64,000 nt of DNA, taken from Natrinema pellirubrum DSM 15624 (lineage in GTDB: Archaea > Halobacteriota > Halobacteria > Halobacteriales > Natrialbaceae). Each line of letters opens with the position of its first letter. The first letter of the stretch is position 1. A program made the position numbers and the translations under genes. The DNA lies in the NCBI RefSeq assembly GCF_000230735.2, contig NC_019962.1:682001-746000 (forward strand), written 5' to 3'. Below are positions 1-64,000 of this stretch, piece by piece. The notes beneath the pieces were generated by a model that worked only from the letters and a program-made list of their open reading frames with translations, made no database searches and had not been told where the DNA came from.

Positions 1-398
1 AGGACGCCCTGTTGCCGCGGCGGGCGAGCCACATCAACCTCCGCTATGGCACGCCACACGTCGCGCTGGGGATGGCAGGCGGGCCGATCCTCGTGTTGGT
101 CGCGACCGGCCGCGTGGAACTGCTCGCGGAGGTCGCTTCCTTCCTTCATCTGGTCATGTACGGGCTGATCTGTGTGGCCCTGCTCGTCCTGCGCCGCGAC
201 GAACCGGAGTGGTACGACCCCGACTTCCGGGTCCCCGGCTACCCCGTCGTCCCGATACTCGGCGCGCTCGCGAGTTTCGCCATGATCGGCTTCATGCAGC
301 GCGCGTCACAGCTCCTCGGCGTCGGGATCATGCTCGCGACCGCCGGGTGGTACGCCTACTACGCTCGCGACGTCACGCTCAGGGGGGCACTCCAATGA
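1..398 (+). CDS. Amino acid permease (APC-type), C-terminal part
   Basis: The gene begins before the window; the frame is open from base 3 to the TGA at 396-398. About 130 residues remain, with roughly four hydrophobic segments separated by charged loops, and a short cytoplasmic end. The Arg-rich loop followed by a GTPHVAL motif and the PDFRVPGYP stretch before the last helices are typical of APC-superfamily amino-acid transporters. Its stop overlaps the start of the next gene (ATGA), so permease and universal-stress protein are translationally coupled. Haloarchaeal APC permeases often carry or adjoin Usp domains. Substrate cannot be inferred. Confidence 0.8.
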   Translation, partial: DALLPRRASHINLRYGTPHVALGMAGGPILVLVATGRVELLAEVASFLHLVMYGLICVALLVLRRDEPEWYDPDFRVPGYPVVPILGALASFAMIGFMQRASQLLGVGIMLATAGWYAYYARDVTLRGALQ

Positions 399-1087
399 CG
401 CGCATCCTCGTCCCGCTGGCGATCCTCGAGGGCGAGACGGTCCCGGCCGGTCTACCGACGCTGCTCGCGCCCGTGGACGTGACGGTACTCGGCTATCACG
501 TCCTGCCCGAGCAGACGCCGCCCGATCAGGCGCGGCTCCAGTACGAGGACCGGGCGACCGCCGCCCTCGAGGACCTCGTCGCCGAGTTCGAGGCGGCCGG
601 CAGCGAGGCCGACCACCGCCTCGTGTTCACCCACGACCGGGCACAGACGATCGACCGGATCGCCGCGGAGACCGGAGCGGACGCCTACGCGATTCCGGGC
701 GTGACCGGGCCGGTCGATCGGCTCCTCGTGGCGCTCTCCGGCGACGTCGCCGTCGACCGCATCGGGTCGTTCGTCGCCGACCTGGTCGGCGGCCGCGAGA
801 TCGGCGTCACGCTCTTTCTCGCGACCGACGACGAGGCCGGGGGCCGGGACTCCCTCGAGGCGGCCGCCGCGGACCTCGCCGCGGCCGGGATCGACGCCGA
901 GACCGAACTCGCCGTCAGTGACGCGCCGCTCGAGGCACTGGTGGACGCCACGGCGGACCACGACGCCGTCGTCATGGGCGAGCAGGCCCCGTCGCTCCGG
1001 TCGTTCCTGCTGGGCGAGGACGCCGAGCGGGTCGCCGCCGAGTCGGTCGGTCCGGTACTCATCGTCCGGAGTTCCGACGGCGCGTGA
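395..1087 (+). CDS. Universal stress protein (UspA family), permease-linked
   Basis: A 230-residue protein starting MTRILVPLAILEG, the usual beta-strand opening of a Usp domain. At about 215-230 it ends with a GPVLIVRSS-like strand. The length is that of a double or extended Usp unit. The ATG at 395 overlaps the permease stop, so it is probably made with the transporter and may modulate it; the coupling is seen, the role inferred. It is clearly related along its length to the convergent gene at 1117-1881. The ATP-binding G-2x-G-9x-G(S/T) motif is not convincing, so nucleotide binding is uncertain. Confidence 0.82.
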   Translation: MTRILVPLAILEGETVPAGLPTLLAPVDVTVLGYHVLPEQTPPDQARLQYEDRATAALEDLVAEFEAAGSEADHRLVFTHDRAQTIDRIAAETGADAYAIPGVTGPVDRLLVALSGDVAVDRIGSFVADLVGGREIGVTLFLATDDEAGGRDSLEAAAADLAAAGIDAETELAVSDAPLEALVDATADHDAVVMGEQAPSLRSFLLGEDAERVAAESVGPVLIVRSSDGA

Positions 1088-1116
1088 TCTCCGCGTGTGG
1101 CTGTGCCACACGGTCG

Positions 1117-1881
1117 CTACTCCTCGTTTTCGCTGCCGTGTTCCGTGTCCTCTGCCGTCGTCTCGAGGTACTCGCCGCGAATCACCAGGACCGGATCGAC
1201 CGTCTCTTGGGCCAGCCGTTCGACGCGATCCCGGAAGACGTACCGGCGGATCGACGGCCGACTCTCGCCGAGGACGAGGAGGTCGTGATCCGCCGCGGCG
1301 TCGAGAATCGCTGCCGTGGGCGAGTCGTCGACGACGACCGTGCTGTCGATCCGCCCGTCGTCGAGGCCAGCGGCCACCAGTTCCGACCGCGCCCGCTCGA
1401 GCAGTTCCGCGCCCGCGTCTCGCTCTCCCTCGTCGGCGGCGACGTGAAAGAGGGTGACCGCGAGCGTCGTGTCGGCGAGGACCGTACGGAGCAGTCGGGC
1501 GATGTGTTCGACGTTGACGTCGCTCCGAATCGCGACGAGTACCGTCTCGAGGATAGGCGCTGGGTTGCAGACCAGGACGGCGTCGCACGATTCCTCGACG
1601 GCGACGCGTTCGAACGTCTTCAGTCGGGAGTGGGTAAACGCCAACCGCGACTCGACGTCACAGCCGGCGTCCTCGAACACCGTCCGTCGCTCCGCGAGTT
1701 CGGCCCGCATGCGATCGCCGTACTGATCGCGTGCCTGCTCCGTGCCGGTCTGGTCCGGGAGTTCGCGATAGCCCAGCAGAACGACCGGAATCGACGCGAA
1801 CGCGTCGACGAGCGTCCGCGGAACGCTCTCCCCCTCGAGGACGTCGACCGGAATCAACACGCGATGGGCGCGGTCTGACAT
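1117..1881 (-). CDS. Universal stress protein (UspA family) paralogue
   Basis: A 254-residue protein with the same plan as the gene at 395-1087: N-terminal VLIPVDVLEGESVP against ILVPLAILEGETVP, a conserved FTH motif near residue 100, and a shared C-terminal DPVLVIRG strand. The tail after about residue 235 is acidic and non-conserved. The two genes converge with a 29-base gap, which suggests an old inverted duplication. A GATATATTA element about 30-38 bases upstream of the ATG (on the minus strand near 1910-1920) is a plausible TATA box. The specific stress or ligand is unknown. Confidence 0.8.
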   Translation of the reverse strand: MSDRAHRVLIPVDVLEGESVPRTLVDAFASIPVVLLGYRELPDQTGTEQARDQYGDRMRAELAERRTVFEDAGCDVESRLAFTHSRLKTFERVAVEESCDAVLVCNPAPILETVLVAIRSDVNVEHIARLLRTVLADTTLAVTLFHVAADEGERDAGAELLERARSELVAAGLDDGRIDSTVVVDDSPTAAILDAAADHDLLVLGESRPSIRRYVFRDRVERLAQETVDPVLVIRGEYLETTAEDTEHGSENEE

Positions 1882-2000
1882 GACTGACGAGTGACTCTCC
1901 CACGGGCAGCGTAATATATCCCGGCCGACGACCGCCCCCTCGAGCCCCGTTTCGGCGGACGGCCGCGCGTTTTTGTAGCTCGGCCACTTAAACCAGTACC

Positions 2001-3134
2001 GTGACGGCGCGAGAAAACAGCGTGACGACGAACGGAACGGACGCCGTGGCCGCGTTCAGTGAGGGAGCCGGTGCGTCGCCCGGCGACGACGCGGTGGGGA
2101 CCGACCGAGGGTTCGAGCGGGAGCGGCCACCGGCCGAGACGCGCCCGGACAGCGGCGAGCGGTCGGCGACGGTTGACCGCGATATCGCCGTCTCCGTCAC
2201 CGGGCTGTCCAAGCGGTTCGGCGCCGGCGAGACGGCGGTGACCGCCGTCGACGACGTGAGCGTCGACATCGAGACCGGCTCGATCGTGGGCCTGTTAGGG
2301 CCAAACGGTGCCGGCAAGACGACGCTCATCAAGTCGATCCTCGGGATGGTCGTGCCGGACGCGGGCAGCGTCCGGATCCGCGGCATCGACCTCCGGGAGC
2401 GACCACGGGCGGCCTACAGCGCCGTCGACGCCATGCTCGAGGGAGCACGAAACGACTACTGGCGGCTGACCGTCCGGGAGAACCTCCGCTATTTCGCTAC
2501 GATCAGCGGCGTCGACCCGAACTCGGTCCGCGACCGCCACGACCGGCTGCTGGCCCAGCTCGACCTCGAGGCGAAGGCGGACGTTCCGGTCCGCGATCTC
2601 TCCCGGGGGATGAAACAGAAGGTCTCGTTGGCGAGCGTCCTCGCCGGTGGTGCCGAGGTCGTCTTCCTCGACGAACCAACGCTCGGGTTGGATATCGAGA
2701 GTTCCCGGACGCTCCAGCGGGAACTGCGACGCCTCGCCGCGGAGGAAGACCTCACCGTCGTCCTTAGCAGCCACGACATGGACGTCGTCGAGACGGTCTG
2801 TGACCGCGTTCTCATCATGTCCGACGGGGAAATCATCGCGGACGACACCGTCGACGCCTTGCTGTCCGACACGGACCGCCACTGCGTTCGGATCACGAGC
2901 GCCGACATCGACGCCGCGCTCGTCTCGCGACTGCGACGGCGCTTTGAGTCGCTCGAGGCCGAGCGACGCGACGCCGGCCACCGGATCGAGGTCGTGACCG
3001 ACAGCGATGGCCTCTACGAACTGCTGGAGCGGCTCCGCGACGCCGACGTGACCCTCGAGCGCGTCCGGACGGTCGAACCGGACCTCGAGGACGTCTTCGT
3101 CGAACTGACGAGCGGCGATCGAGGTGGGCGATGA
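2001..3134 (+). CDS. ABC transporter ATP-binding protein (ABC-2 / drug-type)
   Basis: A 377-residue ATPase. A poorly conserved acidic/Arg leader of about 65 residues precedes the ABC domain. Walker A GPNGAGKTT lies at about 100-108, signature LSRGM at about 200, Walker B VVFLDEPTLGLD at about 217-228 and the switch SSHD at about 258. The C-terminal 80 residues resemble the extension of CcmA/DrrA-type exporters. The stop overlaps the downstream permease start (ATGA), so the two form one exporter operon. The start is GTG at 2001; a shorter start nearer the ABC domain is possible because the leader looks weakly constrained. Substrate unknown. Confidence 0.9.
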   Translation: MTARENSVTTNGTDAVAAFSEGAGASPGDDAVGTDRGFERERPPAETRPDSGERSATVDRDIAVSVTGLSKRFGAGETAVTAVDDVSVDIETGSIVGLLGPNGAGKTTLIKSILGMVVPDAGSVRIRGIDLRERPRAAYSAVDAMLEGARNDYWRLTVRENLRYFATISGVDPNSVRDRHDRLLAQLDLEAKADVPVRDLSRGMKQKVSLASVLAGGAEVVFLDEPTLGLDIESSRTLQRELRRLAAEEDLTVVLSSHDMDVVETVCDRVLIMSDGEIIADDTVDALLSDTDRHCVRITSADIDAALVSRLRRRFESLEAERRDAGHRIEVVTDSDGLYELLERLRDADVTLERVRTVEPDLEDVFVELTSGDRGGR

Positions 3135-3949
3135 GCGCGGGCGCGGGTCGGCAGGACGGGACCGACCGGCCGCGGCCGGCCGGTTACCGCCACCTCGCGC
3201 GGGCCGTCCTCTACCGCGAGTACCTGATCTTCGTTCGCTACCCCGCAAACGCCGTCGGCGGGCTCGTCATCTCGGTGTTTTTCTTCGGGCTGCTGTTCTA
3301 CGGCGGCCGGGCGATCGCCGGACAGGCCTTGACCGACTCGATCGAGGGGATCATCGTCGGCTACTTCCTGTGGTCGCTCTCGGTCGGGGCGTACTCCTCG
3401 ATCTCGAACGACATCGGGAGCGAGGTCCAGTGGGGGACCCTCGAGCGCCACGTGATGTCGCCGTTTGGCTTCGCGCCCGTGGCCCTGTTGAAGGGCCTCG
3501 CCAAGATCGTCCGGTCGTTCGTCACCTCGTCGGTGCTGCTCGCGGTGATGCTGCTCATCACCGGGCGGAGCCTCGAACTGAACGTGGGGACGATCGTCGT
3601 CGTCGCGACGCTCAGCATCGTCTCGGTGCTGGGGCTCGGACTGGCCGCCGGCGGCGTGACCGTCCTCTACAAGCGGGTCGGCAACTGGCTCAACCTGCTC
3701 CAGTTCGGCTTTATCGTGCTGATCTCCGCGCCCGCGTTCGACCTCGGCTGGCTGCGATTCTTCCCGCTCGCCCAAGGCAGCGCGCTCCTCCAGCGGACGA
3801 TGATCCACGACGTCCGTCTCTGGGAGTTCCCCGCGGTCGATCTCGCAATCTTGCTCGGGGTCGCCGTCGGCTACGTCACGCTCGGCTACGCGATCTTCCA
3901 GTACGCGACCCGCCGGGCGCGACGGCTCGGCGTCCTCGGGGACTACTGA
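3131..3949 (+). CDS. ABC-2 type transporter permease
   Basis: A 272-residue membrane protein, translationally coupled to the ATPase at 2001-3134. After a short N-terminal cytoplasmic segment with a YREYLIFVRYPAN motif, typical of ABC-2 permeases, there are about six hydrophobic segments: roughly residues 40-60, 75-95, 120-145, 155-180, 195-215 and 235-258. Together the pair makes a simple exporter of the kind used for drugs, lipids or polysaccharide intermediates. Nothing nearby specifies the cargo. Confidence 0.88.
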   Translation: MSAGAGRQDGTDRPRPAGYRHLARAVLYREYLIFVRYPANAVGGLVISVFFFGLLFYGGRAIAGQALTDSIEGIIVGYFLWSLSVGAYSSISNDIGSEVQWGTLERHVMSPFGFAPVALLKGLAKIVRSFVTSSVLLAVMLLITGRSLELNVGTIVVVATLSIVSVLGLGLAAGGVTVLYKRVGNWLNLLQFGFIVLISAPAFDLGWLRFFPLAQGSALLQRTMIHDVRLWEFPAVDLAILLGVAVGYVTLGYAIFQYATRRARRLGVLGDY

Positions 3950-4032
3950 CCCGCTTTCAGCCCGCCGGACTGACGGCGTCCGGAACCGTCGCCCCCGCCA
4001 GACTCTCCCCCGTGGCACCCGTTCGATTTCGT

Positions 4033-4278
4033 ATGGCCCACGACAGGATCCACGCGCGGAAACCGACACACGACCTCGAGCGATGGTCCGTCGGGACGAT
4101 CGCCGCCATCGACCAACGGGACGGTCACGCCGTCTTCGAGGTTACGACCGAGGGCGGCGAGTCGGTCGAACTCGTCGTGACGGTCGCGATCCGGGATCTC
4201 GTCCTCCGGCGACTCGATCTCGCGGCCGACGAGTCGCCGATCGGTGCCCGCGTCTGGTACCGCACCCGCGGCGGCTGA
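4033..4278 (+). CDS. Conserved-looking small haloarchaeal protein (81 aa)
   Basis: An 81-residue protein starting MAHDRIHARKPTHDLERW. It has a beta-rich middle (VGTIAAIDQRDGHAVFEVTT) and a second half predicted as alternating strands and a helix. It has no signal peptide or membrane segment. Codon use matches the neighbours, and it fits a known style of small cytosolic haloarchaeal proteins of unknown function. It lies alone between the exporter and a tRNA-binding protein. The ATG at 4033 is preferred because the frame upstream overlaps the permease as Arg/Pro-rich shadow sequence. Confidence 0.6.
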   Translation: MAHDRIHARKPTHDLERWSVGTIAAIDQRDGHAVFEVTTEGGESVELVVTVAIRDLVLRRLDLAADESPIGARVWYRTRGG

Positions 4279-4326
4279 CGGCGGCGGATCGATACCTAGT
4301 TTTCGGTGGCGACGGTATCGTGGGGC

Positions 4327-4650
4327 ATGGTCGAGAGCCCGTTCGACGTGACGATCGAGGTTGGCGAGGTACTCGAGGCCGAACCGTTCCCCGAAGCCGA
4401 GAAGCCCGAGATGACCAAGCTGTGGATCGACCTCGGCGACGAGGAGATCCAGTCCGCGGCGCAGTTGGACCACCATCACGACGCCGCCGACCTCGAGGGC
4501 CGGCAGGTGCTGTGCGCGACGAACCTTGGCTCCGTACGGATCGCGGGATTCAAATCGGAGGCGCTGACTGTCGGCGTTCCCAGTGAGGAGGGGTATCCCG
4601 TGCTGGTCTCGCCCGACGAGGACGTGCCGCTGGGCGGAACGCTGTACTGA
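4327..4650 (+). CDS. tRNA-binding domain protein, CsaA-like
   Basis: A 107-residue, single-domain protein of the OB-fold tRNA-binding family (CsaA, and the C-terminal domain of MetRS/Arc1p). It contains the EKPEMTKLWIDLGD opening typical of the family (residues about 25-38), the GRQVLCATNL strand-turn, and the conserved FKSEALTVG motif near residue 80, where SEVL-x-x-G is usual. In bacteria such proteins act as chaperone-like or tRNA-binding homodimers; the archaeal role is not established. The length matches CsaA. The ATG at 4327 is chosen over 4306 because it opens directly into the family's first strand. Confidence 0.78.
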   Translation: MVESPFDVTIEVGEVLEAEPFPEAEKPEMTKLWIDLGDEEIQSAAQLDHHHDAADLEGRQVLCATNLGSVRIAGFKSEALTVGVPSEEGYPVLVSPDEDVPLGGTLY

Positions 4651-4700
4651 TATTGGGAATAGTCTAAGTAGTACCCACTGTAACCGTATACGTGTGAAAG

Positions 4701-4949
4701 ATGGGGACGGAAACTGACGACCGCGGACGGCTCTATCTCTCGAAGGACCTCCGTGAGCGGCACGGAGAGCGTTTTCACGTCGTCGAATACAGCGACCACA
4801 TCGAACTGATCCCGATCGACGACGACCCGCTCGAGGGACTTCGAGAAGCCGTCGGCGACGCGTTCGATGACAAATCGATCGACGAACTGCGCGACGAAGC
4901 CCGGGAGTTGGCCCGCGAGGAGGTAGCGAACGATGTACGTCGAGACTGA
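4701..4949 (+). CDS. AbrB/SpoVT-like antitoxin (VapB type)
   Basis: An 82-residue protein. Residues 5-45 form a swapped-hairpin AbrB-type DNA-binding module (DDRGRLYLSKDLRERHG, then VVEYSDHIELIPI). The C-terminal half is an acidic helix that would wrap the toxin. The last 17 bases overlap the start of the PIN-domain gene, the usual arrangement of a VapBC operon. It is expected to neutralise the PIN nuclease and repress its own promoter; this is known for the family and not shown here. The upstream sequence TAAGTAGTACCCACTGTAAC is short and shows no certain operator. Confidence 0.82.
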   Translation: MGTETDDRGRLYLSKDLRERHGERFHVVEYSDHIELIPIDDDPLEGLREAVGDAFDDKSIDELRDEARELAREEVANDVRRD

Positions 4950-5322
4950 TTTCCTGCTAGCGCTTCTCAAGGACTCTGACTGGTTGCAGGCCGAGGCGAA
5001 AGCTGCCCTCGACGAACACGAGGTAGAAACGTCGATCCTCGCCTACGCAGAACTCTTTCTCCTCCTCGACGACTACGACGTCGATCGCGTTCGAGCGATT
5101 TCCAACCTCGTCGAACTCGTCCCGGTTCGACCCGAGGAACACTCACAGGCCGTTCTCAAGGCGGTCAAGTATCAGGACGAACACGGGATGACGAACTTCG
5201 ACTCGCTTCACGCGGGGATGGTCGACACGTGGGAGACGCCAGTTCTTGGTAGCGAACGTGACTACGACGACCTCGAGATCGAGCGCATCCCGCTCGAGCC
5301 GACGAACGAGGAGTCCGAGTAG
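4933..5322 (+). CDS. PIN-domain ribonuclease, VapC-like toxin
   Basis: A 129-residue protein with the four acidic positions of the PIN active site: D6 (in MYVETD), E40 (in AYAEL), D90 (in MTNFDSLHAG) and D110/D112 (in SERDYDD). The length and motif spacing are those of VapC toxins, which cleave RNA with Mg2+. It overlaps the AbrB-like gene by 17 bases, so the two are co-translated. It sits between a tRNA-binding protein and mutS. All key residues are present, so the toxin looks intact. Confidence 0.85.
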   Translation: MYVETDFLLALLKDSDWLQAEAKAALDEHEVETSILAYAELFLLLDDYDVDRVRAISNLVELVPVRPEEHSQAVLKAVKYQDEHGMTNFDSLHAGMVDTWETPVLGSERDYDDLEIERIPLEPTNEESE

Positions 5323-5398
5323 GGCAGTCCCGTCGCTGCCCGGCCACGTTCACCGCGGATCCCGCAGGGTTTTTGCGGTGGAGGGACAGTCACCGGAT

Positions 5399-8068
5399 AT
5401 GACCGAGGCGACGGGGATCGTCGGCGAGTTCTTCTCGCTCAAGGAAGACACCGACGCCGACCTCCTGACGATGCAGTGTGGCGATTTCTACGAGTTCTTC
5501 GGGGAGGACGCCGAACTCGTCAGCGAGGAACTCGACCTCAAAGTCTCACAGAAGTCCTCGCACGGTTCCTCCTATCCGATGGCCGGCGTGCCGATCGACG
5601 ACCTGACGCCCTACCTCAAGGCCCTCGTCGAACGCGGCTACCGCGTCGCCGTCGCCGACCAGTACGAGACCGACTCCGGCCACGCCCGCGAGGTCGTCCG
5701 CGTCGTGACCCCCGGGACCCTGCTCGAGACGAGCGACGCCGATGCCCAGTACATGGCGGCGGTCGTCGACGGGAGCGAGGTCGGCGGGGCGAGCAGTGAC
5801 GGCTACGGCCTCGCGTTCGCCGACGTGACGACCGGCCGCTTTCTCGTCGCCGACGCCGCCGACCCCGACGAGGCGCTGACGGAACTCTATCGATTCGATC
5901 CGGTCGAGGTCCTGCCCGGCCCCGAAGTGCGGACCGACGACGACCTGCTCGGGAAACTGCGCGAGCGCGTCGACGCGACGCTGACGCTCCACGAGACCGA
6001 CGCGTTCGCGCCGAAACGCGGTGCCCACACTGTCCGTGAGCAGTTCGGAACCGAGACCGTCGACCGACTGTCGGTCGGCGAGCAGACGCTCGCGGCCGCC
6101 GGTGCGGTGCTTTCCTACGTCGAGGAGACCGGCGCGGGCGTGCTGGCCTCGATGACCCGCATCCAGGCCCACCACGGCGACGACCACGTCACCCTGGACG
6201 CGACCACCCAGCGTAACCTCGAGTTGACCGAGACGATGCAAGGCGACGGCGACGGCTCGCTGTTCGCGACGATCGACCACACCGAGACCAGCGCCGGCGG
6301 CCGCCTGCTCAAAGAATGGCTCCAGCGGCCCAGACGGTCGCTCGAGACCCTCGAGGAGCGACAGGCGAGCGTCGACGCGCTCTCGACGGCGGCGCTGGCC
6401 CGCGACGAGATCCAGGACCGCCTCGGCGAAGCCTACGATCTCGCCCGCCTCGCCTCGAAGGCCAGCCACGGCAGCGCCGACGCGCGGGATCTGGTGGCTG
6501 TCCGCGAGACGCTGGCCGTCCTCCCGGCCGTGGCCGAGACGATCGAGTCGACGCCGGCACTGGCCGACTCCCCCCTCTCGGCGATCGTCGACCGGCCGGA
6601 TCGAGCGGCCGCGCGGGAGTTGCGCGAGACCCTCGAGGAAGCCGTCGCCGAGGACCCGCCGTCGACGGTGACGCAGGGGGAACTCCTCCGGAAAGGGTAC
6701 GACGACGAACTCGACGAGGTGATCGAGCGCCACGAGGAAGTCAGGGAGTGGCTCGACACCCTCGCCGAGCGCGAGAAGCGCCAGCACGGACTCTCGCACG
6801 TCACCGTCGACCGGAACAAGACCGACGGCTACTACATCCAGGTCGGCAAATCGGCCGCGGACGGCGTGCCCGACCACTACGAGCAGATCAAGACGCTGAA
6901 AAACTCCAAGCGGTTCACGACCGAGGAACTCGAGGAGAAAGAACGCGACGTCCTCCGGCTCGAGGACCGGCGCGGCGAACTGGAGTACGAACTCTTCGAG
7001 GAACTCCGCGACGAGGTGGCCGAGCGGGCGGCACTGCTACAGGACGTCGGCCGGGCCTTAGCGACGATCGACGCGCTGGCGAGTCTGGCGACCCACGCCG
7101 CCGAGAACCGCTGGGTGCGGCCGGAGCTGCATCGGGGCGATGACCTGACGATCGAGCAGGGCCGCCACCCGGTCGTCGAGCAGACGACGGAGTTCGTGCC
7201 CAACGACGTCCGCATGGACGAGGACCGCGGCTTTCTGGTCGTCACCGGCCCCAACATGTCCGGCAAGTCGACGTACATGCGCCAAGTCGCGTGTATCGTC
7301 TTGCTCGCCCAGATCGGGAGCTTCGTCCCGGCCGAAGCGGCCGAGATCGGCGTCGTCGACGGTATCTTCACTCGCGTCGGCGCGCTCGACGAACTCGCAC
7401 AGGGCCGGTCGACGTTCATGGTCGAGATGAGCGAACTCTCGAACATCCTCCACACCGCGACCGAGGAGTCGCTGGTCATCCTGGACGAGGTGGGGCGGGG
7501 CACCGCGACCTACGACGGTATCTCGATCGCGTGGGCCGCCACGGAGTACCTGCACAACGAAGTGAAAGCGAAGACCCTCTTTGCCACCCACTACCACGAA
7601 CTGACCGGCCTCGCGGAGAACCTCCCCCGCGTCGCCAACGTCCACGTCGCGGCCGACGAGCGCGACGGCGAGGTCACCTTCCTCCGGACGGTCCGCGACG
7701 GCCCCACGGATCGGTCCTACGGCGTCCACGTCGCCGATCTCGCCGGCGTCCCGGATCCCGTCGTCGACCGCTCGAGGGAAGTCCTCGAGCGGCTGCGCGA
7801 GGAGAAAGCAATCGAGGCGAAAGGCGGGGCCTCGAACGAGCCGGTGCAGGCGGTCTTCGATCTGGGCAGCGGGACGATGCAGACCGAGTCCCAAGACCGG
7901 TCGCAAGCGGCGTCGACCGACGGCGGCCCGGCGGGCGAGTCGGCGGCCGCGATCGACCCCGAAACCGAGGCCGTCCTCGAGGACCTCGAGTCGATCGACG
8001 TCAACACGACGCCGCCGATCGAACTCGTCTCGCAAGTCCAGGAGTTACAGGAGCGACTCGAGGAGTGA
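5399..8068 (+). CDS. mutS: DNA mismatch repair protein MutS
   Basis: An 889-residue MutS1-type protein. The N-terminal mismatch-recognition domain has the Phe-x-Glu motif (F30-Y-E32 in GDFYEFF). Connector and lever/clamp domains follow, and the C-terminal ATPase has Walker A GPNMSGKST (617-625), Walker B with LDEVGRGT near 695, and the composite-site TYDGISIAWA region. The C-terminal tail (from about 830) is acidic and low in complexity, ending in a helix like the family's tetramerisation segment. The ATG at 5399 opens directly into the recognition domain; a longer reading adds an Arg/Ser-rich stretch overlapping the PIN gene. It pairs with mutL at 10853. Confidence 0.96.
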   Translation: MTEATGIVGEFFSLKEDTDADLLTMQCGDFYEFFGEDAELVSEELDLKVSQKSSHGSSYPMAGVPIDDLTPYLKALVERGYRVAVADQYETDSGHAREVVRVVTPGTLLETSDADAQYMAAVVDGSEVGGASSDGYGLAFADVTTGRFLVADAADPDEALTELYRFDPVEVLPGPEVRTDDDLLGKLRERVDATLTLHETDAFAPKRGAHTVREQFGTETVDRLSVGEQTLAAAGAVLSYVEETGAGVLASMTRIQAHHGDDHVTLDATTQRNLELTETMQGDGDGSLFATIDHTETSAGGRLLKEWLQRPRRSLETLEERQASVDALSTAALARDEIQDRLGEAYDLARLASKASHGSADARDLVAVRETLAVLPAVAETIESTPALADSPLSAIVDRPDRAAARELRETLEEAVAEDPPSTVTQGELLRKGYDDELDEVIERHEEVREWLDTLAEREKRQHGLSHVTVDRNKTDGYYIQVGKSAADGVPDHYEQIKTLKNSKRFTTEELEEKERDVLRLEDRRGELEYELFEELRDEVAERAALLQDVGRALATIDALASLATHAAENRWVRPELHRGDDLTIEQGRHPVVEQTTEFVPNDVRMDEDRGFLVVTGPNMSGKSTYMRQVACIVLLAQIGSFVPAEAAEIGVVDGIFTRVGALDELAQGRSTFMVEMSELSNILHTATEESLVILDEVGRGTATYDGISIAWAATEYLHNEVKAKTLFATHYHELTGLAENLPRVANVHVAADERDGEVTFLRTVRDGPTDRSYGVHVADLAGVPDPVVDRSREVLERLREEKAIEAKGGASNEPVQAVFDLGSGTMQTESQDRSQAASTDGGPAGESAAAIDPETEAVLEDLESIDVNTTPPIELVSQVQELQERLEE

Positions 8069-8174
8069 CCCGGCCGCAGACGCCGCGTTCGATGTCGGAG
8101 AGCGAGAGGTAGCGATCGGTGCTCGGATGGGTTCCGAAAACGAAGCGGCTGAATCGGTAGGTCGACATGCGAAC

Positions 8175-8348
8175 TTATCGACGAAGTCGAAGCGTTAGCA
8201 GCGCCACCATCGGACCGAGGAACAAAATAAAACCGACCCCGATAAGTAACACTTCCAGCGGGAGAATAAGGTAAAGCAGCAGTACAAGGTTGCTAAGCAA
8301 AAGTACGATAATCAGATTGAGGCGGAAGATGATCGATCTATTATTCAT
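8175..8348 (-). CDS. Small two-helix membrane protein (57 aa)
   Basis: Translation of the minus strand gives 57 residues: a short charged start MNNRSIIFR, hydrophobic segment 1 at about 10-30, then a second segment at about 33-52 and a basic end LRLRR. The pattern is that of a two-pass inner-membrane microprotein with positive ends inside. An AAATATATG element about 28-34 bases upstream of the ATG (near 8374-8382) fits a haloarchaeal TATA box and a leaderless transcript. The region is AT-richer than mutS beside it. Function unknown. Confidence 0.6.
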   Translation of the reverse strand: MNNRSIIFRLNLIIVLLLSNLVLLLYLILPLEVLLIGVGFILFLGPMVALLTLRLRR

Positions 8349-8451
8349 TGACTGATTGTTTTAACTATTTCACCATATATTTTGTCTGTACTGCTTGCCT
8401 GCCCTGAATTGGAGTGTTCTCCGGCTCCGGCGGAGGAACGCGAACCGGAAA

Positions 8452-8658
8452 CTACTGGTGGCCGTCCCGTTCGAACGCCTTGAACGCGTCCGTGTACGAT
8501 CGCAGGACCGCCAGGAGCAGCGCGAGCAGCAGGAGCGGGGCGGCGTACACGAACTGGGCGTACGGATCCGGCGGTGACACGACCGCCGGGAGGAGGATCG
8601 CGATAGCGCCGAAGACGGCCAAGGTCCGGACGAATCGACGATGCGGAGACGAACTCAT
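8452..8658 (-). CDS. Small membrane protein (68 aa), haloarchaeal
   Basis: A 68-residue protein with a short basic N-terminus, a hydrophobic segment (about residues 12-27), a conserved-looking SPPDPYAQFVYAA turn and a second hydrophobic segment (about 35-52), then a charged end. Small haloarchaeal proteins with the SPPDPY(T/A)Q turn between two helices recur, so I take this one as real. The sequence upstream of the ATG (8659-8700) holds a TATAAATTT-like stretch near 8681-8690 that could serve as a promoter. Function unknown; it is in the same orientation as the microprotein at 8175-8348. Confidence 0.65.
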   Translation of the reverse strand: MSSSPHRRFVRTLAVFGAIAILLPAVVSPPDPYAQFVYAAPLLLLALLLAVLRSYTDAFKAFERDGHQ

Positions 8659-8902
8659 ACCGACGCGTTTCGGACCGACGATATAAATTTCACTAGTGAG
8701 TCGACAGAACGGTTAGCGTAACTCCGTTCCGTGGTAGTGCCGGCGTCGCGTTCCGTCCGATCGAGGGGCAACGCAGTTCGCCGAGATCCCGCCAGTCGCG
8801 ACAGTCACGGTGGTCGATAACCGTCGGTACCGCACGACCGAACGACGGCGAGGCCGTCGGCGATCGGTAGAACTTTGAGACACTGGGGCACTCGGTAGCA
8901 CG

Positions 8903-9703
8903 ATGCACGAAGCAGACTTCGACGTGGCGGGGAAGACCGCCATCGTCACCGGCGCGAGTCAGGGGATCGGCGAATCGATCGCGAAGACGCTGGCCGCAGG
9001 CGGCGCGGACGTCGCCATTTGTTCGCGGTCGATGGACCGTGTCGGTCCGGTGGCCGACGAGATCAACGACGCCGACGACGCGGCCCAGGCGCTCGCGGTC
9101 GAGTGCAACGTCCGCGAGCGCGAGCAGGTTCAAAATCTCGTCGACGAGACGGTCGCGGAGTTCGGCGACGTCGACATCCTGATCAACAACGCCGGCGGCG
9201 AGTTCGTCGCGCCCTTCGAGGACATCTCCGCGAACGGCTGGGAGACCATCGTCGACCTCAACCTCAATAGCACCGTCCACTGCACGCAACTCGCCGGCGA
9301 GGTCATGCGCGAGGGCGACGGCGGGGTCATCATCAACATGTCCAGCGTCAACGGCCAGCACGCCGCGCCCGGCGAGAGCCACTACGGCGCGTCCAAGGCG
9401 GCGATCATTCGCCTCACTGAGACACTCGCAGTCGAGTGGGCCGAGGACGGCATCCGCGTCAACTGCATCGCGCCCGGGCTCATCCAGACGCCCGGCGTCG
9501 CCGAGACGCTCGGCATCGACAGCGAGGACATGCCGCCCCGCGAGGAGACCGACCGCCGCATCGGCTACGGCGAGGACATCGCCGACGTCGCACAGTTCCT
9601 CGCCAGCCCCGCCGCCGCCTTCATGAACGGCGAGACCGTGACGGTCAAAGGCGTCCCGCGAGCCGGTAACTCGATGTCGCAGGACCTCGGCCTCGAGGAC
9701 TGA
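8903..9703 (+). CDS. SDR-family oxidoreductase
   Basis: A 266-residue classical short-chain dehydrogenase/reductase. The Rossmann motif TGASQGIG is at residues 16-23, an NNAGG motif is near 93, and the catalytic Ser-Tyr-Lys set appears as MSS, then HYGASK around 145-162. The APGLIQTPG segment after the catalytic Lys is the substrate-lid region common in FabG/3-oxoacyl or glucose-dehydrogenase-like SDRs. An acidic or basic residue after the second strand (SRSMDR) suggests NADP(H) over NAD(H). Substrate cannot be fixed. It stands alone between small membrane proteins and the gene at 9788. Confidence 0.88.
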   Translation: MHEADFDVAGKTAIVTGASQGIGESIAKTLAAGGADVAICSRSMDRVGPVADEINDADDAAQALAVECNVREREQVQNLVDETVAEFGDVDILINNAGGEFVAPFEDISANGWETIVDLNLNSTVHCTQLAGEVMREGDGGVIINMSSVNGQHAAPGESHYGASKAAIIRLTETLAVEWAEDGIRVNCIAPGLIQTPGVAETLGIDSEDMPPREETDRRIGYGEDIADVAQFLASPAAAFMNGETVTVKGVPRAGNSMSQDLGLED

Positions 9704-9787
9704 CGGCGTCCGACGCTGACCCCGTCTTCGTTCCGTTCGTCGCCGTCGGATCAGCCGGGTCACGCTGACGACGGACGGGTAACGAAT

Positions 9788-10717
9788 ATGTCGGGCGGCT
9801 ACCAAATGTGGCCGATGGCGACTCCTTCGAACCCCGGCATCGACGTGGTTGCAGCCGTCGGCCTGTACGTCGCGGCGGTCGCAGTCGGCCTCGTCGCGCT
9901 CGGTGGGGTCGCCACGGGGGCCTCGAGCGACGCTCTCGTAGCGCTGGTTCCGACCGCGTTCACCACCGGCTTGCTCTGTGGGGTCGTCGTTGCGCGCGTC
10001 ACCGCCGACGCCGTGGTCCGACTCGGTGCCTGGCGGTGGCGGACCGTCGCTTGTTGGGCGCCCGCGTCGCTCGTCGCGGGCGGTGCCGTCGTCCTCTCGG
10101 CGACTGGCGCGGTCTCACGGGGCTGGCGACTGCTACTGCTCGGCGGCGCGTCGGTCGCGGTCGTCCTGTCGGGCTGGCTGCTGTCGCGGACGACGCGCGA
10201 CGCTTACGTCGGCGCGGCGATCGACGACCGCGACGACATGCTCGTCGACTGGACGTGGTATCAATCCGGGACCCACGCGTTCCTGACCGCCATCGGACTC
10301 GCCCTGTTCGGGGTCGGAACGGCGGCCTCGCTCGCCGTCGGCACGCTCTCATATCGGTTCCTCCTCCCCTCGATCGTACTGGTCGTCCTCGGGTGGGCAC
10401 CGACGCTCTCGGTCCCGACTCCTGGCGGCGACGACCTGACGCTGTTCTCGGTCACCGGGCTCGAAGGTGCCCGCGCCGACGTCCGCGCCTATCCCGACGG
10501 CATCGTCGTCGAGCCCCGACTGATCCCGTCGTACAGGTGGTTCGTCCCGTGGGACCGGATCGTCGGCGTGCGAACGACCGCGGATCGACTCGTCTTCGAG
10601 CGCCGGTGGCGACCGGCCGTTCGCTGTGATCGGTCGGCGATCGAGGACGCCGAGGCCGTTCGCGACGCGATCGAGCGGGCGCGGCGGGGGACGGTCGATT
10701 CCCAAACCACAATTTAA
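9788..10717 (+). CDS. Multi-pass membrane protein with C-terminal PH-like domain
   Basis: About 309 residues. Six or so hydrophobic segments fill residues 20-215. The C-terminal 90 residues are soluble and beta-rich, with strands such as DLTLFSVTGLEG, ADVRAYPDGIVVE and RWFVPWDRIVGV followed by a final helix, the layout of bacterial PH-like (bPH) domains attached to membrane proteins. The start is uncertain; ATG at 9788 gives the longest product and internal ATGs at 9806 and 9815 are close. The stop at 10715 overlaps a TATA-like TTTAAC that may serve mutL. No function known. Confidence 0.65.
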   Translation: MSGGYQMWPMATPSNPGIDVVAAVGLYVAAVAVGLVALGGVATGASSDALVALVPTAFTTGLLCGVVVARVTADAVVRLGAWRWRTVACWAPASLVAGGAVVLSATGAVSRGWRLLLLGGASVAVVLSGWLLSRTTRDAYVGAAIDDRDDMLVDWTWYQSGTHAFLTAIGLALFGVGTAASLAVGTLSYRFLLPSIVLVVLGWAPTLSVPTPGGDDLTLFSVTGLEGARADVRAYPDGIVVEPRLIPSYRWFVPWDRIVGVRTTADRLVFERRWRPAVRCDRSAIEDAEAVRDAIERARRGTVDSQTTI

Positions 10718-10742
10718 CGCCGTTCGAACGCGAGCCAAAACC

Positions 10743-10856
10743 ATGAACGGACCGCGGACGAGGACCGATGGGAGCGCACCCGGTTCCCCATCGAGTGCGC
10801 ACGACGGGGACGAACGCCGACGGTACCGACGCCGCCGTACTCGAATCCAGCAATGA
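10743..10856 (+). other. Short Arg-rich mini-ORF whose stop overlaps the mutL start
   Basis: A 37-codon open frame with an ATG at 10743 and a TGA at 10854-10856 that overlaps the mutL ATG (ATGA). A TTTAAC element at 10713-10718 lies about 28 bases before this ATG, so a leaderless transcript would begin here and not at mutL. The peptide is hydrophilic and Arg-rich towards its end (RRRYRRRRTR). It could be a leader peptide coupling ribosomes into mutL, or simply a chance frame in a 5' leader. No conserved domain. Confidence 0.35.
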
Positions 10857-13027
10857 CTACCGACCCACCCCAGGACGACACCGAGATCCGCCAGTTAGAC
10901 GAGGACACCGTCGCCCGGATCGCCGCCGGCGAGGTCGTCGAGCGACCAGCCAGCGCGGTGAAGGAACTCGTCGAGAACAGCTTAGACGCCGACGCCGACA
11001 GCGTCGACGTCACCGTCGAGGCGGGCGGCACCGATCTGATCCGGGTCGCCGACGACGGCCGCGGGATGAGCGAGGCCGACCTCCGGGCGGCCGTCCGCGA
11101 ACACACGACCAGCAAGATCGACGGCCTCGAGGACCTCGAATCCGGCGTCGCCACCCTCGGATTCCGCGGCGAGGCCCTCCACACGATCGGCTCGGTCTCG
11201 CGAATGACCATCCGCTCGTGGCCCCGCGGGAGCGAGGGTGCGGGGACGGAACTCGTCTACGAGGGCGGCGACGTGACCAGCGTCGAGCCGACGGGCTGTC
11301 CCGAGGGGACGACGGTCGAAATCGAAGACCTGTTCTACAACACCCCCGCTCGGCGGAAGTTCCTCAAGACGACCGCGACGGAGTTCTCCCACGTCAACCG
11401 CGTCGTCACGCGCTACGCGCTCGCAAATCCGGACGTGGCCGTCTCGCTGACCCACGACGGCCGCGAGGTGTTCTCGACGACGGGACAGGGCGACCTGCAG
11501 GCCGCCGTCCTCGCAGTCTACGGCCGCGAGGTCGCCTCCTCGATGATCCCCGTCGAAGCCGACGGCGACGACCTCCCGCCGGGCCCCCTCGAGTCCGTCT
11601 CGGGGCTCGTTTCCCATCCGGAGACCAACCGCTCGAGCCGGGACTACCTCGCGACCTACGTCAACGGTCGCGCCGTCACGGCCGACGCCGTCCGCGAGGG
11701 GATCATGGGGGCCTACGGGACGCAACTGGGTGGGGACCGCTACCCGTTCGTCACCCTCTTTCTCGAGGTTCCGGGCGAAGCGGTCGACGTCAACGTCCAC
11801 CCGCGCAAGCGGGAGGTCCGTTTCGACGACGACGACGCGGTCCGCCGGCAGGTCGATGCCGCCGTCGAATCGGCGTTGCTCGAACACGGCCTGCTTCGCT
11901 CGCGTGCCCCGCGCGGTCGGTCGGCCCCCGGCGAGGCGCGGGTCCGGCCCGACGCGCGCGGAACCGGAGCCGGGACCGATCCGGCCGCTGCCGGTGGCGA
12001 ACCCGCGACGCTCGAGGACGGTGTCGAAACGGGGTCGTCGGCGAGCGACTCGAGTCCGACCGAACGCGATGAGGACGACGGCCCGGGCGAGCGGTCGTCG
12101 ACCGACCGGGCCGCGGACGCGAGAACGGAAACGGACGCCAGCGACCCCGTCGCTGATTCGAGCCGCGCGGCCGGCGATCGGGCCGCGAGCGCCAGCTCGG
12201 ACTCGAGCGGGTCGACCGCCGCCGATTCCGTCACCCACACGGAACCCGACGCCAGTGGTTCCACGGCCGACTCGAGCGCCCCCGATTCGCGCCGGAACCG
12301 CGACGCGAGTGCGGGTCGGGAACGGGGTCGCGACCGCGACGCCGACCGCAAATTCGACGCCGCGACCGAGCAGCGGACCCTGACCGGCGAGGCCGCGACG
12401 GGCGAGGAAACCGCGTTCGACTCGCTGCCCCCCCTGCGGGTGCTGGGACAGCTCCACGACACCTATCTGGTCTGTGAGACCGACGACGGGCTCGTCCTGA
12501 TCGACCAACACGCCGCCGACGAGCGGGTCAACTACGAGCGCCTGCAGGCGGCCTTCGCCGACGATCCCACCGCACAGGCGCTGGCCGACCCCGTCGAACT
12601 CGAGTTGACCGCCGCCGAGGCCGAGGCCTTCGCGCAGTACAGCGACGCGCTCTCACGGCTGGGCTTTTACGCCGACCGGACCGACGACCGGACCGTCGCC
12701 GTGACGACCGTCCCCGCCGTCCTCGAGGAGACTCTCGAGCCCGATCGCCTGCGGGACGTGTTGGCCTCGTTCGTCGCGGGCGACAGCGAGGCGGGGGCCG
12801 AGACGGTCGACGCGTTGGCCGACGAGTTCCTCGGCGATCTCGCGTGCTATCCGTCGATTACCGGCAACACGTCGCTGACCGAAGGCTCGGTCGTCGACCT
12901 GCTCGAGGCGTTGGACGACTGCGAGAACCCCTACGCCTGCCCGCACGGCCGGCCCGTGATCGTCCGGTTCGACGAGGCCGAGATCGAGGATCGGTTCGAG
13001 CGGGACTATCCGGGCCACGGCGGCTGA
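10853..13027 (+). CDS. mutL: DNA mismatch repair protein MutL
   Basis: A 724-residue protein. The N-terminal GHKL ATPase has the motifs VVERPASAVKELVENSLDA, the DDGRGM lid motif near 65-70 and GFRGEAL near 103-109, followed by the second ATPase subdomain ending near 350. A Ser/Asp-rich linker runs to about 515. The C-terminal dimerisation domain carries the endonuclease motif DQHAADERVNYE (D551 to E562) and CPHGRP (from C696), so this is the nicking type of MutL, as in eukaryotes and most bacteria without MutH. It works with MutS to direct strand removal. It lies in the same direction as mutS, 2.8 kb downstream. Confidence 0.95.
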   Translation: MTTDPPQDDTEIRQLDEDTVARIAAGEVVERPASAVKELVENSLDADADSVDVTVEAGGTDLIRVADDGRGMSEADLRAAVREHTTSKIDGLEDLESGVATLGFRGEALHTIGSVSRMTIRSWPRGSEGAGTELVYEGGDVTSVEPTGCPEGTTVEIEDLFYNTPARRKFLKTTATEFSHVNRVVTRYALANPDVAVSLTHDGREVFSTTGQGDLQAAVLAVYGREVASSMIPVEADGDDLPPGPLESVSGLVSHPETNRSSRDYLATYVNGRAVTADAVREGIMGAYGTQLGGDRYPFVTLFLEVPGEAVDVNVHPRKREVRFDDDDAVRRQVDAAVESALLEHGLLRSRAPRGRSAPGEARVRPDARGTGAGTDPAAAGGEPATLEDGVETGSSASDSSPTERDEDDGPGERSSTDRAADARTETDASDPVADSSRAAGDRAASASSDSSGSTAADSVTHTEPDASGSTADSSAPDSRRNRDASAGRERGRDRDADRKFDAATEQRTLTGEAATGEETAFDSLPPLRVLGQLHDTYLVCETDDGLVLIDQHAADERVNYERLQAAFADDPTAQALADPVELELTAAEAEAFAQYSDALSRLGFYADRTDDRTVAVTTVPAVLEETLEPDRLRDVLASFVAGDSEAGAETVDALADEFLGDLACYPSITGNTSLTEGSVVDLLEALDDCENPYACPHGRPVIVRFDEAEIEDRFERDYPGHGG

Positions 13028-13036
13028 CGGAGAGGG

Positions 13037-14332
13037 TTAGCCGTCCGATGGTGCCCCCGGTGCGGCGTCGGCGAGCGGCGACGCGATGAGGTACCCGACG
13101 GCGGCGACCGCGAGGAAACCGCCACCGAGCGCGGCGACGGCCCCGGTCGGGGTCGCCCGGTCCGCGACGACGCCGGCCAGGGGCAGCAACGGCGCACGGA
13201 CGAGCGCATTGCCCATCGAAACCCCGCTCAGGACGGTCGCCCGGCCGGCGTCGGGTATCCGGTCGTTGAGGAACTGTGCGACGAGTGGCTTCGAGAGCGC
13301 CTCGCTACCTTTCATACCGAAGAAGACCGGAACCGAGAGCAACGGGACGGCAAGCGGCAGGAGAAACGACGCGGCGACACAGATCGGGAGCCACCGGAGC
13401 GCGTGCCGGAGTCCGAACCGCCGACGGACGGCTTCGGCGTAGTAGCTGCCCACGGCGGCCACTGCCGCGAACCCCGCGTAGACGAACCCGAGCAGCGCCG
13501 CCGATCGGATTGCGATCCCGGCGACGGCGACGTTCTCGAGCGGCCCACCGACCTGTGCGCGGAGAACGTCGACCGTGATCGGCTGGACGTACGTGTCGGC
13601 CGCGTGTACGATGCCGAAAAACAGTGCGGCGTAGGCGACGAACGCCCGAATCGGGGGGACCGCGAGTCGCGCGGCGAGTACGGAGAGCGATTCGAAGACG
13701 CCGAGCCGCTCGTCCGTCTTCCCGGAGTTCGAGGCCGTCCCCTCGAACCGCAAATTTCGCGGCATGGCGAGGACGACCAACACGCCGGCCGCGTTGAGCA
13801 ACGCCGAGGCGACGAAGGGAACGGTCGGGTGGACGACGTAGAGGAAGCCCCCGCCGATCATCGTGACGGCCGACGTCCATTGGTGGACGGCCCCGCCCCG
13901 GCCTCGTACGTGTGTGAACCGTCGCGATTCGGACGGTTCGTTCTCCACTCTGTCGCCGCCGAGCGCGTCGTAGAGCCACGCGTCGGCGGTCCCGCTCTGG
14001 AGCGCCATCGAGAGCGCCCAGAGTGCGTACAGTACCGCGAACTCGAGGAAGGCGTCGGCGACGACGAATCCCGCCGTCGAGGCGGCCATCGAGAGCATCC
14101 CCGCCCCGAGGACGAGGCGGCGGCCGTAGCGATCGGCGACGTATCCCGTCGGGACCTCCAGCGAGACGACCAGAACCGCGGAGATAGCACTCAACGTCCC
14201 GATCTGGGCGTAGGTGAGGCCGTTCCACAACAGAAAGAGGGTAAACACCGGCCAGATAAATCCGACCGAGTCTGCCATCCGGTACAGGTAGTAGGCGATC
14301 GCGACCGATCGCCCGCTGCGAACTCGAGACAT
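13037..14332 (-). CDS. Major facilitator superfamily transporter
   Basis: A 431-residue protein with about 12 hydrophobic segments. The loop 2-3 motif GYVADRYGRRLVLG near residues 64-77 is the MFS signature. A longer soluble stretch around 140-155 and 205-220 forms the central loop. The family includes drug and metabolite exporters of the haloarchaeal MFS type. It converges with mutL (10-base gap) and diverges from the zinc-ribbon regulator at 14459, which may regulate it. Substrate unknown. Confidence 0.88.
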   Translation of the reverse strand: MSRVRSGRSVAIAYYLYRMADSVGFIWPVFTLFLLWNGLTYAQIGTLSAISAVLVVSLEVPTGYVADRYGRRLVLGAGMLSMAASTAGFVVADAFLEFAVLYALWALSMALQSGTADAWLYDALGGDRVENEPSESRRFTHVRGRGGAVHQWTSAVTMIGGGFLYVVHPTVPFVASALLNAAGVLVVLAMPRNLRFEGTASNSGKTDERLGVFESLSVLAARLAVPPIRAFVAYAALFFGIVHAADTYVQPITVDVLRAQVGGPLENVAVAGIAIRSAALLGFVYAGFAAVAAVGSYYAEAVRRRFGLRHALRWLPICVAASFLLPLAVPLLSVPVFFGMKGSEALSKPLVAQFLNDRIPDAGRATVLSGVSMGNALVRAPLLPLAGVVADRATPTGAVAALGGGFLAVAAVGYLIASPLADAAPGAPSDG

Positions 14333-14458
14333 CGTCGTCTCTCACGTGCGGGCGGGCTCGGAAATACGCTCCCGAACGCGAGTTTTAGTTGGGATAGTCA
14401 CATTTCTATAGACACCGCGGCGGCAGGATTATTGCGGCGTCGGGACGACTCTCGAGGC

Positions 14459-15400
14459 ATGGACGGCAATCGTACGGGACCGACACCGGACGGTCTCGCG
14501 CCCGCCGACGCCTTCTCCCTGCTCGGACACGACCTCCGGGTCGACATTCTGCGGGCACTTCTCGAGCGGAGTCGAACGGGGGACGAGTACCCCTCGTCGT
14601 TCTCGACGCTGCGCGAGCAAGTGGGCGCCGAGGTGAGCGCGCAGTTCAACTACCACCTCGGGAAGCTGACGGGGCACTTCGTCAGGCGGACGGACGACGG
14701 CTACGAACTCCGGTACGCGGGCTGGGCCGTGGCGACCTCGATTCTCGCGGGAACGTACAACCGGCGGGCCGCATTCGGCCCCGAAGGGATCGACGGCCGC
14801 TGTCCCCACTGTGGGACGGCGTCGCTCGTCGCGTCGTACCGCGAGGAGTGGCTCGTCGTCGAATGTACCGGCTGCGACGACCGACTCGTCAGGTACCCGT
14901 TTCCGCCGGGCGGGCTCGAGTCCCGCTCGTTACCGGACGTTCTCGAGGCGTTCGACCGACGCGTTCGGTCCCACGTGGCACTCGCCCGTGACGGGGTCTG
15001 TCCGGCCTGTACAGGGCCGATGGCGGTCGCGGTTTCGGCGGTGGTCGACGGGGACGCCAGTACCGGTTCCGACGGCACCGACGCGGACGCCGCGGACGGT
15101 CCGATCGCGACCTTCCGCTGTCGCCGGTGTGGCAATCGCATTCGACCGGAACCGGGGCTGGCCCTCCTCGGACACGAACGCGTCGTTCGGTTCGCCGCCG
15201 AGCGCGGCCGCTCGCTTTCGGCGACGCCGTTCTGGGAACTCGAGTGGTGCGTCTCCGGAGACGCCGCGTCGGTGACGGCGACGGATCCGTGGCGGTGTAC
15301 GGTTTCGATCCCCATCGGGAACGAGTCCTTGCTGGTCACCGTCGACGACGAGTTCGTGGTCCGATCCGCGACGGTCGAGAGCGCCGAACCGGACCGGTAG
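14459..15400 (+). CDS. ArsR-like winged-helix protein with zinc ribbons
   Basis: A 313-residue protein. Residues 15-90 form an ArsR-like winged helix (AFSLLGHDLRVDILRALLE, then FNYHLGKLTGHFV). The remainder has three Cys pairs: CPHCG with CTGC near 118-143, CPACTG near 182 and CRRCG near 222. These form zinc ribbons. A helical/beta C-terminal domain follows. Haloarchaea carry many such DUF7351-like transcription factors. Divergent from the MFS transporter at 13037-14332, so it may control that exporter; this is inferred from position only. The ATG at 14459 fits the domain start. Confidence 0.78.
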   Translation: MDGNRTGPTPDGLAPADAFSLLGHDLRVDILRALLERSRTGDEYPSSFSTLREQVGAEVSAQFNYHLGKLTGHFVRRTDDGYELRYAGWAVATSILAGTYNRRAAFGPEGIDGRCPHCGTASLVASYREEWLVVECTGCDDRLVRYPFPPGGLESRSLPDVLEAFDRRVRSHVALARDGVCPACTGPMAVAVSAVVDGDASTGSDGTDADAADGPIATFRCRRCGNRIRPEPGLALLGHERVVRFAAERGRSLSATPFWELEWCVSGDAASVTATDPWRCTVSIPIGNESLLVTVDDEFVVRSATVESAEPDR

Positions 15401-15414
15401 CGGTACGCTCGGCT

Positions 15415-16810
15415 TTATTTGCCGGCGACGCCTCGACCGCCGTCGTCGCCGTCCGCCTTCCCGTCGGCCCGCTCCTCCGAGTCGGGGTCGGGGTTCTCGC
15501 CGCTCGAGGCGGGAGCATCGGTGAGAGTCGTCGTACGCCGCTTCTCGTGGTAGTAGAGCCAGCCCGTACAGACGAACGCGATCACGCCGGCGACGGTGGC
15601 GATCCCAAACGCGATCCGGTAGCCGGTCTCGGTGTAGACACGGACGCCGCCGACGAGGTCGCCGGTCCAGTAGGCGTCGAGCGCTCGCCCCATCAGGGTC
15701 GGGAAGATCGCCGCGCCGGTGAAGGCCGCGGCATTCGTCGCCCCCGTCGAAATCCCGCTCGCGCTGCTTGGGTGGCGTTCCTGAACGACCGAATACCCCA
15801 GCACGAACGCGCCGAGCATGATCCCCGCGAGCAGAAACACCGCGCCGACGACCGGGAGCGGCGGGTTCCCGACGACCGCGAGCAGGGCGAGACAGGCGGT
15901 GTAACACGCCCCGCCGACGACCATCAGTTCGATCCGCCGCTCGAGGCGGTCGGCCAGCCAGCCGACGACGGGCGGGCCGACCATCAGTCCGAGCCCGCCA
16001 AGCAGGGTCAGCGTGGAGGCTCTGGTCACCGTCACGTCGTAGGTCTGGACGACGTAGGGAACGCCCCACAGCCCGAACAGGGTGATGTTCACGCCGGTCG
16101 AACAGAACAGCATGACGCTGATGACCCAGAGCCAGCGGTCCCGGAGGACGGCGGCGAGATGCGATTTGAGCTGGGCGTTCGTCAGCACCTCCTGTCCGGG
16201 GACGCCCTCGAGCGGCTCGAAGCCTGCGGCGCTCGGGGAGTTTCGGACGAGAGCGAAGGCGACGCCAGTCATCGCGAGGCCGAGGACGCCGAGCCCGGCG
16301 ACCGTCGACCGCCAGCCGAAACGGCCGACGGCGAGCGCGAGCGGCGTCGTCGCGAAGACGCCGCCGAAGCCCGCGACGGCGAAGGTCGCGCCGCTCATCG
16401 TCGCGAACTCGTCGGTACGGTACCAGTTCGCACAGAATCGGAGGACGCAGACGAAGATCACGCTCCCCCCGAGGCCGATCAGCCCGCGGGCCAGCGTCGC
16501 CGCGAGATAGCCCTCAGCGACGGAAAACCAGACGACGCCGACGTTCATTCACGATCGCGCCGCCGGTGGCCGTCAGTCGGGGCCCGATCCGGTCGGCCAG
16601 CAGGCCCGACGGGATCTGCATCGCCGCGTAGACCCAGAAGAAGACGGCGTGGAGCGTCCCCAGCTGTGCCCCGGTCGTCCCGAACGCGGCCATCAGGTCC
16701 TCCGAGAGAACCGCCGTCGAGAGCCGGCTGACGTTGACCAGCAAGAAGAGGACGCTCAGGATCGCCCACAGGAGCCACCGACGCCGAAGCGGATCGTGCC
16801 AGAGTCCCAT
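15415..16810 (-). pseudogene. MFS transporter, interrupted by a single-base frameshift
   Basis: The N-terminal part starts at 16810 (MGLWHDPLRRRWLLW) and reads two helices and the SGLLADRIGPRLTATGG loop signature up to a GTG codon at 16550-16552. The next frame, beginning with an ATG at 16546-16548, continues with about ten further helices to 15415. One extra base (T at 16548 or 16549 on the plus strand) separates the halves; removing it joins them into about 464 residues, the normal MFS length. It could be a true inactivation or a sequencing error. The loss of reading frame is seen; inactivity is inferred. Substrate unknown. Confidence 0.75.
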
Positions 16811-16957
16811 GCACTGGGACTCCCCCGCGGAGCATGGAAAAGCTTCACAAACCGGAACCGACGGAACCGGTTGACGAACGCCGGTCCGAAACACGAGTCG
16901 ATCTCGAGCCGGCCCGAAGCCGCCACCGGTAGGTACCTCGAGTCCGCAGTCGACTCC

Positions 16958-18013
16958 ATGACGACTCCGCGCGAACTCGACGGCGCGAACGCCGGCGGCC
17001 AGTTCGTCCGGACCGCGCTCGCGCTGTCGGTCCGCACGAACGAGCCGGTTCGCCTCGAGAACGTCCGCGGCGACCGGCCGACGCCCGGGCTTCGCCACCA
17101 GCATCTGGCGGTCCTCGAGACGCTGGCCGAGGTCTGTGACGCCGACGTTTCGGGCGCGGAACTCGGCGCGGAGACCGTCGCGTTCGACCCCGGACTCGAG
17201 GGCCATGGCGGACTCGAGGGCGGCGAGTACGCCGTCGATATCGGAACCGCCGGCAGCGCGACGCTGCTTTGCAATGCACTCTTGCCGCTGGCGACGGCCC
17301 TCGAGTCGCCGCTGTCGGTCACGGTCACCGGCGGGACGGACGTGGCGTGGTCGCCGCCGCTTGATTACCTGCGGTGCGTGAAACTCCCGCTTCTCCGGCG
17401 GTTCGGCCTCGAGGCCGCCTGCGACGTCGACCGTCGCGGGTTCTACCCCGACGGCGGCGGCGAGGTTACGCTTCGGCTCGAGCCGTCCGCTCTCGAGCCG
17501 ATCACCCTCGACGAGCGGGGGTCGCTCGAGGCCCTGCAGCTCTACTCGACCGAGTCGGAATCGCTTGCCGACCGCGACGTCGCTCACCGACAGGTCGAGG
17601 GGGCGCTCGAGCGGCTCGATCGAGACGACCTCGAACTCACAACGCGGCGCGAAATCGCCGTGGACAGTCCGTCCCCGGGCTCCGCGCTGGTGATCCGCGT
17701 CGATCACGGGACCGGGATCGCCGGCTTCTCGGCGCTCGGTGAGCGCGGGAAACCGGCCGAGCGGGTCGGCGAAGACGCAGCCGACGACGCGAACCGGTTC
17801 CTCGCGGGGGCGGCCCCCGTCGATCGACACATGGCCGACCAACTGCTTGGCTTCCTCGCGCTCGCGGGCGGCCGGCTACGGATTCCGTCCGTGACCGACC
17901 ACGTCGAAACCCGGTGTGAGCTGCTCGAGGCGTTCGGGGCCGAAATCGACCGCGAGGGCGACGGCGAGACAGCGGTCGTAACGGTCGCGTCGCCGCTGAC
18001 CGAGGGGCAATAG
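16958..18013 (+). CDS. rtcA: RNA 3'-terminal phosphate cyclase
   Basis: A 351-residue RtcA-family enzyme, which converts RNA 3'-phosphate to a 2',3'-cyclic phosphate using ATP through a covalent enzyme-AMP. Family motifs: GTAGSATLL near 95, GGTDVAWSPPLDYL near 127, GFYPDGGGEV near 163 and the active-site histidine H291 in RHMADQLLGF. The usual N-terminal ELDGSxGGGQ is altered here to ELDGANAGGQ (residues 6-15), losing one Gly. Length is normal, start at 16958 gives the canonical strand. Divergent from the frameshifted MFS gene. RtcB is not in the window. Confidence 0.92.
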   Translation: MTTPRELDGANAGGQFVRTALALSVRTNEPVRLENVRGDRPTPGLRHQHLAVLETLAEVCDADVSGAELGAETVAFDPGLEGHGGLEGGEYAVDIGTAGSATLLCNALLPLATALESPLSVTVTGGTDVAWSPPLDYLRCVKLPLLRRFGLEAACDVDRRGFYPDGGGEVTLRLEPSALEPITLDERGSLEALQLYSTESESLADRDVAHRQVEGALERLDRDDLELTTRREIAVDSPSPGSALVIRVDHGTGIAGFSALGERGKPAERVGEDAADDANRFLAGAAPVDRHMADQLLGFLALAGGRLRIPSVTDHVETRCELLEAFGAEIDREGDGETAVVTVASPLTEGQ

Positions 18014-18022
18014 TTTCTGGGG

Positions 18023-18270
18023 TTACCGCGGTTCTCGGTTCAGCAGTCCCGCCAGCACGATCAGCAGGCCGATCACGAGGACACCACCTCCCGTGACTGC
18101 GAGCGCGAACGCCGGGGCTGTGGGCTCGACGCCTGCGTCCGCGAGCGGGAGCGTCCCAAGTACCTCAGGAGTCGGCTACCCGCGCTGGCGACGAGGACGA
18201 ATGCGATAGCGAGCCCCAGGAAGAGAAGCTGGTAGTCGAACCATGTTTTGAGCCCGTCTGCGGACACCAT
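18023..18270 (-). pseudogene. Possible frameshifted small membrane protein
   Basis: On the minus strand, a frame from an ATG at 18270 encodes a hydrophobic segment (about residues 13-32, FLGLAIAFVLVASAG) but then becomes Arg/Ser-rich. A second frame encodes a good hydrophobic helix (GGGVLVIGLLIVLAGLL) and stops at 18023, yet has no start codon of its own. The two fit together as one short two-helix protein if a frameshift lies around 18155-18185. A short gap in evidence remains: it may be chance. No family recognised. Confidence 0.35.
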
Positions 18271-18489
18271 CCACAAACATGTTACTACGGCAACTGTATA
18301 GCCTTTTGGCCGGCCCGAAACGGCGGTCTCGAGTGCCACCCGGGCTCCGATCGAACGTCGCCGACCGCGGAACCCGCTGTGGCATGTGCCGGAGCGGTGG
18401 GGGAGACACGTCCCTGATCGGTACGATTCGGACCCACGCCTGGCATCGGCCCGATCGAGCGTGATTCTGGGTTGACAGACCGCCATAAC

Positions 18490-18495
18490 TTATAT
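18490..18495 (+). promoter_or_regulatory. TATA box upstream of the kdgK1 mini-ORF
   Basis: TTATAT centred near 18492, inside the sequence ACTTATATC. It lies about 27 bases before the ATG at 18519 and about 80 before the kdgK1 GTG at 18572. Haloarchaeal TATA boxes normally sit 25-30 bases before the transcription start, so transcription should begin at the mini-ORF ATG. Inferred from spacing only. Confidence 0.5.
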
Positions 18496-18518
18496 CAACG
18501 CCGTTCGTTGGCTGGAGT

Positions 18519-18575
18519 ATGACCGAGGGACACACCGACCGTCGCGGCCGTACAACTCGGGGGGTCGACCGGTGA
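18519..18575 (+). other. 18-codon leader ORF overlapping the kdgK1 start
   Basis: ATG at 18519 opens an 18-residue Arg-rich frame ending in TGA at 18573-18575, overlapping the kdgK1 GTG (GTGA). It is in a different frame from kdgK1. A TATA box 27 bases upstream predicts a leaderless message that starts exactly at this ATG. It could be a translationally coupling leader peptide or the remnant of an alternative start. Confidence 0.4.
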
Positions 18576-19525
18576 GCGACATCGTCACCTTCGGTGAGAC
18601 GATGCTCCGGCTCTCGCCGCCGGGGAACGAGCGACTCGAGAACGCCGACGAGTTCGAGGTCCGGGCCGCCGGGGCCGAGAGCAACGTCGCCATCGCGGCC
18701 GACCGGCTCGGCGCGTCGGCGACCTGGCTGTCGAAGGTGCCCGAGACGCCGCTGGGTCGCCGGGTCGTCAGCGAACTCCGGGGCCACGGCATCGAGACCG
18801 ATGTGACCTGGAGCCACCGTGGCCGACAGGGAACCTACTACCTCGAGCACGCCGGCAAACCCCGCGGGACGAACGTGATCTACGATCGGGAGAACACGGC
18901 GGTTTCGACGGCGAAGATCCGCGATATCGACATCGACAAGATTCAGAACGCGCGGGTCTTTTTCACGACCGGGATCACGCCGGCGCTCTCCTCGACGCTG
19001 CGGGACACGACGCTCAAGTTGCTCAAAGCGGCCCGAAAGGGCGGGACGACCACCGCCTTCGACTTCAACTACCGTCGCAAGCTCTGGTCGCCCGACGAGG
19101 CTCGAGAGACGCTGACCAAGCTGTTCCCCGGCATCGACGTCCTCGTGATCGCCGCCCGCGACGCGCGAACAGTCCTCGGATTCGAGGGCGACCCGCGACA
19201 GTTGGCACACAAACTCGGCTCGCAATACGATTTCACGACCGTCGTCGTCACCCGCGGCGAAGAGGGTGCGCTCGGCTGGCACGACAGCGTCGTCCACGAC
19301 CACGCGGCCTACGAGACCGACACCGTCGATCCCATCGGTACCGGCGACGCCTTCACGGGTGCGTTCATCGCCCGTCGACTCGACGGCGACAACGTCCCAA
19401 CCGCCCTCGAGTACGCCGCCGCGACGGCCTCGCTCAAACGGACTATCCCCGGTGACGTCGCGCTGGTCACCGCCGACGAGGTCGAGGCCGTCGTCAAAGA
19501 GCAGGATCGGGACATCTCACGGTAG
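18572..19525 (+). CDS. kdgK1: 2-keto-3-deoxygluconate (KDG) kinase, PfkB family
   Basis: A 317-residue PfkB-type sugar kinase. It has the FGETMLRLSPPG opening at residues 7-18, the AGAESNVAIA motif near 33-42 and the catalytic GTGDAFTGAF signature with G256-T-G-D259. Overall it matches haloarchaeal KDG kinase, which phosphorylates 2-keto-3-deoxygluconate in the semi-phosphorylative Entner-Doudoroff pathway for glucose. The start is GTG at 18572; the ATG at 18519 is out of frame. The KDPG aldolase is not in the window. Other 2-keto-3-deoxy sugars may also serve as substrate. Confidence 0.88.
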   Translation: MSDIVTFGETMLRLSPPGNERLENADEFEVRAAGAESNVAIAADRLGASATWLSKVPETPLGRRVVSELRGHGIETDVTWSHRGRQGTYYLEHAGKPRGTNVIYDRENTAVSTAKIRDIDIDKIQNARVFFTTGITPALSSTLRDTTLKLLKAARKGGTTTAFDFNYRRKLWSPDEARETLTKLFPGIDVLVIAARDARTVLGFEGDPRQLAHKLGSQYDFTTVVVTRGEEGALGWHDSVVHDHAAYETDTVDPIGTGDAFTGAFIARRLDGDNVPTALEYAAATASLKRTIPGDVALVTADEVEAVVKEQDRDISR

Positions 19526-19630
19526 TCGGTTGGTAACTGTTCGCTCGGTCCGAAGTCACGGCGCGGCGACCGTAACGAACAGCTGGGGGTCGGGCCTCGC
19601 TTTTTATCGACCGCTGTCCTACCTCCGGCC

Positions 19631-20182
19631 GTGAGTCGAACCGTTCGTCCGGCGACGGTCGACGACGTCTGGGTCGTCCACGGGATCGCACGCGAGAGTT
19701 GGCACGCCGCCTACGACGACATCCTCGGCCCCCAGCGGGTCGATACCGTCGTCGACGAGTGGTACGCGCTCGGCGACCTCGAGTCGTCGATCGCGGCGGC
19801 GACGGACCGTGAGGATGCCGCCTTTCTCGTGGCCGAAGGATCGACCGACGGCGGCGAGGACGGGACCGGGACGGGCGCTGACTGCCACGGGTTCGCCCAC
19901 GCGGTCCCGTGGCCGGAGGACACCTCCGTGGCGTTTCTCGCCCGCCTCTACGTCCACCCAGCCGTCTGGAGCGAGGGCGTCGGCACCGCCCTGCTCGAGG
20001 CGCTCGAAACCGCCCTCGAGGGGACCGCCGAACGGCTCCGACTGGCGGTACTAGCCGCCAACGACGTCGGGATCGCCTTCTACGAATCGCGGGGGTTCGA
20101 TCGCGTCCGGACCCGCCCCTCGGACCTGGGCGACGGCCTCGAGGAACACGTCTACGAGCGGCGGTTTACCGACGCCGACTGA
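19631..20182 (+). CDS. GNAT family N-acetyltransferase
   Basis: A 183-residue protein with the GNAT fold. The N-terminal strand-helix carries VRPATVDDVWVVHGIARESW. The acetyl-CoA pyrophosphate loop is degenerate: LYVHPAVWSEGVGTALLEALE (residues about 107-127), where Q/R-x-x-G-x-G/A becomes SEGVGT. The C-terminal strand includes ANDVGIAFYESRGFDRV. An acidic insert near residues 75-90 (TDGGEDGTGTG) is unusual and is probably a surface loop. GTG start at 19631. Acceptor unknown. Confidence 0.85.
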   Translation: MSRTVRPATVDDVWVVHGIARESWHAAYDDILGPQRVDTVVDEWYALGDLESSIAAATDREDAAFLVAEGSTDGGEDGTGTGADCHGFAHAVPWPEDTSVAFLARLYVHPAVWSEGVGTALLEALETALEGTAERLRLAVLAANDVGIAFYESRGFDRVRTRPSDLGDGLEEHVYERRFTDAD

Positions 20183-20238
20183 GTCGATCGCTCGCCGGGT
20201 GCCAAACAGTTACGTTGCCGACACTGTATTGTTATCTC

Positions 20239-21018
20239 ATGCCAACCGGCGAGACGTTCGATTCGGACGGCATTCGTATCGCGTACGACGATCTCCACCC
20301 CGAGGGCGACGGGGACGCTCCGCCGGTCGTCCTCGTCCACGGCTTCGCCTCGAGCCGCGGCGAGAACTGGCGCGATCGGGAGTGGTACGAGACGCTACTC
20401 GAGGACGGGCGCCGCGTCATCGCGATGGACTGCCGGGGCCACGGCGAGAGCGAGAAACCCCACGACCCAGCGGCCTACGAGACGGACGTGATGGCCGCTG
20501 ACGTGGCCCGACTGCTCGATCACCTCGGGATCGAGCAGGCCGATTTCCTGGGGTACTCGATGGGGGGCCGGATCGGCACCGAGGCGCTGTACCGCCATCC
20601 GGAGCGGTTCAACGCGGCCGTGCTGGCCGGGATCGGCGCGGCGACGAGGGAGCCCAGCGACGCCGGCGACCGGATCGCCGACGGCCTGCTGGCCGACGAC
20701 CCCGACGACGTCACCGACCCGCTCGGGAAGCGGTTTCGCGTCTTCGCCGAGACGGCGGACAATGACCTCGAGGCGCTGGCGGCCTGTGCCCGGACCCGAA
20801 CCGCGCCCGCCGACTGGGACGACATCTCGGGGGTCGACCACCCCGTGGTGATCGTGGCCGGTTTGGATGACGATATTACGTGCGATCCGGAACCGCTCGC
20901 GGACGGCTTTTCGAACGGCGAGGCCGTCGTCATCGACGGGAAAGACCACCTGACGACCGTTCCGGACGAGCGGTTTACCGAGGCGGTACTGGGCTTCCTC
21001 GAGCGAGAAGGATTGTAG
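20239..21018 (+). CDS. Alpha/beta hydrolase
   Basis: A 259-residue alpha/beta hydrolase. It has the oxyanion-hole motif VLVHGFASS near 32-40, the nucleophile elbow GYSMGG near 108-113, a catalytic acid in AGLDDDITC near 217 and a histidine in GKDHLTTV near 236. These make up a full Ser-Asp-His triad. Spacing suggests an esterase, lipase-like or haloalkane-type enzyme, and there is no signal peptide, so it is cytosolic. It follows the acetyltransferase with a 56-base gap and is probably its own unit. Confidence 0.85.
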   Translation: MPTGETFDSDGIRIAYDDLHPEGDGDAPPVVLVHGFASSRGENWRDREWYETLLEDGRRVIAMDCRGHGESEKPHDPAAYETDVMAADVARLLDHLGIEQADFLGYSMGGRIGTEALYRHPERFNAAVLAGIGAATREPSDAGDRIADGLLADDPDDVTDPLGKRFRVFAETADNDLEALAACARTRTAPADWDDISGVDHPVVIVAGLDDDITCDPEPLADGFSNGEAVVIDGKDHLTTVPDERFTEAVLGFLEREGL

Positions 21019-21239
21019 CGTCTCGTTCGTACAGGGGTGGCTGTTAGTCCGATTGTGTAGCGGTGACTGATAACTCGAGTACGTTGCTCACACTGGCAAC
21101 AGGGAATCGCCACACCCTCCCCAGCCGATTCGCTCACTCACTCCGTTCGCTCGCTCATCCCTCGCACGGCTTTGGATCGCGGTTCCCTATACGGTCACCG
21201 TGAGCCAGCGCGCGCCACTGCATGCGGAAACATCGCCCG

Positions 21240-21600
21240 CTATAGCATTTTCTCCGCTTCCTCGTCGTCCACGATTTCGATCCCGCGGTTGTTGACCGCC
21301 ACCGGGTCGAGGCCGACCTTCTGCAGGAAGTCCTTGTACTCGCGCTCGCACTGCTCGGCGTCTTTCTGCTTGTCGCTGGCCCAATGACAGAGTTCGATCA
21401 GGTTCTCCGGGATGCCGTTCTGGTAGACGATCCGGTGATTGATCAGGTCGCTGAGTCGGCGGATCGGGCTGGTAAAGCGGCCGTAGATCTCGAAGTTCAG
21501 CGCGTGGTGGCCGCCGAACGGGTCGTTCATGTACTTTGCGCGGGACATCACCTTCATCATGGATCTTGATGAGTTGGCGACCGAGGGCGTCCGTGCGTAC
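21240..21600 (-). pseudogene. Displaced or duplicated 3' fragment of rnr (RNase R)
   Basis: On the minus strand, 21560 to 21240 encodes 104 residues that align end to end with the last 104 residues of the intact rnr at 23526-24824; I count 17 differences. Upstream of 21560 the alignment continues for about 35 bases but with an 8-base deletion that breaks the frame. The catalytic N-terminal part is absent. The RNB motif YxHFTSPIRR is altered (H to R). It is not functional on its own. Same orientation as rnr, with an AT-rich island between them. Confidence 0.85.
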
Positions 21601-21743
21601 GGAAGAGATCACGCCGACATCGAACAGCTACTCCTGACTGTATCGGTCCCGAACAATATTCTTTCCAAATACTACAAAAATACAAAATAGGGGGAGTAAT
21701 GCGAAACGTTCCGGTTTGATCTACTAACCAATATTATTTTATA

Positions 21744-22697
21744 TTAAACAGTATCTCCATTTAACCTCGTTTCTACATGATTGAATCTCCCATTCGAAGA
21801 TGCGACGACATCAGTGAAAATGTAATCATTTTTTACTTTTGTGAACCCACCAGATAGCAATACATGTCTACCGAATTTGCCTTCCGCTTCTGAATGGAAG
21901 TACTGGCCATCTGCATAAACCGTATTGTCAGGTCCTTGGGATATGCCTTCGTATGTCCAATTTGCAACAGTGAATCTCTTACCATCGCCAAAGACGTCCG
22001 CATCTATGCTACGGACATCTGGTGGCCAGTCCTCGTTTCCTTCCCAACTAACTTCGTGGGTCCATTCCGCGATTTCTTTTTCCGTTTTAAAACAGCTTCC
22101 ATCGGGGAGGCAAGCTTCTATACCTGTTTTTGGGGAGACTGATGTACTATCCTCAAAGTAGGAATAGTCATCCTCAGCCGAGGCGCTGGCTTGAACCACC
22201 TGCTTATCTGTGTCCCCGCCCTCCACATTCATTCTACCATTGTGATCAATCGGTCCAACTGAATCCGAAATAGGTTGATCCTGAGGAACAGCAGTGAGTT
22301 CTATGTTAGCTACGATCTCAGCTATTGCTTCAAATTGACGTTCTGTTAACTCCTCCTCCAAAATATTCCTTCGCTTATCTATCTTGTTTTTATATTCTTG
22401 TCGTGCTAACCCTACGCTGTGCTTATTCTGTAGATCTCCTTTGACTTTACTATCCGATGCTAGAGAAGTCATCACAAATTTCGCCGCTTGATCTTTCTTC
22501 TTTGGATCAAAGTCCAGATCTAGTTCATCATCAATTGACTGCGGAACATCTGAGTCTGACGTGGCTCCTGTTGTTGCTGGGATGGATGCAAGGGCACCAG
22601 TTGTGGCGACTCCTTTTACCATGCTTCGTCGAGTAATTGAACGAGGCGTGCCACGCTTACCATTTCTCTGCTTTCCGTCAACCATTGTCTCCGTCAA
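21744..22697 (-). CDS. Tat-exported protein of unknown function (AT-rich)
   Basis: A 317-residue protein. The N-terminus has a twin-arginine signal (TRRSMVKGVATTGALASIPA around residues 22-42), so it should be exported folded. There is no lipobox Cys. The mature part has a charged helical region (residues 60-135, with many Lys/Glu), then a Cys pair in ACLPDGSCF near 195-203, and a beta-rich C-terminal domain ending in FNHVETRLNGDTV. I recognise no family. Codons are AT-rich, unlike its neighbours, which suggests recent transfer. Confidence 0.65.
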   Translation of the reverse strand: MTETMVDGKQRNGKRGTPRSITRRSMVKGVATTGALASIPATTGATSDSDVPQSIDDELDLDFDPKKKDQAAKFVMTSLASDSKVKGDLQNKHSVGLARQEYKNKIDKRRNILEEELTERQFEAIAEIVANIELTAVPQDQPISDSVGPIDHNGRMNVEGGDTDKQVVQASASAEDDYSYFEDSTSVSPKTGIEACLPDGSCFKTEKEIAEWTHEVSWEGNEDWPPDVRSIDADVFGDGKRFTVANWTYEGISQGPDNTVYADGQYFHSEAEGKFGRHVLLSGGFTKVKNDYIFTDVVASSNGRFNHVETRLNGDTV

Positions 22698-23044
22698 CTG
22701 ATCGAATCTCTTTTGTATTAAATTTATTGGGGGTAATCAGACATAGAAACCACTTCAGTATAGTTATTTAACCCCTTCTATTAAATTAATGATATTTATT
22801 TATAATATATATTATATATTTATAGTACCTATAGTATGGGTTAGTAACGATATTCCAGAACACATAGACAGAGCGGCACGCTTTGATGAGCGGCTACAAG
22901 GAGATAGTGGAAACAGTAGGAGAATTTTGTAAAGGTCTTATTAATTTGACCTCCGAGGCAAAGTAGCAACACAGTTCTGAGATGACGATTGCAAAGCATA
23001 TTTCCTAGCAAAATTTTATAGCCACAGATGAGTTTAACACGGGT
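22698..23044. other. AT-rich intergenic region, 346 bases
   Basis: No ORF I believe. It holds very AT-rich blocks around 22790-22830 (runs of TATA/ATAT) and a short inverted repeat AGGTC-N10-GACCT near 22935-22955. The TTTTATAG at about 23014-23021 lies 24-31 bases before the ATG at 23045 and is a good TATA box. The AT blocks may contain promoters for both divergent genes. Confidence 0.4.
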
Positions 23045-23332
23045 ATGAGCTCTGAGGAGAAAATGGCTACCGATGGTGGTGCAGCCCCTGGTATCGACCA
23101 GGAAGAACTCTATACTACCGTCTATTCCGCAACGAAAGATGCGATGCTAGCGACGGTTGCCACAGTTGTGTACTTGGGACTTGCAGCGTTCTTCGTCTTC
23201 GGTGGTGTGGACCTCGCGCTTTCTAACTCGGGGACATCCAGTCTCATCTGGGGAATAAGCGTAAGTGTGATTGGATTTGGCATCGCTGCGGAGGCCACGG
23301 GTGTCACATCCCTGTTGAGCCGCTTTCGGTGA
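23045..23332 (+). CDS. Small two-helix membrane protein (95 aa)
   Basis: A 95-residue protein. A hydrophilic N-terminus of about 30 residues (acidic and Ala/Gly-rich) precedes hydrophobic segments at about 35-58 and 66-87, with a basic end LLSRFR. TTTTATAG 24-31 bases upstream supports a leaderless start at 23045. It lies in the AT-rich island and is divergent from the Tat protein gene. No family recognised. Confidence 0.6.
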   Translation: MSSEEKMATDGGAAPGIDQEELYTTVYSATKDAMLATVATVVYLGLAAFFVFGGVDLALSNSGTSSLIWGISVSVIGFGIAAEATGVTSLLSRFR

Positions 23333-23525
23333 AGAATGGAACACTCTTAGTACGTCCGTGGTGAGGTGTGGCACGCAGGAAGATACTTTGTCAGCAAATT
23401 TGCCGCGCGAGAGGGGAATCGCATGACAACCAGCCGAATCACACGCTGGCGTACCTGCTCCCCGGTACAATCGCACAGTACCGAACACGAGCGCTCACGA
23501 AGGCGGTTCTGACAACGAACGCTGG

Positions 23526-24824
23526 TCAGATCGTCTTGTCCGCTTGCTCGTCTTCAACGACTTCGATCCCGCGGTTGTTGACCGCCATCGGATCGAGGCC
23601 GACCTCCTGCAGGAAGTCCTTGTACTCGCGCTCGCACTGTTCGGCGTCTTTCTGCTTGTCGCTGGCGCGATCGCAGAGTTCGACGAGGTTCTCGGGGACG
23701 TCGTTCTGGTAGACGATCCAGTGGTTGATCAGGTCCGAGAGCCGCCGGATGGGGCTCGTGAAGTGGCCATAGATCTCGAAGTTCAGCGCGTGGTGGCCGC
23801 CGAAGGGGTCGTTCATATACCGCGCTCGAGGCATGACCTTCATCACCGCCCACTGGATCTTGTCCAGTTGGCGCTCGGGCGCGTCCTCGAGCGTCGCGTT
23901 GACGGCCTTTCGCGGGTCGTCCCACGTGCTGCCCGGGATCGAGACGCCGTCTAAGTCCTGAATCTCCCGCAGCGCTTCGGACCACTCGTCGGGGCTGGGC
24001 TGGGGGTGGACCCGGTACATGGCCGAGACGCCGCGGTTCCACATGAGTTCGTGCGTGACGGCCTTGTTGGCCTTCAGCATGCACTCCTCGATGATGGTGT
24101 GGGCGCGGTCGCGGGCCGGGTTCAGGACAAGCGAGCCGTCTTCCTTGCGCTGTTCGTGCATCTGCTCTGCGAGGTCGTAGACCAGCGCGTTCTCCTCGTG
24201 GAGGTCGGCTCCGGGCTCTTCGAGCCGGCTCTCGGCCTCGGCGTAGGTGAGCCGCTCGTCGGACTCGATGACGGACTTGTAGATCTCGATGTTCTCGTAG
24301 GTCAGGTTCTCCTTGTCGAGGTGCATCTCGACGGTGTGGGCCAGTCGGTCCTCGTTGGGAACCAGCGAGCAGACCGTCTCGGCCAGCACCGGCGGCAGCA
24401 TGTGGACCGTGTAGCCGGGGAGATAGACCGTGTTGCCCCGTTCGACGGCCTCGTCCCACATCGCCGTCTCGGGGTTGACGTAGTGGGTCACGTCGGCGAT
24501 GTGGACCCAGAGGACGTACTCGTCCTCGCGCTCTTCGATCGAGAGCGCGTCGTCGAAGTCTTGAGCGTCGATCGGGTCGGTCGTCCACGTCGTCAGATCC
24601 CGCAGGTCCTGTCGATCGTCGATCTCGTCCTCGATCTCGGCCGTCACGCCCTCCGTCCGGGCCTCGGCCTCGTCCAACACTTCCGGGGGGAACTCGTCGC
24701 GCAACTCGAACTTCTCGAATAAGTCCTCGCGCTTGTTCTCGAGATGGCGCGCGAGTTCCTCGGAGACCTCGACGGGACCCTGTCCTTCGACGGTCCCGGC
24801 TTCGGCCTGTGCGTCGTCACTCAT
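23526..24824 (-). CDS. rnr: Ribonuclease R / RNase II-type exoribonuclease
   Basis: A 432-residue RNB-domain exonuclease, much shorter than bacterial RNase R (about 800), because the cold-shock and S1 domains are absent, as in other haloarchaea. The catalytic acidic cluster is DAQDFDD (D86, D89, D91, D92). Further motifs: GNTVYLPGYTVHMLPP near 130-145, and YGHFTSPIRRLSDLINH near 350. It hydrolyses RNA 3' to 5'. In Haloferax volcanii an RNase R-like enzyme substitutes for the missing exosome and is essential. The last 104 residues have a second diverged copy at 21240-21560. Confidence 0.9.
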   Translation of the reverse strand: MSDDAQAEAGTVEGQGPVEVSEELARHLENKREDLFEKFELRDEFPPEVLDEAEARTEGVTAEIEDEIDDRQDLRDLTTWTTDPIDAQDFDDALSIEEREDEYVLWVHIADVTHYVNPETAMWDEAVERGNTVYLPGYTVHMLPPVLAETVCSLVPNEDRLAHTVEMHLDKENLTYENIEIYKSVIESDERLTYAEAESRLEEPGADLHEENALVYDLAEQMHEQRKEDGSLVLNPARDRAHTIIEECMLKANKAVTHELMWNRGVSAMYRVHPQPSPDEWSEALREIQDLDGVSIPGSTWDDPRKAVNATLEDAPERQLDKIQWAVMKVMPRARYMNDPFGGHHALNFEIYGHFTSPIRRLSDLINHWIVYQNDVPENLVELCDRASDKQKDAEQCEREYKDFLQEVGLDPMAVNNRGIEVVEDEQADKTI

Positions 24825-24924
24825 GCCGAGGGCTACGCACGTAAGAGTGAAAGTCGTGTCGGGATCGTCCCCGGCTGCAAACCGCCGACCGGCCGGCGGG
24901 ACGCGTCGGGCTCAGTCTCTCCGC

Positions 24925-25818
24925 TTATCGCTGGGACCGGACGATCCGCGACCGACTGCGAGCCAGTGCGGTCAGGTGGCCGGCGTCCTCGAGGACGGTC
25001 AGTTCGCCGTCAGGTACCCGCTCCCGAAGGCTGCGGGCCCCCTGAAGGGGTGCGTTCGCGTCGGCGTCGCCGTGCCAGAGCCGGACCGTGTGATCGATAT
25101 CCGACAGCGAGAACCCCCACTCAGTCGCCACCAGCCGCGTCTCGGTGACGAACCCGTCCCGCTGTGTCCCGACTCCCTCGAGGAAGTCGCGTCGAACGCG
25201 CTCCGCCATTGCCGGCGGGATCTCGGCGCGCTCGGCCGCCGTGGTGTACTGCGAGAGGACGACCGCGGGCGGCGTCCGCGCAACGAGTCGCGTCTGAACG
25301 CCGAGTAACCCACTCAGCAGGCGGGGCGTCCGCCGCGCGAGCGATCCGAGTAGGCGCTGAACGGCGGGGAGATCGGCCGCGAGCGACGGCGGCGGCGCGC
25401 CGGAGACGATATCGATCTCCGTCACGAGGTCGCCCCGCGTCGCCGCGACCGCGAGCGCGTGGGGCCCGCCGCCCGAAAACGCGATGATTCCCGCTCGGGA
25501 GACGCCCTCGGCCTCGAGGACCGCAGCGACGGTCGCCCCGGTGTCGGTGACGTCCCGGTTGGGAACGGGCGACGAGCGTCCGTACCCCGGCCGGTCCGGG
25601 ACGAGCAGGCGAACACCGTTTTCCCGCGCCTGGTCGTCGAACAGGGCACCGAAGCGCCGCGAGCCGGGCGTGCCGTGGAGAACCACGACCGGCGTCCCGT
25701 CGGGGTCACCGTAGTCGGCGTACGCGACCCGTCTCCCGTCGCTCCCCGTGACGATCGTCGGTGGATCCCCCTCCCGGCCGTCGTCTTCGGTCGGCGCATC
25801 CGATCGCGACTGTGTCAT
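24925..25818 (-). CDS. Alpha/beta hydrolase (esterase-like)
   Basis: A 297-residue protein starting MTQSRSDAPTEDDG at 25818; longer readings add Arg/Pro-rich shadow sequence. Motifs: VVVLHGTPGSRR near 45-56 (oxyanion HG), nucleophile elbow AFSGGGP near 117-123, where Ala replaces the first Gly, and an HGDADANAP segment near 255 with the His in GHLTAL near 282. These form a complete triad. Cytosolic. It faces away from the HTH gene at 25904, with an 85-base shared promoter region. Confidence 0.82.
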   Translation of the reverse strand: MTQSRSDAPTEDDGREGDPPTIVTGSDGRRVAYADYGDPDGTPVVVLHGTPGSRRFGALFDDQARENGVRLLVPDRPGYGRSSPVPNRDVTDTGATVAAVLEAEGVSRAGIIAFSGGGPHALAVAATRGDLVTEIDIVSGAPPPSLAADLPAVQRLLGSLARRTPRLLSGLLGVQTRLVARTPPAVVLSQYTTAAERAEIPPAMAERVRRDFLEGVGTQRDGFVTETRLVATEWGFSLSDIDHTVRLWHGDADANAPLQGARSLRERVPDGELTVLEDAGHLTALARSRSRIVRSQR

Positions 25819-25903
25819 CGACCGAGCGTTGTCGCCCGATCCGGGAGTGACTTCTCCCGGACCTATGCGGTCTTTTAATAGCTCCCGGCGACATCGGCCG
25901 ACG

Positions 25904-26548
25904 ATGAGACGGGTTTCGTTCAGCGTGACGTTTCCGGACGGGGTCGCACACCCCCTCCATCGACTGCTCGTGGCGACGGACGGCGTATCGCGGGTGGAAC
26001 TCCTGATGTGGGGGCCGATGGGGACCGTGACGACGCTGTTGTGGTGTGACGGCGGCCCGGCGGCGACCGCCGACCTGTTGGCCGCCGTCGAGAGCGTCAC
26101 TGCGACCGAGTTCGTCGAGCGCGACGACGGGACGTACGCGTTCGTCCACCAGACGACCTACGAGTTCGAGACGGCGATCCTCACGCTCGTCGAGGACGCG
26201 CGGGTCGTGTTCCTGCCGCCGGTCACGTTTCACGACACCGGTGCGGTGGCGTTCGAGGCCGTCGGACGAGCCGACGCGCTGACCGACTTCTACGACGAAC
26301 TGACCGACCTTGGCGAGGGAACGATCGAACGCGTCCGCGAGTTCGACCGCCGGGCGTCGGCGGCCGCACTGACCGACCGCCAGCGGGCCGCGCTCGAGGC
26401 CGCCGTTACCGTCGGTTACTACGACGTTCCACGGTCCGGCTCGGTCGCCGACGTTGCCGACGAACTGGACTGTGCCGGCAGTACGGCCGGCGAACTACTG
26501 CGGAAAGCGGAAGCGACGCTCGTAACGGACGCCATCGACACGGGGTAG
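25904..26548 (+). CDS. Bat-type HTH_10 transcription regulator
   Basis: A 214-residue protein. The N-terminal 150 residues are a beta-rich sensor-like domain without known cofactor motifs. The C-terminal 55 residues form the HTH_10 domain seen in haloarchaeal Bat regulators (LTDRQRAALEAAVTVGYYDVPR, then ADVADELDCAGSTAGELLRKAEA). TTTTAATA at about 25873-25880 is 24-31 bases before the ATG, giving a leaderless transcript. It may control the divergent hydrolase at 24925-25818; this is inferred from position. Confidence 0.82.
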   Translation: MRRVSFSVTFPDGVAHPLHRLLVATDGVSRVELLMWGPMGTVTTLLWCDGGPAATADLLAAVESVTATEFVERDDGTYAFVHQTTYEFETAILTLVEDARVVFLPPVTFHDTGAVAFEAVGRADALTDFYDELTDLGEGTIERVREFDRRASAAALTDRQRAALEAAVTVGYYDVPRSGSVADVADELDCAGSTAGELLRKAEATLVTDAIDTG

Positions 26549-26571
26549 CGCCGACCGGCGGCGACCGTCGC

Positions 26572-26865
26572 TTACGACTCCTCCTCGAGCGGCCCGTATC
26601 GCTCCTCGACCGCCGTCAGGTAGCTCGCGAGAAAGCCCGCCCGGTCCCGCCGCCCGGCCTCGATCTCGACCAGCAGGTCCTCGAGGTCGTCCCGCGGGTG
26701 ATGACACAGCTCGCGGTGACAGGACTTACAGAGGTGTTCGAAGGTCTTGTCCGCGCGGTCCCAGCGATCCCCGTGTTTGTCGTACTCGCGGGCCTCGTCG
26801 CGCGGACACTCGGTGCCACAGGCGAGACAGGTGACGGTCTCGGTTCCCGACCGAGCGGGCCACAT
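26572..26865 (-). CDS. Small zinc-finger protein (97 aa)
   Basis: A 97-residue protein with two Cys pairs (CLACGTEC near 13-20 and CKSCHRELCHH near 46-56), so it probably binds one or two Zn ions. The C-terminal helix is acidic (EDLLVEIEAGRRDRAGFL). HNH-like spacing, CxxC...CxxC..HH, hints at an HNH/zinc scaffold, but the catalytic HNH triad is not evident. It converges with the HTH gene (23-base gap). Conserved-looking haloarchaeal family; function unknown. Confidence 0.7.
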   Translation of the reverse strand: MWPARSGTETVTCLACGTECPRDEAREYDKHGDRWDRADKTFEHLCKSCHRELCHHPRDDLEDLLVEIEAGRRDRAGFLASYLTAVEERYGPLEEES

Positions 26866-26978
26866 ACGCGGTCCGACGGGGTGGACCCACTTAGCAATTG
26901 GTACGCCCCGCGGCGTCGCCCGGGGGCTCGAGGACCCGGAACGGGTCTTTTAACTCCGGACCGCTCGTTGGCCCGGAC

Positions 26979-27458
26979 ATGCAGGTCAAATCCCGACACC
27001 ACCTCCGCAGCGACGCGGTCTCGGCCCTCGAGGACACCCTCGAGGCACAGCTGGGCGTCTCCCCCGAGGGCGACGCCTACGAGCGCGTCGAGTTCGAGGA
27101 CACCGACTGGGAGGTCGTCCTCATCGACGGCGAGCCACAGGTTGCGTACTTCGACGAGGAACCGTTCCTGACAGTCCGGGGCGCTAACGCCTACGACCCC
27201 GACAAGCGACTCGTCACTGTCGACGCCGGCGCGGTTTCGTTCGTCAGCGACGGGGCCGACGTGATGCGGCCCGGAATCACCGAGGCCACCGACGACATCT
27301 CGCCGGACGATCTGGTCGTCATCGCGGAGGAGTCCCACGGCAAGGTTCTGGCCGTCGGCCGCGCCCGCGTCGACGGTACTGAGATGGCCGGCGACGAGGG
27401 GAAGGTCGTCGACTCGCTGCACCACGTCGGCGACGACCTCTACGAGTTCACCGGGTGA
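26979..27458 (+). CDS. PUA-domain RNA-binding protein (MCT-1-like)
   Basis: A 159-residue protein: an N-terminal alpha/beta pre-PUA domain (about 1-75) and a C-terminal PUA domain (about 75-155) with the signature RLVTVDAGAVSFVSDGADVMRPGI, the strand-loop that contacts RNA in PUA folds. It resembles archaeal proteins of the MCT-1/Tma20 type that bind the ribosome or tRNA. A TTTTAAC element at 26948-26954 lies 25-31 bases upstream of the ATG, so the transcript is leaderless. Single gene. Confidence 0.85.
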   Translation: MQVKSRHHLRSDAVSALEDTLEAQLGVSPEGDAYERVEFEDTDWEVVLIDGEPQVAYFDEEPFLTVRGANAYDPDKRLVTVDAGAVSFVSDGADVMRPGITEATDDISPDDLVVIAEESHGKVLAVGRARVDGTEMAGDEGKVVDSLHHVGDDLYEFTG

Positions 27459-27625
27459 GCCGGTCGGGTCATGCGGCGACGAGAGCGCGCGTTTCCTCGT
27501 CGACCCAAAGCACTGCTACGAATCCGTTCAAATTCCTCGGTTAGTGTGCGATAGTGCTAGCAATATTAGGATCTAGAAGACGTATGTCCACAGACCCTAT
27601 ATAGTGTCGTGCGATATCATGCCCC

Positions 27626-28075
27626 ATGATAGTGACGACGGTCGAAACGGTCGCACTCCGATCACCCCCGACGATCGCACCGACGACCCCGGTATCCGAA
27701 GCGGCGCGGCGACTCCGACGTCCGGGCGTGTCCGCGCTCCCGGTTCTCGAGGACGGTTCGCTCGTTGGTATCGTCACCGGGTCGGATATCGTCGCACTGG
27801 TCGCCGAAACTGACGCCCGGCCGGCCGTTCGGGAACTCATGTCGAGCCCCGTGACGACGATCGGCCCGGCTGCGACGCTGTCGGCGGCCGCCGAACGGAT
27901 GCGAACCGCCGGGGTCAGACGGCTTCCCGTCGTGGCCGACGGTCGGTACCGCGGGCTGCTCGCCGCGCACACGTTGGCACCGTACCTCTCGCGGCATCGA
28001 CTCGAGATCGAGTGGGACGACGAGCCGCTCCGGATCGATCGGTCGGCCGAGTCCGGTCTCACTGCGGGCGACTGA
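27626..28075 (+). CDS. CBS-domain pair protein
   Basis: A 149-residue protein made of two CBS motifs: residues about 5-60 (ALPVLEDGSLVGIVTGSDIVALV) and 70-125 (MSSPVTTIGPAATLSAAAERMRT, then RRLPVVADGRYRGLLAAHTL). Paired CBS domains bind adenosine nucleotides and act as energy sensors. A CTATATAG box at 27597-27604 is 22-29 bases upstream, giving a leaderless transcript. No enzyme domain is attached, so it is a stand-alone regulator. Confidence 0.88.
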   Translation: MIVTTVETVALRSPPTIAPTTPVSEAARRLRRPGVSALPVLEDGSLVGIVTGSDIVALVAETDARPAVRELMSSPVTTIGPAATLSAAAERMRTAGVRRLPVVADGRYRGLLAAHTLAPYLSRHRLEIEWDDEPLRIDRSAESGLTAGD

Positions 28076-28103
28076 GTACCCACCGATCGCCCTCGACCGG
28101 CGC

Positions 28104-28868
28104 TCACTCGCCGCTTTCCGCGAGGTCGTCGGCCTCGTAGGCGTCCTCGTACCGGGCGAGGGTGTCCCGGTAGCCCCGGACCGCGAGGTCGTAGGTCTCC
28201 CGAAGGTCCGCGATCGGCGTCTCGGTCGCGTCGATCCGCAGATCGTTGTACGGCGGCTCGACGGGGTGTGACTCGGTCGTCTCGACGACGACCGCTGCGC
28301 TCTGGACCGACAGCTCCTCGCGTTTGTCTCCGCCCTCGCGGTCGCCGGCGGCGAGCGCGTCGATCAGCCGCTTCGCGAGCGGGTCGGTGTCGACGTCCGC
28401 AGTGACGGCGGCCGGACCGGTCGAGGGGTCCAGTTCGTCGCGAACGGCGGTCGCCTCGTAAGCCTCCGCGGCCGCCTCGAGGACCGCCGGGCCGGTCAAC
28501 AGGTTGCCGGCGACGGTGTAGGTCTCGCCCTCGCGATGGCCGTACCAATCGCCACACTCCTCGCCGGAGAACGTAAACGTCGTCTCCCGATCGACCCCGT
28601 GGAGCTGTCGCTGGGGCGCGCCCTCGTCGGCGTTGAGCAGGGCCTCGAGGGCGTCGTCGACCGCTAGCCCGTCGTCGATGTAGGCGATCCCGCGCTCGCC
28701 GAGTTCGACGTTGACCAGACTCTGGGTCGCGACGGTACCGTGTTCGCTGACGAAGGGACAGAGCGTCCCGACGCCAGGGAGTCGCGTCGTGACCGCAACG
28801 CCGAATCGGTGGTGACGCTCCCCGGATTCGGTTTCGTAGGGCTCGTGAACGCAGATGCTAAACGTCAT
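28104..28868 (-). CDS. DUF1028-family protein (Ntn-hydrolase fold)
   Basis: A 254-residue protein beginning MTFSICVHEPYE. It shows family hallmarks: a strand-turn FGVAVTTRLPGVGTLCPFV near 29-47, an ATQSLVNVELGERGIAY segment near 55-71, a core VAGNLLTGPAVLEAAAEAYE near 130-149, and a C-terminal domain ending in YRDTLARYEDAYEADD. DUF1028 has an Ntn-hydrolase-like fold of unknown substrate. Starting at 28868 places the ATG about 28 bases after a TTTTTAAT (minus strand, around 28891-28898). Confidence 0.82.
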   Translation of the reverse strand: MTFSICVHEPYETESGERHHRFGVAVTTRLPGVGTLCPFVSEHGTVATQSLVNVELGERGIAYIDDGLAVDDALEALLNADEGAPQRQLHGVDRETTFTFSGEECGDWYGHREGETYTVAGNLLTGPAVLEAAAEAYEATAVRDELDPSTGPAAVTADVDTDPLAKRLIDALAAGDREGGDKREELSVQSAAVVVETTESHPVEPPYNDLRIDATETPIADLRETYDLAVRGYRDTLARYEDAYEADDLAESGE

Positions 28869-29082
28869 CGTTTGAATCGCTACGGTGAAGGAATTAAAAA
28901 CCCACGGACGGCCCAATCGGGCCGCTCGCCGGTCCGACCGTCCACCCCACTGACCGCCGGGACGAACCGATCAAACCGTCCGACTGCCCCGACTGAACGA
29001 CCGTAATCGACCGACGACGGTCCGGCTGTGACGACCGTGTCTGACGTAAGAACTATACAGACAGCGACGGACGCACACACCT

Positions 29083-29445
29083 ATGGGATTGATGAGCAAA
29101 ATTCTCGGCGGGAACCAGTCCCGCACCGTCGAGGACTACGCCGAACTGAACCTCGAGGACGTCGACGCGGGGTCGGCCGAGGCGACGATGCAGGTACACA
29201 TCGCGGAGGTCGGCAGTCAGGCCGACGCGATCGACATCAAAGACGCCGTCTACGACGGCGACATCGTCATCGCGGATATCACGCGGCTCCGAACCGAGGA
29301 CAGCACGGTCGAACACGTCATCGACGAACTGCGGCAGGTGGCCCAGGAGGTCGACGGCGACATCGTCCGAAAGGGCGACGATCAGATGATCATCACCCCG
29401 ACGGGCGTCCGGATCAGCCGCGAGAAGCTCGGCCAGAACCTCTGA
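29083..29445 (+). CDS. sepF: Archaeal SepF cell-division protein
   Basis: A 120-residue protein. A short amphipathic start (MGLMSKILGG) is the predicted membrane-targeting helix. A Glu/Asp-rich linker follows, and the SepF core (residues about 35-115) has a helix-strand pattern with DAIDIKDAVYDGDIVIADI, then VIDELRQVAQEVDGDIVRKG and DDQMIITPTGVRIS. In Haloferax volcanii SepF anchors FtsZ2 to the membrane. A CTATACAG box about 27 bases upstream (29051-29058) fits a leaderless transcript. Confidence 0.88.
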   Translation: MGLMSKILGGNQSRTVEDYAELNLEDVDAGSAEATMQVHIAEVGSQADAIDIKDAVYDGDIVIADITRLRTEDSTVEHVIDELRQVAQEVDGDIVRKGDDQMIITPTGVRISREKLGQNL

Positions 29446-29987
29446 GCGACGAGCCCCACCGCGCCCGTGACGAATCGTCGAACACCCCTTCGTGGTCGGT
29501 ATCGTCTCGCTGCTTTTCGGCACCGTCTTTCTGTTTGGCTCGAGGTCGGACTCTCGCTGTGGTACCCGTGGCGAACCGCCGATCGACCGAACGGACGCGT
29601 CGATGTCACGACCGGCGATTGGTCGGTCCAACCCGGCGATCCGTCCGAAAGAAGCAGGCATTTATGCCGGTTCCGGCGACGGAGCCGTCCGATGGCCACT
29701 CGAGCGAGAGGGCTCCCGAGTCGCGAGATCCATCCGACGGGGCGAATAAAATCGGGACATACGAAGGGTGACAGTTCTGTCAGGAGTGGCGACGGCCCGC
29801 TGCCGTGGTTCCGGAGCGACGGTACTGTTTACCCGGACGCGTAGCTGAAAGGGGAGTCGGCCACAACCGACGAGTACACCATGAGTATGACAGTATCGAA
29901 CGTTCGACAGGAACGGTCGGCGAGCGGCCGATCGGCCCGGTCCGGTCGCCGCGGCCACGCCGACCGTGACCGCGTGGGTGATCTCGC
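29446..29987 (+). other. 542-base region without a convincing gene, leader of the rhodanese-reductase gene
   Basis: Two open frames are worth noting. A 50-codon frame begins with ATG at 29692 and ends at 29844, with a CATTTATG element about 27 bases upstream. A 36-codon frame from 29881 to 29991 (Arg-rich end, stop overlapping the next gene's GTG at 29988) is the likely 5' mini-ORF. The other long frames are Arg/Pro-rich on both strands. I see no RNA gene, repeat or operator. Confidence 0.3.
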
Positions 29988-29991
29988 GTGA
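29881..29991 (+). other. 36-codon mini-ORF overlapping the rhodanese-reductase start
   Basis: ATG at 29881 opens a 36-residue hydrophilic frame ending in TGA at 29989-29991. The stop overlaps the GTG start at 29988 (GTGA), so termination would place ribosomes at the reductase start. No TATA box is obvious at the expected distance. Possible leader or small protein; could also be chance. Confidence 0.3.
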
Positions 29992-32390
29992 GCTTCGGCC
30001 CTGCGGTGGTCTCGCCGTCGTGGCTCGAGGCCCACCGGGAGTCGGACTCGGTCGTCGCGGTCGATGTCCGGGAGCGGCGCGACTACGAGGAGCTGGGGCA
30101 TCTCCCCGGCGCAGTCAGTGTTCCGGGTGATCGGTTCCGCGACCCCAGTAGCGTCGCGGCCGGGAAGTTGCCGGCGGCGGACGACTTCGCGAGCCTGCTC
30201 GCCGAGGCCGGCATCGACCCCGACGACACCCTCGTCGCCTACGGGGGCGACCCCGCGCTCGCGGCCCGCTTTCTGGTGACCGCGCTGGTCTACGGTCACG
30301 AGGGGAGTCTTTACCTGTTAGACGGCGGCCTCGAGGCCTGGCGCGACGGCGACGACCGCTCGCTGACCACGGACGTGCCCGACCGCGAGCCGACCGACTA
30401 CGAGGCCGCGCTGTGCGAGGACGCGCCGCTGGTCGACCGCGAGGACGTCGAGGACGCGGTCGAGGGCGACGCCGTCCTCGTCGACACTCGGACCACCGCC
30501 GAGTACGAGCAGTCCCGCATTCCGGGGGCCGTCCACCTCGACTGGGAGGCCCTGCTCGAGGACGGCCGGCTCAAGCCCGAGGCCGACCTCGAGGCCCTGC
30601 TCGCGGAGCGGGGAATCGAGCCGGACGAACGGATCCTGCTGTACTGTAACACGGCCCGGCGGCTCAGTCACACCTTCGTCGTCCTCCGTCACCTGGGCTA
30701 CGAGGACGTGGCCTTCTACGAGGGGAGTCTCACTGACTGGGTGCGCACCGAAGCGCCCGAGTGGGACCCCGTCGAACTGCAGGCACAGGTCCGGTACTAC
30801 GCCGACAACGGCGGCTTCGAGGCGATGGTCGACGAACTGGGCGAGGACGTCCTCGGCCGCCTGAAGCTGATCGGGCTCTACCACCAGAAACAGCGGGGCT
30901 ACTTCATGTTGCGGACACGGGCCCCCGGCGGACGCCTCACCGCCGAGCAGGCCCGCACGATCGGCGAGGTCGCCGACGAGTTCGCGACGGCACCCGCGGA
31001 ATACGGCGGCCCCGACCAGAACCCGGTCTTCGGCGACGGCTACCTCGACGTGACGACCCGACAGGACGTCCAGATGCACTGGATCGAGATCGAGGATATC
31101 GCCGAGATCTGGGACCGCTACGACGCGGTCGGGCTCTCGACGATGCAGGCCTGTGGCAACTCGGTCCGGAACGTCGTCGGCTGTCCCGCGGCCGGGCTCG
31201 ACCCCGACGAGACCGTCGATATCGAGCCCGTCGTCGAGCGGGTGAGCCAGCGGTTCCTCGGGGACCACCACTACGCCAACCTCCCCCGGAAGTTCAAGGT
31301 CAGCGTCACGGGCTGTCACGAGGACTGCGCCCGGTCGGGCATCCAGGATCTCGGGCTGACACCCGCCCGGAAGGACGGAAAAGACGGGTTCGTCGCGCGG
31401 GTCGGCGGCGGCCTCTCGGACGGTCCCCGCGTCGCCAGCGACATCGACCTCTTCGTCGAACCCGACCAGGTCGACGACCTCGTGGCCGCGATGGCCGACC
31501 TGTTCATGGACCACGGCAGCTATCTCGACACCGCGGTCAACCGGCTGCGATTCCTCGTCGCCGAGTTCGGCCCCGAGCGGTTCCGCGAGGAACTCGAGTC
31601 CTACGCCGACTTCGAGTTCGTCGAACCCGACGAGACCCTCACGATGGACTACCGCGGGGACCACGTCGGTGTCCACGAGGGGGCGGACGGCCGTTCCTAC
31701 GTCGGGCTGAACGTTCCGACGGGCCGGATGGGCGGCGACGAGTTCGCTGAGTTGGCAGAACTGGCCGACGACCTGGGCGACGGCGAAGTCCGCCTGACGC
31801 CCAACCAGAACGTCCTCGTCCCGCATCTCGCGGACGACGAACTCGAGGCATTGCTCGAGGAGCCGCTGCTCGAGCGCTACAGTCCCGATCCGGGGCCGTT
31901 CACGCGCGGAATCGTCACCTGCACGGGCCGGGAGTTCTGTAACTACGGGATCATCGAGACGAAAAACAGGGCGATCAGGTGGGCCCGCGAACTGGACGAC
32001 TGGGCCGAGCAGGTCGGCATCGCCGACGATCACGAGGCGATCCGGATCCACATGTCGGGCTGTTCGGCCTCCTGTGCCCAGCCCCAGCTGGGCGATTTCG
32101 GGCTGCGCGGCGAGGTCTACCGCGACGACTACGAGTCCGGGCGGGCGGCCGACCTCGGACTGGGCGGCGACCTCGGCAACGACGAGTTCATCGACTGGCT
32201 CGTCGGGAAGATCCCGATCGACGATGTGCCCGATGTCGTCAAGGCCACAATGTGTGCCTACGACGCCGACAGCGAGCCCGAGGAGTCCTTCACCGAGTGG
32301 ACCGACCGGACCTCGAACGCGGCGCTGCGGGAGATCGTTACCGAGGGACCGGCACGCGACTCGCCCGCCATCGGGACGGAGGTGACCTAG
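29988..32390 (+). CDS. Tandem rhodanese fused to siroheme sulfite/nitrite reductase
   Basis: An 800-residue fusion. Residues 1-125 form an inactive rhodanese domain (no Cys in AYGGDPALA). Residues about 150-262 form an active rhodanese with C220 in the loop CNTARR. Residues about 285-790 form a ferredoxin-type sulfite/nitrite reductase: two NIR/SIR repeats, and the 4Fe-4S/siroheme cysteines C645, C651 (CTGREFC) and C692, C696 (CSASC). The first half carries the pseudo-motif CxxxxxC/CxxxC. Rhodaneses move sulfane sulfur from thiosulfate and release sulfite, which a sulfite reductase would turn to sulfide; this suggests substrate channelling. Nitrite as the substrate is not excluded. The next gene starts at 32391, with no gap. 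Confidence 0.85.
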   Translation: MSFGPAVVSPSWLEAHRESDSVVAVDVRERRDYEELGHLPGAVSVPGDRFRDPSSVAAGKLPAADDFASLLAEAGIDPDDTLVAYGGDPALAARFLVTALVYGHEGSLYLLDGGLEAWRDGDDRSLTTDVPDREPTDYEAALCEDAPLVDREDVEDAVEGDAVLVDTRTTAEYEQSRIPGAVHLDWEALLEDGRLKPEADLEALLAERGIEPDERILLYCNTARRLSHTFVVLRHLGYEDVAFYEGSLTDWVRTEAPEWDPVELQAQVRYYADNGGFEAMVDELGEDVLGRLKLIGLYHQKQRGYFMLRTRAPGGRLTAEQARTIGEVADEFATAPAEYGGPDQNPVFGDGYLDVTTRQDVQMHWIEIEDIAEIWDRYDAVGLSTMQACGNSVRNVVGCPAAGLDPDETVDIEPVVERVSQRFLGDHHYANLPRKFKVSVTGCHEDCARSGIQDLGLTPARKDGKDGFVARVGGGLSDGPRVASDIDLFVEPDQVDDLVAAMADLFMDHGSYLDTAVNRLRFLVAEFGPERFREELESYADFEFVEPDETLTMDYRGDHVGVHEGADGRSYVGLNVPTGRMGGDEFAELAELADDLGDGEVRLTPNQNVLVPHLADDELEALLEEPLLERYSPDPGPFTRGIVTCTGREFCNYGIIETKNRAIRWARELDDWAEQVGIADDHEAIRIHMSGCSASCAQPQLGDFGLRGEVYRDDYESGRAADLGLGGDLGNDEFIDWLVGKIPIDDVPDVVKATMCAYDADSEPEESFTEWTDRTSNAALREIVTEGPARDSPAIGTEVT

Positions 32391-33653
32391 ATGTCGGGTA
32401 CCGATCCCGCCGCGACCGACGGGCCCCGTCCCGGCGTTCCGCAGGCGGGGGTCAAGGGCGTCGGCGAGGATCCGCGCGAGCAGGACCGCGACGTCGCCGA
32501 GGCCCCCGGGAAGATCTGGTTCCGCGACTTAGACGAGGCCGTCATCGAGGCCGACCGCTGTATCCAGTGTGCCTCCTGTGTCGCGGCCTGTCCCTCCGAC
32601 TCCATCGGCATCGACGAGGACGAGGGCAGACCGACGCTGGTCAAGATGTGTACCGGCTGTTCGCGCTGCTGGGACTTCTGTCCCCGCAGTGGCCTGCGCT
32701 ACGAGCGCCACCTCGAGCTTACCCAGGCGGAACGCGGCCTCGCGGAGCCGGTCACCTACGCCGCGCGAGCGACCGATGAGGCCGCCGATGCGGGCCAGGA
32801 CGGCGGCGTCGTGACGGCCCTGCTCACCGAACTCATCGAAGCGGGTGAGATCGACGGCGCGATCGTCGCCCGCGAGCGCGAGGACGAGCCGCTGCGCGGC
32901 GAGGCCGTACTGGCGACCTCCCGCGAGGAACTGCTCGCGGCCGTCGGCAGCGTCTACAACCAGACGATGGGGCTGGGGCAAGTCGACGAGTTGCTCGCTG
33001 ACGCCGATCTGGGCGACGACCCGGACCTCGCGCTGGTCGGCACCCCCTGTATGATTCAGGGGGCGACCGCGCTCGATCGCTACGACCACGAGCCCGCCGA
33101 CCCGATCGCGCTGACCGTCGCGCTGATGTGTACCCGCAGCTTCGAGCACAGCCGGCTGGTGTCGCGACTCGAGACCTTCGACGTCGACCCTGACGCCGTC
33201 GATACCCTCGACATCAGTGACGGGCAGCTCCGCGCGACCGACGCGGGCGGCGAGACGCTGCTCGAGACCGACGTTGACGCGTTCGACGCGGCCGGGCTGC
33301 GCGGCTGTGACGAGTGTGCGGACTTCGTCGGTGGCGCGGCCGACATCAGCGTCGGCAACGTCGGCAGCCCGGATGGCGAGACGACCGTCGTCGTCCGGAC
33401 CGAAACCGGCGAGTCGGCCTGGGAGACGGCAGCCCCCGACCTCGAGGCGGCCGCGATCGACCGGCCGGGGACGCTCGAGAAACTGGCCGACTGGAACCGC
33501 CGTCGCGCCGAGTCGATCCTCCCGCGGGAGTACGACCCCGAGGCCGGGATCGGCATCTCCTACGAACACCACCGCGAGAGCTACGACGGGACCGACCGCG
33601 AGCCCGAACCGCTGAACCCGGCTCGCGTCCACCAGTACGAGGAGTGGTGTTGA
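32391..33653 (+). CDS. FrhB-like F420-type flavoprotein with two 4Fe-4S clusters
   Basis: A 420-residue protein. N-terminal ferredoxin-like motifs: CIQCASCVAACP (C57, C60, C63, C67) and CTGCSRCWDFC (C87, C90, C93, C97). The FrhB domains follow: QDGGVVTALL near 146, VGTPCMIQGA near 221, LMCTRSFEHSRL near 247 and RGCDECADFVGGAADISVGNVGSPDG near 305. FrhB-type subunits use FAD and F420. Directly after the rhodanese-reductase gene, it probably feeds electrons from F420H2 to the reductase, as the fused domain does in methanogen Fsr; that partnership is inferred. Confidence 0.85.
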   Translation: MSGTDPAATDGPRPGVPQAGVKGVGEDPREQDRDVAEAPGKIWFRDLDEAVIEADRCIQCASCVAACPSDSIGIDEDEGRPTLVKMCTGCSRCWDFCPRSGLRYERHLELTQAERGLAEPVTYAARATDEAADAGQDGGVVTALLTELIEAGEIDGAIVAREREDEPLRGEAVLATSREELLAAVGSVYNQTMGLGQVDELLADADLGDDPDLALVGTPCMIQGATALDRYDHEPADPIALTVALMCTRSFEHSRLVSRLETFDVDPDAVDTLDISDGQLRATDAGGETLLETDVDAFDAAGLRGCDECADFVGGAADISVGNVGSPDGETTVVVRTETGESAWETAAPDLEAAAIDRPGTLEKLADWNRRRAESILPREYDPEAGIGISYEHHRESYDGTDREPEPLNPARVHQYEEWC

Positions 33654-33764
33654 CCGGCTGCGGGTCCGCCGCGGGCTCGAGCGACGCGTTGGGGCCGCTC
33701 GAAGTGTTTTCATCCGGCGGGAATTCTCGGCCGGGTTATCCCCCGCCGTCCCGTATGGGGTAGT

Positions 33765-34424
33765 ATGACGGGCTTTCGTGCAACGGTCGTCGTCAACGAA
33801 CCGGCGGACTGTCCGGTCGCTACTGTTTCAGCGGAGGCCAACGAGCAGATCGATTCGATCGCTCGCTCCTCACAGGCGACCGCCGACGGGACCGTCGTCG
33901 AGGAGTTCGGCGTCGCCGCCGACGCCTCGATCGACGAAAGCGGGGACGCCGGCGTCGAGCTGACGCCGGTCCAATCGAACGAACGGGAGGCCATCTACCG
34001 GTTCGAGCGCGACGCCGCCGCCGACTGCGTCTGCGAGGTCGTCGAACGGACCGGCACCCCCGTTTCCTCGGTCCGGGCGCAGGACGGCTCCCTGCTGTTG
34101 TCCTTTCGGACCCTCGAGCTGGCCGAGATCGCCGACATCGTCGATCACCTGCGAGAGCTGTTCGACGGCGTCCTCGTCGAGGAACTGACACAGGACCACG
34201 AGGAGGTCTCGGCGGATCCGGTCGTCGTCGACCGCGAGATACTCACGGACAGACAACAGGAGATCGTCGAGACGGCCCACGAGATGGGCTATTTCGACTA
34301 CCCGAAGGGTGCGAACGCGACCGACGTCGCCGAGGAGTTGGGCGTCGCCCGGTCGACCTTCACCGAACATCTGGCGGCGGCCCAGACGAAGCTGATGGAC
34401 GCGATCCTCGAGGAAGAAACGTAG
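33765..34424 (+). CDS. HTH_10 (Bat-type) regulator next to the reductase operon
   Basis: A 219-residue protein. Its N-terminal 150 residues are a beta-rich sensor with several Cys (DCPVAT near 16, DCVCEV near 87-90), and the C-terminal HTH_10 domain is about residues 160-215 (LTDRQQEIVETAHEMGYFDYPK, then DVAEELGVARSTFTEHL). It lies 111 bases downstream of the FrhB-like gene, so it may sense redox or sulfur and regulate that pair. The role is inferred. ATG at 33765; the frame is open further upstream without a good start. Confidence 0.78.
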   Translation: MTGFRATVVVNEPADCPVATVSAEANEQIDSIARSSQATADGTVVEEFGVAADASIDESGDAGVELTPVQSNEREAIYRFERDAAADCVCEVVERTGTPVSSVRAQDGSLLLSFRTLELAEIADIVDHLRELFDGVLVEELTQDHEEVSADPVVVDREILTDRQQEIVETAHEMGYFDYPKGANATDVAEELGVARSTFTEHLAAAQTKLMDAILEEET

Positions 34425-34461
34425 GCTGCTGGCATCGTTTTCGGACCGAATCCCGTGTTCC

Positions 34462-34899
34462 TTATTCGGCGATGATGACCGGTCGGTCGGCGTCGATGAT
34501 GACCCGCTGACTGACGCTGCCGAAGATCGCTTTGCCGACCGGCGACCGTTTCCGAACGCCCAGCAGGATCGCATCGGCGTCGATCTCCGCCGCGACCTGT
34601 CCGATACCGTCGGCCGGGTCGCCGACCATTTCCATCCGCTCGACGTCGATGCCGTCGTCCGCGAGCCGTTCTTCGATCAGCGTGACGGTGTCGGGAACGT
34701 CACGGATCTCGGGCAGCGACTCGTTGAGATCGTCGATGAACGTCGTTCCACCTCCGTCGGCGATCGTGTCGATCTCCTCGAGGACGTGCAGGACCGTCAC
34801 CGACAGGTCGTCGGGATCGGCCGGGAGCGAGCGTAGCGTCTCGAGCTGTGCGGTTGCGCGCTGTTCGTCGGTGTCGACCGGGACGAGAACGTGGTACAT
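34462..34899 (-). CDS. Universal stress protein (UspA family)
   Basis: A 145-residue single Usp domain. It starts with MYHVLVPVDTDE, and ends in the ATP-binding stretch ILLGVRKRSPVGKAIFGSVSQRVIIDADRPVII, matching G-2x-G-9x-G-(S/T) (G near 113, 116?, 126-127). So this one, unlike the two at the left end, should bind ATP. It converges with the HTH gene at 33765 (37-base gap). Role inferred from family: stress response. Confidence 0.88.
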   Translation of the reverse strand: MYHVLVPVDTDEQRATAQLETLRSLPADPDDLSVTVLHVLEEIDTIADGGGTTFIDDLNESLPEIRDVPDTVTLIEERLADDGIDVERMEMVGDPADGIGQVAAEIDADAILLGVRKRSPVGKAIFGSVSQRVIIDADRPVIIAE

Positions 34900-35060
34900 A
34901 CCCGATCGTGAGGGCCATGCCGTCAAAGGTGTACTGGCGGTTCCCACCGCGTGACGGCGACGCCCCGCCGTCCGGCAGGTGACTGGTCGGTTCCCTCCGA
35001 GAACCGGCAGTCCCGGCACCTGCCAGTAACCCTTTGGCCGGCGGCGTCCTCCCGGACCAC

Positions 35061-35438
35061 ATGGACGTCATTCACACGGCGCTGTGGGTCTCGGATCTCG
35101 AACGCACCCGGAAGTTCTACGTCGACGCCCTCGGACTCGAGGAGAACTGGTCGTTCGTGACCGACGACGGGGTCGAGAACGTCTACATCGGCGGCGAGAA
35201 CGCGGAGTTCCAGTTCAAGTACGATCCCGAGGGCGGCCCCGAGATCGATTCCGGGACGATGGCCCACGTCGCGGTCGGCGTCGACAGCGTCGACGAGGTC
35301 TTTGATCGACTCGTCGAACGGGTCGATCCGCCGGTCCACGAGGAGCCGATGACGATGGACGACATCGGCGTCCGCGTTGCCTTCCTCGAGGACCCGGACG
35401 GTTACGTGGTCGAACTGGTCGAAGAACTCGATTCCTAG
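35061..35438 (+). CDS. VOC/glyoxalase-family protein
   Basis: A 125-residue single vicinal-oxygen-chelate fold. The first betaalphabetabetabeta unit begins MDVIHTALWVSDLERTRKFYVDALGLEE and the second MAHVAVGVDSVDEVFDRL, ending AFLEDPDGYVVELVE. Metal-ligand positions H5, E48-50 (of AEFQF), H73 and E121 can be read. So it may be a glyoxalase I-like or other metal-dependent VOC enzyme. It converges with the MFS gene at 35435 by a 4-base overlap of stops. Substrate unknown. Confidence 0.82.
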   Translation: MDVIHTALWVSDLERTRKFYVDALGLEENWSFVTDDGVENVYIGGENAEFQFKYDPEGGPEIDSGTMAHVAVGVDSVDEVFDRLVERVDPPVHEEPMTMDDIGVRVAFLEDPDGYVVELVEELDS

Positions 35439-36640
35439 TCCGACTCGCCGGCCGCAGCGGGGTTCGTCACGGTCGGCTCCGTCCGAACGACCTGGACGAG
35501 GAATCCGGCCGCGATCGTGACGACGGCGGCCAGAAACAGCCACGATGTGCGGTAGCCCACCGTGTCGGCCAGATAGCCGAACGCGGGCGGGGCGACGAGT
35601 GCGCCGCTCGTCAACGCGAGTTGGCCGCCGGCGGTCGCACCGCCCATCTCGTCGGCGCGGACGAGCGTCGCCATGACGGAGTAGTAGACGCCGGTGTAGC
35701 CGAGGACGAAAAAACCGAGGACCGAGAAGGCGATCGCGGCGCCGCGTTCGCTCGTCGTCGACGCGACGACGACGAACATGACGGCGCTGCCGATCGATTG
35801 GGCGATCAGCAGCGAGCCGATCCTGATCCGGGGCTCCCCGGGGAGGGCGTCGCTCAGCCACCCGGTCAGCACGCGACCCACACTGCCGAACAACTGGACG
35901 AGTGCGAGGACGACCCCGCCGAACGCGACGGACGCGCCGACGGACTCCTCGACGTAGAGAACGGTGTAGCCCGTCGTCGTGAACAGGGCCGCTCCGAGAA
36001 AGAGCCCAGCAACGATCAACGAGCGGTATGCCCGATTCGAGAGCAGTTTGCGGAAGTCCGGATAGCCGGGCTCGTCCCCCTCGCTGTCGCTCGCGTAAAG
36101 CCGATAGAAGGCGACGGCGACGAGCAGTCCAACGGCGGCGGCGACGAGAAAGCCAGCCTGCCAGAACAGCGCGCCCGCGAGCCCGGTGACCAGCAGGGCG
36201 CTGATGCCGCTGCCACCGGTGACGCCGACCTGCTTGATCCCCATCGCGAGGTTCTGGCGCCCGGGGTCGATGTTGTCGAAGACGGCCTTGTTCGTCCCCG
36301 GAATCGCGGTGCCGTACAGCGACCCGAGAACGAACACCGCCGCGAGCAGCAATGCATAGGTGGGCGCACCCGCGACCAGCAGCGTCCCCGTCGCGAGTCC
36401 CAACAGGCCAAGCGTCAGCGTCGTCCGCTCGCCGAACCGGTCGGTCAGGGCACCGAGGGGCAACAGGAAGACGGCGTAGCCGAGGGTAAGTGCCGTGACG
36501 ACGACCCCGACCGAAAACCGGGAGAGGCCGAAGGCGGTCCGGAAGAACGGCGTTGCCGCGAAGATCGTATAGTAACAGATACTTGCCGAGATCTGCCACG
36601 TCGTGACCAACAGGACGGTCCGCCAGTCCGATCGCTCCAT
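35435..36640 (-). CDS. Major facilitator superfamily transporter (NNP/OFA-like)
   Basis: A 401-residue protein starting MERSDWRTVLLVTT, with about 12 helices. The loop 2-3 signature is GALTDRFGERTTL near 57-69, and a GWLSDALPGEPR loop near 274-285 mirrors it. The central loop is YASDSEGDEPGYPDFRKLL. The IPGTNKAVFDNIDPGRQNLAMGIKQVG segment near 107 resembles nitrate/oxalate-formate-type MFS. Longer upstream readings are shadows. Its stop overlaps the VOC gene. Substrate unknown. Confidence 0.85.
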   Translation of the reverse strand: MERSDWRTVLLVTTWQISASICYYTIFAATPFFRTAFGLSRFSVGVVVTALTLGYAVFLLPLGALTDRFGERTTLTLGLLGLATGTLLVAGAPTYALLLAAVFVLGSLYGTAIPGTNKAVFDNIDPGRQNLAMGIKQVGVTGGSGISALLVTGLAGALFWQAGFLVAAAVGLLVAVAFYRLYASDSEGDEPGYPDFRKLLSNRAYRSLIVAGLFLGAALFTTTGYTVLYVEESVGASVAFGGVVLALVQLFGSVGRVLTGWLSDALPGEPRIRIGSLLIAQSIGSAVMFVVVASTTSERGAAIAFSVLGFFVLGYTGVYYSVMATLVRADEMGGATAGGQLALTSGALVAPPAFGYLADTVGYRTSWLFLAAVVTIAAGFLVQVVRTEPTVTNPAAAGESD

Positions 36641-36943
36641 CCGCGGTACCCTTTGCAGAGGGGTTCGAAAAACGTGGCGGCGACGGTGTCCCCTGCCGAA
36701 TCGATTGCGTGCGTCGCCGACCCTGACGGGGCCGGCGGTGGCTCGACCCGGGCGCTCGAGCGAACCCCACGAAAGACAATTATAGTAATCGGTGGGGCAT
36801 TCGACTGACTGTCTGTTCGTTCGATGTCGAAAACGCCACCCGGACGTGTTCGTGATACCGGCAAAATGCGGACATCCGACGTGCCGAGTGCCGGCACCGA
36901 CTAAACGATAATACTTTTCCATTGGCGTCCGAAATCCCTGAGT
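36641..36943. other. Divergent promoter region between an MFS gene and citZ
   Basis: 303 bases with no gene I accept. ATAATACTT at about 36909-36917 lies about 30 bases before the citZ ATG at 36944 and is the likely TATA box. An ATTATAG at about 36779-36786 on the other side may drive something on either strand. No operator or hairpin stands out. Confidence 0.4.
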
Positions 36944-38092
36944 ATGTCTGACGACCTCAAGAAAGGGCTCGAGGGCGTGTTGGTTGCCGAATCGGAGCTC
37001 AGCTCGATCGACGGTGATGCGGGCCGGCTGATCTATCGCGGCTACACCATCGAGGATCTGGCTCGCGGCGCGAGCTACGAGGAGGTCCTCTATCTGCTCT
37101 GGAACGGTCATCTCCCGACCGAGGACGAACTCGAGCCGTTTATCGAGGCCCTGCTCGAGGAACGCGAGGTCGACGACGACGTCCTCGACACGATGGAGCG
37201 GTTGGCCGCGGCCGGCGAGCGGCCGATGGCCGCGCTGCGGACCGCCGTCTCGATGTTTTCGGCCTACGAACCCGAGGACGACGCCGATCCCGAGGATCTC
37301 GACGCGACGCTCCGGAAGGGTCGTCGCATCACGGCCAAGATTCCGACCGCACTCGCGGCGTTCGAACGCTACCGGCAGGGCGAGGAGCCGATCGATCCCA
37401 ACCCCGATCTGGGGCTGGCAGCGAACTTCCTCTACATGCTGACCGGCGAGGAACCGGACGACGTCGCCGCCGAAACCTTCGATCAGGCGCTGATCCTCCA
37501 CGCCGATCACGGGCTCAACGCCTCGACGTTTACCTCGATGGTCATCGGCTCGACGATGGCCGACATCTACAGCGCCGTCACCGGCGGCATCAGCGCCCTC
37601 TCGGGGCCGCTTCACGGCGGTGCGAACCAGGACGTCATGGAAGTCCTCATCGAGATCGACGAGAGCGACCTCGACCACCGCGAGTGGGTCGAGCAGGCGA
37701 CCGCCGAAGGCCGGCGCATTCCCGGCTTCGGCCACCGTGTCTACAACGTCAAGGACCCCCGCGCGAAGATCCTCCAGGAACGCAGCAAGGAACTCGCCGA
37801 GACCGGTGAGGACAAGTGGTACAACTACACCACGACGATCGAGCAGTTCCTCACCGAGGAGAAGGGCCTCGTCGAGAAGGGGATCGCCCCGAACGTCGAC
37901 TTCTACTCCGGCTCGGTCTACTACCAGCTTGGCATCCCGATCGACATGTACACGCCCATCTTCGCGATGAGCCGCGTCGGCGGCTGGATCGCCCACGTCC
38001 TCGAGTACCAGGCGGAAAACCGCCTCATCCGACCGCGCGCCCGCTACACCGGCCCGCAGGATCAGGCGTTCGTCCCGCTCGAGGAACGGTAA
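36944..38092 (+). CDS. citZ: Citrate synthase
   Basis: A 382-residue type-II-like citrate synthase, condensing acetyl-CoA with oxaloacetate at the entry of the TCA cycle. Key residues are in GPLHGGANQDVM (catalytic His near 225), GFGHRVYNVKDPRA (His near 264) and NVDFYSGSVYY (Asp near 316). The N-terminal GLEGVLVAESELSSIDGDAGRLIYRGY signature is typical of archaeal and Gram-positive enzymes. It is monocistronic and its length is normal. A TATA-like box sits 27-35 bases upstream. Confidence 0.95.
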   Translation: MSDDLKKGLEGVLVAESELSSIDGDAGRLIYRGYTIEDLARGASYEEVLYLLWNGHLPTEDELEPFIEALLEEREVDDDVLDTMERLAAAGERPMAALRTAVSMFSAYEPEDDADPEDLDATLRKGRRITAKIPTALAAFERYRQGEEPIDPNPDLGLAANFLYMLTGEEPDDVAAETFDQALILHADHGLNASTFTSMVIGSTMADIYSAVTGGISALSGPLHGGANQDVMEVLIEIDESDLDHREWVEQATAEGRRIPGFGHRVYNVKDPRAKILQERSKELAETGEDKWYNYTTTIEQFLTEEKGLVEKGIAPNVDFYSGSVYYQLGIPIDMYTPIFAMSRVGGWIAHVLEYQAENRLIRPRARYTGPQDQAFVPLEER

Positions 38093-38147
38093 CGGCCGCG
38101 AGTCGTTTCGGTTCGGGTTCGATCGCGCGCGAACGTTTTCGGCGGAT

Positions 38148-38492
38148 TCAGTACCGATCGCTCAGTTCTCGGACCAGCACGGAGACCCCGATCAGCGATG
38201 TCAGCAAGAGGGTGAGATTGAACGCGGCGTGGACGAGCGGCCGGTACTTGGGATCGACCCAGAGGTCGATGGCGTCGGTCACGCTGCCGTAGAACCGGAC
38301 GAGCGCGACGACCGCGACCACCGAACAGACGGCGAGCCCGCCCCAGACGAGGTATCGCCGGATCGTCGCCGAACGCGGATCGAGCCCGTCGTCCGAATCG
38401 GCGGTCGGCGGGGCATCGTCCGTTTCATCGTGGTACTGGTCGTCCGGCGGTGCCTCGAGCGTCGTTTCGGCGTCGGTCGATGTCTCGGTCAT
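38148..38492 (-). CDS. Small membrane protein, partner of the PGF-CTERM protein
   Basis: A 114-residue protein. The N-terminal 45 residues are acidic and Thr/Asp-rich (cytosolic). Hydrophobic segments are at about 50-71 and 88-106, so it is a two-pass membrane protein. Its ATG overlaps the stop of the gene at 38489-39556 (ATGA), so the two are co-translated. I infer a structural or processing role with that surface protein. No family recognised. Confidence 0.7.
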   Translation of the reverse strand: MTETSTDAETTLEAPPDDQYHDETDDAPPTADSDDGLDPRSATIRRYLVWGGLAVCSVVAVVALVRFYGSVTDAIDLWVDPKYRPLVHAAFNLTLLLTSLIGVSVLVRELSDRY

Positions 38493-39556
38493 TGGAACCT
38501 CCGTGCGAGGGCGATCGTCGCGAGGACGGCGGCCGCGGTGACGGCGATCCCGAAGCCGGGCGTGCCGTCGTCGCTTCCGTCTTCGCCGTCCTCGCCGTCG
38601 GCGTCGTCGTCCGCGCCGTACCCGTCACTGCCATCGTCCGCGCCGGTCGGGCCGCCGGCGAAGTCGCTCACCTCGAGCCCGCTGTCCGTCGCCGTCTCGT
38701 TGACCGACAGCGATCCCGGACCGAGGTTGGCGACCGAGCGGTCCGTGCCGACGATCGTGCCGTCCCGCCACAGCACCGCGTCGAGGTAGTAGTCGTATTC
38801 GGCCGGGACGGTGAGTTCGGCGGTCGGCGACGCGGTCTTTCCTGGCTCGATCGTCGACAGGTCGACGGTCGCCGCGTCGGCGACGACGTTCGACCCCGAC
38901 TGCCGGGCGACGACCTCGAGTTCGAGATCGGATTCGGGGTCGTCACCGGTGTTGGTAAGGTAGCTCTCGACCGCGAGCGTCGCCCGCTCGTCGGTGGTCG
39001 ACTCGATCGAGTAGCCGATCGCGGGCACGTCCGCGAGACTCCCGCCGGCCTCGCCGCCGAACCGGTGGAACTCGACGTCGGTGTCGGCGTAGTCCGGAGT
39101 CAGCGAGCCGACGCCCTCGACGGTGTGGCTCGTCGACTCGGTCCGGTTGCCGTCCCGGTAGACCAGCGTCTCGATCTCGTAGCCGCTCTCCCGGGGGACG
39201 GCGACCGAACTCGAGACGACGCGTTCGGACTCCTCGTCGAGCCGGCCGACCTCGCGTTCGGTCGTCGCCTCGACGAGGCCGCTCTCCGTATCGATCGCTC
39301 GGTGGACGACGGTGACGTTTTCGACTGGCCCGCCGCGGTGATCGAGATACGTATCGACCGCCAGCGTCGCCGTGCCGCCGGTGACGCTGTCGGCGCTGAT
39401 CGTCAACTCCGTCAGCGAGACGTGGCCGGCGGGTTCGACGTCGCTGGCCGTCTCGGACGCCGCTGGATCGGACACCGCGCCGGCGAGAGCGAGCGTCGTG
39501 AGCGCCCCGAGGACGACCACGAGCGTCGCGACGGCGAGGAGGGACTCGCGGTTCAT
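38489..39556 (-). CDS. Secreted surface protein with PGF-CTERM-like anchor
   Basis: A 355-residue protein. An N-terminal hydrophobic signal (residues 5-26) precedes a repeated beta-sandwich region: two related units, about 40-165 and 170-300, each with a TATLAVDTYLDH / RATLAVESYLTN strand pair. The C-terminus is an Asp/Gly-rich linker and then TPGFGIAVTAAAVLATIALARR. A PGF motif followed by a helix and Arg residues is the archaeosortase A sorting signal, so it should be lipid-anchored. CTTATAC about 25-30 bases upstream (minus strand, near 39580-39587) is the TATA box. Confidence 0.82.
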   Translation of the reverse strand: MNRESLLAVATLVVVLGALTTLALAGAVSDPAASETASDVEPAGHVSLTELTISADSVTGGTATLAVDTYLDHRGGPVENVTVVHRAIDTESGLVEATTEREVGRLDEESERVVSSSVAVPRESGYEIETLVYRDGNRTESTSHTVEGVGSLTPDYADTDVEFHRFGGEAGGSLADVPAIGYSIESTTDERATLAVESYLTNTGDDPESDLELEVVARQSGSNVVADAATVDLSTIEPGKTASPTAELTVPAEYDYYLDAVLWRDGTIVGTDRSVANLGPGSLSVNETATDSGLEVSDFAGGPTGADDGSDGYGADDDADGEDGEDGSDDGTPGFGIAVTAAAVLATIALARRFQ

Positions 39557-39675
39557 GCCCGAACGGTCCGATCAGTTGTATAAGTGCTTTGTGTAATTTG
39601 AGGTGAACGTCCCGCGAGACGATCGTCCCCGTCCCAGGCGGTACGTGCAAGTCCTTCGAGGCCGAACCGCAGCCC

Positions 39676-40149
39676 GTGACGGTCTTCGTCTACGGGACGC
39701 TGACCGACCCCGAACGGGTGGCATCCGTCCTCGAGACGACGCCCGCGGCGGCAACCCGGCTGTTCGTCGGCCACGCGACGCTCGAGGGACTTCAGCGGGT
39801 CGACGGCCGGTATCCGACGCTCGTTCCCGGCGGCAGCGTCGACGGTCGGTTGCTCGCGGTCGACGATGCGACCCTCGAGCGACTCGACCGATACGAGGGT
39901 GTCGACGGCGGGCTGTACGTCCGGGTCGCAGTCCCGAACGTTGACGCCGACGGTGATCGGCGGGACGGCTCGAGTGTCGCGTCGGATCGGGTGACCGCCG
40001 CCGACGCGACGCCCGAGCGGTCGTGGGTGTACGTCGGCGACCCGGCACGACTCGCGGTCGACGTGACTTGGCCCGGGGACGGCCCGTTCGCCGACCGCGT
40101 TCGCCGGCTCGTTTCGCGGGCTGATATCGTCGTGCGGAACCGCGAATGA
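39676..40149 (+). CDS. Gamma-glutamylcyclotransferase-fold protein (AIG2-like)
   Basis: A 157-residue protein of the GGCT fold. The opening MTVFVYGTLTDP (YGTL at residues 6-9) is the substrate-binding loop, followed by LDRYEGVDGGLYVRVAV near 74-90, where the conserved Glu (E78) is the catalytic acid/base in the family. A polar insert (DADGDRRDGSSVASD) near 95-110 is unusual. Such proteins form 5-oxoproline from gamma-glutamyl compounds or related products. GTG start at 39676. Confidence 0.8.
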   Translation: MTVFVYGTLTDPERVASVLETTPAAATRLFVGHATLEGLQRVDGRYPTLVPGGSVDGRLLAVDDATLERLDRYEGVDGGLYVRVAVPNVDADGDRRDGSSVASDRVTAADATPERSWVYVGDPARLAVDVTWPGDGPFADRVRRLVSRADIVVRNRE

Positions 40150-40227
40150 CACCCGTCGTCCTTCCGTCTGACGCGGTGATTAACCCGCCGCCCTCGTGTG
40201 GTTTCACTTTCACTGCGGGTGCATGAG

Positions 40228-40398
40228 ATTTATATGGTCACGGTCCCCTTCTCCAGTCGCACGTCACACGCCGTGCATTCCCTGTATTCCCTGTCGTGTT
40301 GCCCGACTGGCAACACATCCTGTTGGGGGTGGGCGGGCCCCACGGGCTCCCCGTTCCCTGACAGAAATCCTTACACTCCACGTCCCGTAGTCGGGGGT
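40228..40398 (+). promoter_or_regulatory. Long structured 5' leader of ilvA
   Basis: A TTTATAT element lies near 40229-40236. If used, it gives a leader of about 140 bases before the ilvA ATG at 40399, long for a haloarchaeon. Inside is a 9-base tandem repeat (ATTCCCTGT twice) near 40277-40294, and just after it the perfect 8-bp hairpin GTGTTGCC (40296-40303), loop CGACT, GGCAACAC (40309-40316). A GC-rich stretch with a weaker GTGGG/CCCAC stem follows near 40329-40345. A regulatory leader is inferred. Confidence 0.4.
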
Positions 40399-41610
40399 AT
40401 GCTCGAACTCTCGGATATTCTCGAGGCACGCGAGCGGGTCCGGGAAACCTCCCGGCACACGCCGCTCGAACACTCACACACGTATTCGTCGATGACCGGA
40501 GCCGACGTCCGGCTGAAACTGGAGAACTTCCAGCGGACCGGCTCGTTCAAGATCCGCGGGGCGACAAACCGGATCGCGACTCTCTCAGAGGACCAGAAAG
40601 ATGCGGGCGTCGTCACCGCCAGCGCGGGCAATCACGCGCAGGGCGTCGCGCTGGCAGCCACCAGGTCCGGCGTCGACTCGAAGATCGTCATGCCCGAACA
40701 CGCGCCGATTTCGAAAGTCAAAGCGACCAAGAGCTACGGCGCGGAGGTCGTCCTCGCGGGCCAGGACTACAACGAGGCCGCCGAACGCGCCCACGAGATC
40801 GAACGCGAGGAAAGCCGCACCTACGTCCACGCCTTCGACGACGAGGACGTCATGGCCGGCCAGGGCACCATCGGCCTCGAGATCATCGACGACTGTCCCG
40901 ACGTCGAAACCGTCGTCGTTCCGATCGGCGGCGGCGGACTCATCAGTGGAATCGCGACTGCGATCAAGGAGCAACAGCCCGAGGCCCGCGTGATCGGCGT
41001 CCAGGCCGATGGGGCCTCTAGCGCCGCGAAGTCCCTCGAGAAGGGCGAGCGGGTCTCGCTCGACGGCGTCGATACCATCGCCGACGGGATCGCGACCCGC
41101 AGCGTCGGCGAGCAGACCTTCCCCCACATTCAGGAGTACGTCGACGAGGTCGTCACCGTCTCCGACCCCGAGATCGCCGTCGCCCTGGTCTACCTGCTCG
41201 AGCGCTCGAAGACGGTGGTCGAGGGCGCGGGCGCGGTGGCGCTCGCCGCGGTGTTGTTCGAGAAGTTCGACTACGCCGAGGACGAGGTCATCGTCCCCGC
41301 GCTCTGTGGGGGCAACATCGACCTCAATACCCTGACCAACGTCATCGTCCGCGGCCTCGTCGAGACCGGCCGCTACCTGAAGATCCGGACCGTGCTGAAA
41401 GACCGCCCGGGCGCGCTCGAGGACCTCCTCGACGTCTTCACCGCCCACCGGGCGAACATCTACGCGATCCACCACGACCGGACCTCCCGCGAGGTCGAGA
41501 TGAGCGATACCGAAGTCGAGATCGAACTCGAGATGCGCGGTCCCGACCACGTCGACGCGTTCCTGTCGGCGCTGCGGGACGCGGGCTACGAAGTCGACGT
41601 GCTGGCCTAA
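40399..41610 (+). CDS. ilvA: Threonine ammonia-lyase (threonine deaminase)
   Basis: A 403-residue PLP enzyme converting L-threonine to 2-oxobutanoate and ammonia, the first step of isoleucine synthesis. The PLP lysine is K51 in GSFKIRGA, and the phosphate-binding loop is GGGGL near 177. The C-terminal 75 residues (from about 325) form a single ACT-like domain (TVLKDRPGALEDLLDVF). That layout is the short, tdcB/CTN1-type form. Downstream ridA removes the reactive enamine by-product. ATG at 40399; a longer frame has no conserved N-terminus. Confidence 0.93.
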   Translation: MLELSDILEARERVRETSRHTPLEHSHTYSSMTGADVRLKLENFQRTGSFKIRGATNRIATLSEDQKDAGVVTASAGNHAQGVALAATRSGVDSKIVMPEHAPISKVKATKSYGAEVVLAGQDYNEAAERAHEIEREESRTYVHAFDDEDVMAGQGTIGLEIIDDCPDVETVVVPIGGGGLISGIATAIKEQQPEARVIGVQADGASSAAKSLEKGERVSLDGVDTIADGIATRSVGEQTFPHIQEYVDEVVTVSDPEIAVALVYLLERSKTVVEGAGAVALAAVLFEKFDYAEDEVIVPALCGGNIDLNTLTNVIVRGLVETGRYLKIRTVLKDRPGALEDLLDVFTAHRANIYAIHHDRTSREVEMSDTEVEIELEMRGPDHVDAFLSALRDAGYEVDVLA

Positions 41611-41673
41611 ATCGTTCGCGCCGGTATGCGTATATGAATGAATTTATATATTATGAATATATAGTAAGATTAC

Positions 41674-42873
41674 ATGATTGGTGGGGGAAGCCGACGACAG
41701 TACATATTCAAAGCCGGATCAGCTAGTATAGCAGCCATTGCTGGTTGTATTTCGGACGACAATGACGATTCCGACATCGAAAATAATGGGTCTGGAACTA
41801 ATACGTGGCCGATGTTTCAGTATGATACGAGAAATACTGGACAGAATCCGAATCTAACTGCGCCATCTTCAACCGTAGAGGAAGAACCCGTGTTCGAAGC
41901 TGACGGGAGCCTTATGACTCCAGTGATCGGTAACAAAACGGCGTATTTCGGAAGCTCGGCCGGTCTTCTCTATGCCGTCGATACCGAGACCGGGACGGAG
42001 AGCTGGTACGCCGATGTCGATGAACCGATCAATGCTGTTCCTGCAGTGGCTGACAGCACGATTATTGTCGGCTCTGGTGAACAGTACGGCGATGCAGGGA
42101 ACGTCTATACATTCGATACGAGCGATGGAACGCAACGGTGGAAGTACGACGATGGACGGTTAGCTTCGATAATGGCCGTTAACGACGGAACCGCGTACTT
42201 CGGGACGGGAGAGCAAGGGGAAGTTCACGCTGTCGACGTTGATTCCGGTACGAAAGAATGGAAATTCGATACAGGAGAGACGATAGTCGGCGCGGCCGTT
42301 TCAGACGGAATGGTATTCTTCGAGACACTACCTGATGAGGGGACGATCTATGCGCTTTCGGCTGATGATGGGGCTGTCGAATGGAAATCCTCGATCAATA
42401 CGGACACTCGCGTACCTACTGTCGGCGACGAAACCGTTTACGTGAGCGCGAATTCAGACCGGTTTGGTTCGGACTTGTACGCGCTCCAAGCATCTGATGG
42501 AACTGTGAGTTGGACCACCAGTCTTGAGAGCCGCATCGACTCGTATCCAGTTCTCGCTAATGACACACTCTATGCCGCAGCATCTGACACCCTGTATGCG
42601 ATTGATACTGACAACGGTGATCCCATCTGGAACTACGAAACGGGACGGGAGTACGTGAATGGAACCTACTCTGTAGGTGTTACTGATAATACGGTCTATT
42701 TTATCCTCTCTCTGGAGCCCGGACCGCCCGAGGCGATCCTGTACGCGCTTAAACCGGACGGAACAGAACGATGGACTGCGGAACTCGAGCATGGAAATAT
42801 ATTTGCGACGGCTCCTGCTGATGGTAAATTGTATCTCGCTAGCAGTGACGGAACACTGTATAAACTGAGCTAA
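41674..42873 (+). CDS. PQQ-like beta-propeller lipoprotein (AT-richer)
   Basis: A 399-residue protein. A twin-arginine motif (SRRQYIFKAG) and a lipobox ending in IAGC (C about 27) mark a Tat-exported lipoprotein. After an Asp/Asn-rich linker there are about eight short repeats of the form GxLYAVDTETGTESW, the PQQ-enzyme/BamB-like propeller blades. Codons are AT-richer than in the flanking genes, suggesting transfer. It interrupts the ilvA-ridA neighbourhood. TATATATT-like sequence about 25-30 bases upstream. Ligand unknown; a real PQQ enzyme is unlikely since no dehydrogenase motif is seen. Confidence 0.82.
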   Translation: MIGGGSRRQYIFKAGSASIAAIAGCISDDNDDSDIENNGSGTNTWPMFQYDTRNTGQNPNLTAPSSTVEEEPVFEADGSLMTPVIGNKTAYFGSSAGLLYAVDTETGTESWYADVDEPINAVPAVADSTIIVGSGEQYGDAGNVYTFDTSDGTQRWKYDDGRLASIMAVNDGTAYFGTGEQGEVHAVDVDSGTKEWKFDTGETIVGAAVSDGMVFFETLPDEGTIYALSADDGAVEWKSSINTDTRVPTVGDETVYVSANSDRFGSDLYALQASDGTVSWTTSLESRIDSYPVLANDTLYAAASDTLYAIDTDNGDPIWNYETGREYVNGTYSVGVTDNTVYFILSLEPGPPEAILYALKPDGTERWTAELEHGNIFATAPADGKLYLASSDGTLYKLS

Positions 42874-42990
42874 CGCACAGCCAGTCAGTACTTGTCGAGT
42901 ACAATACAGAGACTAATAGATAGTAGCCAATATTGGAATGTGTGTTTCTCCTCTCGTAGGGTTAAAGGATATCAAAAACACATATGACCC

Positions 42991-43371
42991 ATGAAACGCA
43001 TCACCGAGACCGACGACGCGCCCGCCGCAGTTGGGGCCTACAGTCAGGCGACCGACAACGGCTCGCTGCTGTTTACCGCCGGCCAGATCCCCATGACTGC
43101 CGACGGCGAACTGCTCGACGACGAACCCATCGCGGCCCAGACCGAGCAGGCGCTGTACAACCTCGACGCCGTCCTCGACGAGGCCGGCGGCGGCTACGAG
43201 GACGTCCTCAAGGTGACCGTCTTCCTCGAGGACATCGACGACTTCGACGCCATGAACGAGGCCTACGCCGACTACTTCGACGACGAACCGCCGGCCAGAA
43301 GCGCCGTCGAGGTCGCTGCCCTCCCCAAAGGTGTCGGGATCGAGATCGAAGCCGTCGCCGACCTCGAGTGA
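42991..43371 (+). CDS. ridA: RidA (YjgF/UK114) enamine deaminase
   Basis: A 126-residue RidA-family protein that hydrolyses reactive 2-aminoacrylate and related enamines made by threonine deaminase and other PLP enzymes. Motifs: AVGAYSQATDNGSLLFTAGQIP near 13-34, TEQALYNLDAVLDEAGGGYEDVLKVTVFLEDIDDF near 52-85, and ARSAVEVAALPKGVGIEIEAVA near 104-124, including the catalytic Arg105. A GTTAAAG box about 26 bases upstream. Its usual partner ilvA lies 1.4 kb upstream, separated by the AT-rich propeller gene. Confidence 0.93.
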   Translation: MKRITETDDAPAAVGAYSQATDNGSLLFTAGQIPMTADGELLDDEPIAAQTEQALYNLDAVLDEAGGGYEDVLKVTVFLEDIDDFDAMNEAYADYFDDEPPARSAVEVAALPKGVGIEIEAVADLE

Positions 43372-43387
43372 ACCCGGTGAGCGTCGC

Positions 43388-43651
43388 GTGAGCGGCTACC
43401 CGGCCGGAAAGATGGGAATCGGGCCGCGGACCAAGTCGGCGGTCCTGTGGGGGCTCGTCGGCGGACTGGCGTTTCTGGTCCTCGTCCAGGGGTATGCCCT
43501 GCTCGTGACACCGCTGGTCCCCATTACGGGCGCGCTGGCGCTGGCTCTGGGGGTCGGACTCGCCTCGGGGCTGGGTGCCTACCTGCTCGAGCCCCGGATC
43601 GCCGCGTGGTCGCTCGAGCGCGAGCGGGGCGACGGATCTCGTAAGGGTTAA
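43388..43651 (+). CDS. Small two-helix membrane protein (87 aa)
   Basis: An 87-residue protein starting at a GTG at 43388. After a short cytosolic start (MSGYPAGKMGIGPRTKSAVL) there are hydrophobic segments at about 20-40 and 46-68 and an amphipathic Arg/Glu-rich tail. The RTKSAVLWGLVGGLAFLVLV motif is a recurring feature of a small haloarchaeal membrane family. It follows ridA by 16 bases and is probably in the same transcript. Function unknown. Confidence 0.68.
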   Translation: MSGYPAGKMGIGPRTKSAVLWGLVGGLAFLVLVQGYALLVTPLVPITGALALALGVGLASGLGAYLLEPRIAAWSLERERGDGSRKG

Positions 43652-43678
43652 ACGAGGGACGCGGTTAGGATAGCGTGA

Positions 43679-43759
43679 GCCAGGATGGCCGAACGGTAAG
43701 GCGCACGCCTGGAAAGCGTGTTCCCTTTGGGATTCAGGGTTCAAATCCCTGTCCTGGCG
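43679..43759 (+). tRNA. tRNA-Ser(GGA)
   Basis: An 81-base class II tRNA with a 7-bp acceptor stem (GCCAGGA pairing with TCCTGGC). The anticodon loop CTGGAAA has the anticodon GGA (UCC codon), the T-arm reads GGTTCAAATCC, and there is a long variable arm with a stem (TTCCC...GGGAT). CCA is not encoded. Copies of its 3' end lie downstream. Confidence 0.93.
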
Positions 43760-43766
43760 TTTTCGT
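43739..43766 (+). repeat. tRNA-Ser 3'-end repeat, copy 1
   Basis: The 28 bases from the T-arm through the acceptor 3' end and eight bases beyond (GTTCAAATCC ... GTTTTCGT). They recur at 43888-43915 with one T/C difference. Such duplications of a tRNA 3' end are the usual trace of integrase att sites. Confidence 0.75.
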
Positions 43767-43832
43767 GATTTCATTTGCTACGAGCGACGCACAGCGGCGC
43801 GAGTAATCCAAAGTCACGCAACGGCACATACT

Positions 43833-43842
43833 GGATTTGAAC
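43833..43842 (-). repeat. Partial inverted copy of the tRNA-Ser T-arm
   Basis: GGATTTGAAC is the reverse complement of the T-arm core GTTCAAATCC. It lies between the two direct copies. Ten bases could occur by chance, but its location makes it notable. Confidence 0.4.
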
Positions 43843-43887
43843 ACGTCGCACGCGGCCGAGCGAAGTGAGGCCGATAGTCTCGCAACT

Positions 43888-43915
43888 GTTCAAATCCCTG
43901 TCCCGGCGTTTTCGT
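43888..43915 (+). repeat. tRNA-Ser 3'-end repeat, copy 2 (att-like)
   Basis: Direct repeat of 43739-43766: identical over 27 of 28 positions, beginning GTTCAAATCC and ending GGCGTTTTCGT. The difference is a C where the tRNA has T in TCCTGG. No element now lies between the copies (about 120 bases apart), so it looks like an empty or excised integration site. Confidence 0.7.
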
Positions 43916-43992
43916 TGACATCGACCGATGAGCGACGCGTCGCTGAGAGAGTCGCGAGCGAACGGCGGAAAACGGGTAGGGGTACCGGAGCG

Positions 43993-44106
43993 CTACCGCT
44001 CGATCTCGACAGGGGATTCGGTCGCGATCCAGCAATCGGGGTCGTCAGGATCTCGGAGTTCGAGCGCGCCGCGCTGACACACCACCATTTCGTATCGATC
44101 GTCCAT
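43993..44106 (-). CDS. Small haloarchaeal-type microprotein (37 aa)
   Basis: On the minus strand, ATG at 44106 reads a compact 37-residue peptide beginning MDDRYEMVVCQRG, with a Cys-Gln-Arg motif and a second Cys in a DPDCWIATESPVE segment. Two Cys and the acid-rich, strand-like pattern look like a folded mini-domain and not random sequence. Codon use is normal. Function unknown; a similar pattern of short DPDD-x-CW peptides is known in haloarchaea, to my recollection. Confidence 0.5.
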   Translation of the reverse strand: MDDRYEMVVCQRGALELRDPDDPDCWIATESPVEIER

Positions 44107-44305
44107 GTTGACCCCATCGAAGGGTCGACCGGGATCGGGTATCGTAACGCGGTCCGTACCCGGCGGTTCGGTCGGAGTAACGGCTTCCTACTGTCCCTAA
44201 GCCCGTTTTGACGACCACTCGAGGGAGCCACTGACACCCCGTCGCGACCGCGGCGGGCGAGCCGCGACCGGACAACCCTTTGGGCTGTCGGGCTGAGGAT
44301 CGGGT

Positions 44306-45058
44306 ATGTGCGGTCGCTACACGCTCACCGTCGATGGGGACGACCTCGAGGCACGGTTCGACGCCCGGCTGTCCGACTCCGGGTTCGAACCGCGGTACAA
44401 CATGGCACCTGGCCAGGAACTGCCGGTGATCACGAACGAGGAACCCGAGGCCTTTCGACGCCTCGAGTGGGGGCTGATCCCGTCGTGGGCCGACGACGAC
44501 AGTGGCGGGCTGATCAACGCGCGGGCCGAGTCCGTCGACGAGAAGCCGAGCTTTCGCGAGGCCTACGAGCGACGGCGATGTCTCGTCCCTGCGGACGGGT
44601 TCTACGAGTGGGTCGAGACCGACGGTGGTGAGGGAATCGGCGATTCGCGATCCTCGTCGGATCCCCGATCCGACGGCGGGAAACGTCCCTACCGAGTCAC
44701 CTTCGAGGACGAGCGGGTGTTCGCGATGGCGGGGCTGTGGGAGCGCTGGGAGCCGGACGCGACTCAGACCGGACTCGACAGTTTCGGCGGCGGCCTCGAG
44801 GGCGGGACCGAGACCGGCCCCCTCGAGACGTTTACGATCGTCACGACCGAACCCAACGACCTCGTCGCGGACCTCCATCACCGGATGGCCGTAATTCTCG
44901 ACCCCGACGACGAGCAGCGGTGGCTGTCGGGCGAGGCCGGCCGGGAACTGCTCGAGCCCCGGGCGGCCGAGGGGATGACGGCGTATCCGGTTTCGACGGC
45001 GGTCAACGATCCGGCGACGGACGAGCCGTCGCTGGTCGACCCGGTCGAAACGGCGTGA
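44306..45058 (+). CDS. SRAP-family protein (HMCES/YedK), abasic-site shield
   Basis: A 250-residue SRAP-domain protein. The catalytic Cys is C2 of MCGRYTLTV, exposed after Met removal. Other residues are in INARAES near 72-78, DGFYEW with its Glu near 100 and DLHHRMAVIL with the active His near 192-193. HMCES/YedK crosslinks to abasic sites in single-stranded DNA and protects them. A Gly/Ser-rich insert around 105-128 is a haloarchaeal loop. Starting at 44306 is required for the Cys2 chemistry. Confidence 0.9.
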   Translation: MCGRYTLTVDGDDLEARFDARLSDSGFEPRYNMAPGQELPVITNEEPEAFRRLEWGLIPSWADDDSGGLINARAESVDEKPSFREAYERRRCLVPADGFYEWVETDGGEGIGDSRSSSDPRSDGGKRPYRVTFEDERVFAMAGLWERWEPDATQTGLDSFGGGLEGGTETGPLETFTIVTTEPNDLVADLHHRMAVILDPDDEQRWLSGEAGRELLEPRAAEGMTAYPVSTAVNDPATDEPSLVDPVETA

Positions 45059-45100
45059 CGCGGCGGCCGCGCGACCGTCCCGTTCCAACGAATATATGGT

Positions 45101-45114
45101 TTAGGCTTGCCTAA
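45101..45114. promoter_or_regulatory. DtxR-type palindrome (box 1) at the GMC operon promoter
   Basis: TTAGGCTTGCCTAA, a perfect palindrome except for the central TT. It lies just after the TATA-like AATATATGG (45091-45099) and 10 bases before the ATG at 45124, so bound repressor would cover the transcription start. It resembles half of the DtxR/IdeR iron box (TTAGG...CCTAA). Confidence 0.65.
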
Positions 45115-45123
45115 TCCTTCCGC

Positions 45124-45642
45124 ATGGAACTGACGAGGCGGGACGCGGTCGCCGCGCTGTCGGCGCTCGGCGTCGGGGGGACGCTGGCGGGCTGTGTCTC
45201 CCCGCCCGGTTCGGAACCGGTCGACGTCGATCGCCTCCACGAGACGCTGGTCGCGGCCGCCGAGGTCGTCTATCCGAGCGAGGTATCCGGGATCGACCCG
45301 TTCGTCGCGGCCTTCCTCGAGGGACGGCTCGCGGATCGGGCCCACGTCGACGGGCTCGAGGGGGCGGTCGCGGAACTGGACGAGAACGCGTGGGTGTGGT
45401 TCGACGAGGAGTTCGCGGCGCTGTCGATTGCCGACCGCGACCAGGTCCTGCGGAACGTGGGAGCCGACGAGGCCGACGAGGACCCGTCGGGGACGGCGAG
45501 CGAACGGGTCCGGTACTACGTCGTCAACGACCTCCTGCTGGCGCTGTACGCTTCGCCGACCGGCGGCGAGCTGGTCGGCCTCGAGAACCCGCAGGGCCAC
45601 GCCGGCGGGACCGGGAGCTACCAGCGGGGGCCGAACGCGTGA
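45124..45642 (+). CDS. Gluconate 2-dehydrogenase subunit 3-like Tat lipoprotein
   Basis: A 172-residue protein. TRRDAVAALSALGVGGTLAGC is a Tat signal with a lipobox (C24), and the rest is a helical domain like subunit 3 of membrane gluconate or other GMC-type dehydrogenases, including PSEVSGIDPFVAAFLEGRL near 49 and WVWFDEEFAALS near 88. This small subunit escorts and activates the GMC flavoprotein. The stop overlaps the GTG of the next gene (GTGA), so the pair is coupled. DtxR-type box 1 lies at its promoter. Confidence 0.82.
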   Translation: MELTRRDAVAALSALGVGGTLAGCVSPPGSEPVDVDRLHETLVAAAEVVYPSEVSGIDPFVAAFLEGRLADRAHVDGLEGAVAELDENAWVWFDEEFAALSIADRDQVLRNVGADEADEDPSGTASERVRYYVVNDLLLALYASPTGGELVGLENPQGHAGGTGSYQRGPNA

Positions 45643-47273
45643 GCTGGGACCGTCCGCCGGCCGGTTCGGCGTCGCCGGTAACCGACGACATCGACCGAAC
45701 GCCCGTGGACGATGCCGATGTCTGTGTCATCGGTGCGGGGCCGGCCGGCGGAATCGTCGCTGACCGCCTCGCCGGAGCCGGCCGCGAGGTCGTGATCCTC
45801 GAAGCCGGGCCGCGGTTCGATCCCGACGACCGGCTCGCCCGGCAGGAACGGGCGATCCGGCCGGCCTACGACCGTCCGGACGTCTGGGACGGCGATCCGG
45901 AGCGGGACGCCTACGAGTCCACCGGCGAGCGGTTCTACCCGCTGAACCACGCTCGCGCTCGCGGGGTCGGCGGCTCGACGCTGCACTGGCAGGGGATGGT
46001 GATGCGGCTCCACGAGGACGACTTCGCCTCGGAAAGCGCCCGCGGCGTCGGCACCGACTGGCCGATCGACTACGACGACCTGCGGCCCTACTACGCCGCG
46101 GCCGAGCGGGAACTGGGCGTTTCGGGGGCCGACGACAATCCCTTCGCCCCGCCGCGGGAGCAGCCCCATCCGATGCCGGCCTTCCCGCCCTCCTACAGCG
46201 ACTCGCTGTTCGCCGAGGCCTGCGACGAACTCGAGATCGCCATGCACTCGGTGCCCAACGCGCGCAACTCGGAAGCGTACGACGACCGGGGGGCCTGCGT
46301 CGGCTACGGCACCTGCCAGCCGGTCTGTCCCTCGGGCGCGAAGTACGACGCGACCGTCCACGTCGAGCGCGCCGAGCGGAAGGGCGCGACGGTGATCGAC
46401 CGCGCGCCGGTCCAGCGCCTCGAGCATACGGCCGACGCGATCGAGGCGGCCGTCTACGCGACGCCCGACGGCGAGCGCCACCGCCAGTCGGCCGACGCCT
46501 TCGTGATCGCCTGCGGCGGCGTCGAGACACCGCGCCTGCTCTTGCTCTCCGAATCCAGTCACTATCCGGACGGGCTGGCCAACTCGAGCGGGCTCGTCGG
46601 CCGGTACTTCATGGACCACCTCTTTGCGGGCACCGGCGGGGTCCTCGATGAACCCACCCGGCAGAACCACGTCGGCTTCCTGACCAGCGAGTCCCACCAG
46701 TTCTACGACGAGGCCGACGCCGAGCAGGCTCCCTTCAAACTCGAGTTCTTCAACTACGACGGCCCCTCGCCGGTCGGGATGGCCCTGACCGGCGACGACT
46801 GGGGCGACGACCTGCTCGAGCGGCTCCGGTCGGACTACGGCACCCACATCGGCATGGGTGCCCTCGTCGAACAGCTCCCTCGCGAGGACAGCTACGTCGG
46901 GCTCGATCCCTCGACGACCGACGATCACGGTAACCCGGTACCCGACGTCCACTGGACCGTCGGCGACCGCGCGCTCGAGACGATCGAGCGCGTCAACGAG
47001 ATTCAGGAACGAATCCTCGCGGAACTCGGCGTGGAGATAACCTGGCAGGCCGACCCCGAGGGGACGGGGCCGGCTTACCATCACATGGGGACGACCCGGA
47101 TGGGGTCGGAACCGACCGAGAGCGTCGTCGGCCCCGACCTGCGAACGCACGACCTCGAGAACTGCTGGATCGCCTCGAGCAGCGTCTTCCCGACCGGCGG
47201 GGCGATGAACCCGACGCTGACGATCGCGGCGCTGGCGCTGAAGGCAGCCGACCACGTCCTCGAGACCGCGTGA
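45639..47273 (+). CDS. GMC-family FAD oxidoreductase (dehydrogenase)
   Basis: A 544-residue flavoprotein. The Rossmann FAD motif is VIGAGPAGGIVADRLAGAG near 30-48, an ARGVGGSTLHWQGMV segment near 108 holds FAD, and a Cys-rich CVGYGTCQPVCPSGAK near 223 is typical of the membrane-bound dehydrogenase subgroup. The C-terminal active-site region is HHMGTTRMG near 484 and PTGGAMNPTLTIAALALKAADH near 520. It pairs with the subunit 3-like protein. Sugar or polyol oxidation is the likely role. It is in the iron-box block though iron is not its cofactor. Confidence 0.88.
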   Translation: MSWDRPPAGSASPVTDDIDRTPVDDADVCVIGAGPAGGIVADRLAGAGREVVILEAGPRFDPDDRLARQERAIRPAYDRPDVWDGDPERDAYESTGERFYPLNHARARGVGGSTLHWQGMVMRLHEDDFASESARGVGTDWPIDYDDLRPYYAAAERELGVSGADDNPFAPPREQPHPMPAFPPSYSDSLFAEACDELEIAMHSVPNARNSEAYDDRGACVGYGTCQPVCPSGAKYDATVHVERAERKGATVIDRAPVQRLEHTADAIEAAVYATPDGERHRQSADAFVIACGGVETPRLLLLSESSHYPDGLANSSGLVGRYFMDHLFAGTGGVLDEPTRQNHVGFLTSESHQFYDEADAEQAPFKLEFFNYDGPSPVGMALTGDDWGDDLLERLRSDYGTHIGMGALVEQLPREDSYVGLDPSTTDDHGNPVPDVHWTVGDRALETIERVNEIQERILAELGVEITWQADPEGTGPAYHHMGTTRMGSEPTESVVGPDLRTHDLENCWIASSSVFPTGGAMNPTLTIAALALKAADHVLETA

Positions 47274-47358
47274 GCGGTCACCGGACGCGATCACGAGGAC
47301 AGCGTCTCGAACGCGGTCCGACCACAGCTTCTTTTCAATCGCACCGAATGGGAGGGGT

Positions 47359-47529
47359 ATGAACCGCGTACGGCTCGCAGGTATCGGACTGATCGCAGTC
47401 GGAGTCGTCGGCTACGTCGTCGGCGTGTCCGTCGCGTACGCCGGTCGGGCGTTTTCCTTGACGGCGGTCATGATCGGTATCACGCTCGTCGCGATCGCAC
47501 CGCGGACGGCGGCGAGGGCGGAACCGTGA
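47359..47529 (+). CDS. Small membrane microprotein (56 aa) coupled to corA
   Basis: ATG at 47359 gives 56 residues with two hydrophobic segments (about 6-25 and 30-47) and an Arg/Ala-rich tail. Its TGA (47527-47529) overlaps the GTG start of corA (47526), so the two should be co-translated. Codon use is normal. A helper or regulator of the transporter is possible, but inferred. Confidence 0.6.
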   Translation: MNRVRLAGIGLIAVGVVGYVVGVSVAYAGRAFSLTAVMIGITLVAIAPRTAARAEP

Positions 47530-48512
47530 CTCTGCGTGCGATGGTGTACTCGGACGACGGCTTCGGACGGTACGACGAACTCGAGGCCGCGATCGCCGCG
47601 CCGGGCGAGACGTGGGTTCACGCCGCCGGGATCGAACCGGACGAACTGCAGGCGCTCGAGGATCGGCTCGGCATCCATCCGCTGGCCGTCGACGATGTCG
47701 TCGACGATCAGACGCGACCGAAGACCGCCGAGTACGAAACGCACACGTTCGTTCTGCTCAAGACCGTCAGCCTCAGTCAGCGCGACGAGGTCGCGCTGCA
47801 AAAGGAGATCCAGACACACTCCGTCGGCTTCTTTATCGGCGAGGGGTGGCTCGTGACGATGTCGACGACCGACATCGACGTCGTCGACCAGTCGGCCCCG
47901 CAGTGGGCGAGAAACGAACGCCGCGTCGCTGATCGGGGCACGGACTTCCTCGCGTATCGGCTCATGGACGCCATCGTCGACGACTATTTCGACGTCCTCG
48001 ACGAGATCGAGGACGACATCGAAGCGGTCGAGGAGCGCGTCCTCGACGAGCCGGAGCCCCGTATTCTGGAGGACTTAAACGATGTCCGCCGGGACCTGCT
48101 GGCCTTCCGGAAAGTCGCCTGGCCGGCCAGGGAGGCGATCTCGTCGCTCTCCCGCGGCGACATTCCGGAGGTCGCCGACGAGAACGAGAAGTACTTCCGC
48201 GACGTCTACGACCACCTCGTGCAGGTCGTCGATCTCATCGAGACCTACCGCGATCTCACCGGCGGCTCCCGCGATATCTATCTCAACGCCGTCTCGCAGT
48301 CGACCAACGACGTGATGAAGACGCTGACGGTCGTCGCGACCATCTTCATCCCCCTGACGTTCGTCGCCGGAATCTACGGAATGAACTTCGCGGAGACGCC
48401 GCTCGCCATGCCCGAACTCTACTGGACGTACGGCTATCCGGCGACGATGCTCGGGATGGGGGCAGTTGCCGGACTGATGCTCGTCTACTTCCGTCGTCAG
48501 GACTGGATCTGA
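47526..48512 (+). CDS. corA: CorA-family magnesium/divalent cation transporter
   Basis: A 328-residue CorA protein. A large N-terminal cytosolic domain precedes a long coiled helix and the two C-terminal helices, with the pore signature YGMNF (G285-M286-N287). The C-terminal DWI end is basic. CorA proteins are pentameric Mg2+/Co2+ channels. The GTG start overlaps the microprotein stop. It lies in the iron-box block without its own box, but could be co-transcribed with the GMC operon (the spacing to 47273 is 85 bases). Confidence 0.92.
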   Translation: MTLRAMVYSDDGFGRYDELEAAIAAPGETWVHAAGIEPDELQALEDRLGIHPLAVDDVVDDQTRPKTAEYETHTFVLLKTVSLSQRDEVALQKEIQTHSVGFFIGEGWLVTMSTTDIDVVDQSAPQWARNERRVADRGTDFLAYRLMDAIVDDYFDVLDEIEDDIEAVEERVLDEPEPRILEDLNDVRRDLLAFRKVAWPAREAISSLSRGDIPEVADENEKYFRDVYDHLVQVVDLIETYRDLTGGSRDIYLNAVSQSTNDVMKTLTVVATIFIPLTFVAGIYGMNFAETPLAMPELYWTYGYPATMLGMGAVAGLMLVYFRRQDWI

Positions 48513-48551
48513 GCGATCGCTCTCCGGCGAACGGGGCCGAGTCACGACTGT

Positions 48552-48567
48552 TTTAGGCAAACCTAAA
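48552..48567. promoter_or_regulatory. DtxR-type palindrome (box 2) upstream of the GT2 gene
   Basis: TTTAGGCAAACCTAAA. Five-base half-sites TTAGG and CCTAA are exact; it is imperfect at the centre. It lies just before the TATA-like CATAAATA (48570-48577) that precedes the ATG at 48600 by about 27 bases. This position overlaps the BRE, so binding could block TFB. Confidence 0.65.
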
Positions 48568-48599
48568 CGCATAAATACGGCGGGCAGAGAGTACCGCCA

Positions 48600-49346
48600 A
48601 TGAGCGATGGGGCCCAGCCCGCGACGACCGACGGTTCGGACGAGGAGTACACCTTCGAAGACGTCAGCGTCGTCATGGGAACGTACAACGAGGAGGAAGC
48701 GATCGGCACGGTACTGACCGACATCGACGAGGTCACCGACGGGACGGCCGAGGTCGTCTGCGTCGACGGCTCGTCGGATCGAACCCCCGAAATCGCCCGT
48801 GACCACGGCGCGACGGTCATCGAACAGGAGCCACAGGGGTACGGCATCGCCGTCCGTGCGGCCGTCTTAGAGCCCGACCGGCCGATCGTCGTCACGACCG
48901 ACTGCGACGACACCTATCCGATGGAACAGCTCCCGGAGTTCCTCGCACTGATCAACGACGGCTACGATGTCGTCAGCGGCGACCGACTCTACCACGGTAC
49001 CGACGCGATGCCGGCGCTCAACCGCCTCGGCAACCACGCCTTCGCCGCCGTCGCGAGCCTCCTCATGGGTACCCGCGTCCACGACACCACGACCGGGATG
49101 CGGGCCTACCGGCGCGACGTCGTCGAGGACATCGAGTGGACCGAAAACACCGGCCTCTCGGCGGAACTGCTTATCCGCCCCCTGATGCGGGGCTACGACG
49201 TCCGCGAACACCCGATCGAGTACCGCGAGCGCGCCGGCCAGACCAAGCTCGACCCGTTCAAAGGCGGGGCCGAGATCGCCCGCTCGATCGTCAAAGTCTC
49301 ACTCGAGGAACGGCTCCGAGAACTCCCCCACCGGCCGACACAGTAG
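48600..49346 (+). CDS. GT2 glycosyltransferase (polyprenyl-phosphate sugar synthase-like)
   Basis: A 248-residue GT-A protein. Motifs: SVVMGTYNEEEAIGTVL near 23-39, VCVDGSSDRTPEIA near 53, TTDCDDTYPMEQLPEF with the DxD metal motif near 98-102 and the acceptor QGYGIAVR near 79. The end lacks membrane helices. It resembles dolichol/undecaprenyl-phosphate mannose or glucose synthases, which load a sugar on a membrane lipid. It may supply the GT-C protein at 49374. DtxR-type box 2 lies at its promoter. Confidence 0.88.
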   Translation: MSDGAQPATTDGSDEEYTFEDVSVVMGTYNEEEAIGTVLTDIDEVTDGTAEVVCVDGSSDRTPEIARDHGATVIEQEPQGYGIAVRAAVLEPDRPIVVTTDCDDTYPMEQLPEFLALINDGYDVVSGDRLYHGTDAMPALNRLGNHAFAAVASLLMGTRVHDTTTGMRAYRRDVVEDIEWTENTGLSAELLIRPLMRGYDVREHPIEYRERAGQTKLDPFKGGAEIARSIVKVSLEERLRELPHRPTQ

Positions 49347-49373
49347 TCGACGCGGCTTCGATTTTCGTTCCGA

Positions 49374-51389
49374 TCAGTCCCGGTCCGGCGTCGTGAGTTC
49401 GGTCCGGACGAACGTCCCGTCGGGCGCACTGTCGGGAAGGTACGCCGCCTCGCCGCCACAGTCGCGGATCCCGGTACACCGCTCGACCCTGGGTGTCAGC
49501 GCCCGTGTCGTTCCGTTCTCGGCCGCCTCCACCGGCAGCTCGAGCCGATAACTGAAGCTGTTGCCGGGCCCCCGATCGACGAACACGGTCAGCGTGACGT
49601 CATCCCGTTCGTCGACGGCGATCGAGTCGGTGGCGTTCCACGCCGCGCCGCGCAACCGGACCTCGCCGTCGGCCACGACAAGCTGGGTCGCCAGCGGGCT
49701 CGAGACGTCGTCGGCGACGTAGGTGGCGCTTTCCTCGTCGGTCGTGACCGTCGCGCTGACGCCGCCGGCCGTTTCCGGGACGCCGATGGTCGCGTTCAGT
49801 GCGACTGCCTCGCCGGCGACCCGGTCAACCCGCTGGAGTCGGGCTCCCTGTGGCGATCCGGCCTGTGGGGCCCAGGTCCCCCGGTACGCGAGGCGATACA
49901 GCGTGCGGTCGGGGTAGGCGTCGGCCACGTCGAACGGCCGCTCGTCGAGAGCGTAGACGCGCTCCCCGTCGAACCCGGGGTCGTTGCGAAGCGCCTGGAA
50001 CGGATGCCCGAGCCAGTCGCCGTACGGCGTCGGCAGGTAGACGACCGCCGGCTCCTCGATCGCCCCGTCCTCGAGCGGGTCGTAGACCCGCTCGTAGGTC
50101 TCGGTGACGGCCTCGTTTCGCTCGAGTTTTCCGTCGAAGGTCGTCGCCGTGACGCCGCCGACCGCGAGCGCGCCCACGAGCAGTATCGCGACGACGACCG
50201 CGCGTGCGCGCTCCGGCGACAGCGATCGATCGGCCCGTCGGCGAACGCCGTCGAACAGCGCCAGCGCGCCGACGGCGGCGAAGGCCGCGACCGGGAGCAG
50301 GAGATCGAAGTGGTAGTAGGGGCCGTGCGTGGCGATCAGTCCAGTCCCGGCCCGGTCGATGTCGCCGAGGACGTTGAAGTTCCCCCAGAAGTAGACGTTG
50401 CCGACGGAGATCGTCAGTAACTGTCCAGCGAGGATCGCCGCGCGTGGCGAGAGATTTCGGCGGACGGTCAGCCCGAGTCCGGCCGCGGCCAGCCCCGCGC
50501 CCAGCAGTCCGCCGACGACCCACTCGGTGACAAACGACCGCAATACCAGCGCGTTCGACCGCAACGCCAGCCCGACGGTGTACTCGATCTCGTGTTCGAG
50601 GATGCGCCGACGGCCGAACCCGAGCCCATCGAGCGGGGCGAACGCCTCGTAGGGGAACACAAGCGCCGATCCGGTCACGACGGCGTTGTAGCCGAGCGCG
50701 AGGGAAACGCCGGCCAGCCCGAACGCCGCCGTCGCGGCCTGACGGGGAAGCGCCGCTCGGTGGTCCCGCCACAGCGTCCAGCAGGCGTGGGCGATGAACG
50801 GGGCGGCGAACAGGACTGCCGTGTACGGCCGCGCGAAAAAGGCCAGCCCGATCGCCACGCCGGCCGCGCCCGCGACCCGCAGGTCCCCCGTCCGGTCGGC
50901 CCGGAGGTAGGCGTATGCAAAGGCCAGATTGAGCATCGCCGTCGGCGCGTAGGGCAGGAACACCGCCGTCTGGATCAGGAACAGCGGCGAACACAACACG
51001 GCGACGGCGGCCACGAGGCCCGTCCGCCGGTCGAAGACCTCGCGCACAACCAGCGCCACGAGCGCGGGGACGGCCGCGCCGATCCCGGCCAGCGCGAGCC
51101 GGTAGCCACCCACAATCTTCCCGAGCGCGAAGATCGCTGCGGGCACCGGCGAGTACTTCGGATAGAGCCGGCCGCCGTCCTCGACGAAGAACCAGGGGCG
51201 GAAGGCCTCCTCGACCGGCGGCCGGACGAACAGTTGCCCCTCGAGCAACATCGCCGCTTGCTGAAGGTAGACCCCTTCGTCGTGGTTGAGCGAGTGGTGG
51301 GGGAAAGTCCGCGTCGCAAGCAACCAGATCGCGATCGCACCGACGAGGGCGATAGCGGCGACCGCGGCCCGCCATCGTCGCCGTCTCAT
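49374..51389 (-). CDS. GT-C membrane glycosyltransferase (GT39-like)
   Basis: A 671-residue protein. An N-terminal helix is followed by NHDEGVYLQQAAMLLEGQ, where the DE pair is the catalytic motif of GT-C enzymes such as protein mannosyltransferases and ArnT. About 10-11 helices follow up to residue 420, and the C-terminal 250 residues are a beta-rich extracellular domain. Such proteins use lipid-phosphate sugars on the outer face. It follows the Fe(III) permease by 44 bases in the same direction, so it is probably in the iron-regulated transcript. Its acceptor is unknown. Confidence 0.82.
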   Translation of the reverse strand: MRRRRWRAAVAAIALVGAIAIWLLATRTFPHHSLNHDEGVYLQQAAMLLEGQLFVRPPVEEAFRPWFFVEDGGRLYPKYSPVPAAIFALGKIVGGYRLALAGIGAAVPALVALVVREVFDRRTGLVAAVAVLCSPLFLIQTAVFLPYAPTAMLNLAFAYAYLRADRTGDLRVAGAAGVAIGLAFFARPYTAVLFAAPFIAHACWTLWRDHRAALPRQAATAAFGLAGVSLALGYNAVVTGSALVFPYEAFAPLDGLGFGRRRILEHEIEYTVGLALRSNALVLRSFVTEWVVGGLLGAGLAAAGLGLTVRRNLSPRAAILAGQLLTISVGNVYFWGNFNVLGDIDRAGTGLIATHGPYYHFDLLLPVAAFAAVGALALFDGVRRRADRSLSPERARAVVVAILLVGALAVGGVTATTFDGKLERNEAVTETYERVYDPLEDGAIEEPAVVYLPTPYGDWLGHPFQALRNDPGFDGERVYALDERPFDVADAYPDRTLYRLAYRGTWAPQAGSPQGARLQRVDRVAGEAVALNATIGVPETAGGVSATVTTDEESATYVADDVSSPLATQLVVADGEVRLRGAAWNATDSIAVDERDDVTLTVFVDRGPGNSFSYRLELPVEAAENGTTRALTPRVERCTGIRDCGGEAAYLPDSAPDGTFVRTELTTPDRD

Positions 51390-51432
51390 CGCCTACCCCG
51401 TGTTCGTCGTCCCGGCCCTGTTCTCACGGTCG

Positions 51433-53049
51433 TCACCGTCCTTCCTGTGCGAGCATCACGGCCATCGACAGCCCCGAGATGGCCACGAGGACGAGCGCCG
51501 GCACCGCCGCCTGGCCGTAGAGACCTGCCTCCTCGACCCGCCAGATGTAGGTCACGAGCGTCTCGAATCCGAGCGGGCGCAACATGAGCGTCGCCGGGAG
51601 TTCCTTCATCGTCGTGAGAAAGACCAGCGCGGCTCCGGCGGCCACGCCCGGCAGGATCAGCGGGAGCGTCACCGACCGGAAGGCGTTCAGTCGCGATCGG
51701 CCCAGCGTCCGAGCCGCCTCGACCAACTTCTGGTCGACCTGCAGCGTCGAGGTCCGGATCGAGCCGATCGCCTGGGGCATGAACCGGACGACGTAGGCAA
51801 AGACCAGCAGCGGGACGGTCTTGTAGATCGACGGTAGCACGTCGAGGCTGAAGCTGAGCAACGCGATCGCCAGCACGATCCCGGGCGTGGCGTATCCGAT
51901 GTAGGGGGCCCGGTCGGCCAGCGCCGCTACCCGCGAATCGGAGGTCGCCGATCCGATCGCGATCGGCAGCGCCACCAGCACCGAGACGAGGGCGGCCAGC
52001 AGTGCGACGTAGGCCGAGTTGAACCCGTACTCCCAGTCGAAGGTCAGTCGACCGAGCTGATAGCCGGGTCCGCCCGTGTTCAGCCACATGGTGAAGATGG
52101 CGATCGGGAGCCCGATCGCGAGCAGGGCGATCGCAATCGGCAACAGCAGGGCCGGATACCGCCACGCTCCGAGTTCGAGGTCGGCAGTACCGCGGTCGCC
52201 GCCGCTCTCGTAGGCCCCGGAGTCGTCGGCACCGATGCGGGACTCGATCGCGAGGATGATCACGGTCACCGTCAGCAACTGCAGGGACAACAACGCGGCG
52301 TAGTCGCGGGCGAAGGCGTTGTATCTGGCGTAGATGAACTGCGTGAACACCTCGACGCGCATGATGTTCGGCGTGCCGAAGTCCGCGAGGGCATACAGGG
52401 CGACAAGCAGCGCACCGGCGGCGATCCCCGGCAGGATCTGCGGGAGGGTGATCCGGCGAAACGCCTCCCAGCGGCCCGAGTTGAGCGTCCGAGCGGCCTC
52501 TACGAGCGAGCCGTCCATCGAGAGCAGGGAGGCTCGCGTAGTCAGGAACACGTACGGGTAAGTATACAGCGTCAGTACGAACGCAGCACCCGTGAAGCCA
52601 TAGACCGACGGGAGGGCGTCGACGCCGAGCGGTTCGAGGAAGCCGACGAGTTCACCCTGTGGACCGAACGCCGAGACGAACGCGAAGGCCCCGAGATAGC
52701 TCGGGACGGCCAGCGGCAACGCGATGAGGACGGTCCAGAACCGGGGGAACGGAATCTCGCCTTGGACCGTCAACACCGCGAGCGGGACGCCGATGAGGAC
52801 ACTCGCACCCGTTACGATCGTGACGAGAGCGACGCTTCGGATCAGTACGTCGATCGTTTGGGAATCGACGGCGAGTTCGAACGCTCGAGTCCCGAGCCCG
52901 GCGGCGTCGACGACCAGCCAGAGCAAGGGGAGAACGAGAACGGCCGCGATGGCCGCGGCGAGCAGGGTGAGCCCGACGCCGGTGGCGCCGCTCCCGTCGT
53001 CGTCACCGGCTCGCTCGACCGTCTTCGCGACTCGATCCCGGACGCTCAT
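51433..53049 (-). CDS. Iron(III) ABC transporter permease (double domain)
   Basis: A 538-residue permease with two homologous halves, each with six helices. The coupling EAA loops are EAARTLNSGRWEAFRRITLPQILPG near 183 and EAARTLGRSRLNAFRSVTLPLILPG near 444. The architecture is that of AfuB/FbpB or PotB-ThiP-type permeases for Fe(III) or thiamine. It follows the substrate-binding protein by 4 bases, so it is one operon. No ATPase gene follows; the next gene is the GT-C protein. Confidence 0.88.
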   Translation of the reverse strand: MSVRDRVAKTVERAGDDDGSGATGVGLTLLAAAIAAVLVLPLLWLVVDAAGLGTRAFELAVDSQTIDVLIRSVALVTIVTGASVLIGVPLAVLTVQGEIPFPRFWTVLIALPLAVPSYLGAFAFVSAFGPQGELVGFLEPLGVDALPSVYGFTGAAFVLTLYTYPYVFLTTRASLLSMDGSLVEAARTLNSGRWEAFRRITLPQILPGIAAGALLVALYALADFGTPNIMRVEVFTQFIYARYNAFARDYAALLSLQLLTVTVIILAIESRIGADDSGAYESGGDRGTADLELGAWRYPALLLPIAIALLAIGLPIAIFTMWLNTGGPGYQLGRLTFDWEYGFNSAYVALLAALVSVLVALPIAIGSATSDSRVAALADRAPYIGYATPGIVLAIALLSFSLDVLPSIYKTVPLLVFAYVVRFMPQAIGSIRTSTLQVDQKLVEAARTLGRSRLNAFRSVTLPLILPGVAAGAALVFLTTMKELPATLMLRPLGFETLVTYIWRVEEAGLYGQAAVPALVLVAISGLSMAVMLAQEGR

Positions 53050-53053
53050 TCCG

Positions 53054-54214
53054 TTATCCGGAGACGCCGGCTTCGTCCATCAGTTCGAGCGTCGGCTCGA
53101 TGTCGGCCAGTTCCGCGAGGTCGATGTCCGGCGGGCTCAACTCGTCGATGGTCGGCAGCCCGCCGACGGGTTCGACGCCCGAGATCATCGGATAGGCGAA
53201 ACTGATCGTCGCGAAGTACTCCTGGGCCTCGGCCGAGAGCAGGTGGCGGACGAAGTTATCGACCAGTTCGCCTTTCTGGGTGCCCTGTACCTTCAGCGCG
53301 CCCGCGACGTTGATCAACGCGCCGGCGTCGCCCTCGGTAAAGGCCAGATCGATCGGAGCGTCCGGCCGATTGTTTTTGACCCGCATCGCGTAGTAGTGGT
53401 TGGCGAACCCGGCCGACAGCGAGCCGTTGGCGACCGCCTCGGAGACGGCGTACTCGTTGCCGCGTCGTTCCGTTCCGGCCTCGCTCATGCTCTGTAGCCA
53501 GTTGCGGGTCTCGTCGTCGCCACGGAGCAGGCGCATGGCCGTCACGAAGGCCTTGAACGCGCCGTAGGTCGGTGCCCACCCCATCGTCCCCTGCAGCGCG
53601 TCGGCGTCGGGGAAGTCCTGCACCGTGGTCGGGATGTCCGACTCGCTCAGTTCGTTCGTGTTGTACGGCACGGCACGGGCGCGTCCGGCGACGCCGGCCC
53701 ACGCGTTGTCGTCGCCGACGAACTGGCTGTTCCCGACCGCCTCGACCGCCTCGTCCGACAGCGGCTCGTAGGCGTCGTTCTCCGCGACGAACCCGAGGGA
53801 GCTGGCGTCGATCGACCAGAAAACGTCGGCCTGGGCCGCGCCGGCGTCGGCCTCTTCGACGATCGTCTGTGCCAGCGACGACGAACTGTTGTCGGTCGAG
53901 TGGACCTCGAAGTCCGGGTAGATGTCCTCGAGCATCTCCACGAACTCGTAGTAGATGCCGCTTTCACCGCCGCCGATGTAGAGCGCGAGGTCCCCCGAGA
54001 GGTTCGGGAGGTCCTCGATCGACGTGCCGCCCGGTGCCGGCCGGCCGTCGACCAGCGATCCGGATCCCCGAAACTCCGAGAGCGGCGGGATATCCGCGCT
54101 CTGTCCGTCGTCGAAAAACCCGAGACAGCCCGCGAGCGATGCGGCCCCGAACGCGGAGCCGACCTGTAACGCCCGCCGACGTGAAACCGCTCGATTGCCC
54201 TCCTCGTCGTTCAT
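53054..54214 (-). CDS. Iron(III) ABC transporter substrate-binding lipoprotein
   Basis: A 386-residue protein. Tat signal and lipobox: SRRRALQVGSAFGAASLAGC (C near 30). The mature part is FbpA/AfuA-like: LALYIGGGESGIYYEFVEMLED near 73 and the Tyr pair in NHYYAMRV near 276 that binds Fe(III) in this family. The DVFWSIDASSLGFV segment near 126 is typical of class-F Fe-binding proteins. The box TTTAGGTTAACCTAAA lies between its TATA and ATG, consistent with iron repression. Thiamine or phosphonate binding is less likely. Confidence 0.85.
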   Translation of the reverse strand: MNDEEGNRAVSRRRALQVGSAFGAASLAGCLGFFDDGQSADIPPLSEFRGSGSLVDGRPAPGGTSIEDLPNLSGDLALYIGGGESGIYYEFVEMLEDIYPDFEVHSTDNSSSSLAQTIVEEADAGAAQADVFWSIDASSLGFVAENDAYEPLSDEAVEAVGNSQFVGDDNAWAGVAGRARAVPYNTNELSESDIPTTVQDFPDADALQGTMGWAPTYGAFKAFVTAMRLLRGDDETRNWLQSMSEAGTERRGNEYAVSEAVANGSLSAGFANHYYAMRVKNNRPDAPIDLAFTEGDAGALINVAGALKVQGTQKGELVDNFVRHLLSAEAQEYFATISFAYPMISGVEPVGGLPTIDELSPPDIDLAELADIEPTLELMDEAGVSG

Positions 54215-54220
54215 ACTCGG

Positions 54221-54236
54221 TTTAGGTTAACCTAAA
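54221..54236. promoter_or_regulatory. DtxR-type palindrome (box 3) at the iron ABC promoter
   Basis: TTTAGGTTAACCTAAA, a perfect 16-base palindrome. It lies between CTATAAG (minus strand, 54239-54245), about 28 bases before the ATG at 54214, and the start itself, so it overlaps the transcription start. The sequence is close to half of a DtxR/IdeR iron box. The iron binding-protein gene next to it supports an iron-repressor role. Confidence 0.75.
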
Positions 54237-54253
54237 AACTTATAGTTGACGAT

Positions 54254-55435
54254 TCAGTCGTCCGCGACGACCCGTGGGCCGTCGGTCTCGAGGCCGGCCC
54301 CCGGGCGTAGCGTCGCCAGACAGTCGAGCCAGTCGAGCATGTACTCGCCGACGTGGTTGAAGAAGGCGCCGTTGTTGTAGTCGTCCCAGTCGCCGTCGGC
54401 GAGTTCGCGAGCCATCGCCTCGAAGACCGCGGCGTAGGAGTCAGCGTCACTGCCGGTTTCGTCGATCACGCGCCAGAGGTGTTCGTTGAGTTCCAGCCCC
54501 GGCACCTCGTTGTTCAGGTCGTCGAAGGTGCTGCGGGGGGCCTTGTTGTGTTCACACAGCGGCGCGCCGTTGTAGATCCGCTTGCCCAGCACGTCGCAGG
54601 CGCGCTTGAGGAACACGCCCGACCAGATGTCGTCGAATCGGCCCACGTCCCACTCGTTTTCGTCCATCGGGAGCTGGTAGAACGCGGGAATCACCTCTCG
54701 GCGGAACGCGAGGTTCATCGAACAGACAGTGAGGTAGTTGTTCCGCGCGGCGACGAAGTCCTCGCCGAAGTCCTCGCTCGAGGTGCGGGTCTGGGCCTGC
54801 CCCTCGAGGTCGCCGTCCATCAGGATGCGGACGGCGTCCAAATCGGGGACGTTGGTCCAGAGTCCCTGTGAGGCGACGACCTCGCCGCCCGCGATATCGG
54901 TCGTTCCAGTCTCGACGGTCTCATCCATCGCCGAGTATGGGTACCCCCGCGGGTAGAGGCCGTGTTCCTCGGCGTTCTGGTAGAGGACGTTGACCCACTG
55001 CTCGTCAGAGGACACGGATTCGATCTCGCCCTCGAACGCGAGGTTCTCCATGTGCGTGCCGAAGAAGTCCTCGTCCTCGTGGGGCAGCGTGTCGTCGTCG
55101 ATGAAGAAGCCGTAGTCGAACTCGTCGTGGGCCCACATGTACAGCAGGCCGAAGCTCGTCTCGGCGTGGCTGGCCGCCGGCACGACGTGGCCGTACTCGG
55201 CGACGTCGTGGGCCTCGTACCACTCCTCGCGGCGGCTGCCGTCGAAGACCTCGCCCGAAACGCCTTCGTCCTCGAGCATGGCCTCCATCTCCTCGGTCTC
55301 ACAGAAATCCTCGGTGACGAGGACGACGTGGAGTCGCTCGAGGTCGAAGCCGTGGTCGCGGGCGTTCGCGAAGTACGAGCGCATGCACTCGTACTCCCGT
55401 ATCGTCGGGACGATGACACAGATGTCCTGATTCAT
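54254..55435 (-). CDS. RGP-like (GT75) protein, alpha-glucan-protein synthase family
   Basis: A 393-residue protein. It starts MNQDICVIVPTIREYECMRSYF, with a FIDDDTLP DxD motif near 115-122 and a GLYPRGYPYSA loop near 158-168. These are hallmarks of the reversibly glycosylated polypeptide family (GT75), which includes plant UDP-arabinopyranose mutase and self-glucosylating proteins. In haloarchaea the role is unknown, and it may modify UDP-sugars or glycoproteins. DtxR-type box 4 lies upstream, inside the end of the neighbouring gene. Confidence 0.82.
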   Translation of the reverse strand: MNQDICVIVPTIREYECMRSYFANARDHGFDLERLHVVLVTEDFCETEEMEAMLEDEGVSGEVFDGSRREEWYEAHDVAEYGHVVPAASHAETSFGLLYMWAHDEFDYGFFIDDDTLPHEDEDFFGTHMENLAFEGEIESVSSDEQWVNVLYQNAEEHGLYPRGYPYSAMDETVETGTTDIAGGEVVASQGLWTNVPDLDAVRILMDGDLEGQAQTRTSSEDFGEDFVAARNNYLTVCSMNLAFRREVIPAFYQLPMDENEWDVGRFDDIWSGVFLKRACDVLGKRIYNGAPLCEHNKAPRSTFDDLNNEVPGLELNEHLWRVIDETGSDADSYAAVFEAMARELADGDWDDYNNGAFFNHVGEYMLDWLDCLATLRPGAGLETDGPRVVADD

Positions 55436-55442
55436 TGCTCGA

Positions 55443-56594
55443 CTATCTTTTAGGCGAGCCTAAAACACTGTCGGTCTCCCGCGTCGGTTCCGCGGCCGTC
55501 GCGTCCGAGACGGAGAGCCCCAGCGCGGCGACCGCGCCGGCCCCGCCGACCAGTGTCACACCGTTTTTCAGCGCGTGGTCGACGATCGCCGCCGCCAGCG
55601 CGGTCCCCGCCCCGACGGGCGTCAGGGCGACGACGAGCGCCGTAAACGCGGCCTCGTAGAGCCCGACGCCGCCCTGGGACAGCGGGAGGACCTTCGCTAA
55701 GTTCCCGACGCTGACCGCCAGCGTCCCGACCGCCAGCAACGGCCCGAGCGCGAGCCCGCTTCCCAGCGCCGCGAGTACCAGGACCGCCGTCAGCACGTCG
55801 AACGCCCAGATCAGCAGGCTTCCCGCGCCGATCCGTGCGACCGCCCTCGGCTGGCGGGCGACGACCTGAACGTCCGCCGCGAACCCGAGTGCGGCCTCGA
55901 GCGCCCGCTCGAGACGCGGTCGGCCCATCGTCCGTGCCCGCAGCCACGGCCCCAGTCCGTGGTCCGCCCGCGCCGTGGTGACGACGACGAACCCGACGCC
56001 GACCGTCGCCGTACTCACGGCCGCCGCGGCCGCCAGCGCGGTCCGTGCGCCCCCGGCCTCGGCGGCGATCTCGAGCGGGCCGGCCGCACCGGTGGCCGCG
56101 AGCCACGCCGTCGCCAGCCCCGCGAGCGCGGCGATCGTCGCCAGATCGAACACCCGCTCGACGGCCAGCGACGCGAACCCGGCGGTGTAGGGCACGTCCC
56201 GTCTGGTCTCCATCACGTACGCGCGGACCGCGTCGCCGGCCCGCGCCGGGATCGCCAGGTTCGCCGTCTGGCTGACAAAAACGGCGGCCGTACAGAACGC
56301 CGTCCCGGTCCGCCGCCCCATCGCGGCCAGTACGTCGCCGTACCGTCGCCCCCGAAGGGGCCACGAGACGGCGTAGACGGCGACCGCGGCGACGAGGAGG
56401 CGCGGGTCGGCCGCCGAAATCTCCGCGAGGACCGTCCCGACATCGACGTCCCGGAGGGCGACGAACAGGCCGGCGAGGACGAACAGCGTCCCGCCGATCG
56501 TGAGCCGGCGGCGGGTCAGCGCCGCGGCGAGCCCGCCACTCGCGGCGTCGCCGTCGGTCGCGTCCGCCCCCGTTCGCTCGCCCCCGTCGTTCAT
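55443..56594 (-). CDS. UPF0104 / lysylphosphatidylglycerol-synthase TM-family protein
   Basis: A 383-residue membrane protein with about 8-9 helices. The family features are RGRRYGDVLAAMGRR near 82-96, NLAIPARAGDAVRAYVMETRRDVPYTAGFASLAVERVFD near 112-150 and LSQGGVGLYEAAFTALVVALTPVGAG near 308-333. UPF0104 proteins include flippase-like and polysaccharide-related members. In haloarchaeal AglD a similar membrane domain follows a GT2 domain. Its last codons contain box 4. The stop (55443) leaves only 7 bases before the GT75 start. Confidence 0.82.
   Translation of the reverse strand: MNDGGERTGADATDGDAASGGLAAALTRRRLTIGGTLFVLAGLFVALRDVDVGTVLAEISAADPRLLVAAVAVYAVSWPLRGRRYGDVLAAMGRRTGTAFCTAAVFVSQTANLAIPARAGDAVRAYVMETRRDVPYTAGFASLAVERVFDLATIAALAGLATAWLAATGAAGPLEIAAEAGGARTALAAAAAVSTATVGVGFVVVTTARADHGLGPWLRARTMGRPRLERALEAALGFAADVQVVARQPRAVARIGAGSLLIWAFDVLTAVLVLAALGSGLALGPLLAVGTLAVSVGNLAKVLPLSQGGVGLYEAAFTALVVALTPVGAGTALAAAIVDHALKNGVTLVGGAGAVAALGLSVSDATAAEPTRETDSVLGSPKR
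55448..55465. promoter_or_regulatory. DtxR-type palindrome (box 4), inside the end of the UPF0104 gene
   Basis: TTTTAGGCGAGCCTAAAA, a palindrome except at the central GA. It encodes the last codons of the gene at 55443-56594 and lies 13-30 bases upstream of the GT75 ATG at 55435. A TTTTAGG inside it could act as the TATA element. So the operator is embedded in coding DNA. Confidence 0.65.
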
Positions 56595-56618
56595 ACGCGA
56601 CGCTTTGAGCCCAGATAT

Positions 56619-56634
56619 TTAAGCCCACCTAAAA
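56619..56634. promoter_or_regulatory. DtxR-type palindrome (box 5, imperfect) upstream of UPF0104 gene
   Basis: On the minus strand TTTTAGGTGGGCTTAA (plus strand TTAAGCCCACCTAAAA). One half-site is exact (TTAGG) and the other is CTTAA, one base off CCTAA. It overlaps the TATA-like TTAAATATC (minus strand, 56614-56622) about 24 bases before the ATG at 56594. Confidence 0.5.
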
Positions 56635-56705
56635 CCGGGCTGGACCGGCGGAACGGTCACGCTCGAGCGGCTTTCTGCCGCGGAAACCTATCGCACGGTC
56701 GTCGC

Positions 56706-57635
56706 TCAGCGCAGTTCCTCGATGATCTTTCGGGTCGCTTGCCGCACCGCCTCGTCGCTCGAGCGGCGGGGTTCCCAACCCAGCGCCGCGAGCTTCTCGA
56801 TCGAGAGGCGCATCTTCGGCACGTCACCGGTCCAGCCGCGGTCGCCGCCGGTGTATTCGAACGCGGGCTCGAGGTCCAGTTCGTCCGCGACGATGGCGGC
56901 GATCCGGTCGACCGAGGTCGTCGTCCGCGTGCCGAGGTTGTAGGTGTTCATCGCGCCGTCGGCGTTCTCGACGACGTGGCACATGGCGTCGAGGCAGTCC
57001 TCGATGTACAGATAGGACTTCTCCTGACGGCCGTCGCCCAGGATCGTCAGCGTCTCGGGATCGTCCCGCAACTTCTCGATGAAGTCGGGGATCACCGCCC
57101 CGCGCAGTCGCGGGCCGACGACGTTCGCAAAGCGGAAGTTCCAGACGGAGAGGTCGTGGCTGTGGGCTCGTGCCGAAAGCAACCCCTCGTCGGCCAGCTT
57201 GCTCGCCCCGTAGGCGCTGATCGGCTCGAGCGGCGCGTAGTCCTCGGGCGTCGGCCGCGGGGCCTCTCCATAGACCGTCGAGGAGGAGGTGTAGGCGATC
57301 TCCGTGATCCCCGCGTCGGCCATCGCCTCGAGGATGTTCCGGGTCATTCGCGTGTTGTCGTCGAACTGGCCGTGGGGGCGGTCCGTGTCGACGTGTTTCG
57401 ACGCCGCGAGGTGGAAGACGAGGTCGACATCGTCGAGATGCCCCTCGAGGGCGTCGGGCTCGGTGAGGTCTGCCTCGAGGAACCCGGCGTCGTCGGGGAC
57501 GCGGCCGCGGTCGCCGTTGGACAGATTGTCGACGACCGTGACGGACGCGCCGTCGGCGAGCAGGCGCTCGGTGAGATGGGAACCGATGAAGCCGGCTCCG
57601 CCCGTGACGAGTACGTTCCGGTCCGAAAGTGACAT
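56706..57635 (-). CDS. NAD-dependent nucleotide-sugar epimerase/dehydratase
   Basis: A 309-residue extended SDR. Motifs: GGAGFIGSHL at about 12-21 (NAD binding), TSSSTVYGEAPRPTPEDYAPLEPISAYGASK with catalytic YxxxK near 146-150 and RFANVVGPRLRGAVIPDFI near 170-188. It belongs with UDP-glucose 4-epimerases and related enzymes; specificity is open. It could make UDP-sugars for the neighbouring glycosyltransferases. It lies upstream of the block and has no box that I can find. Confidence 0.9.
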   Translation of the reverse strand: MSLSDRNVLVTGGAGFIGSHLTERLLADGASVTVVDNLSNGDRGRVPDDAGFLEADLTEPDALEGHLDDVDLVFHLAASKHVDTDRPHGQFDDNTRMTRNILEAMADAGITEIAYTSSSTVYGEAPRPTPEDYAPLEPISAYGASKLADEGLLSARAHSHDLSVWNFRFANVVGPRLRGAVIPDFIEKLRDDPETLTILGDGRQEKSYLYIEDCLDAMCHVVENADGAMNTYNLGTRTTTSVDRIAAIVADELDLEPAFEYTGGDRGWTGDVPKMRLSIEKLAALGWEPRRSSDEAVRQATRKIIEELR

Positions 57636-57733
57636 TGACGGCGATTCAGCGACGGAGCGGTAAGGAGTTGCGGTTCGATCGCGGTAGGGAGCCACACGAA
57701 CGGGAGGGCGTTCGAACGGCGAAACCAACGACC

Positions 57734-58993
57734 TTAGACGCCGGTCGAGTACCGCAGCAGGCCCGCGAACCCGCCGAAGGCGTTCAGCAGCTGTTCGCCC
57801 TTCTCGAAGTCCGTCGAGATGAACTTGGTCTCGGTACCCCGTTGTTCGGCGATATCGATGAGGTGATCGATGGCGTCCTCGCGGTCGTCCTCGTCCCCTT
57901 CGACCTCGGTGCCACAGTCGGTACAGGTGTGGGTCGGCGTCGACTTTCGCCGGTCGATGACCTCGCGTTCGGTCGTGCCACACTCGGGACAGTCGTAGGT
58001 GATCACGTCCTTCCGGAGGTCCTCGCTGATGAGCAGGCGATCGACCGCGCCCATCATCAGGTTTCGGCGGGTCTGCTCGAAGCCGTAAGTGGCCTGATCG
58101 CCCGCGTTGAGTTCCTCGAAGAACTCCTCCATCACCTTCTTGTCCTTCATTACCTCGGCGTCGGCCAAGGCGTCCTCGGCGTTGTCGACCAGGTCCTTCA
58201 GGCCGGACTCGTCGGTGTAGGCGACGTCGAACTTGCCCAGGACTTCGTCTTGGAGTTCGTGGTGAAGGTAGTCGCCGTCCAAGAACTCGTCTTTGGTCGG
58301 CGAGGGACCGCCCACGAGGATGCCGTCGATTTCGTGGCGCTTGGGGACGAACAGGTCGTTTGCCATCCCCGCGACCTCCTGATAGAAGTTGTCGATGGCC
58401 TCGAGGCGCAGGCGGGCGAATCGCTGGGCGGACTGGCCACCCTTTCGCTGCTTGCCGGGGACCAGCGAGGAAGCGGACTTGACGGGTTCGATGCGCTTGC
58501 CCTTCAGCCAGCCGACGTTAGCCTCGCGGCGGTCGAGGACGATCAGGCCGTACAGGCCCTTGTCGGCCATCATCTCCTCTAGGGGCTCGGTCAGGAAGTC
58601 CGAGTCGCAGTGATAGCGGAAGGACTCGACCGGCTGGGGCGGACTCTCGAGGACTTTCGTGACCATGTCGGTCCGGCCGCCGCCGGAGTCGACCGCGCCG
58701 GAAAACAGCACCATGCCGTTCTCGGGCGGGTACGTACTGTAATATTTGAGACGATCCTTGATGCTCGTCAGCGCGTCCTGGACCGCCGTTCGGGTCTGCT
58801 TCGACTTGATGTTGGCCGCTTCGCTGTGTTCCTGCGTGACGTGTTGGACGACGTCACTGATCTGTCTGTCGTCGGGAACGTAGATCGTCACGAGCTGCGT
58901 TCCGGAGCCGTCGTAGTCCTTGAGGTCCTCGATGACCTTCCGGAACTCGTACTTTTTCCGGTCGGATTGCTCCTGCTCGCCCTCCTGGCTCAT
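57734..58993 (-). CDS. prf1: Peptide chain release factor aRF1
   Basis: A 419-residue aRF1/eRF1 protein. Codon-recognition motif NIKS at 61-64, catalytic GGQ at 185-187, and a C-terminal zinc-binding part (CPECGTTE, then CTDCGTEVEGDEDD) near 345-375, followed by FISTDFEKGEQLLNAFGGF at the end. It recognises all three stop codons and releases the peptide. The ATG at 58993 gives the usual short acidic N-terminus. Confidence 0.96.
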   Translation of the reverse strand: MSQEGEQEQSDRKKYEFRKVIEDLKDYDGSGTQLVTIYVPDDRQISDVVQHVTQEHSEAANIKSKQTRTAVQDALTSIKDRLKYYSTYPPENGMVLFSGAVDSGGGRTDMVTKVLESPPQPVESFRYHCDSDFLTEPLEEMMADKGLYGLIVLDRREANVGWLKGKRIEPVKSASSLVPGKQRKGGQSAQRFARLRLEAIDNFYQEVAGMANDLFVPKRHEIDGILVGGPSPTKDEFLDGDYLHHELQDEVLGKFDVAYTDESGLKDLVDNAEDALADAEVMKDKKVMEEFFEELNAGDQATYGFEQTRRNLMMGAVDRLLISEDLRKDVITYDCPECGTTEREVIDRRKSTPTHTCTDCGTEVEGDEDDREDAIDHLIDIAEQRGTETKFISTDFEKGEQLLNAFGGFAGLLRYSTGV

Positions 58994-59178
58994 TACACGT
59001 ATAAAACCGGGCTGTCGGTAAGAATCCTTTGACACACCGATCGACCGGGCGACCGCCCGGTCCGACGCCGCCTCGATCGAACCGCGCTCGACCACCGGTC
59101 GGCCGACCCTCCCACCGGGCGGGCGGTGAGGTGACGATTTAAGGGGGTGCCGTTCCACTGTCCGGACAGTACCCACGT

Positions 59179-60063
59179 ATGTCTCACGAGACTGTCTATG
59201 CCATCGCGAGCGGAAAAGGCGGTGTCGGGAAGACGACGACGACGGTCAACCTCGGCACGGCCCTCGCGGACGCCGGGGCACGCGTCGCCATCGTCGACGC
59301 CGACCTCGGGATGGCGAACCTCGCCGGGTTCGTCAGCCTCTCTCCCGACTCGACGACACTTCACGACGTGTTAGCCGACGACGCATCGATCGAGGACGCC
59401 ACCTATCGACTGGCCGACGACATCGTCGCCGTGCCGAGCGGCACGAGCCTCGACGAGTACGCCGAGACCTCCCCCGAAGGGCTGCGCGAGGCCGTCGACG
59501 ACCTCCGCTCGCGCTTCGACTACGTCCTGCTCGACGTCGGGGCCGGCATCAGTCACGAAACCGTCCTGCCGCTCGGACTGGCCGACGCCGTCGTCCTCGT
59601 CTCGACGCCCGAACCCGCCGCCGTCCACGACACGAAAAAGACCGTCGAGCTGACCGACCGTTCCGGCGGCGAGGTCGCGGGCCTCGTTCTGACCCGAACC
59701 CGACCCGACGGCGACGTCTCCCACGCGGACCTCGCCGACCGTCTCGAGGTCCCGCTGCTGGGAACGATCCCCGAGGACCCGGCGGCCCGGGACAGCGTCT
59801 ACGCCGGGACGCCGCTGGTCGTCTACGAACCGGACGGCCCGGCGGCAGTCGCCTACCGGCGGCTCGCGGCCGATCTGACCGGCCTCGAGGTACCCGTCCC
59901 GACCGACGACGACCCCGAGACGGCCGACGCGGACGCTCCCGACGACGTGACGGACGCGGCGTCCGAGCCGGCCGCCGACGCGGCGACCGACGAGGACGAC
60001 GGCCGGGAAGCCGCACACGACGACGTCTCGAGTGCGATTACGGAAGCCGAGTCCGATCCCTGA
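59179..60063 (+). CDS. MinD/ParA-type P-loop ATPase
   Basis: A 294-residue ATPase. The deviant Walker A is SGKGGVGKTTT (residues 11-21), with a switch DADLGMANLAGFVSL near 40-54 and DYVLLDVGAGISHETVLPLGLADAVVLVSTPEP near 110-142. The C-terminal 70 residues are an acidic low-complexity tail in place of a MinD membrane helix, so this is likely a cytosolic ParA/MinD-like form. It is one of several MinD homologues common in haloarchaea. Divergent from prf1. Confidence 0.88.
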   Translation: MSHETVYAIASGKGGVGKTTTTVNLGTALADAGARVAIVDADLGMANLAGFVSLSPDSTTLHDVLADDASIEDATYRLADDIVAVPSGTSLDEYAETSPEGLREAVDDLRSRFDYVLLDVGAGISHETVLPLGLADAVVLVSTPEPAAVHDTKKTVELTDRSGGEVAGLVLTRTRPDGDVSHADLADRLEVPLLGTIPEDPAARDSVYAGTPLVVYEPDGPAAVAYRRLAADLTGLEVPVPTDDDPETADADAPDDVTDAASEPAADAATDEDDGREAAHDDVSSAITEAESDP

Positions 60064-60111
60064 TCGGCGGCCCGAACGCGACGGTTAACGGCTGCATTCC
60101 CTGGCTCTCGG

Positions 60112-60131
60112 CCGCGGGTATCGACCCGCGG
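60112..60131 (+). terminator. Perfect 8-bp hairpin downstream of the MinD-like gene
   Basis: CCGCGGGT, loop ATCG, ACCCGCGG (60112-60131), about 50 bases after the stop at 60063. A GC-rich stem could serve as a transcription end or an RNA-stability element. No T-rich tract follows, so it is not a typical archaeal terminator. The rest of 60064-60353 holds a TATA-like TTATTACTAA near 60317-60326, and no gene. Confidence 0.35.
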
Positions 60132-60353
60132 TTCGGAACGACCCGATTAGCGCCGTTCGGTCTCTTCACGAGCGCACGGCGGTCGGACGCCACGTACTGT
60201 CGGTCTCGAGCCGATATGGCCGCCGTTTCGATCAGTTTGGTGGTCCCTTCTCGACGCGGTTTCGACCGCCGGGACGATCCGAATTAGTCGCCGTTCGTGA
60301 CTGACCGGGTAACGAACTTATTACTAATCACGACTGTTCCCGATGGGTCGCCC

Positions 60354-60875
60354 ATGGAGCGACGAAAGATCCTCCTCGGCAGTGGCGCTGCGCTCGCAAC
60401 GGTCCTCGCCGGTTGTTCCAGCGACGAAACCGGCGACGACGACTCGAACGATGGCGATGACGACGACGGGTCGCCGTCCAACGGCGGGAACGGCGACAAC
60501 GGCGAGCCCGACGACGAGAACGAGTCCGACATCCCCGGGATGGATACGGACGCGATGGAACTCGACAGCGAGAAGATATCGATCAAGGACGTCAACAAGG
60601 ACGGCGACGAGGTCGACGTCGTCGCGACGACGACCACGACCGACCCCGACGTACTGCGTGCGGAACTCCAGTCGATCGGGGAGTCGCTCGCGGCGGCGAT
60701 CACCGACCCCGAGGCGTTCGCGGCCGAGGTCAACAGCGTCACCTGGGTCCTCGAGCAGGACGGCGCGATGGTGATGTCGTTCTACGTCGACGTCCAGTGG
60801 GCGATCAAGTACATCAACGACGAGATCGACGAGGACGAACTCGCCGATCTCGTGTTCGATACCACCGACGAGTAA
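60354..60875 (+). CDS. Tat lipoprotein of unknown function (acidic linker)
   Basis: A 173-residue protein. The N-terminus MERRKILLGSGAALATVLAGC is a Tat-type signal with a lipobox (C21). An Asp/Gly/Asn-rich linker follows (about 22-60), and then an alpha/beta domain with KISIKDVNKDGDEVDVVATT near 73 and MVMSFYVDVQWAIKYINDEIDEDEL near 140-165. The DUF-like domain is common among haloarchaeal lipoproteins. Function unknown. The ATG at 60354 is preferred because it opens with the signal peptide. Confidence 0.8.
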   Translation: MERRKILLGSGAALATVLAGCSSDETGDDDSNDGDDDDGSPSNGGNGDNGEPDDENESDIPGMDTDAMELDSEKISIKDVNKDGDEVDVVATTTTTDPDVLRAELQSIGESLAAAITDPEAFAAEVNSVTWVLEQDGAMVMSFYVDVQWAIKYINDEIDEDELADLVFDTTDE

Positions 60876-60983
60876 GCGCGGTCGTCCGTGCGGACGGCGT
60901 CGTTCTTTCGGCCACACCCCGACCAGCCGCGGGACCGTCCCGACGACCGGCACCGCTGCGACCGCCCCGCAGACCCCGATTGC

Positions 60984-62771
60984 TTACATCGACCGCGGCG
61001 CGGCCACACCCAGGATCGACAGGGCGTTCGCGACCGTGTGTTTCGAGGCGGCGACCAGCGCGAGTCGGGCCTCGCGAACGTCGGGATCGACGTCGTCGGC
61101 CAGCACCGGACACTCCCGATAGAAGCCGTTGAACCGATCGGCGAACTCGCGGGTGTAGGTCGCGATCTGGTGTGGCTCGAGGTCGTCGCCGGCCTCGTCG
61201 ACGACCGCCGGGAACCGCGCGATCGTCTCCAGCAGGTCACGCTCGGCGTCGGTCGCGAGCAGGTCGGCCTCGAGCGCCTCGAGTTCGACGTCCTGGTCCA
61301 CGAGGTCGGCCTCGGGGTCGAGGTCGGCCTCTTCGAGGATGCCACAACAGCGCGCGTGGACGTACTGGACGTACGGCGCGGACTGGGCCTCGAAGTCCAG
61401 CGCGCGGTCCCACTCGAAGGTGATCGCCTTCGTCGGCTGTTTCGAGACGATGTCGTACCGGACCGCGCCGATCCCGACCTGATGGGCGATGCGCTCGATG
61501 TCGTCGTCGTCGAGTTCGTCGTCGCGGATGCGGTCGTCGAGTCGGTCCTCGACCTCGTCGCGGGCCCGGTCGATCGCCTCGTCCAGCAGGTCGTCCAGAT
61601 CGACGCCGGTCCCGCGGCGGGTACTCATCTTCCCCTCGGGGAGGTTGACGTAGGAGTACAGCACCTGCCGGAGGCCGTCGGTGTCGTTGCCCAGCAACTC
61701 CAGCGTCGTCCGGAGCTGTCTGGCCTGGAGCTTGTGATCCTCGCCCAGCACCGTCACGGCCCGATCGTACTCGTCGAACTTCCACTCGTGGTGGGCCAGG
61801 TCCCGCGTGGCGTAGAGCGAGGTGTCGTCCGACCGCAGGAAGACCAGGTTCTTGTCGATGCCGTGGTCCTCGAGGTCGAGCTGCCAGGCATCCTCCTCGT
61901 AGACCGACTCGTCGAGGTCTTTCAGTCGGGAGACGAGGTCGTCGGTGTCGCCGTTCCGCATGAACCGGGTCTCCTTGACGAACTCGTCGAACTCGGCGGG
62001 CAGGCGCTCCAGACACTCGGTCATCCCGCCAAGCACCTGATCGACGACCTCGCTGACGCGCTCGTAGGCCTCGTCGTCGCCGGCCTCCAGGCCCTGCATG
62101 ATCGACTCGATCTCGGCCTCGGCGGCCGCGACCTCGTCCTCGGGCCCGTTCTCGAGGACCCGGTTGCCCTTGCGGTAGTAGCGCACGAGGTCGTACTCTT
62201 TCCGGTCGCGTTCGGGCTCGCTCTCTAAGTCCGACTCGTCGAAGGTCTCGTAGGCCCACGTGAAGACGGCCATCTGGCGGCCGGCGTCGTTGACGTAGTA
62301 GTGCCGATCGACGTCGTAGCCGGCGTACTCGAGCAGGTTGGCGACGGCGTCGCCGATGATCGGGTTCCGCGCGCGGCCGACGTGGACCGGCCCCGTCGGG
62401 TTCGCGCTCGTGTGTTCGACGACGACGCTTTCCTCGCGGTCCGGCAGGGTACCGTAGTCGTCGGCGGTCGCTTCGGACAGCGTCTCCGCGAAGTAGGCGT
62501 CGCTTGGCAGGAAGTTGAGATAGGGGCCCTGCGTCTGGACTGCGGCGACGTAGGTCAGTTCGTCGGCGTCGATCTCGTCGGCGACCTGGCCGGCGACCTG
62601 CGGTGGCGGCGCGCCCGCCTCGCTGGCGAGTCGGAAGGCGACGCTCGAGGCCAGCACGCTCGCGACGTCGTCCGGCGGTTCTTCGATCCCGAGATCGTCC
62701 GTCGGGAAGTCGAGCGCGGCGAGTGCCCCCTCAAGGGCGTCCTCGACTTCCGTGCGTAGGGCAAGGAACAT
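60984..62771 (-). CDS. argS: Arginyl-tRNA synthetase
   Basis: A 595-residue class I synthetase. HIGH-like motif [11 protein letters not shown] near 130-140, KMSTRRGTG near 371-379 as the KMSKS equivalent, an N-terminal additional domain with the [25 protein letters not shown] segment, and a helical anticodon-binding C-terminus ending [20 protein letters not shown] at 62771 is the only reasonable start. Monocistronic, convergent with the lipoprotein gene. Confidence 0.96.
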
Positions 62772-62943
62772 ACCCGCCCGTATTCAGGGCCGGAGTAAAG
62801 GGATGTCGGGTTTCGGTTCAAAGGAAAGCGTCAAAATTCGTTTTGAACACGAACTATCACTAGACAGTTCCGACTGCTCCTTTTAGAAGTTTTAAGCTTT
62901 AACACCTCTAAAGGTAGGGTGGGAATATACATAATAATCAGAT

Positions 62944-63339
62944 ATGAAGAAAACCCACAATAGGATATTTTTCTTCTCCCACCATATTGAATATACAATA
63001 CATGGTATTGAAAAAGGAAGAGTTTATTATTCTATGGGTTACAATTTACGTGTGGCTACATTAGTTTCTACTTCCTCGGAAAGCGATGATGGATCGGATC
63101 GTGATCAAAGAGAAAATGATCGCTCCAGTTACTGGCTACGTCGGTATGACCCTCATTCTTGGCTGTTGACAATGTCTGTCAGTGGAGGTATTGGATTTTT
63201 GGTAACTCTTGTAGTCTTCTTTCTATGGGTCGAAGTTGAGCAACTCATCATCGGAGTTTGGTTATTAGGTCCACTAATCGCTGGCACCGTGTCTAGCTAC
63301 TTATTAGAGCGTGTCATAGAATCGATCACAGGGTTTTGA
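62944..63339 (+). CDS. AT-rich small membrane protein next to an IS element
   Basis: A frame of 131 codons, though the true start may be the ATG at 63034 (MGYNLRVATLVSTSSES). After a hydrophilic Ser/Asp-rich stretch there are hydrophobic segments at about residues 76-96 and 100-120 (counted from the first ATG). Codons are AT-rich. Its stop (63337-63339) lies 14 bases inside the 3' end of the transposase gene. No family recognised. It may be foreign or brought in near the IS. Confidence 0.5.
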   Translation: MKKTHNRIFFFSHHIEYTIHGIEKGRVYYSMGYNLRVATLVSTSSESDDGSDRDQRENDRSSYWLRRYDPHSWLLTMSVSGGIGFLVTLVVFFLWVEVEQLIIGVWLLGPLIAGTVSSYLLERVIESITGF

Positions 63340-64000
63340 GCTTCGTTCGTCCGGGATTGTGTCCTCTTTCGTAGTTGGTAACTGCGACGATCACGCGGAG
63401 ACTCAGTGCAAGGAACACCTGTGTTCGTGCATGTACGCGGCCTCGGGCGCGGACGTGCCCGAGGCCGCAGTCCTTGCAGGCTTCGTTTGTTCGTTCCACT
63501 TGCGTCCGATGATCATACGTCTCGGCGAGTACTGATTGTTTGAGACTGATGTCTTCGGCGTGTTCGTCAATGCGGTCCTCGACCCTGTATTCGATGTCAA
63601 GCGGATCGTCCGTATTGCGTGGGTTGTACGGCGCAATCGGCACGACTCCCTGCGACAGCAGGAAGTCGTGCCACTCCAGCACGTCGTAAGCGCTGTCTCC
63701 GAGCATCCAGATCGGTGTATCGACGGCGAGCGCGTCCTTCGTGACGCGCATCGCCGTCTCAGCATCGATCTGCTTTCGCTGTGTGAACTCTGCAGCAATC
63801 GGAATCTTTGGCCCGGCCGACACAATCACACAGCCGAATCCGTAGTAGTGTTCCTCAGCCGTTGAGTCGTAGTTCCACGTCGCTTCATCGTTGTACTGGA
63901 TTGCAGTGACGTGAGTCGAATCGATGCGGTATGTGGAGTCGAGCAGGCCCCGGCAGGCGGCCTGCTCGACGAGGCGGTCGAAGACATCATCCACCACCAA
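63326..64000 (-). CDS. IS4/IS5-type DDE transposase, 3' part (partial)
   Basis: About 224 residues are visible and the gene continues past the right edge, so its start is missing. The DDE residues are readable: D in DSTHVTA, D in LGDSAYDVLEW and E in QVERTNEACKD. The C-terminus includes RVIVAVTNYERGHNPGR. The family is IS4/IS5-like, as in many haloarchaeal ISH elements. Its stop is at 63326-63328. The terminal inverted repeat at the left end is not evident. Part of a mobile element. Confidence 0.85.
   Translation of the reverse strand: MVVDDVFDRLVEQAACRGLLDSTYRIDSTHVTAIQYNDEATWNYDSTAEEHYYGFGCVIVSAGPKIPIAAEFTQRKQIDAETAMRVTKDALAVDTPIWMLGDSAYDVLEWHDFLLSQGVVPIAPYNPRNTDDPLDIEYRVEDRIDEHAEDISLKQSVLAETYDHRTQVERTNEACKDCGLGHVRARGRVHARTQVFLALSLRVIVAVTNYERGHNPGRTKLKTL

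Follow-up and report, generated by a model that had tools for sequence, protein, structure and literature searches.

A pair consisting of an assimilatory-type siroheme reductase and a separate FrhB-type subunit was predicted in haloarchaea in 2012 as 'aFsr', a putative F420H2-dependent assimilatory-type sulfite reductase (Susanti and Mukhopadhyay, PMC3448663), and the papers found report no activity for any aFsr. A fusion of rhodanese with NirA was counted in Halobacteria in 2024 (cluster 195.2, 19 of 529 NirA proteins), and that paper suggests a role in sulfur metabolism for it (PMC11237513). The literature search recovered no report linking the rhodanese-NirA fusion with the aFsr pair. FsrII/FNiR of ANME-2c uses F420H2 to reduce nitrite, not sulfite (PMC9295563). 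The role of F420 in haloarchaea has been called enigmatic, with one F420-dependent reaction reported (PMC8305020). Examined here is a gene pair of Natrinema pellirubrum, located in a window (the whole stretch of DNA analysed) of 64,000 nucleotides. The two genes probably represent a rhodanese-fused variant of haloarchaeal aFsr, in which the rhodanese would feed sulfite from thiosulfate to an F420H2-dependent sulfite reductase.

The gene pair and its distribution

Pfam analysis of the 800 aa protein yielded two Rhodanese stretches, two NIR_SIR stretches and NIR_SIR_ferr, with a tandem rhodanese fold (residues 1-255, catalytic Cys in domain 2) followed by the siroheme/4Fe-4S reductase (residues 257-786). 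The 420 aa protein, whose ORF begins at the base following the first stop codon, contained dicluster Fer4, FrhB_FdhB_N and FrhB_FdhB_C domains, and its C220, C247, C306 and C309 are also found in aligned Fsr. In an alignment of 11 fusions, the other ten being 51-97% identical to that of the window, C220 of the CNTARR loop and C645, C651, C692 and C696 of the reductase were invariant, while rhodanese domain 1 had no Cys at the site equivalent to C220. The domain order, cysteines and abutting second gene described in the first-pass annotation were thereby borne out. Coordinates are given in Table 1.

Table 1. Features of the rhodanese-reductase and FrhB-type gene pair and its flanks (window coordinates)
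Feature	Position	Strand	Basis or remark
Conserved upstream element TTACCCGnACGCGTAGCTGAAAGG, candidate promoter/operator	29829..29852	+	Comparison of fusion loci
aFsr-alpha variant, tandem rhodanese + siroheme/4Fe-4S assimilatory-type reductase, 800 aa	29988..32390	+	GTG start
Rhodanese domain 1, about aa 7-120, without catalytic Cys (structural or pseudo domain)	30006..30347	+	Pfam, alignment
Rhodanese domain 2, aa 152-253, active loop LYCNTARRLS invariant	30441..30746	+	Pfam, alignment
Catalytic Cys220 codon, rhodanese domain 2	30645..30647	+	
Siroheme reductase part, aa 257-786, top fold match M. tuberculosis NirA 1zj8	30756..32345	+	
Pocket motif P-R-K435-F-K437, sulfite type (position 437 is Asn in nitrite-type enzymes)	31284..31298	+	
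C645-TGREF-C651, siroheme/4Fe-4S cysteine pair 1	31920..31940	+	
C692-SAS-C696, siroheme/4Fe-4S cysteine pair 2	32061..32075	+	
aFsr-beta, FrhB-type flavoprotein with N-terminal 2[4Fe-4S] ferredoxin domain, 420 aa	32391..33653	+	ATG start
2[4Fe-4S] ferredoxin domain of FrhB protein (CIQCASCVAAC...CTGCSRCWDFC)	32538..32690	+	
FrhB_FdhB N and C domains of FrhB protein	32754..33440	+	Pfam
FrhB C-terminal tail NPARVHQYEEWC, ends in Cys, solely in partners of rhodanese-fused reductases	33615..33650	+	
DmsR_N/HTH_10 regulator downstream of pair	33765..34424	+	Pfam

Across a sample of 116 Halobacteria genomes, the rhodanese-reductase fusion was present in 11, and a gene for FrhB lay directly downstream on the same strand in all of them (11/11), as it did for members of the unfused clade (25/25). 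In a second set, comprising loci in named genomes whose organisms partly overlap with the sample, FrhB directly followed the fusion at 13/13 loci and was paired at all other loci except one, which was truncated. No FrhB match of the aFsr-beta family was found apart from such a reductase in the 116 genomes. A search for the same order in haloarchaeal genomes had been proposed earlier; the fusion-then-FrhB order recurs far beyond chance, and its presence at every fusion found is a new finding. The N. pellirubrum genome itself also encodes the unfused aFsr pair. Fused, haloarchaeal unfused and Rubrobacter reductases formed one clade relative to non-linked reductases (SH-aLRT 100), with the Rubrobacter pair as sister group to the haloarchaeal unfused clade and the fused clade branching outside both.

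Of 19 fusion loci, 9 carry the upstream element TTACCCGnACGCGTAGCTGAAAGG with 21 or more of its 24 positions matching, and its listed position is the sole 24/24 match in the window. Homologues of the DmsR_N/HTH_10 regulator were encoded directly downstream, on the same strand, in the same 9 loci.

Reductase type and electron donor

The reductase part is of the assimilatory NirA/SirA type, with M. tuberculosis NirA (1zj8) as the top fold match (TM 0.87 on target). Residues R309, R394, K435 and K437, invariant among the fusions, match the set of four cationic residues in sulfite reductases (PMC10229431) and support sulfite, the substrate put forward in the first-pass annotation, as the more likely one; on the genomic evidence, it is very probably the substrate. 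The site of the M. tuberculosis NirA crosslink Cys varies among C, S and G in the fusions. A plain haloarchaeal sulfite reductase was found in 6 of 25 genomes with the unfused pair and 72 of 91 without it (Fisher p = 6e-7; counts compiled by hand from tables), a complementarity that holds inside the family of the window (p = 0.02), this one-family check being the sole treatment of phylogeny. The rare co-occurrence of the two, a new finding, may reflect functional replacement. A search for PAPS reductase in the N. pellirubrum genome returned weak matches only.

The FrhB protein combines FrhB N and C domains with an N-terminal 2[4Fe-4S] domain, as in the FrhB/FpoF/Fsr-N F420 oxidoreductases. Its closest sequence and fold matches are F420-using enzymes (sequence matches to CODH 8riu, E 3e-42, and Fsr, E 2e-36), and the confidence of its structural model is low (pLDDT below 50) for the ferredoxin domain and tail. 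CofD is encoded in the N. pellirubrum genome, above the family cut-off. In Rubrobacteraceae, the unfused pair is embedded in the order cofD-cofC-cofE-cysH-SIR-FrhB-117aa-sat-cysC-tauE. Of the 17 loci, a number of which are cut by contig ends, 16 have cysH, 13 sat and 12 cofE. Near the haloarchaeal fusions, cof or cys genes were found at 0 of 23 loci, and no sulfate-assimilation or F420 genes were found beside haloarchaeal pairs at the loci examined except one weak cofC-like match. The Rubrobacter operon appears to tie the reductase-FrhB family to F420 and sulfate assimilation, a connection that is new here. Since the fused clade branches outside both other groups, F420 and sulfite are carried over to the fusions by common descent, which tells against the assignment. 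Together with the conserved pairing, this run of cofCDE and sulfate-assimilation genes supports the electron input through an FrhB-type F420 module proposed earlier, and F420 is very probably the electron donor to the fused complex.

Two alternatives to F420H2-dependent sulfite reduction were considered. The top sequence scores of the reductase are with models of ferredoxin-nitrite reductase and with nitrite reductases of plants, as expected of an ordinary assimilatory nitrite reductase with an acquired rhodanese domain, but the Asn of the PRKxN pocket motif, which nitrite-type haloarchaeal enzymes carry as MPRKFN and which is the position mutated in tobacco N226K, is replaced by Lys; the protein falls outside the nitrite-type clade; and its nearest fold, M. 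tuberculosis NirA, is cited as a sulfite reductase (Schnell 2005, listed among the references of PMC11237513). Furthermore, the nitrite-type enzyme of N. pellirubrum is a different gene, elsewhere in the genome, that follows a molybdopterin oxidoreductase gene; the contrary case raised earlier, in which the reductase would simply be the nitrite reductase of a nitrate cluster, does not apply. On the pocket residues, clade position and separate NirA-type gene, the nitrite reading was rejected as very improbable. The second alternative, also quite improbable, has the FrhB protein working on its own as a ferredoxin:F420 oxidoreductase, or with a non-F420 donor, and the reductase fed by ferredoxin. 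Related reductases without FrhB, presumably ferredoxin-dependent, occur in most haloarchaea, and some enzymes with the FrhB fold, such as HCAR, work without F420; however, FrhB is strictly paired with this reductase clade alone, the Rubrobacter cofCDE genes share a gene run with the pair, and the HCAR match (15-18% identity) is much weaker than those to F420 enzymes.

Rhodanese domains and the C-terminal cysteine

In the proposed mechanism, F420H2 would reduce FAD in the FrhB subunit, and single electrons would then travel over the [4Fe-4S] clusters of this subunit to the siroheme-[4Fe-4S] centre of the reductase, for the six-electron reduction of sulfite to sulfide. At C220, the fused rhodanese would accept the sulfane sulfur from thiosulfate and free sulfite next to the reductase, so that one complex would turn thiosulfate into sulfide and a protein persulfide. 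The architecture tips the balance slightly towards thiosulfate as the sulfite source.

The catalytic loop of rhodanese domain 2 is invariant in all fusions and is unlike that of the companion rhodanese, which reads CRIGER. CNTARR-type rhodaneses occur in 89 of the 116 haloarchaeal genomes, fusions included; their genes usually neighbour that of a CRIGER-type rhodanese and for the most part are unlinked to any reductase; given this breadth, the type was rejected as an aFsr-specific marker. Since rhodanese domains also take other sulfane donors, the fusion does not fix the rhodanese substrate. The general occurrence of the CNTARR type, and a loop that does not by itself identify the sulfur donor, would also suit an F420H2-dependent sulfite reductase whose rhodanese is a carrier or acceptor (sulfide or sulfane sulfur to persulfide for biosynthesis) or clears reactive sulfane sulfur, rather than using thiosulfate. 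This alternative is considered rather unlikely: the simplest account of a fusion to a sulfite consumer is sulfite release from thiosulfate, and the presence of the unfused pair in 8 of the 11 fusion genomes suggests that the fused form draws its substrate from a distinct supply.

The C-terminal sequence ...NPAR..QYE.WC is present in each of the 24 FrhBs linked to a fusion, compared with a terminal Cys in 0 of the 88 FrhBs paired with unfused reductases, and the tail is conserved nearly letter for letter though the whole FrhB drops to about 50% identity. The invariance of this cysteine in fusion-linked FrhBs and its association with the fusion are new here; the association possibly reflects a single event, as all fusions form one clade. 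Because the tail tracks the fusion perfectly, a relay was also considered, although persulfide handling by the terminal Cys is doubtful. In such a one-complex F420H2-driven thiosulfate reductase, itself an unlikely arrangement, C220 would pass the sulfane sulfur to the FrhB C-terminal Cys on a DsrC-like mobile tail, and both sulfurs would leave as sulfide.

The pair, above all the Rubrobacter run in which F420 synthesis genes lie with those for PAPS reductase, ATP sulfurylase and APS kinase, points to a definite function of F420 that can be tested directly in two culturable groups, namely the feeding of sulfur assimilation by F420H2 outside methanogens. Should the rhodanese branch operate in the proposed way, F420-driven thiosulfate use would be added.

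Comparison with described systems

M. tuberculosis NirA, a sulfite reductase and the closest fold, presumably has the pocket signature Tyr/Lys/Lys/Arg in common with the reductase of the window, but is annotated as ferredoxin-dependent and has neither a rhodanese nor an FrhB partner. Methanogen Fsr group I (7np8, 7npa) shares the route of electrons to siroheme, which starts at an FrhB-type module carrying a 2[4Fe-4S] ferredoxin domain, as well as the same four cationic pocket residues. However, Fsr is a single chain whose Dsr-LP-type reductase, about 300 aa long, has an inserted ferredoxin, whereas the present pair is two proteins, the reductase being assimilatory-type with doubled NIR_SIR repeats; the single-chain layout, one half of FrhB type and the other of Dsr-LP group III type, is not that of the pair, which has two separate ORFs. 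The match of the reductase to Fsr is weak (E 1e-9) relative to NirA-type enzymes (1e-82), and descent from an Fsr split in two was rejected. The earlier picture of methanogen Fsr divided over two genes was therefore replaced by an assimilatory NirA/SirA-type reductase in a pair whose unfused form had already been proposed as aFsr. FsrII/FNiR is likewise an F420H2-linked siroheme oxyanion reductase, but a single polypeptide with different pocket residues (PMC9295563).

The proteins of cluster 195.2 are apparently the same fused proteins as that of the window, and the accessible text does not describe an FrhB partner, F420 link, active-site type or tail cysteine for them (PMC11237513). The rhodanese-fused form, the Cys-ended partner and the bacterial operon link appear not to have been combined before. 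With haloarchaeal aFsr, the pair shares an aSir-type siroheme subunit and a separate Fsr-N-type (2[4Fe-4S] + FrhB) subunit. It differs in the fused tandem rhodanese of its alpha subunit, which belongs to a separate clade, and in its beta subunit, where the C-terminal Cys tail is invariant and the acidic CxxxxCxC extension at the N terminus of most unfused partners is missing.

A two-gene unit with a NirA-type reductase

The fused reductase and its FrhB partner lie where the first-pass annotation had placed them, with zero bases separating the two open reading frames. Pfam analysis assigned tandem rhodanese domains and a doubled NIR_SIR/NIR_SIR_ferr module, the architecture of assimilatory siroheme reductases, to the first, and a dicluster ferredoxin with FrhB_FdhB N and C domains to the second. 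The cysteines named by that annotation are invariant in an alignment of 11 fusions, the other ten of which share 51-97% identity with that of the window.

Features of the fused pair and of related loci
Feature	Location	Description
Conserved upstream element	window 29829-29852	24 bases, TTACCCGnACGCGTAGCTGAAAGG
Small ORF	window 29881-29991	36 aa, four-base overlap with reductase start
Fused reductase	window 29988-32390	GTG start, 800 aa
FrhB partner	window 32391-33653	420 aa
FrhB C-terminal tail	window 33615-33650	NPARVHQYEEWC, terminal Cys
Tandem rhodaneses	L008 (unfused-pair locus, window genome) 6507-8447	two, divergent, CNTARR and CRIGER types, ~6-10 kb from the pair
Unfused FrhB partner	L008 13942-15789	long acidic extension, as in other unfused partners
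FrhB orthologue	L069 (further FrhB locus) 12027-13346	~18 aa insertion between flavin-domain halves, frame intact
Rubrobacter gene run	L198 1733-10031; L199 1610-10880; other Rubrobacter loci	

The proposed likeness to Fsr did not hold for the reductase, whose Fsr match was weak by sequence; it resembled instead ferredoxin nitrite reductases of the plant type and the NirA of M. tuberculosis. The top fold match of the predicted structure (pLDDT 87.8, pTM 0.81) was likewise M. tuberculosis NirA (1zj8, TM 0.87 on target), a sulfite reductase according to a title (Schnell 2005) in the reference list of PMC11237513. Three cleanly distinct pocket signatures were found among haloarchaeal relatives: nitrite-type (F/GGDTMRN/MPRKFN), plain sulfite-type, i.e. 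without linked FrhB (Y/CGDSWRN/LPRKWK), and FrhB-linked (Y/CGDSARN/LPRKFK; in fusions Y, [CSG]GN..RN, PRK[FL]K). The Asn of the nitrite-type motif is the residue altered in the tobacco N226K mutant structure, a listed fold match. Four cationic residues (two Arg, two Lys) are common to Fsr and other sulfite reductases (PMC10229431), and in our reading of the motifs R309, R394, K435 and K437 of the fused reductase would be their equivalents. The window genome encodes three siroheme reductases: the fusion, the unfused FrhB-linked form and a nitrite-type enzyme (L009) directly downstream of a molybdopterin oxidoreductase gene, presumably a nitrate reductase.

Distribution, descent and regulation

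Across 116 Halobacteria genomes (completeness at least 90%), the fusion was present in 11 and the unfused FrhB-linked reductase in 25. The gene order that the first-pass annotation had proposed to search for recurred throughout, FrhB directly following on the same strand in all of these cases, and each full FrhB match of the partner family was preceded by an FrhB-linked reductase. A pattern-based scan of 84,980 species, overlapping the survey in organisms (e.g. N. thermotolerans) such that counts are not all independent, yielded 13 fusion loci in named genomes, all with FrhB (Natrinema, Natrarchaeobius, Natronoglomus, Natronobiforma, Natronomonas, Halorhabdus, Natronococcus and Halovenus), and none outside Halobacteria. 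Unfused relatives turned up at 65 loci, some of them from Rubrobacteraceae and from a single Chloroflexi MAG, with FrhB at all except one truncated locus. The window genome itself belongs in Natrinema or very close to it, at 97% to N. thermotolerans.

In quick maximum-likelihood trees without bootstrap, fused, haloarchaeal unfused and Rubrobacter reductases grouped together against non-linked reductases (SH-aLRT 100). Each formed one clade. Rubrobacter and haloarchaeal unfused reductases were sister clades, with the fused one branching outside both. The rhodanese parts belong to the haloarchaeal CNTARR type, matched in 89 of 116 genomes counting fusions; stand-alone members usually neighbor a CRIGER-loop rhodanese gene. 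Since this type is widespread and the reductase shares its group with unfused pairs, it looks as though a reductase already linked to FrhB captured a common rhodanese.

The 24-base element, a candidate operator, occurs upstream in 9 of 19 fusion loci with at least 21 of 24 bases (next best window site, 17). In the same nine loci, split over two separate subclades, the gene immediately downstream is a same-strand regulator of DmsR_N/HTH_10 type. The fused pair, element and regulator are suggested to constitute a self-contained regulated unit moving between genomic contexts; the only other recurrent neighbor is SepF, upstream in some Natrialbaceae. Three other Natrinema loci have 35-aa ORFs (M..TVS.IR...GD) comparable to, and in the same place as, the 36-aa ORF, a possible translationally coupled leader.

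Electron donor and substrate

The top sequence matches of the FrhB partner were an ethanotroph F420-reducing CODH subunit, Fsr and F420-linked formylmethanofuran dehydrogenase; fold matches agreed, with HCAR, a plant FrhB-fold enzyme, weaker. Its conserved cysteines coincide with those of Fsr in aligned motifs, and a third cluster next to the flavin is therefore likely. A tail ending in cysteine (NPAR..QYE.WC) was present in all 24 fusion partners (21 distinct sequences), 0/73 haloarchaeal unfused partners and 0/15 from Rubrobacter, and could be a docking element, redox switch or sulfur carrier. In 65 of the 73 haloarchaeal unfused partners, the N-terminus is instead extended by an acidic stretch that carries a CxxxxCxC-like motif.

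In Rubrobacteraceae and relatives, Pfam placed the unfused pair within cofD-cofC-cofE-cysH-reductase-frhB-(117 aa)-sat-cysC-tauE, the 117-aa protein having no Pfam match. Among 17 such loci, cofE was present in 12, cysH in 16, sat in 13 and cysC in 12, absences being mostly loss at contig ends. This gene order joins F420 biosynthesis with sulfate assimilation. Because F420-making genes, sulfate-to-sulfite genes and the pair are all neighbors, the run provides the strongest evidence for F420 as the putative donor and sulfite as the putative substrate.

Apart from one weak cofC-like match, neither cof nor sulfate-assimilation neighbors were present at the fetched haloarchaeal loci; CofD is encoded in the window genome. 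The plain sulfite reductase and the unfused pair tend to be mutually exclusive in haloarchaea: by hand-compiled counts including three partial matches, the plain form occurred in 6/25 genomes with the pair versus 72/91 without (Fisher p 6e-7), and in the window's own family in 2/19 versus 5/9 (p 0.02). The window genome lacks the plain form; assimilatory sulfite reduction there is therefore probably carried out mainly by the unfused pair, with the fused pair as an additional enzyme.

Relation to known systems

The haloarchaeal two-subunit aFsr, here the unfused pair, was proposed from genomes in 2012, in a paper whose tree includes Rubrobacter and Thermobaculum Fsr-N homologues (PMC3448663), and was again termed putative in 2022 (PMC9295563). 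A 2021 review considered a Natronomonas Fsr-like protein too distant for assuming the same function (PMC8305020), and a 2024 paper counts the rhodanese-NirA fusion (PMC11237513). No description of the Rubrobacter run was found in open-licence papers. What appears to be new is the joining of the rhodanese-NirA fusion with the aFsr pairing, the FrhB tail cysteine, the Rubrobacter run, the tendency of the unfused pair and the plain sulfite reductase to exclude one another, and the 24-base candidate operator.
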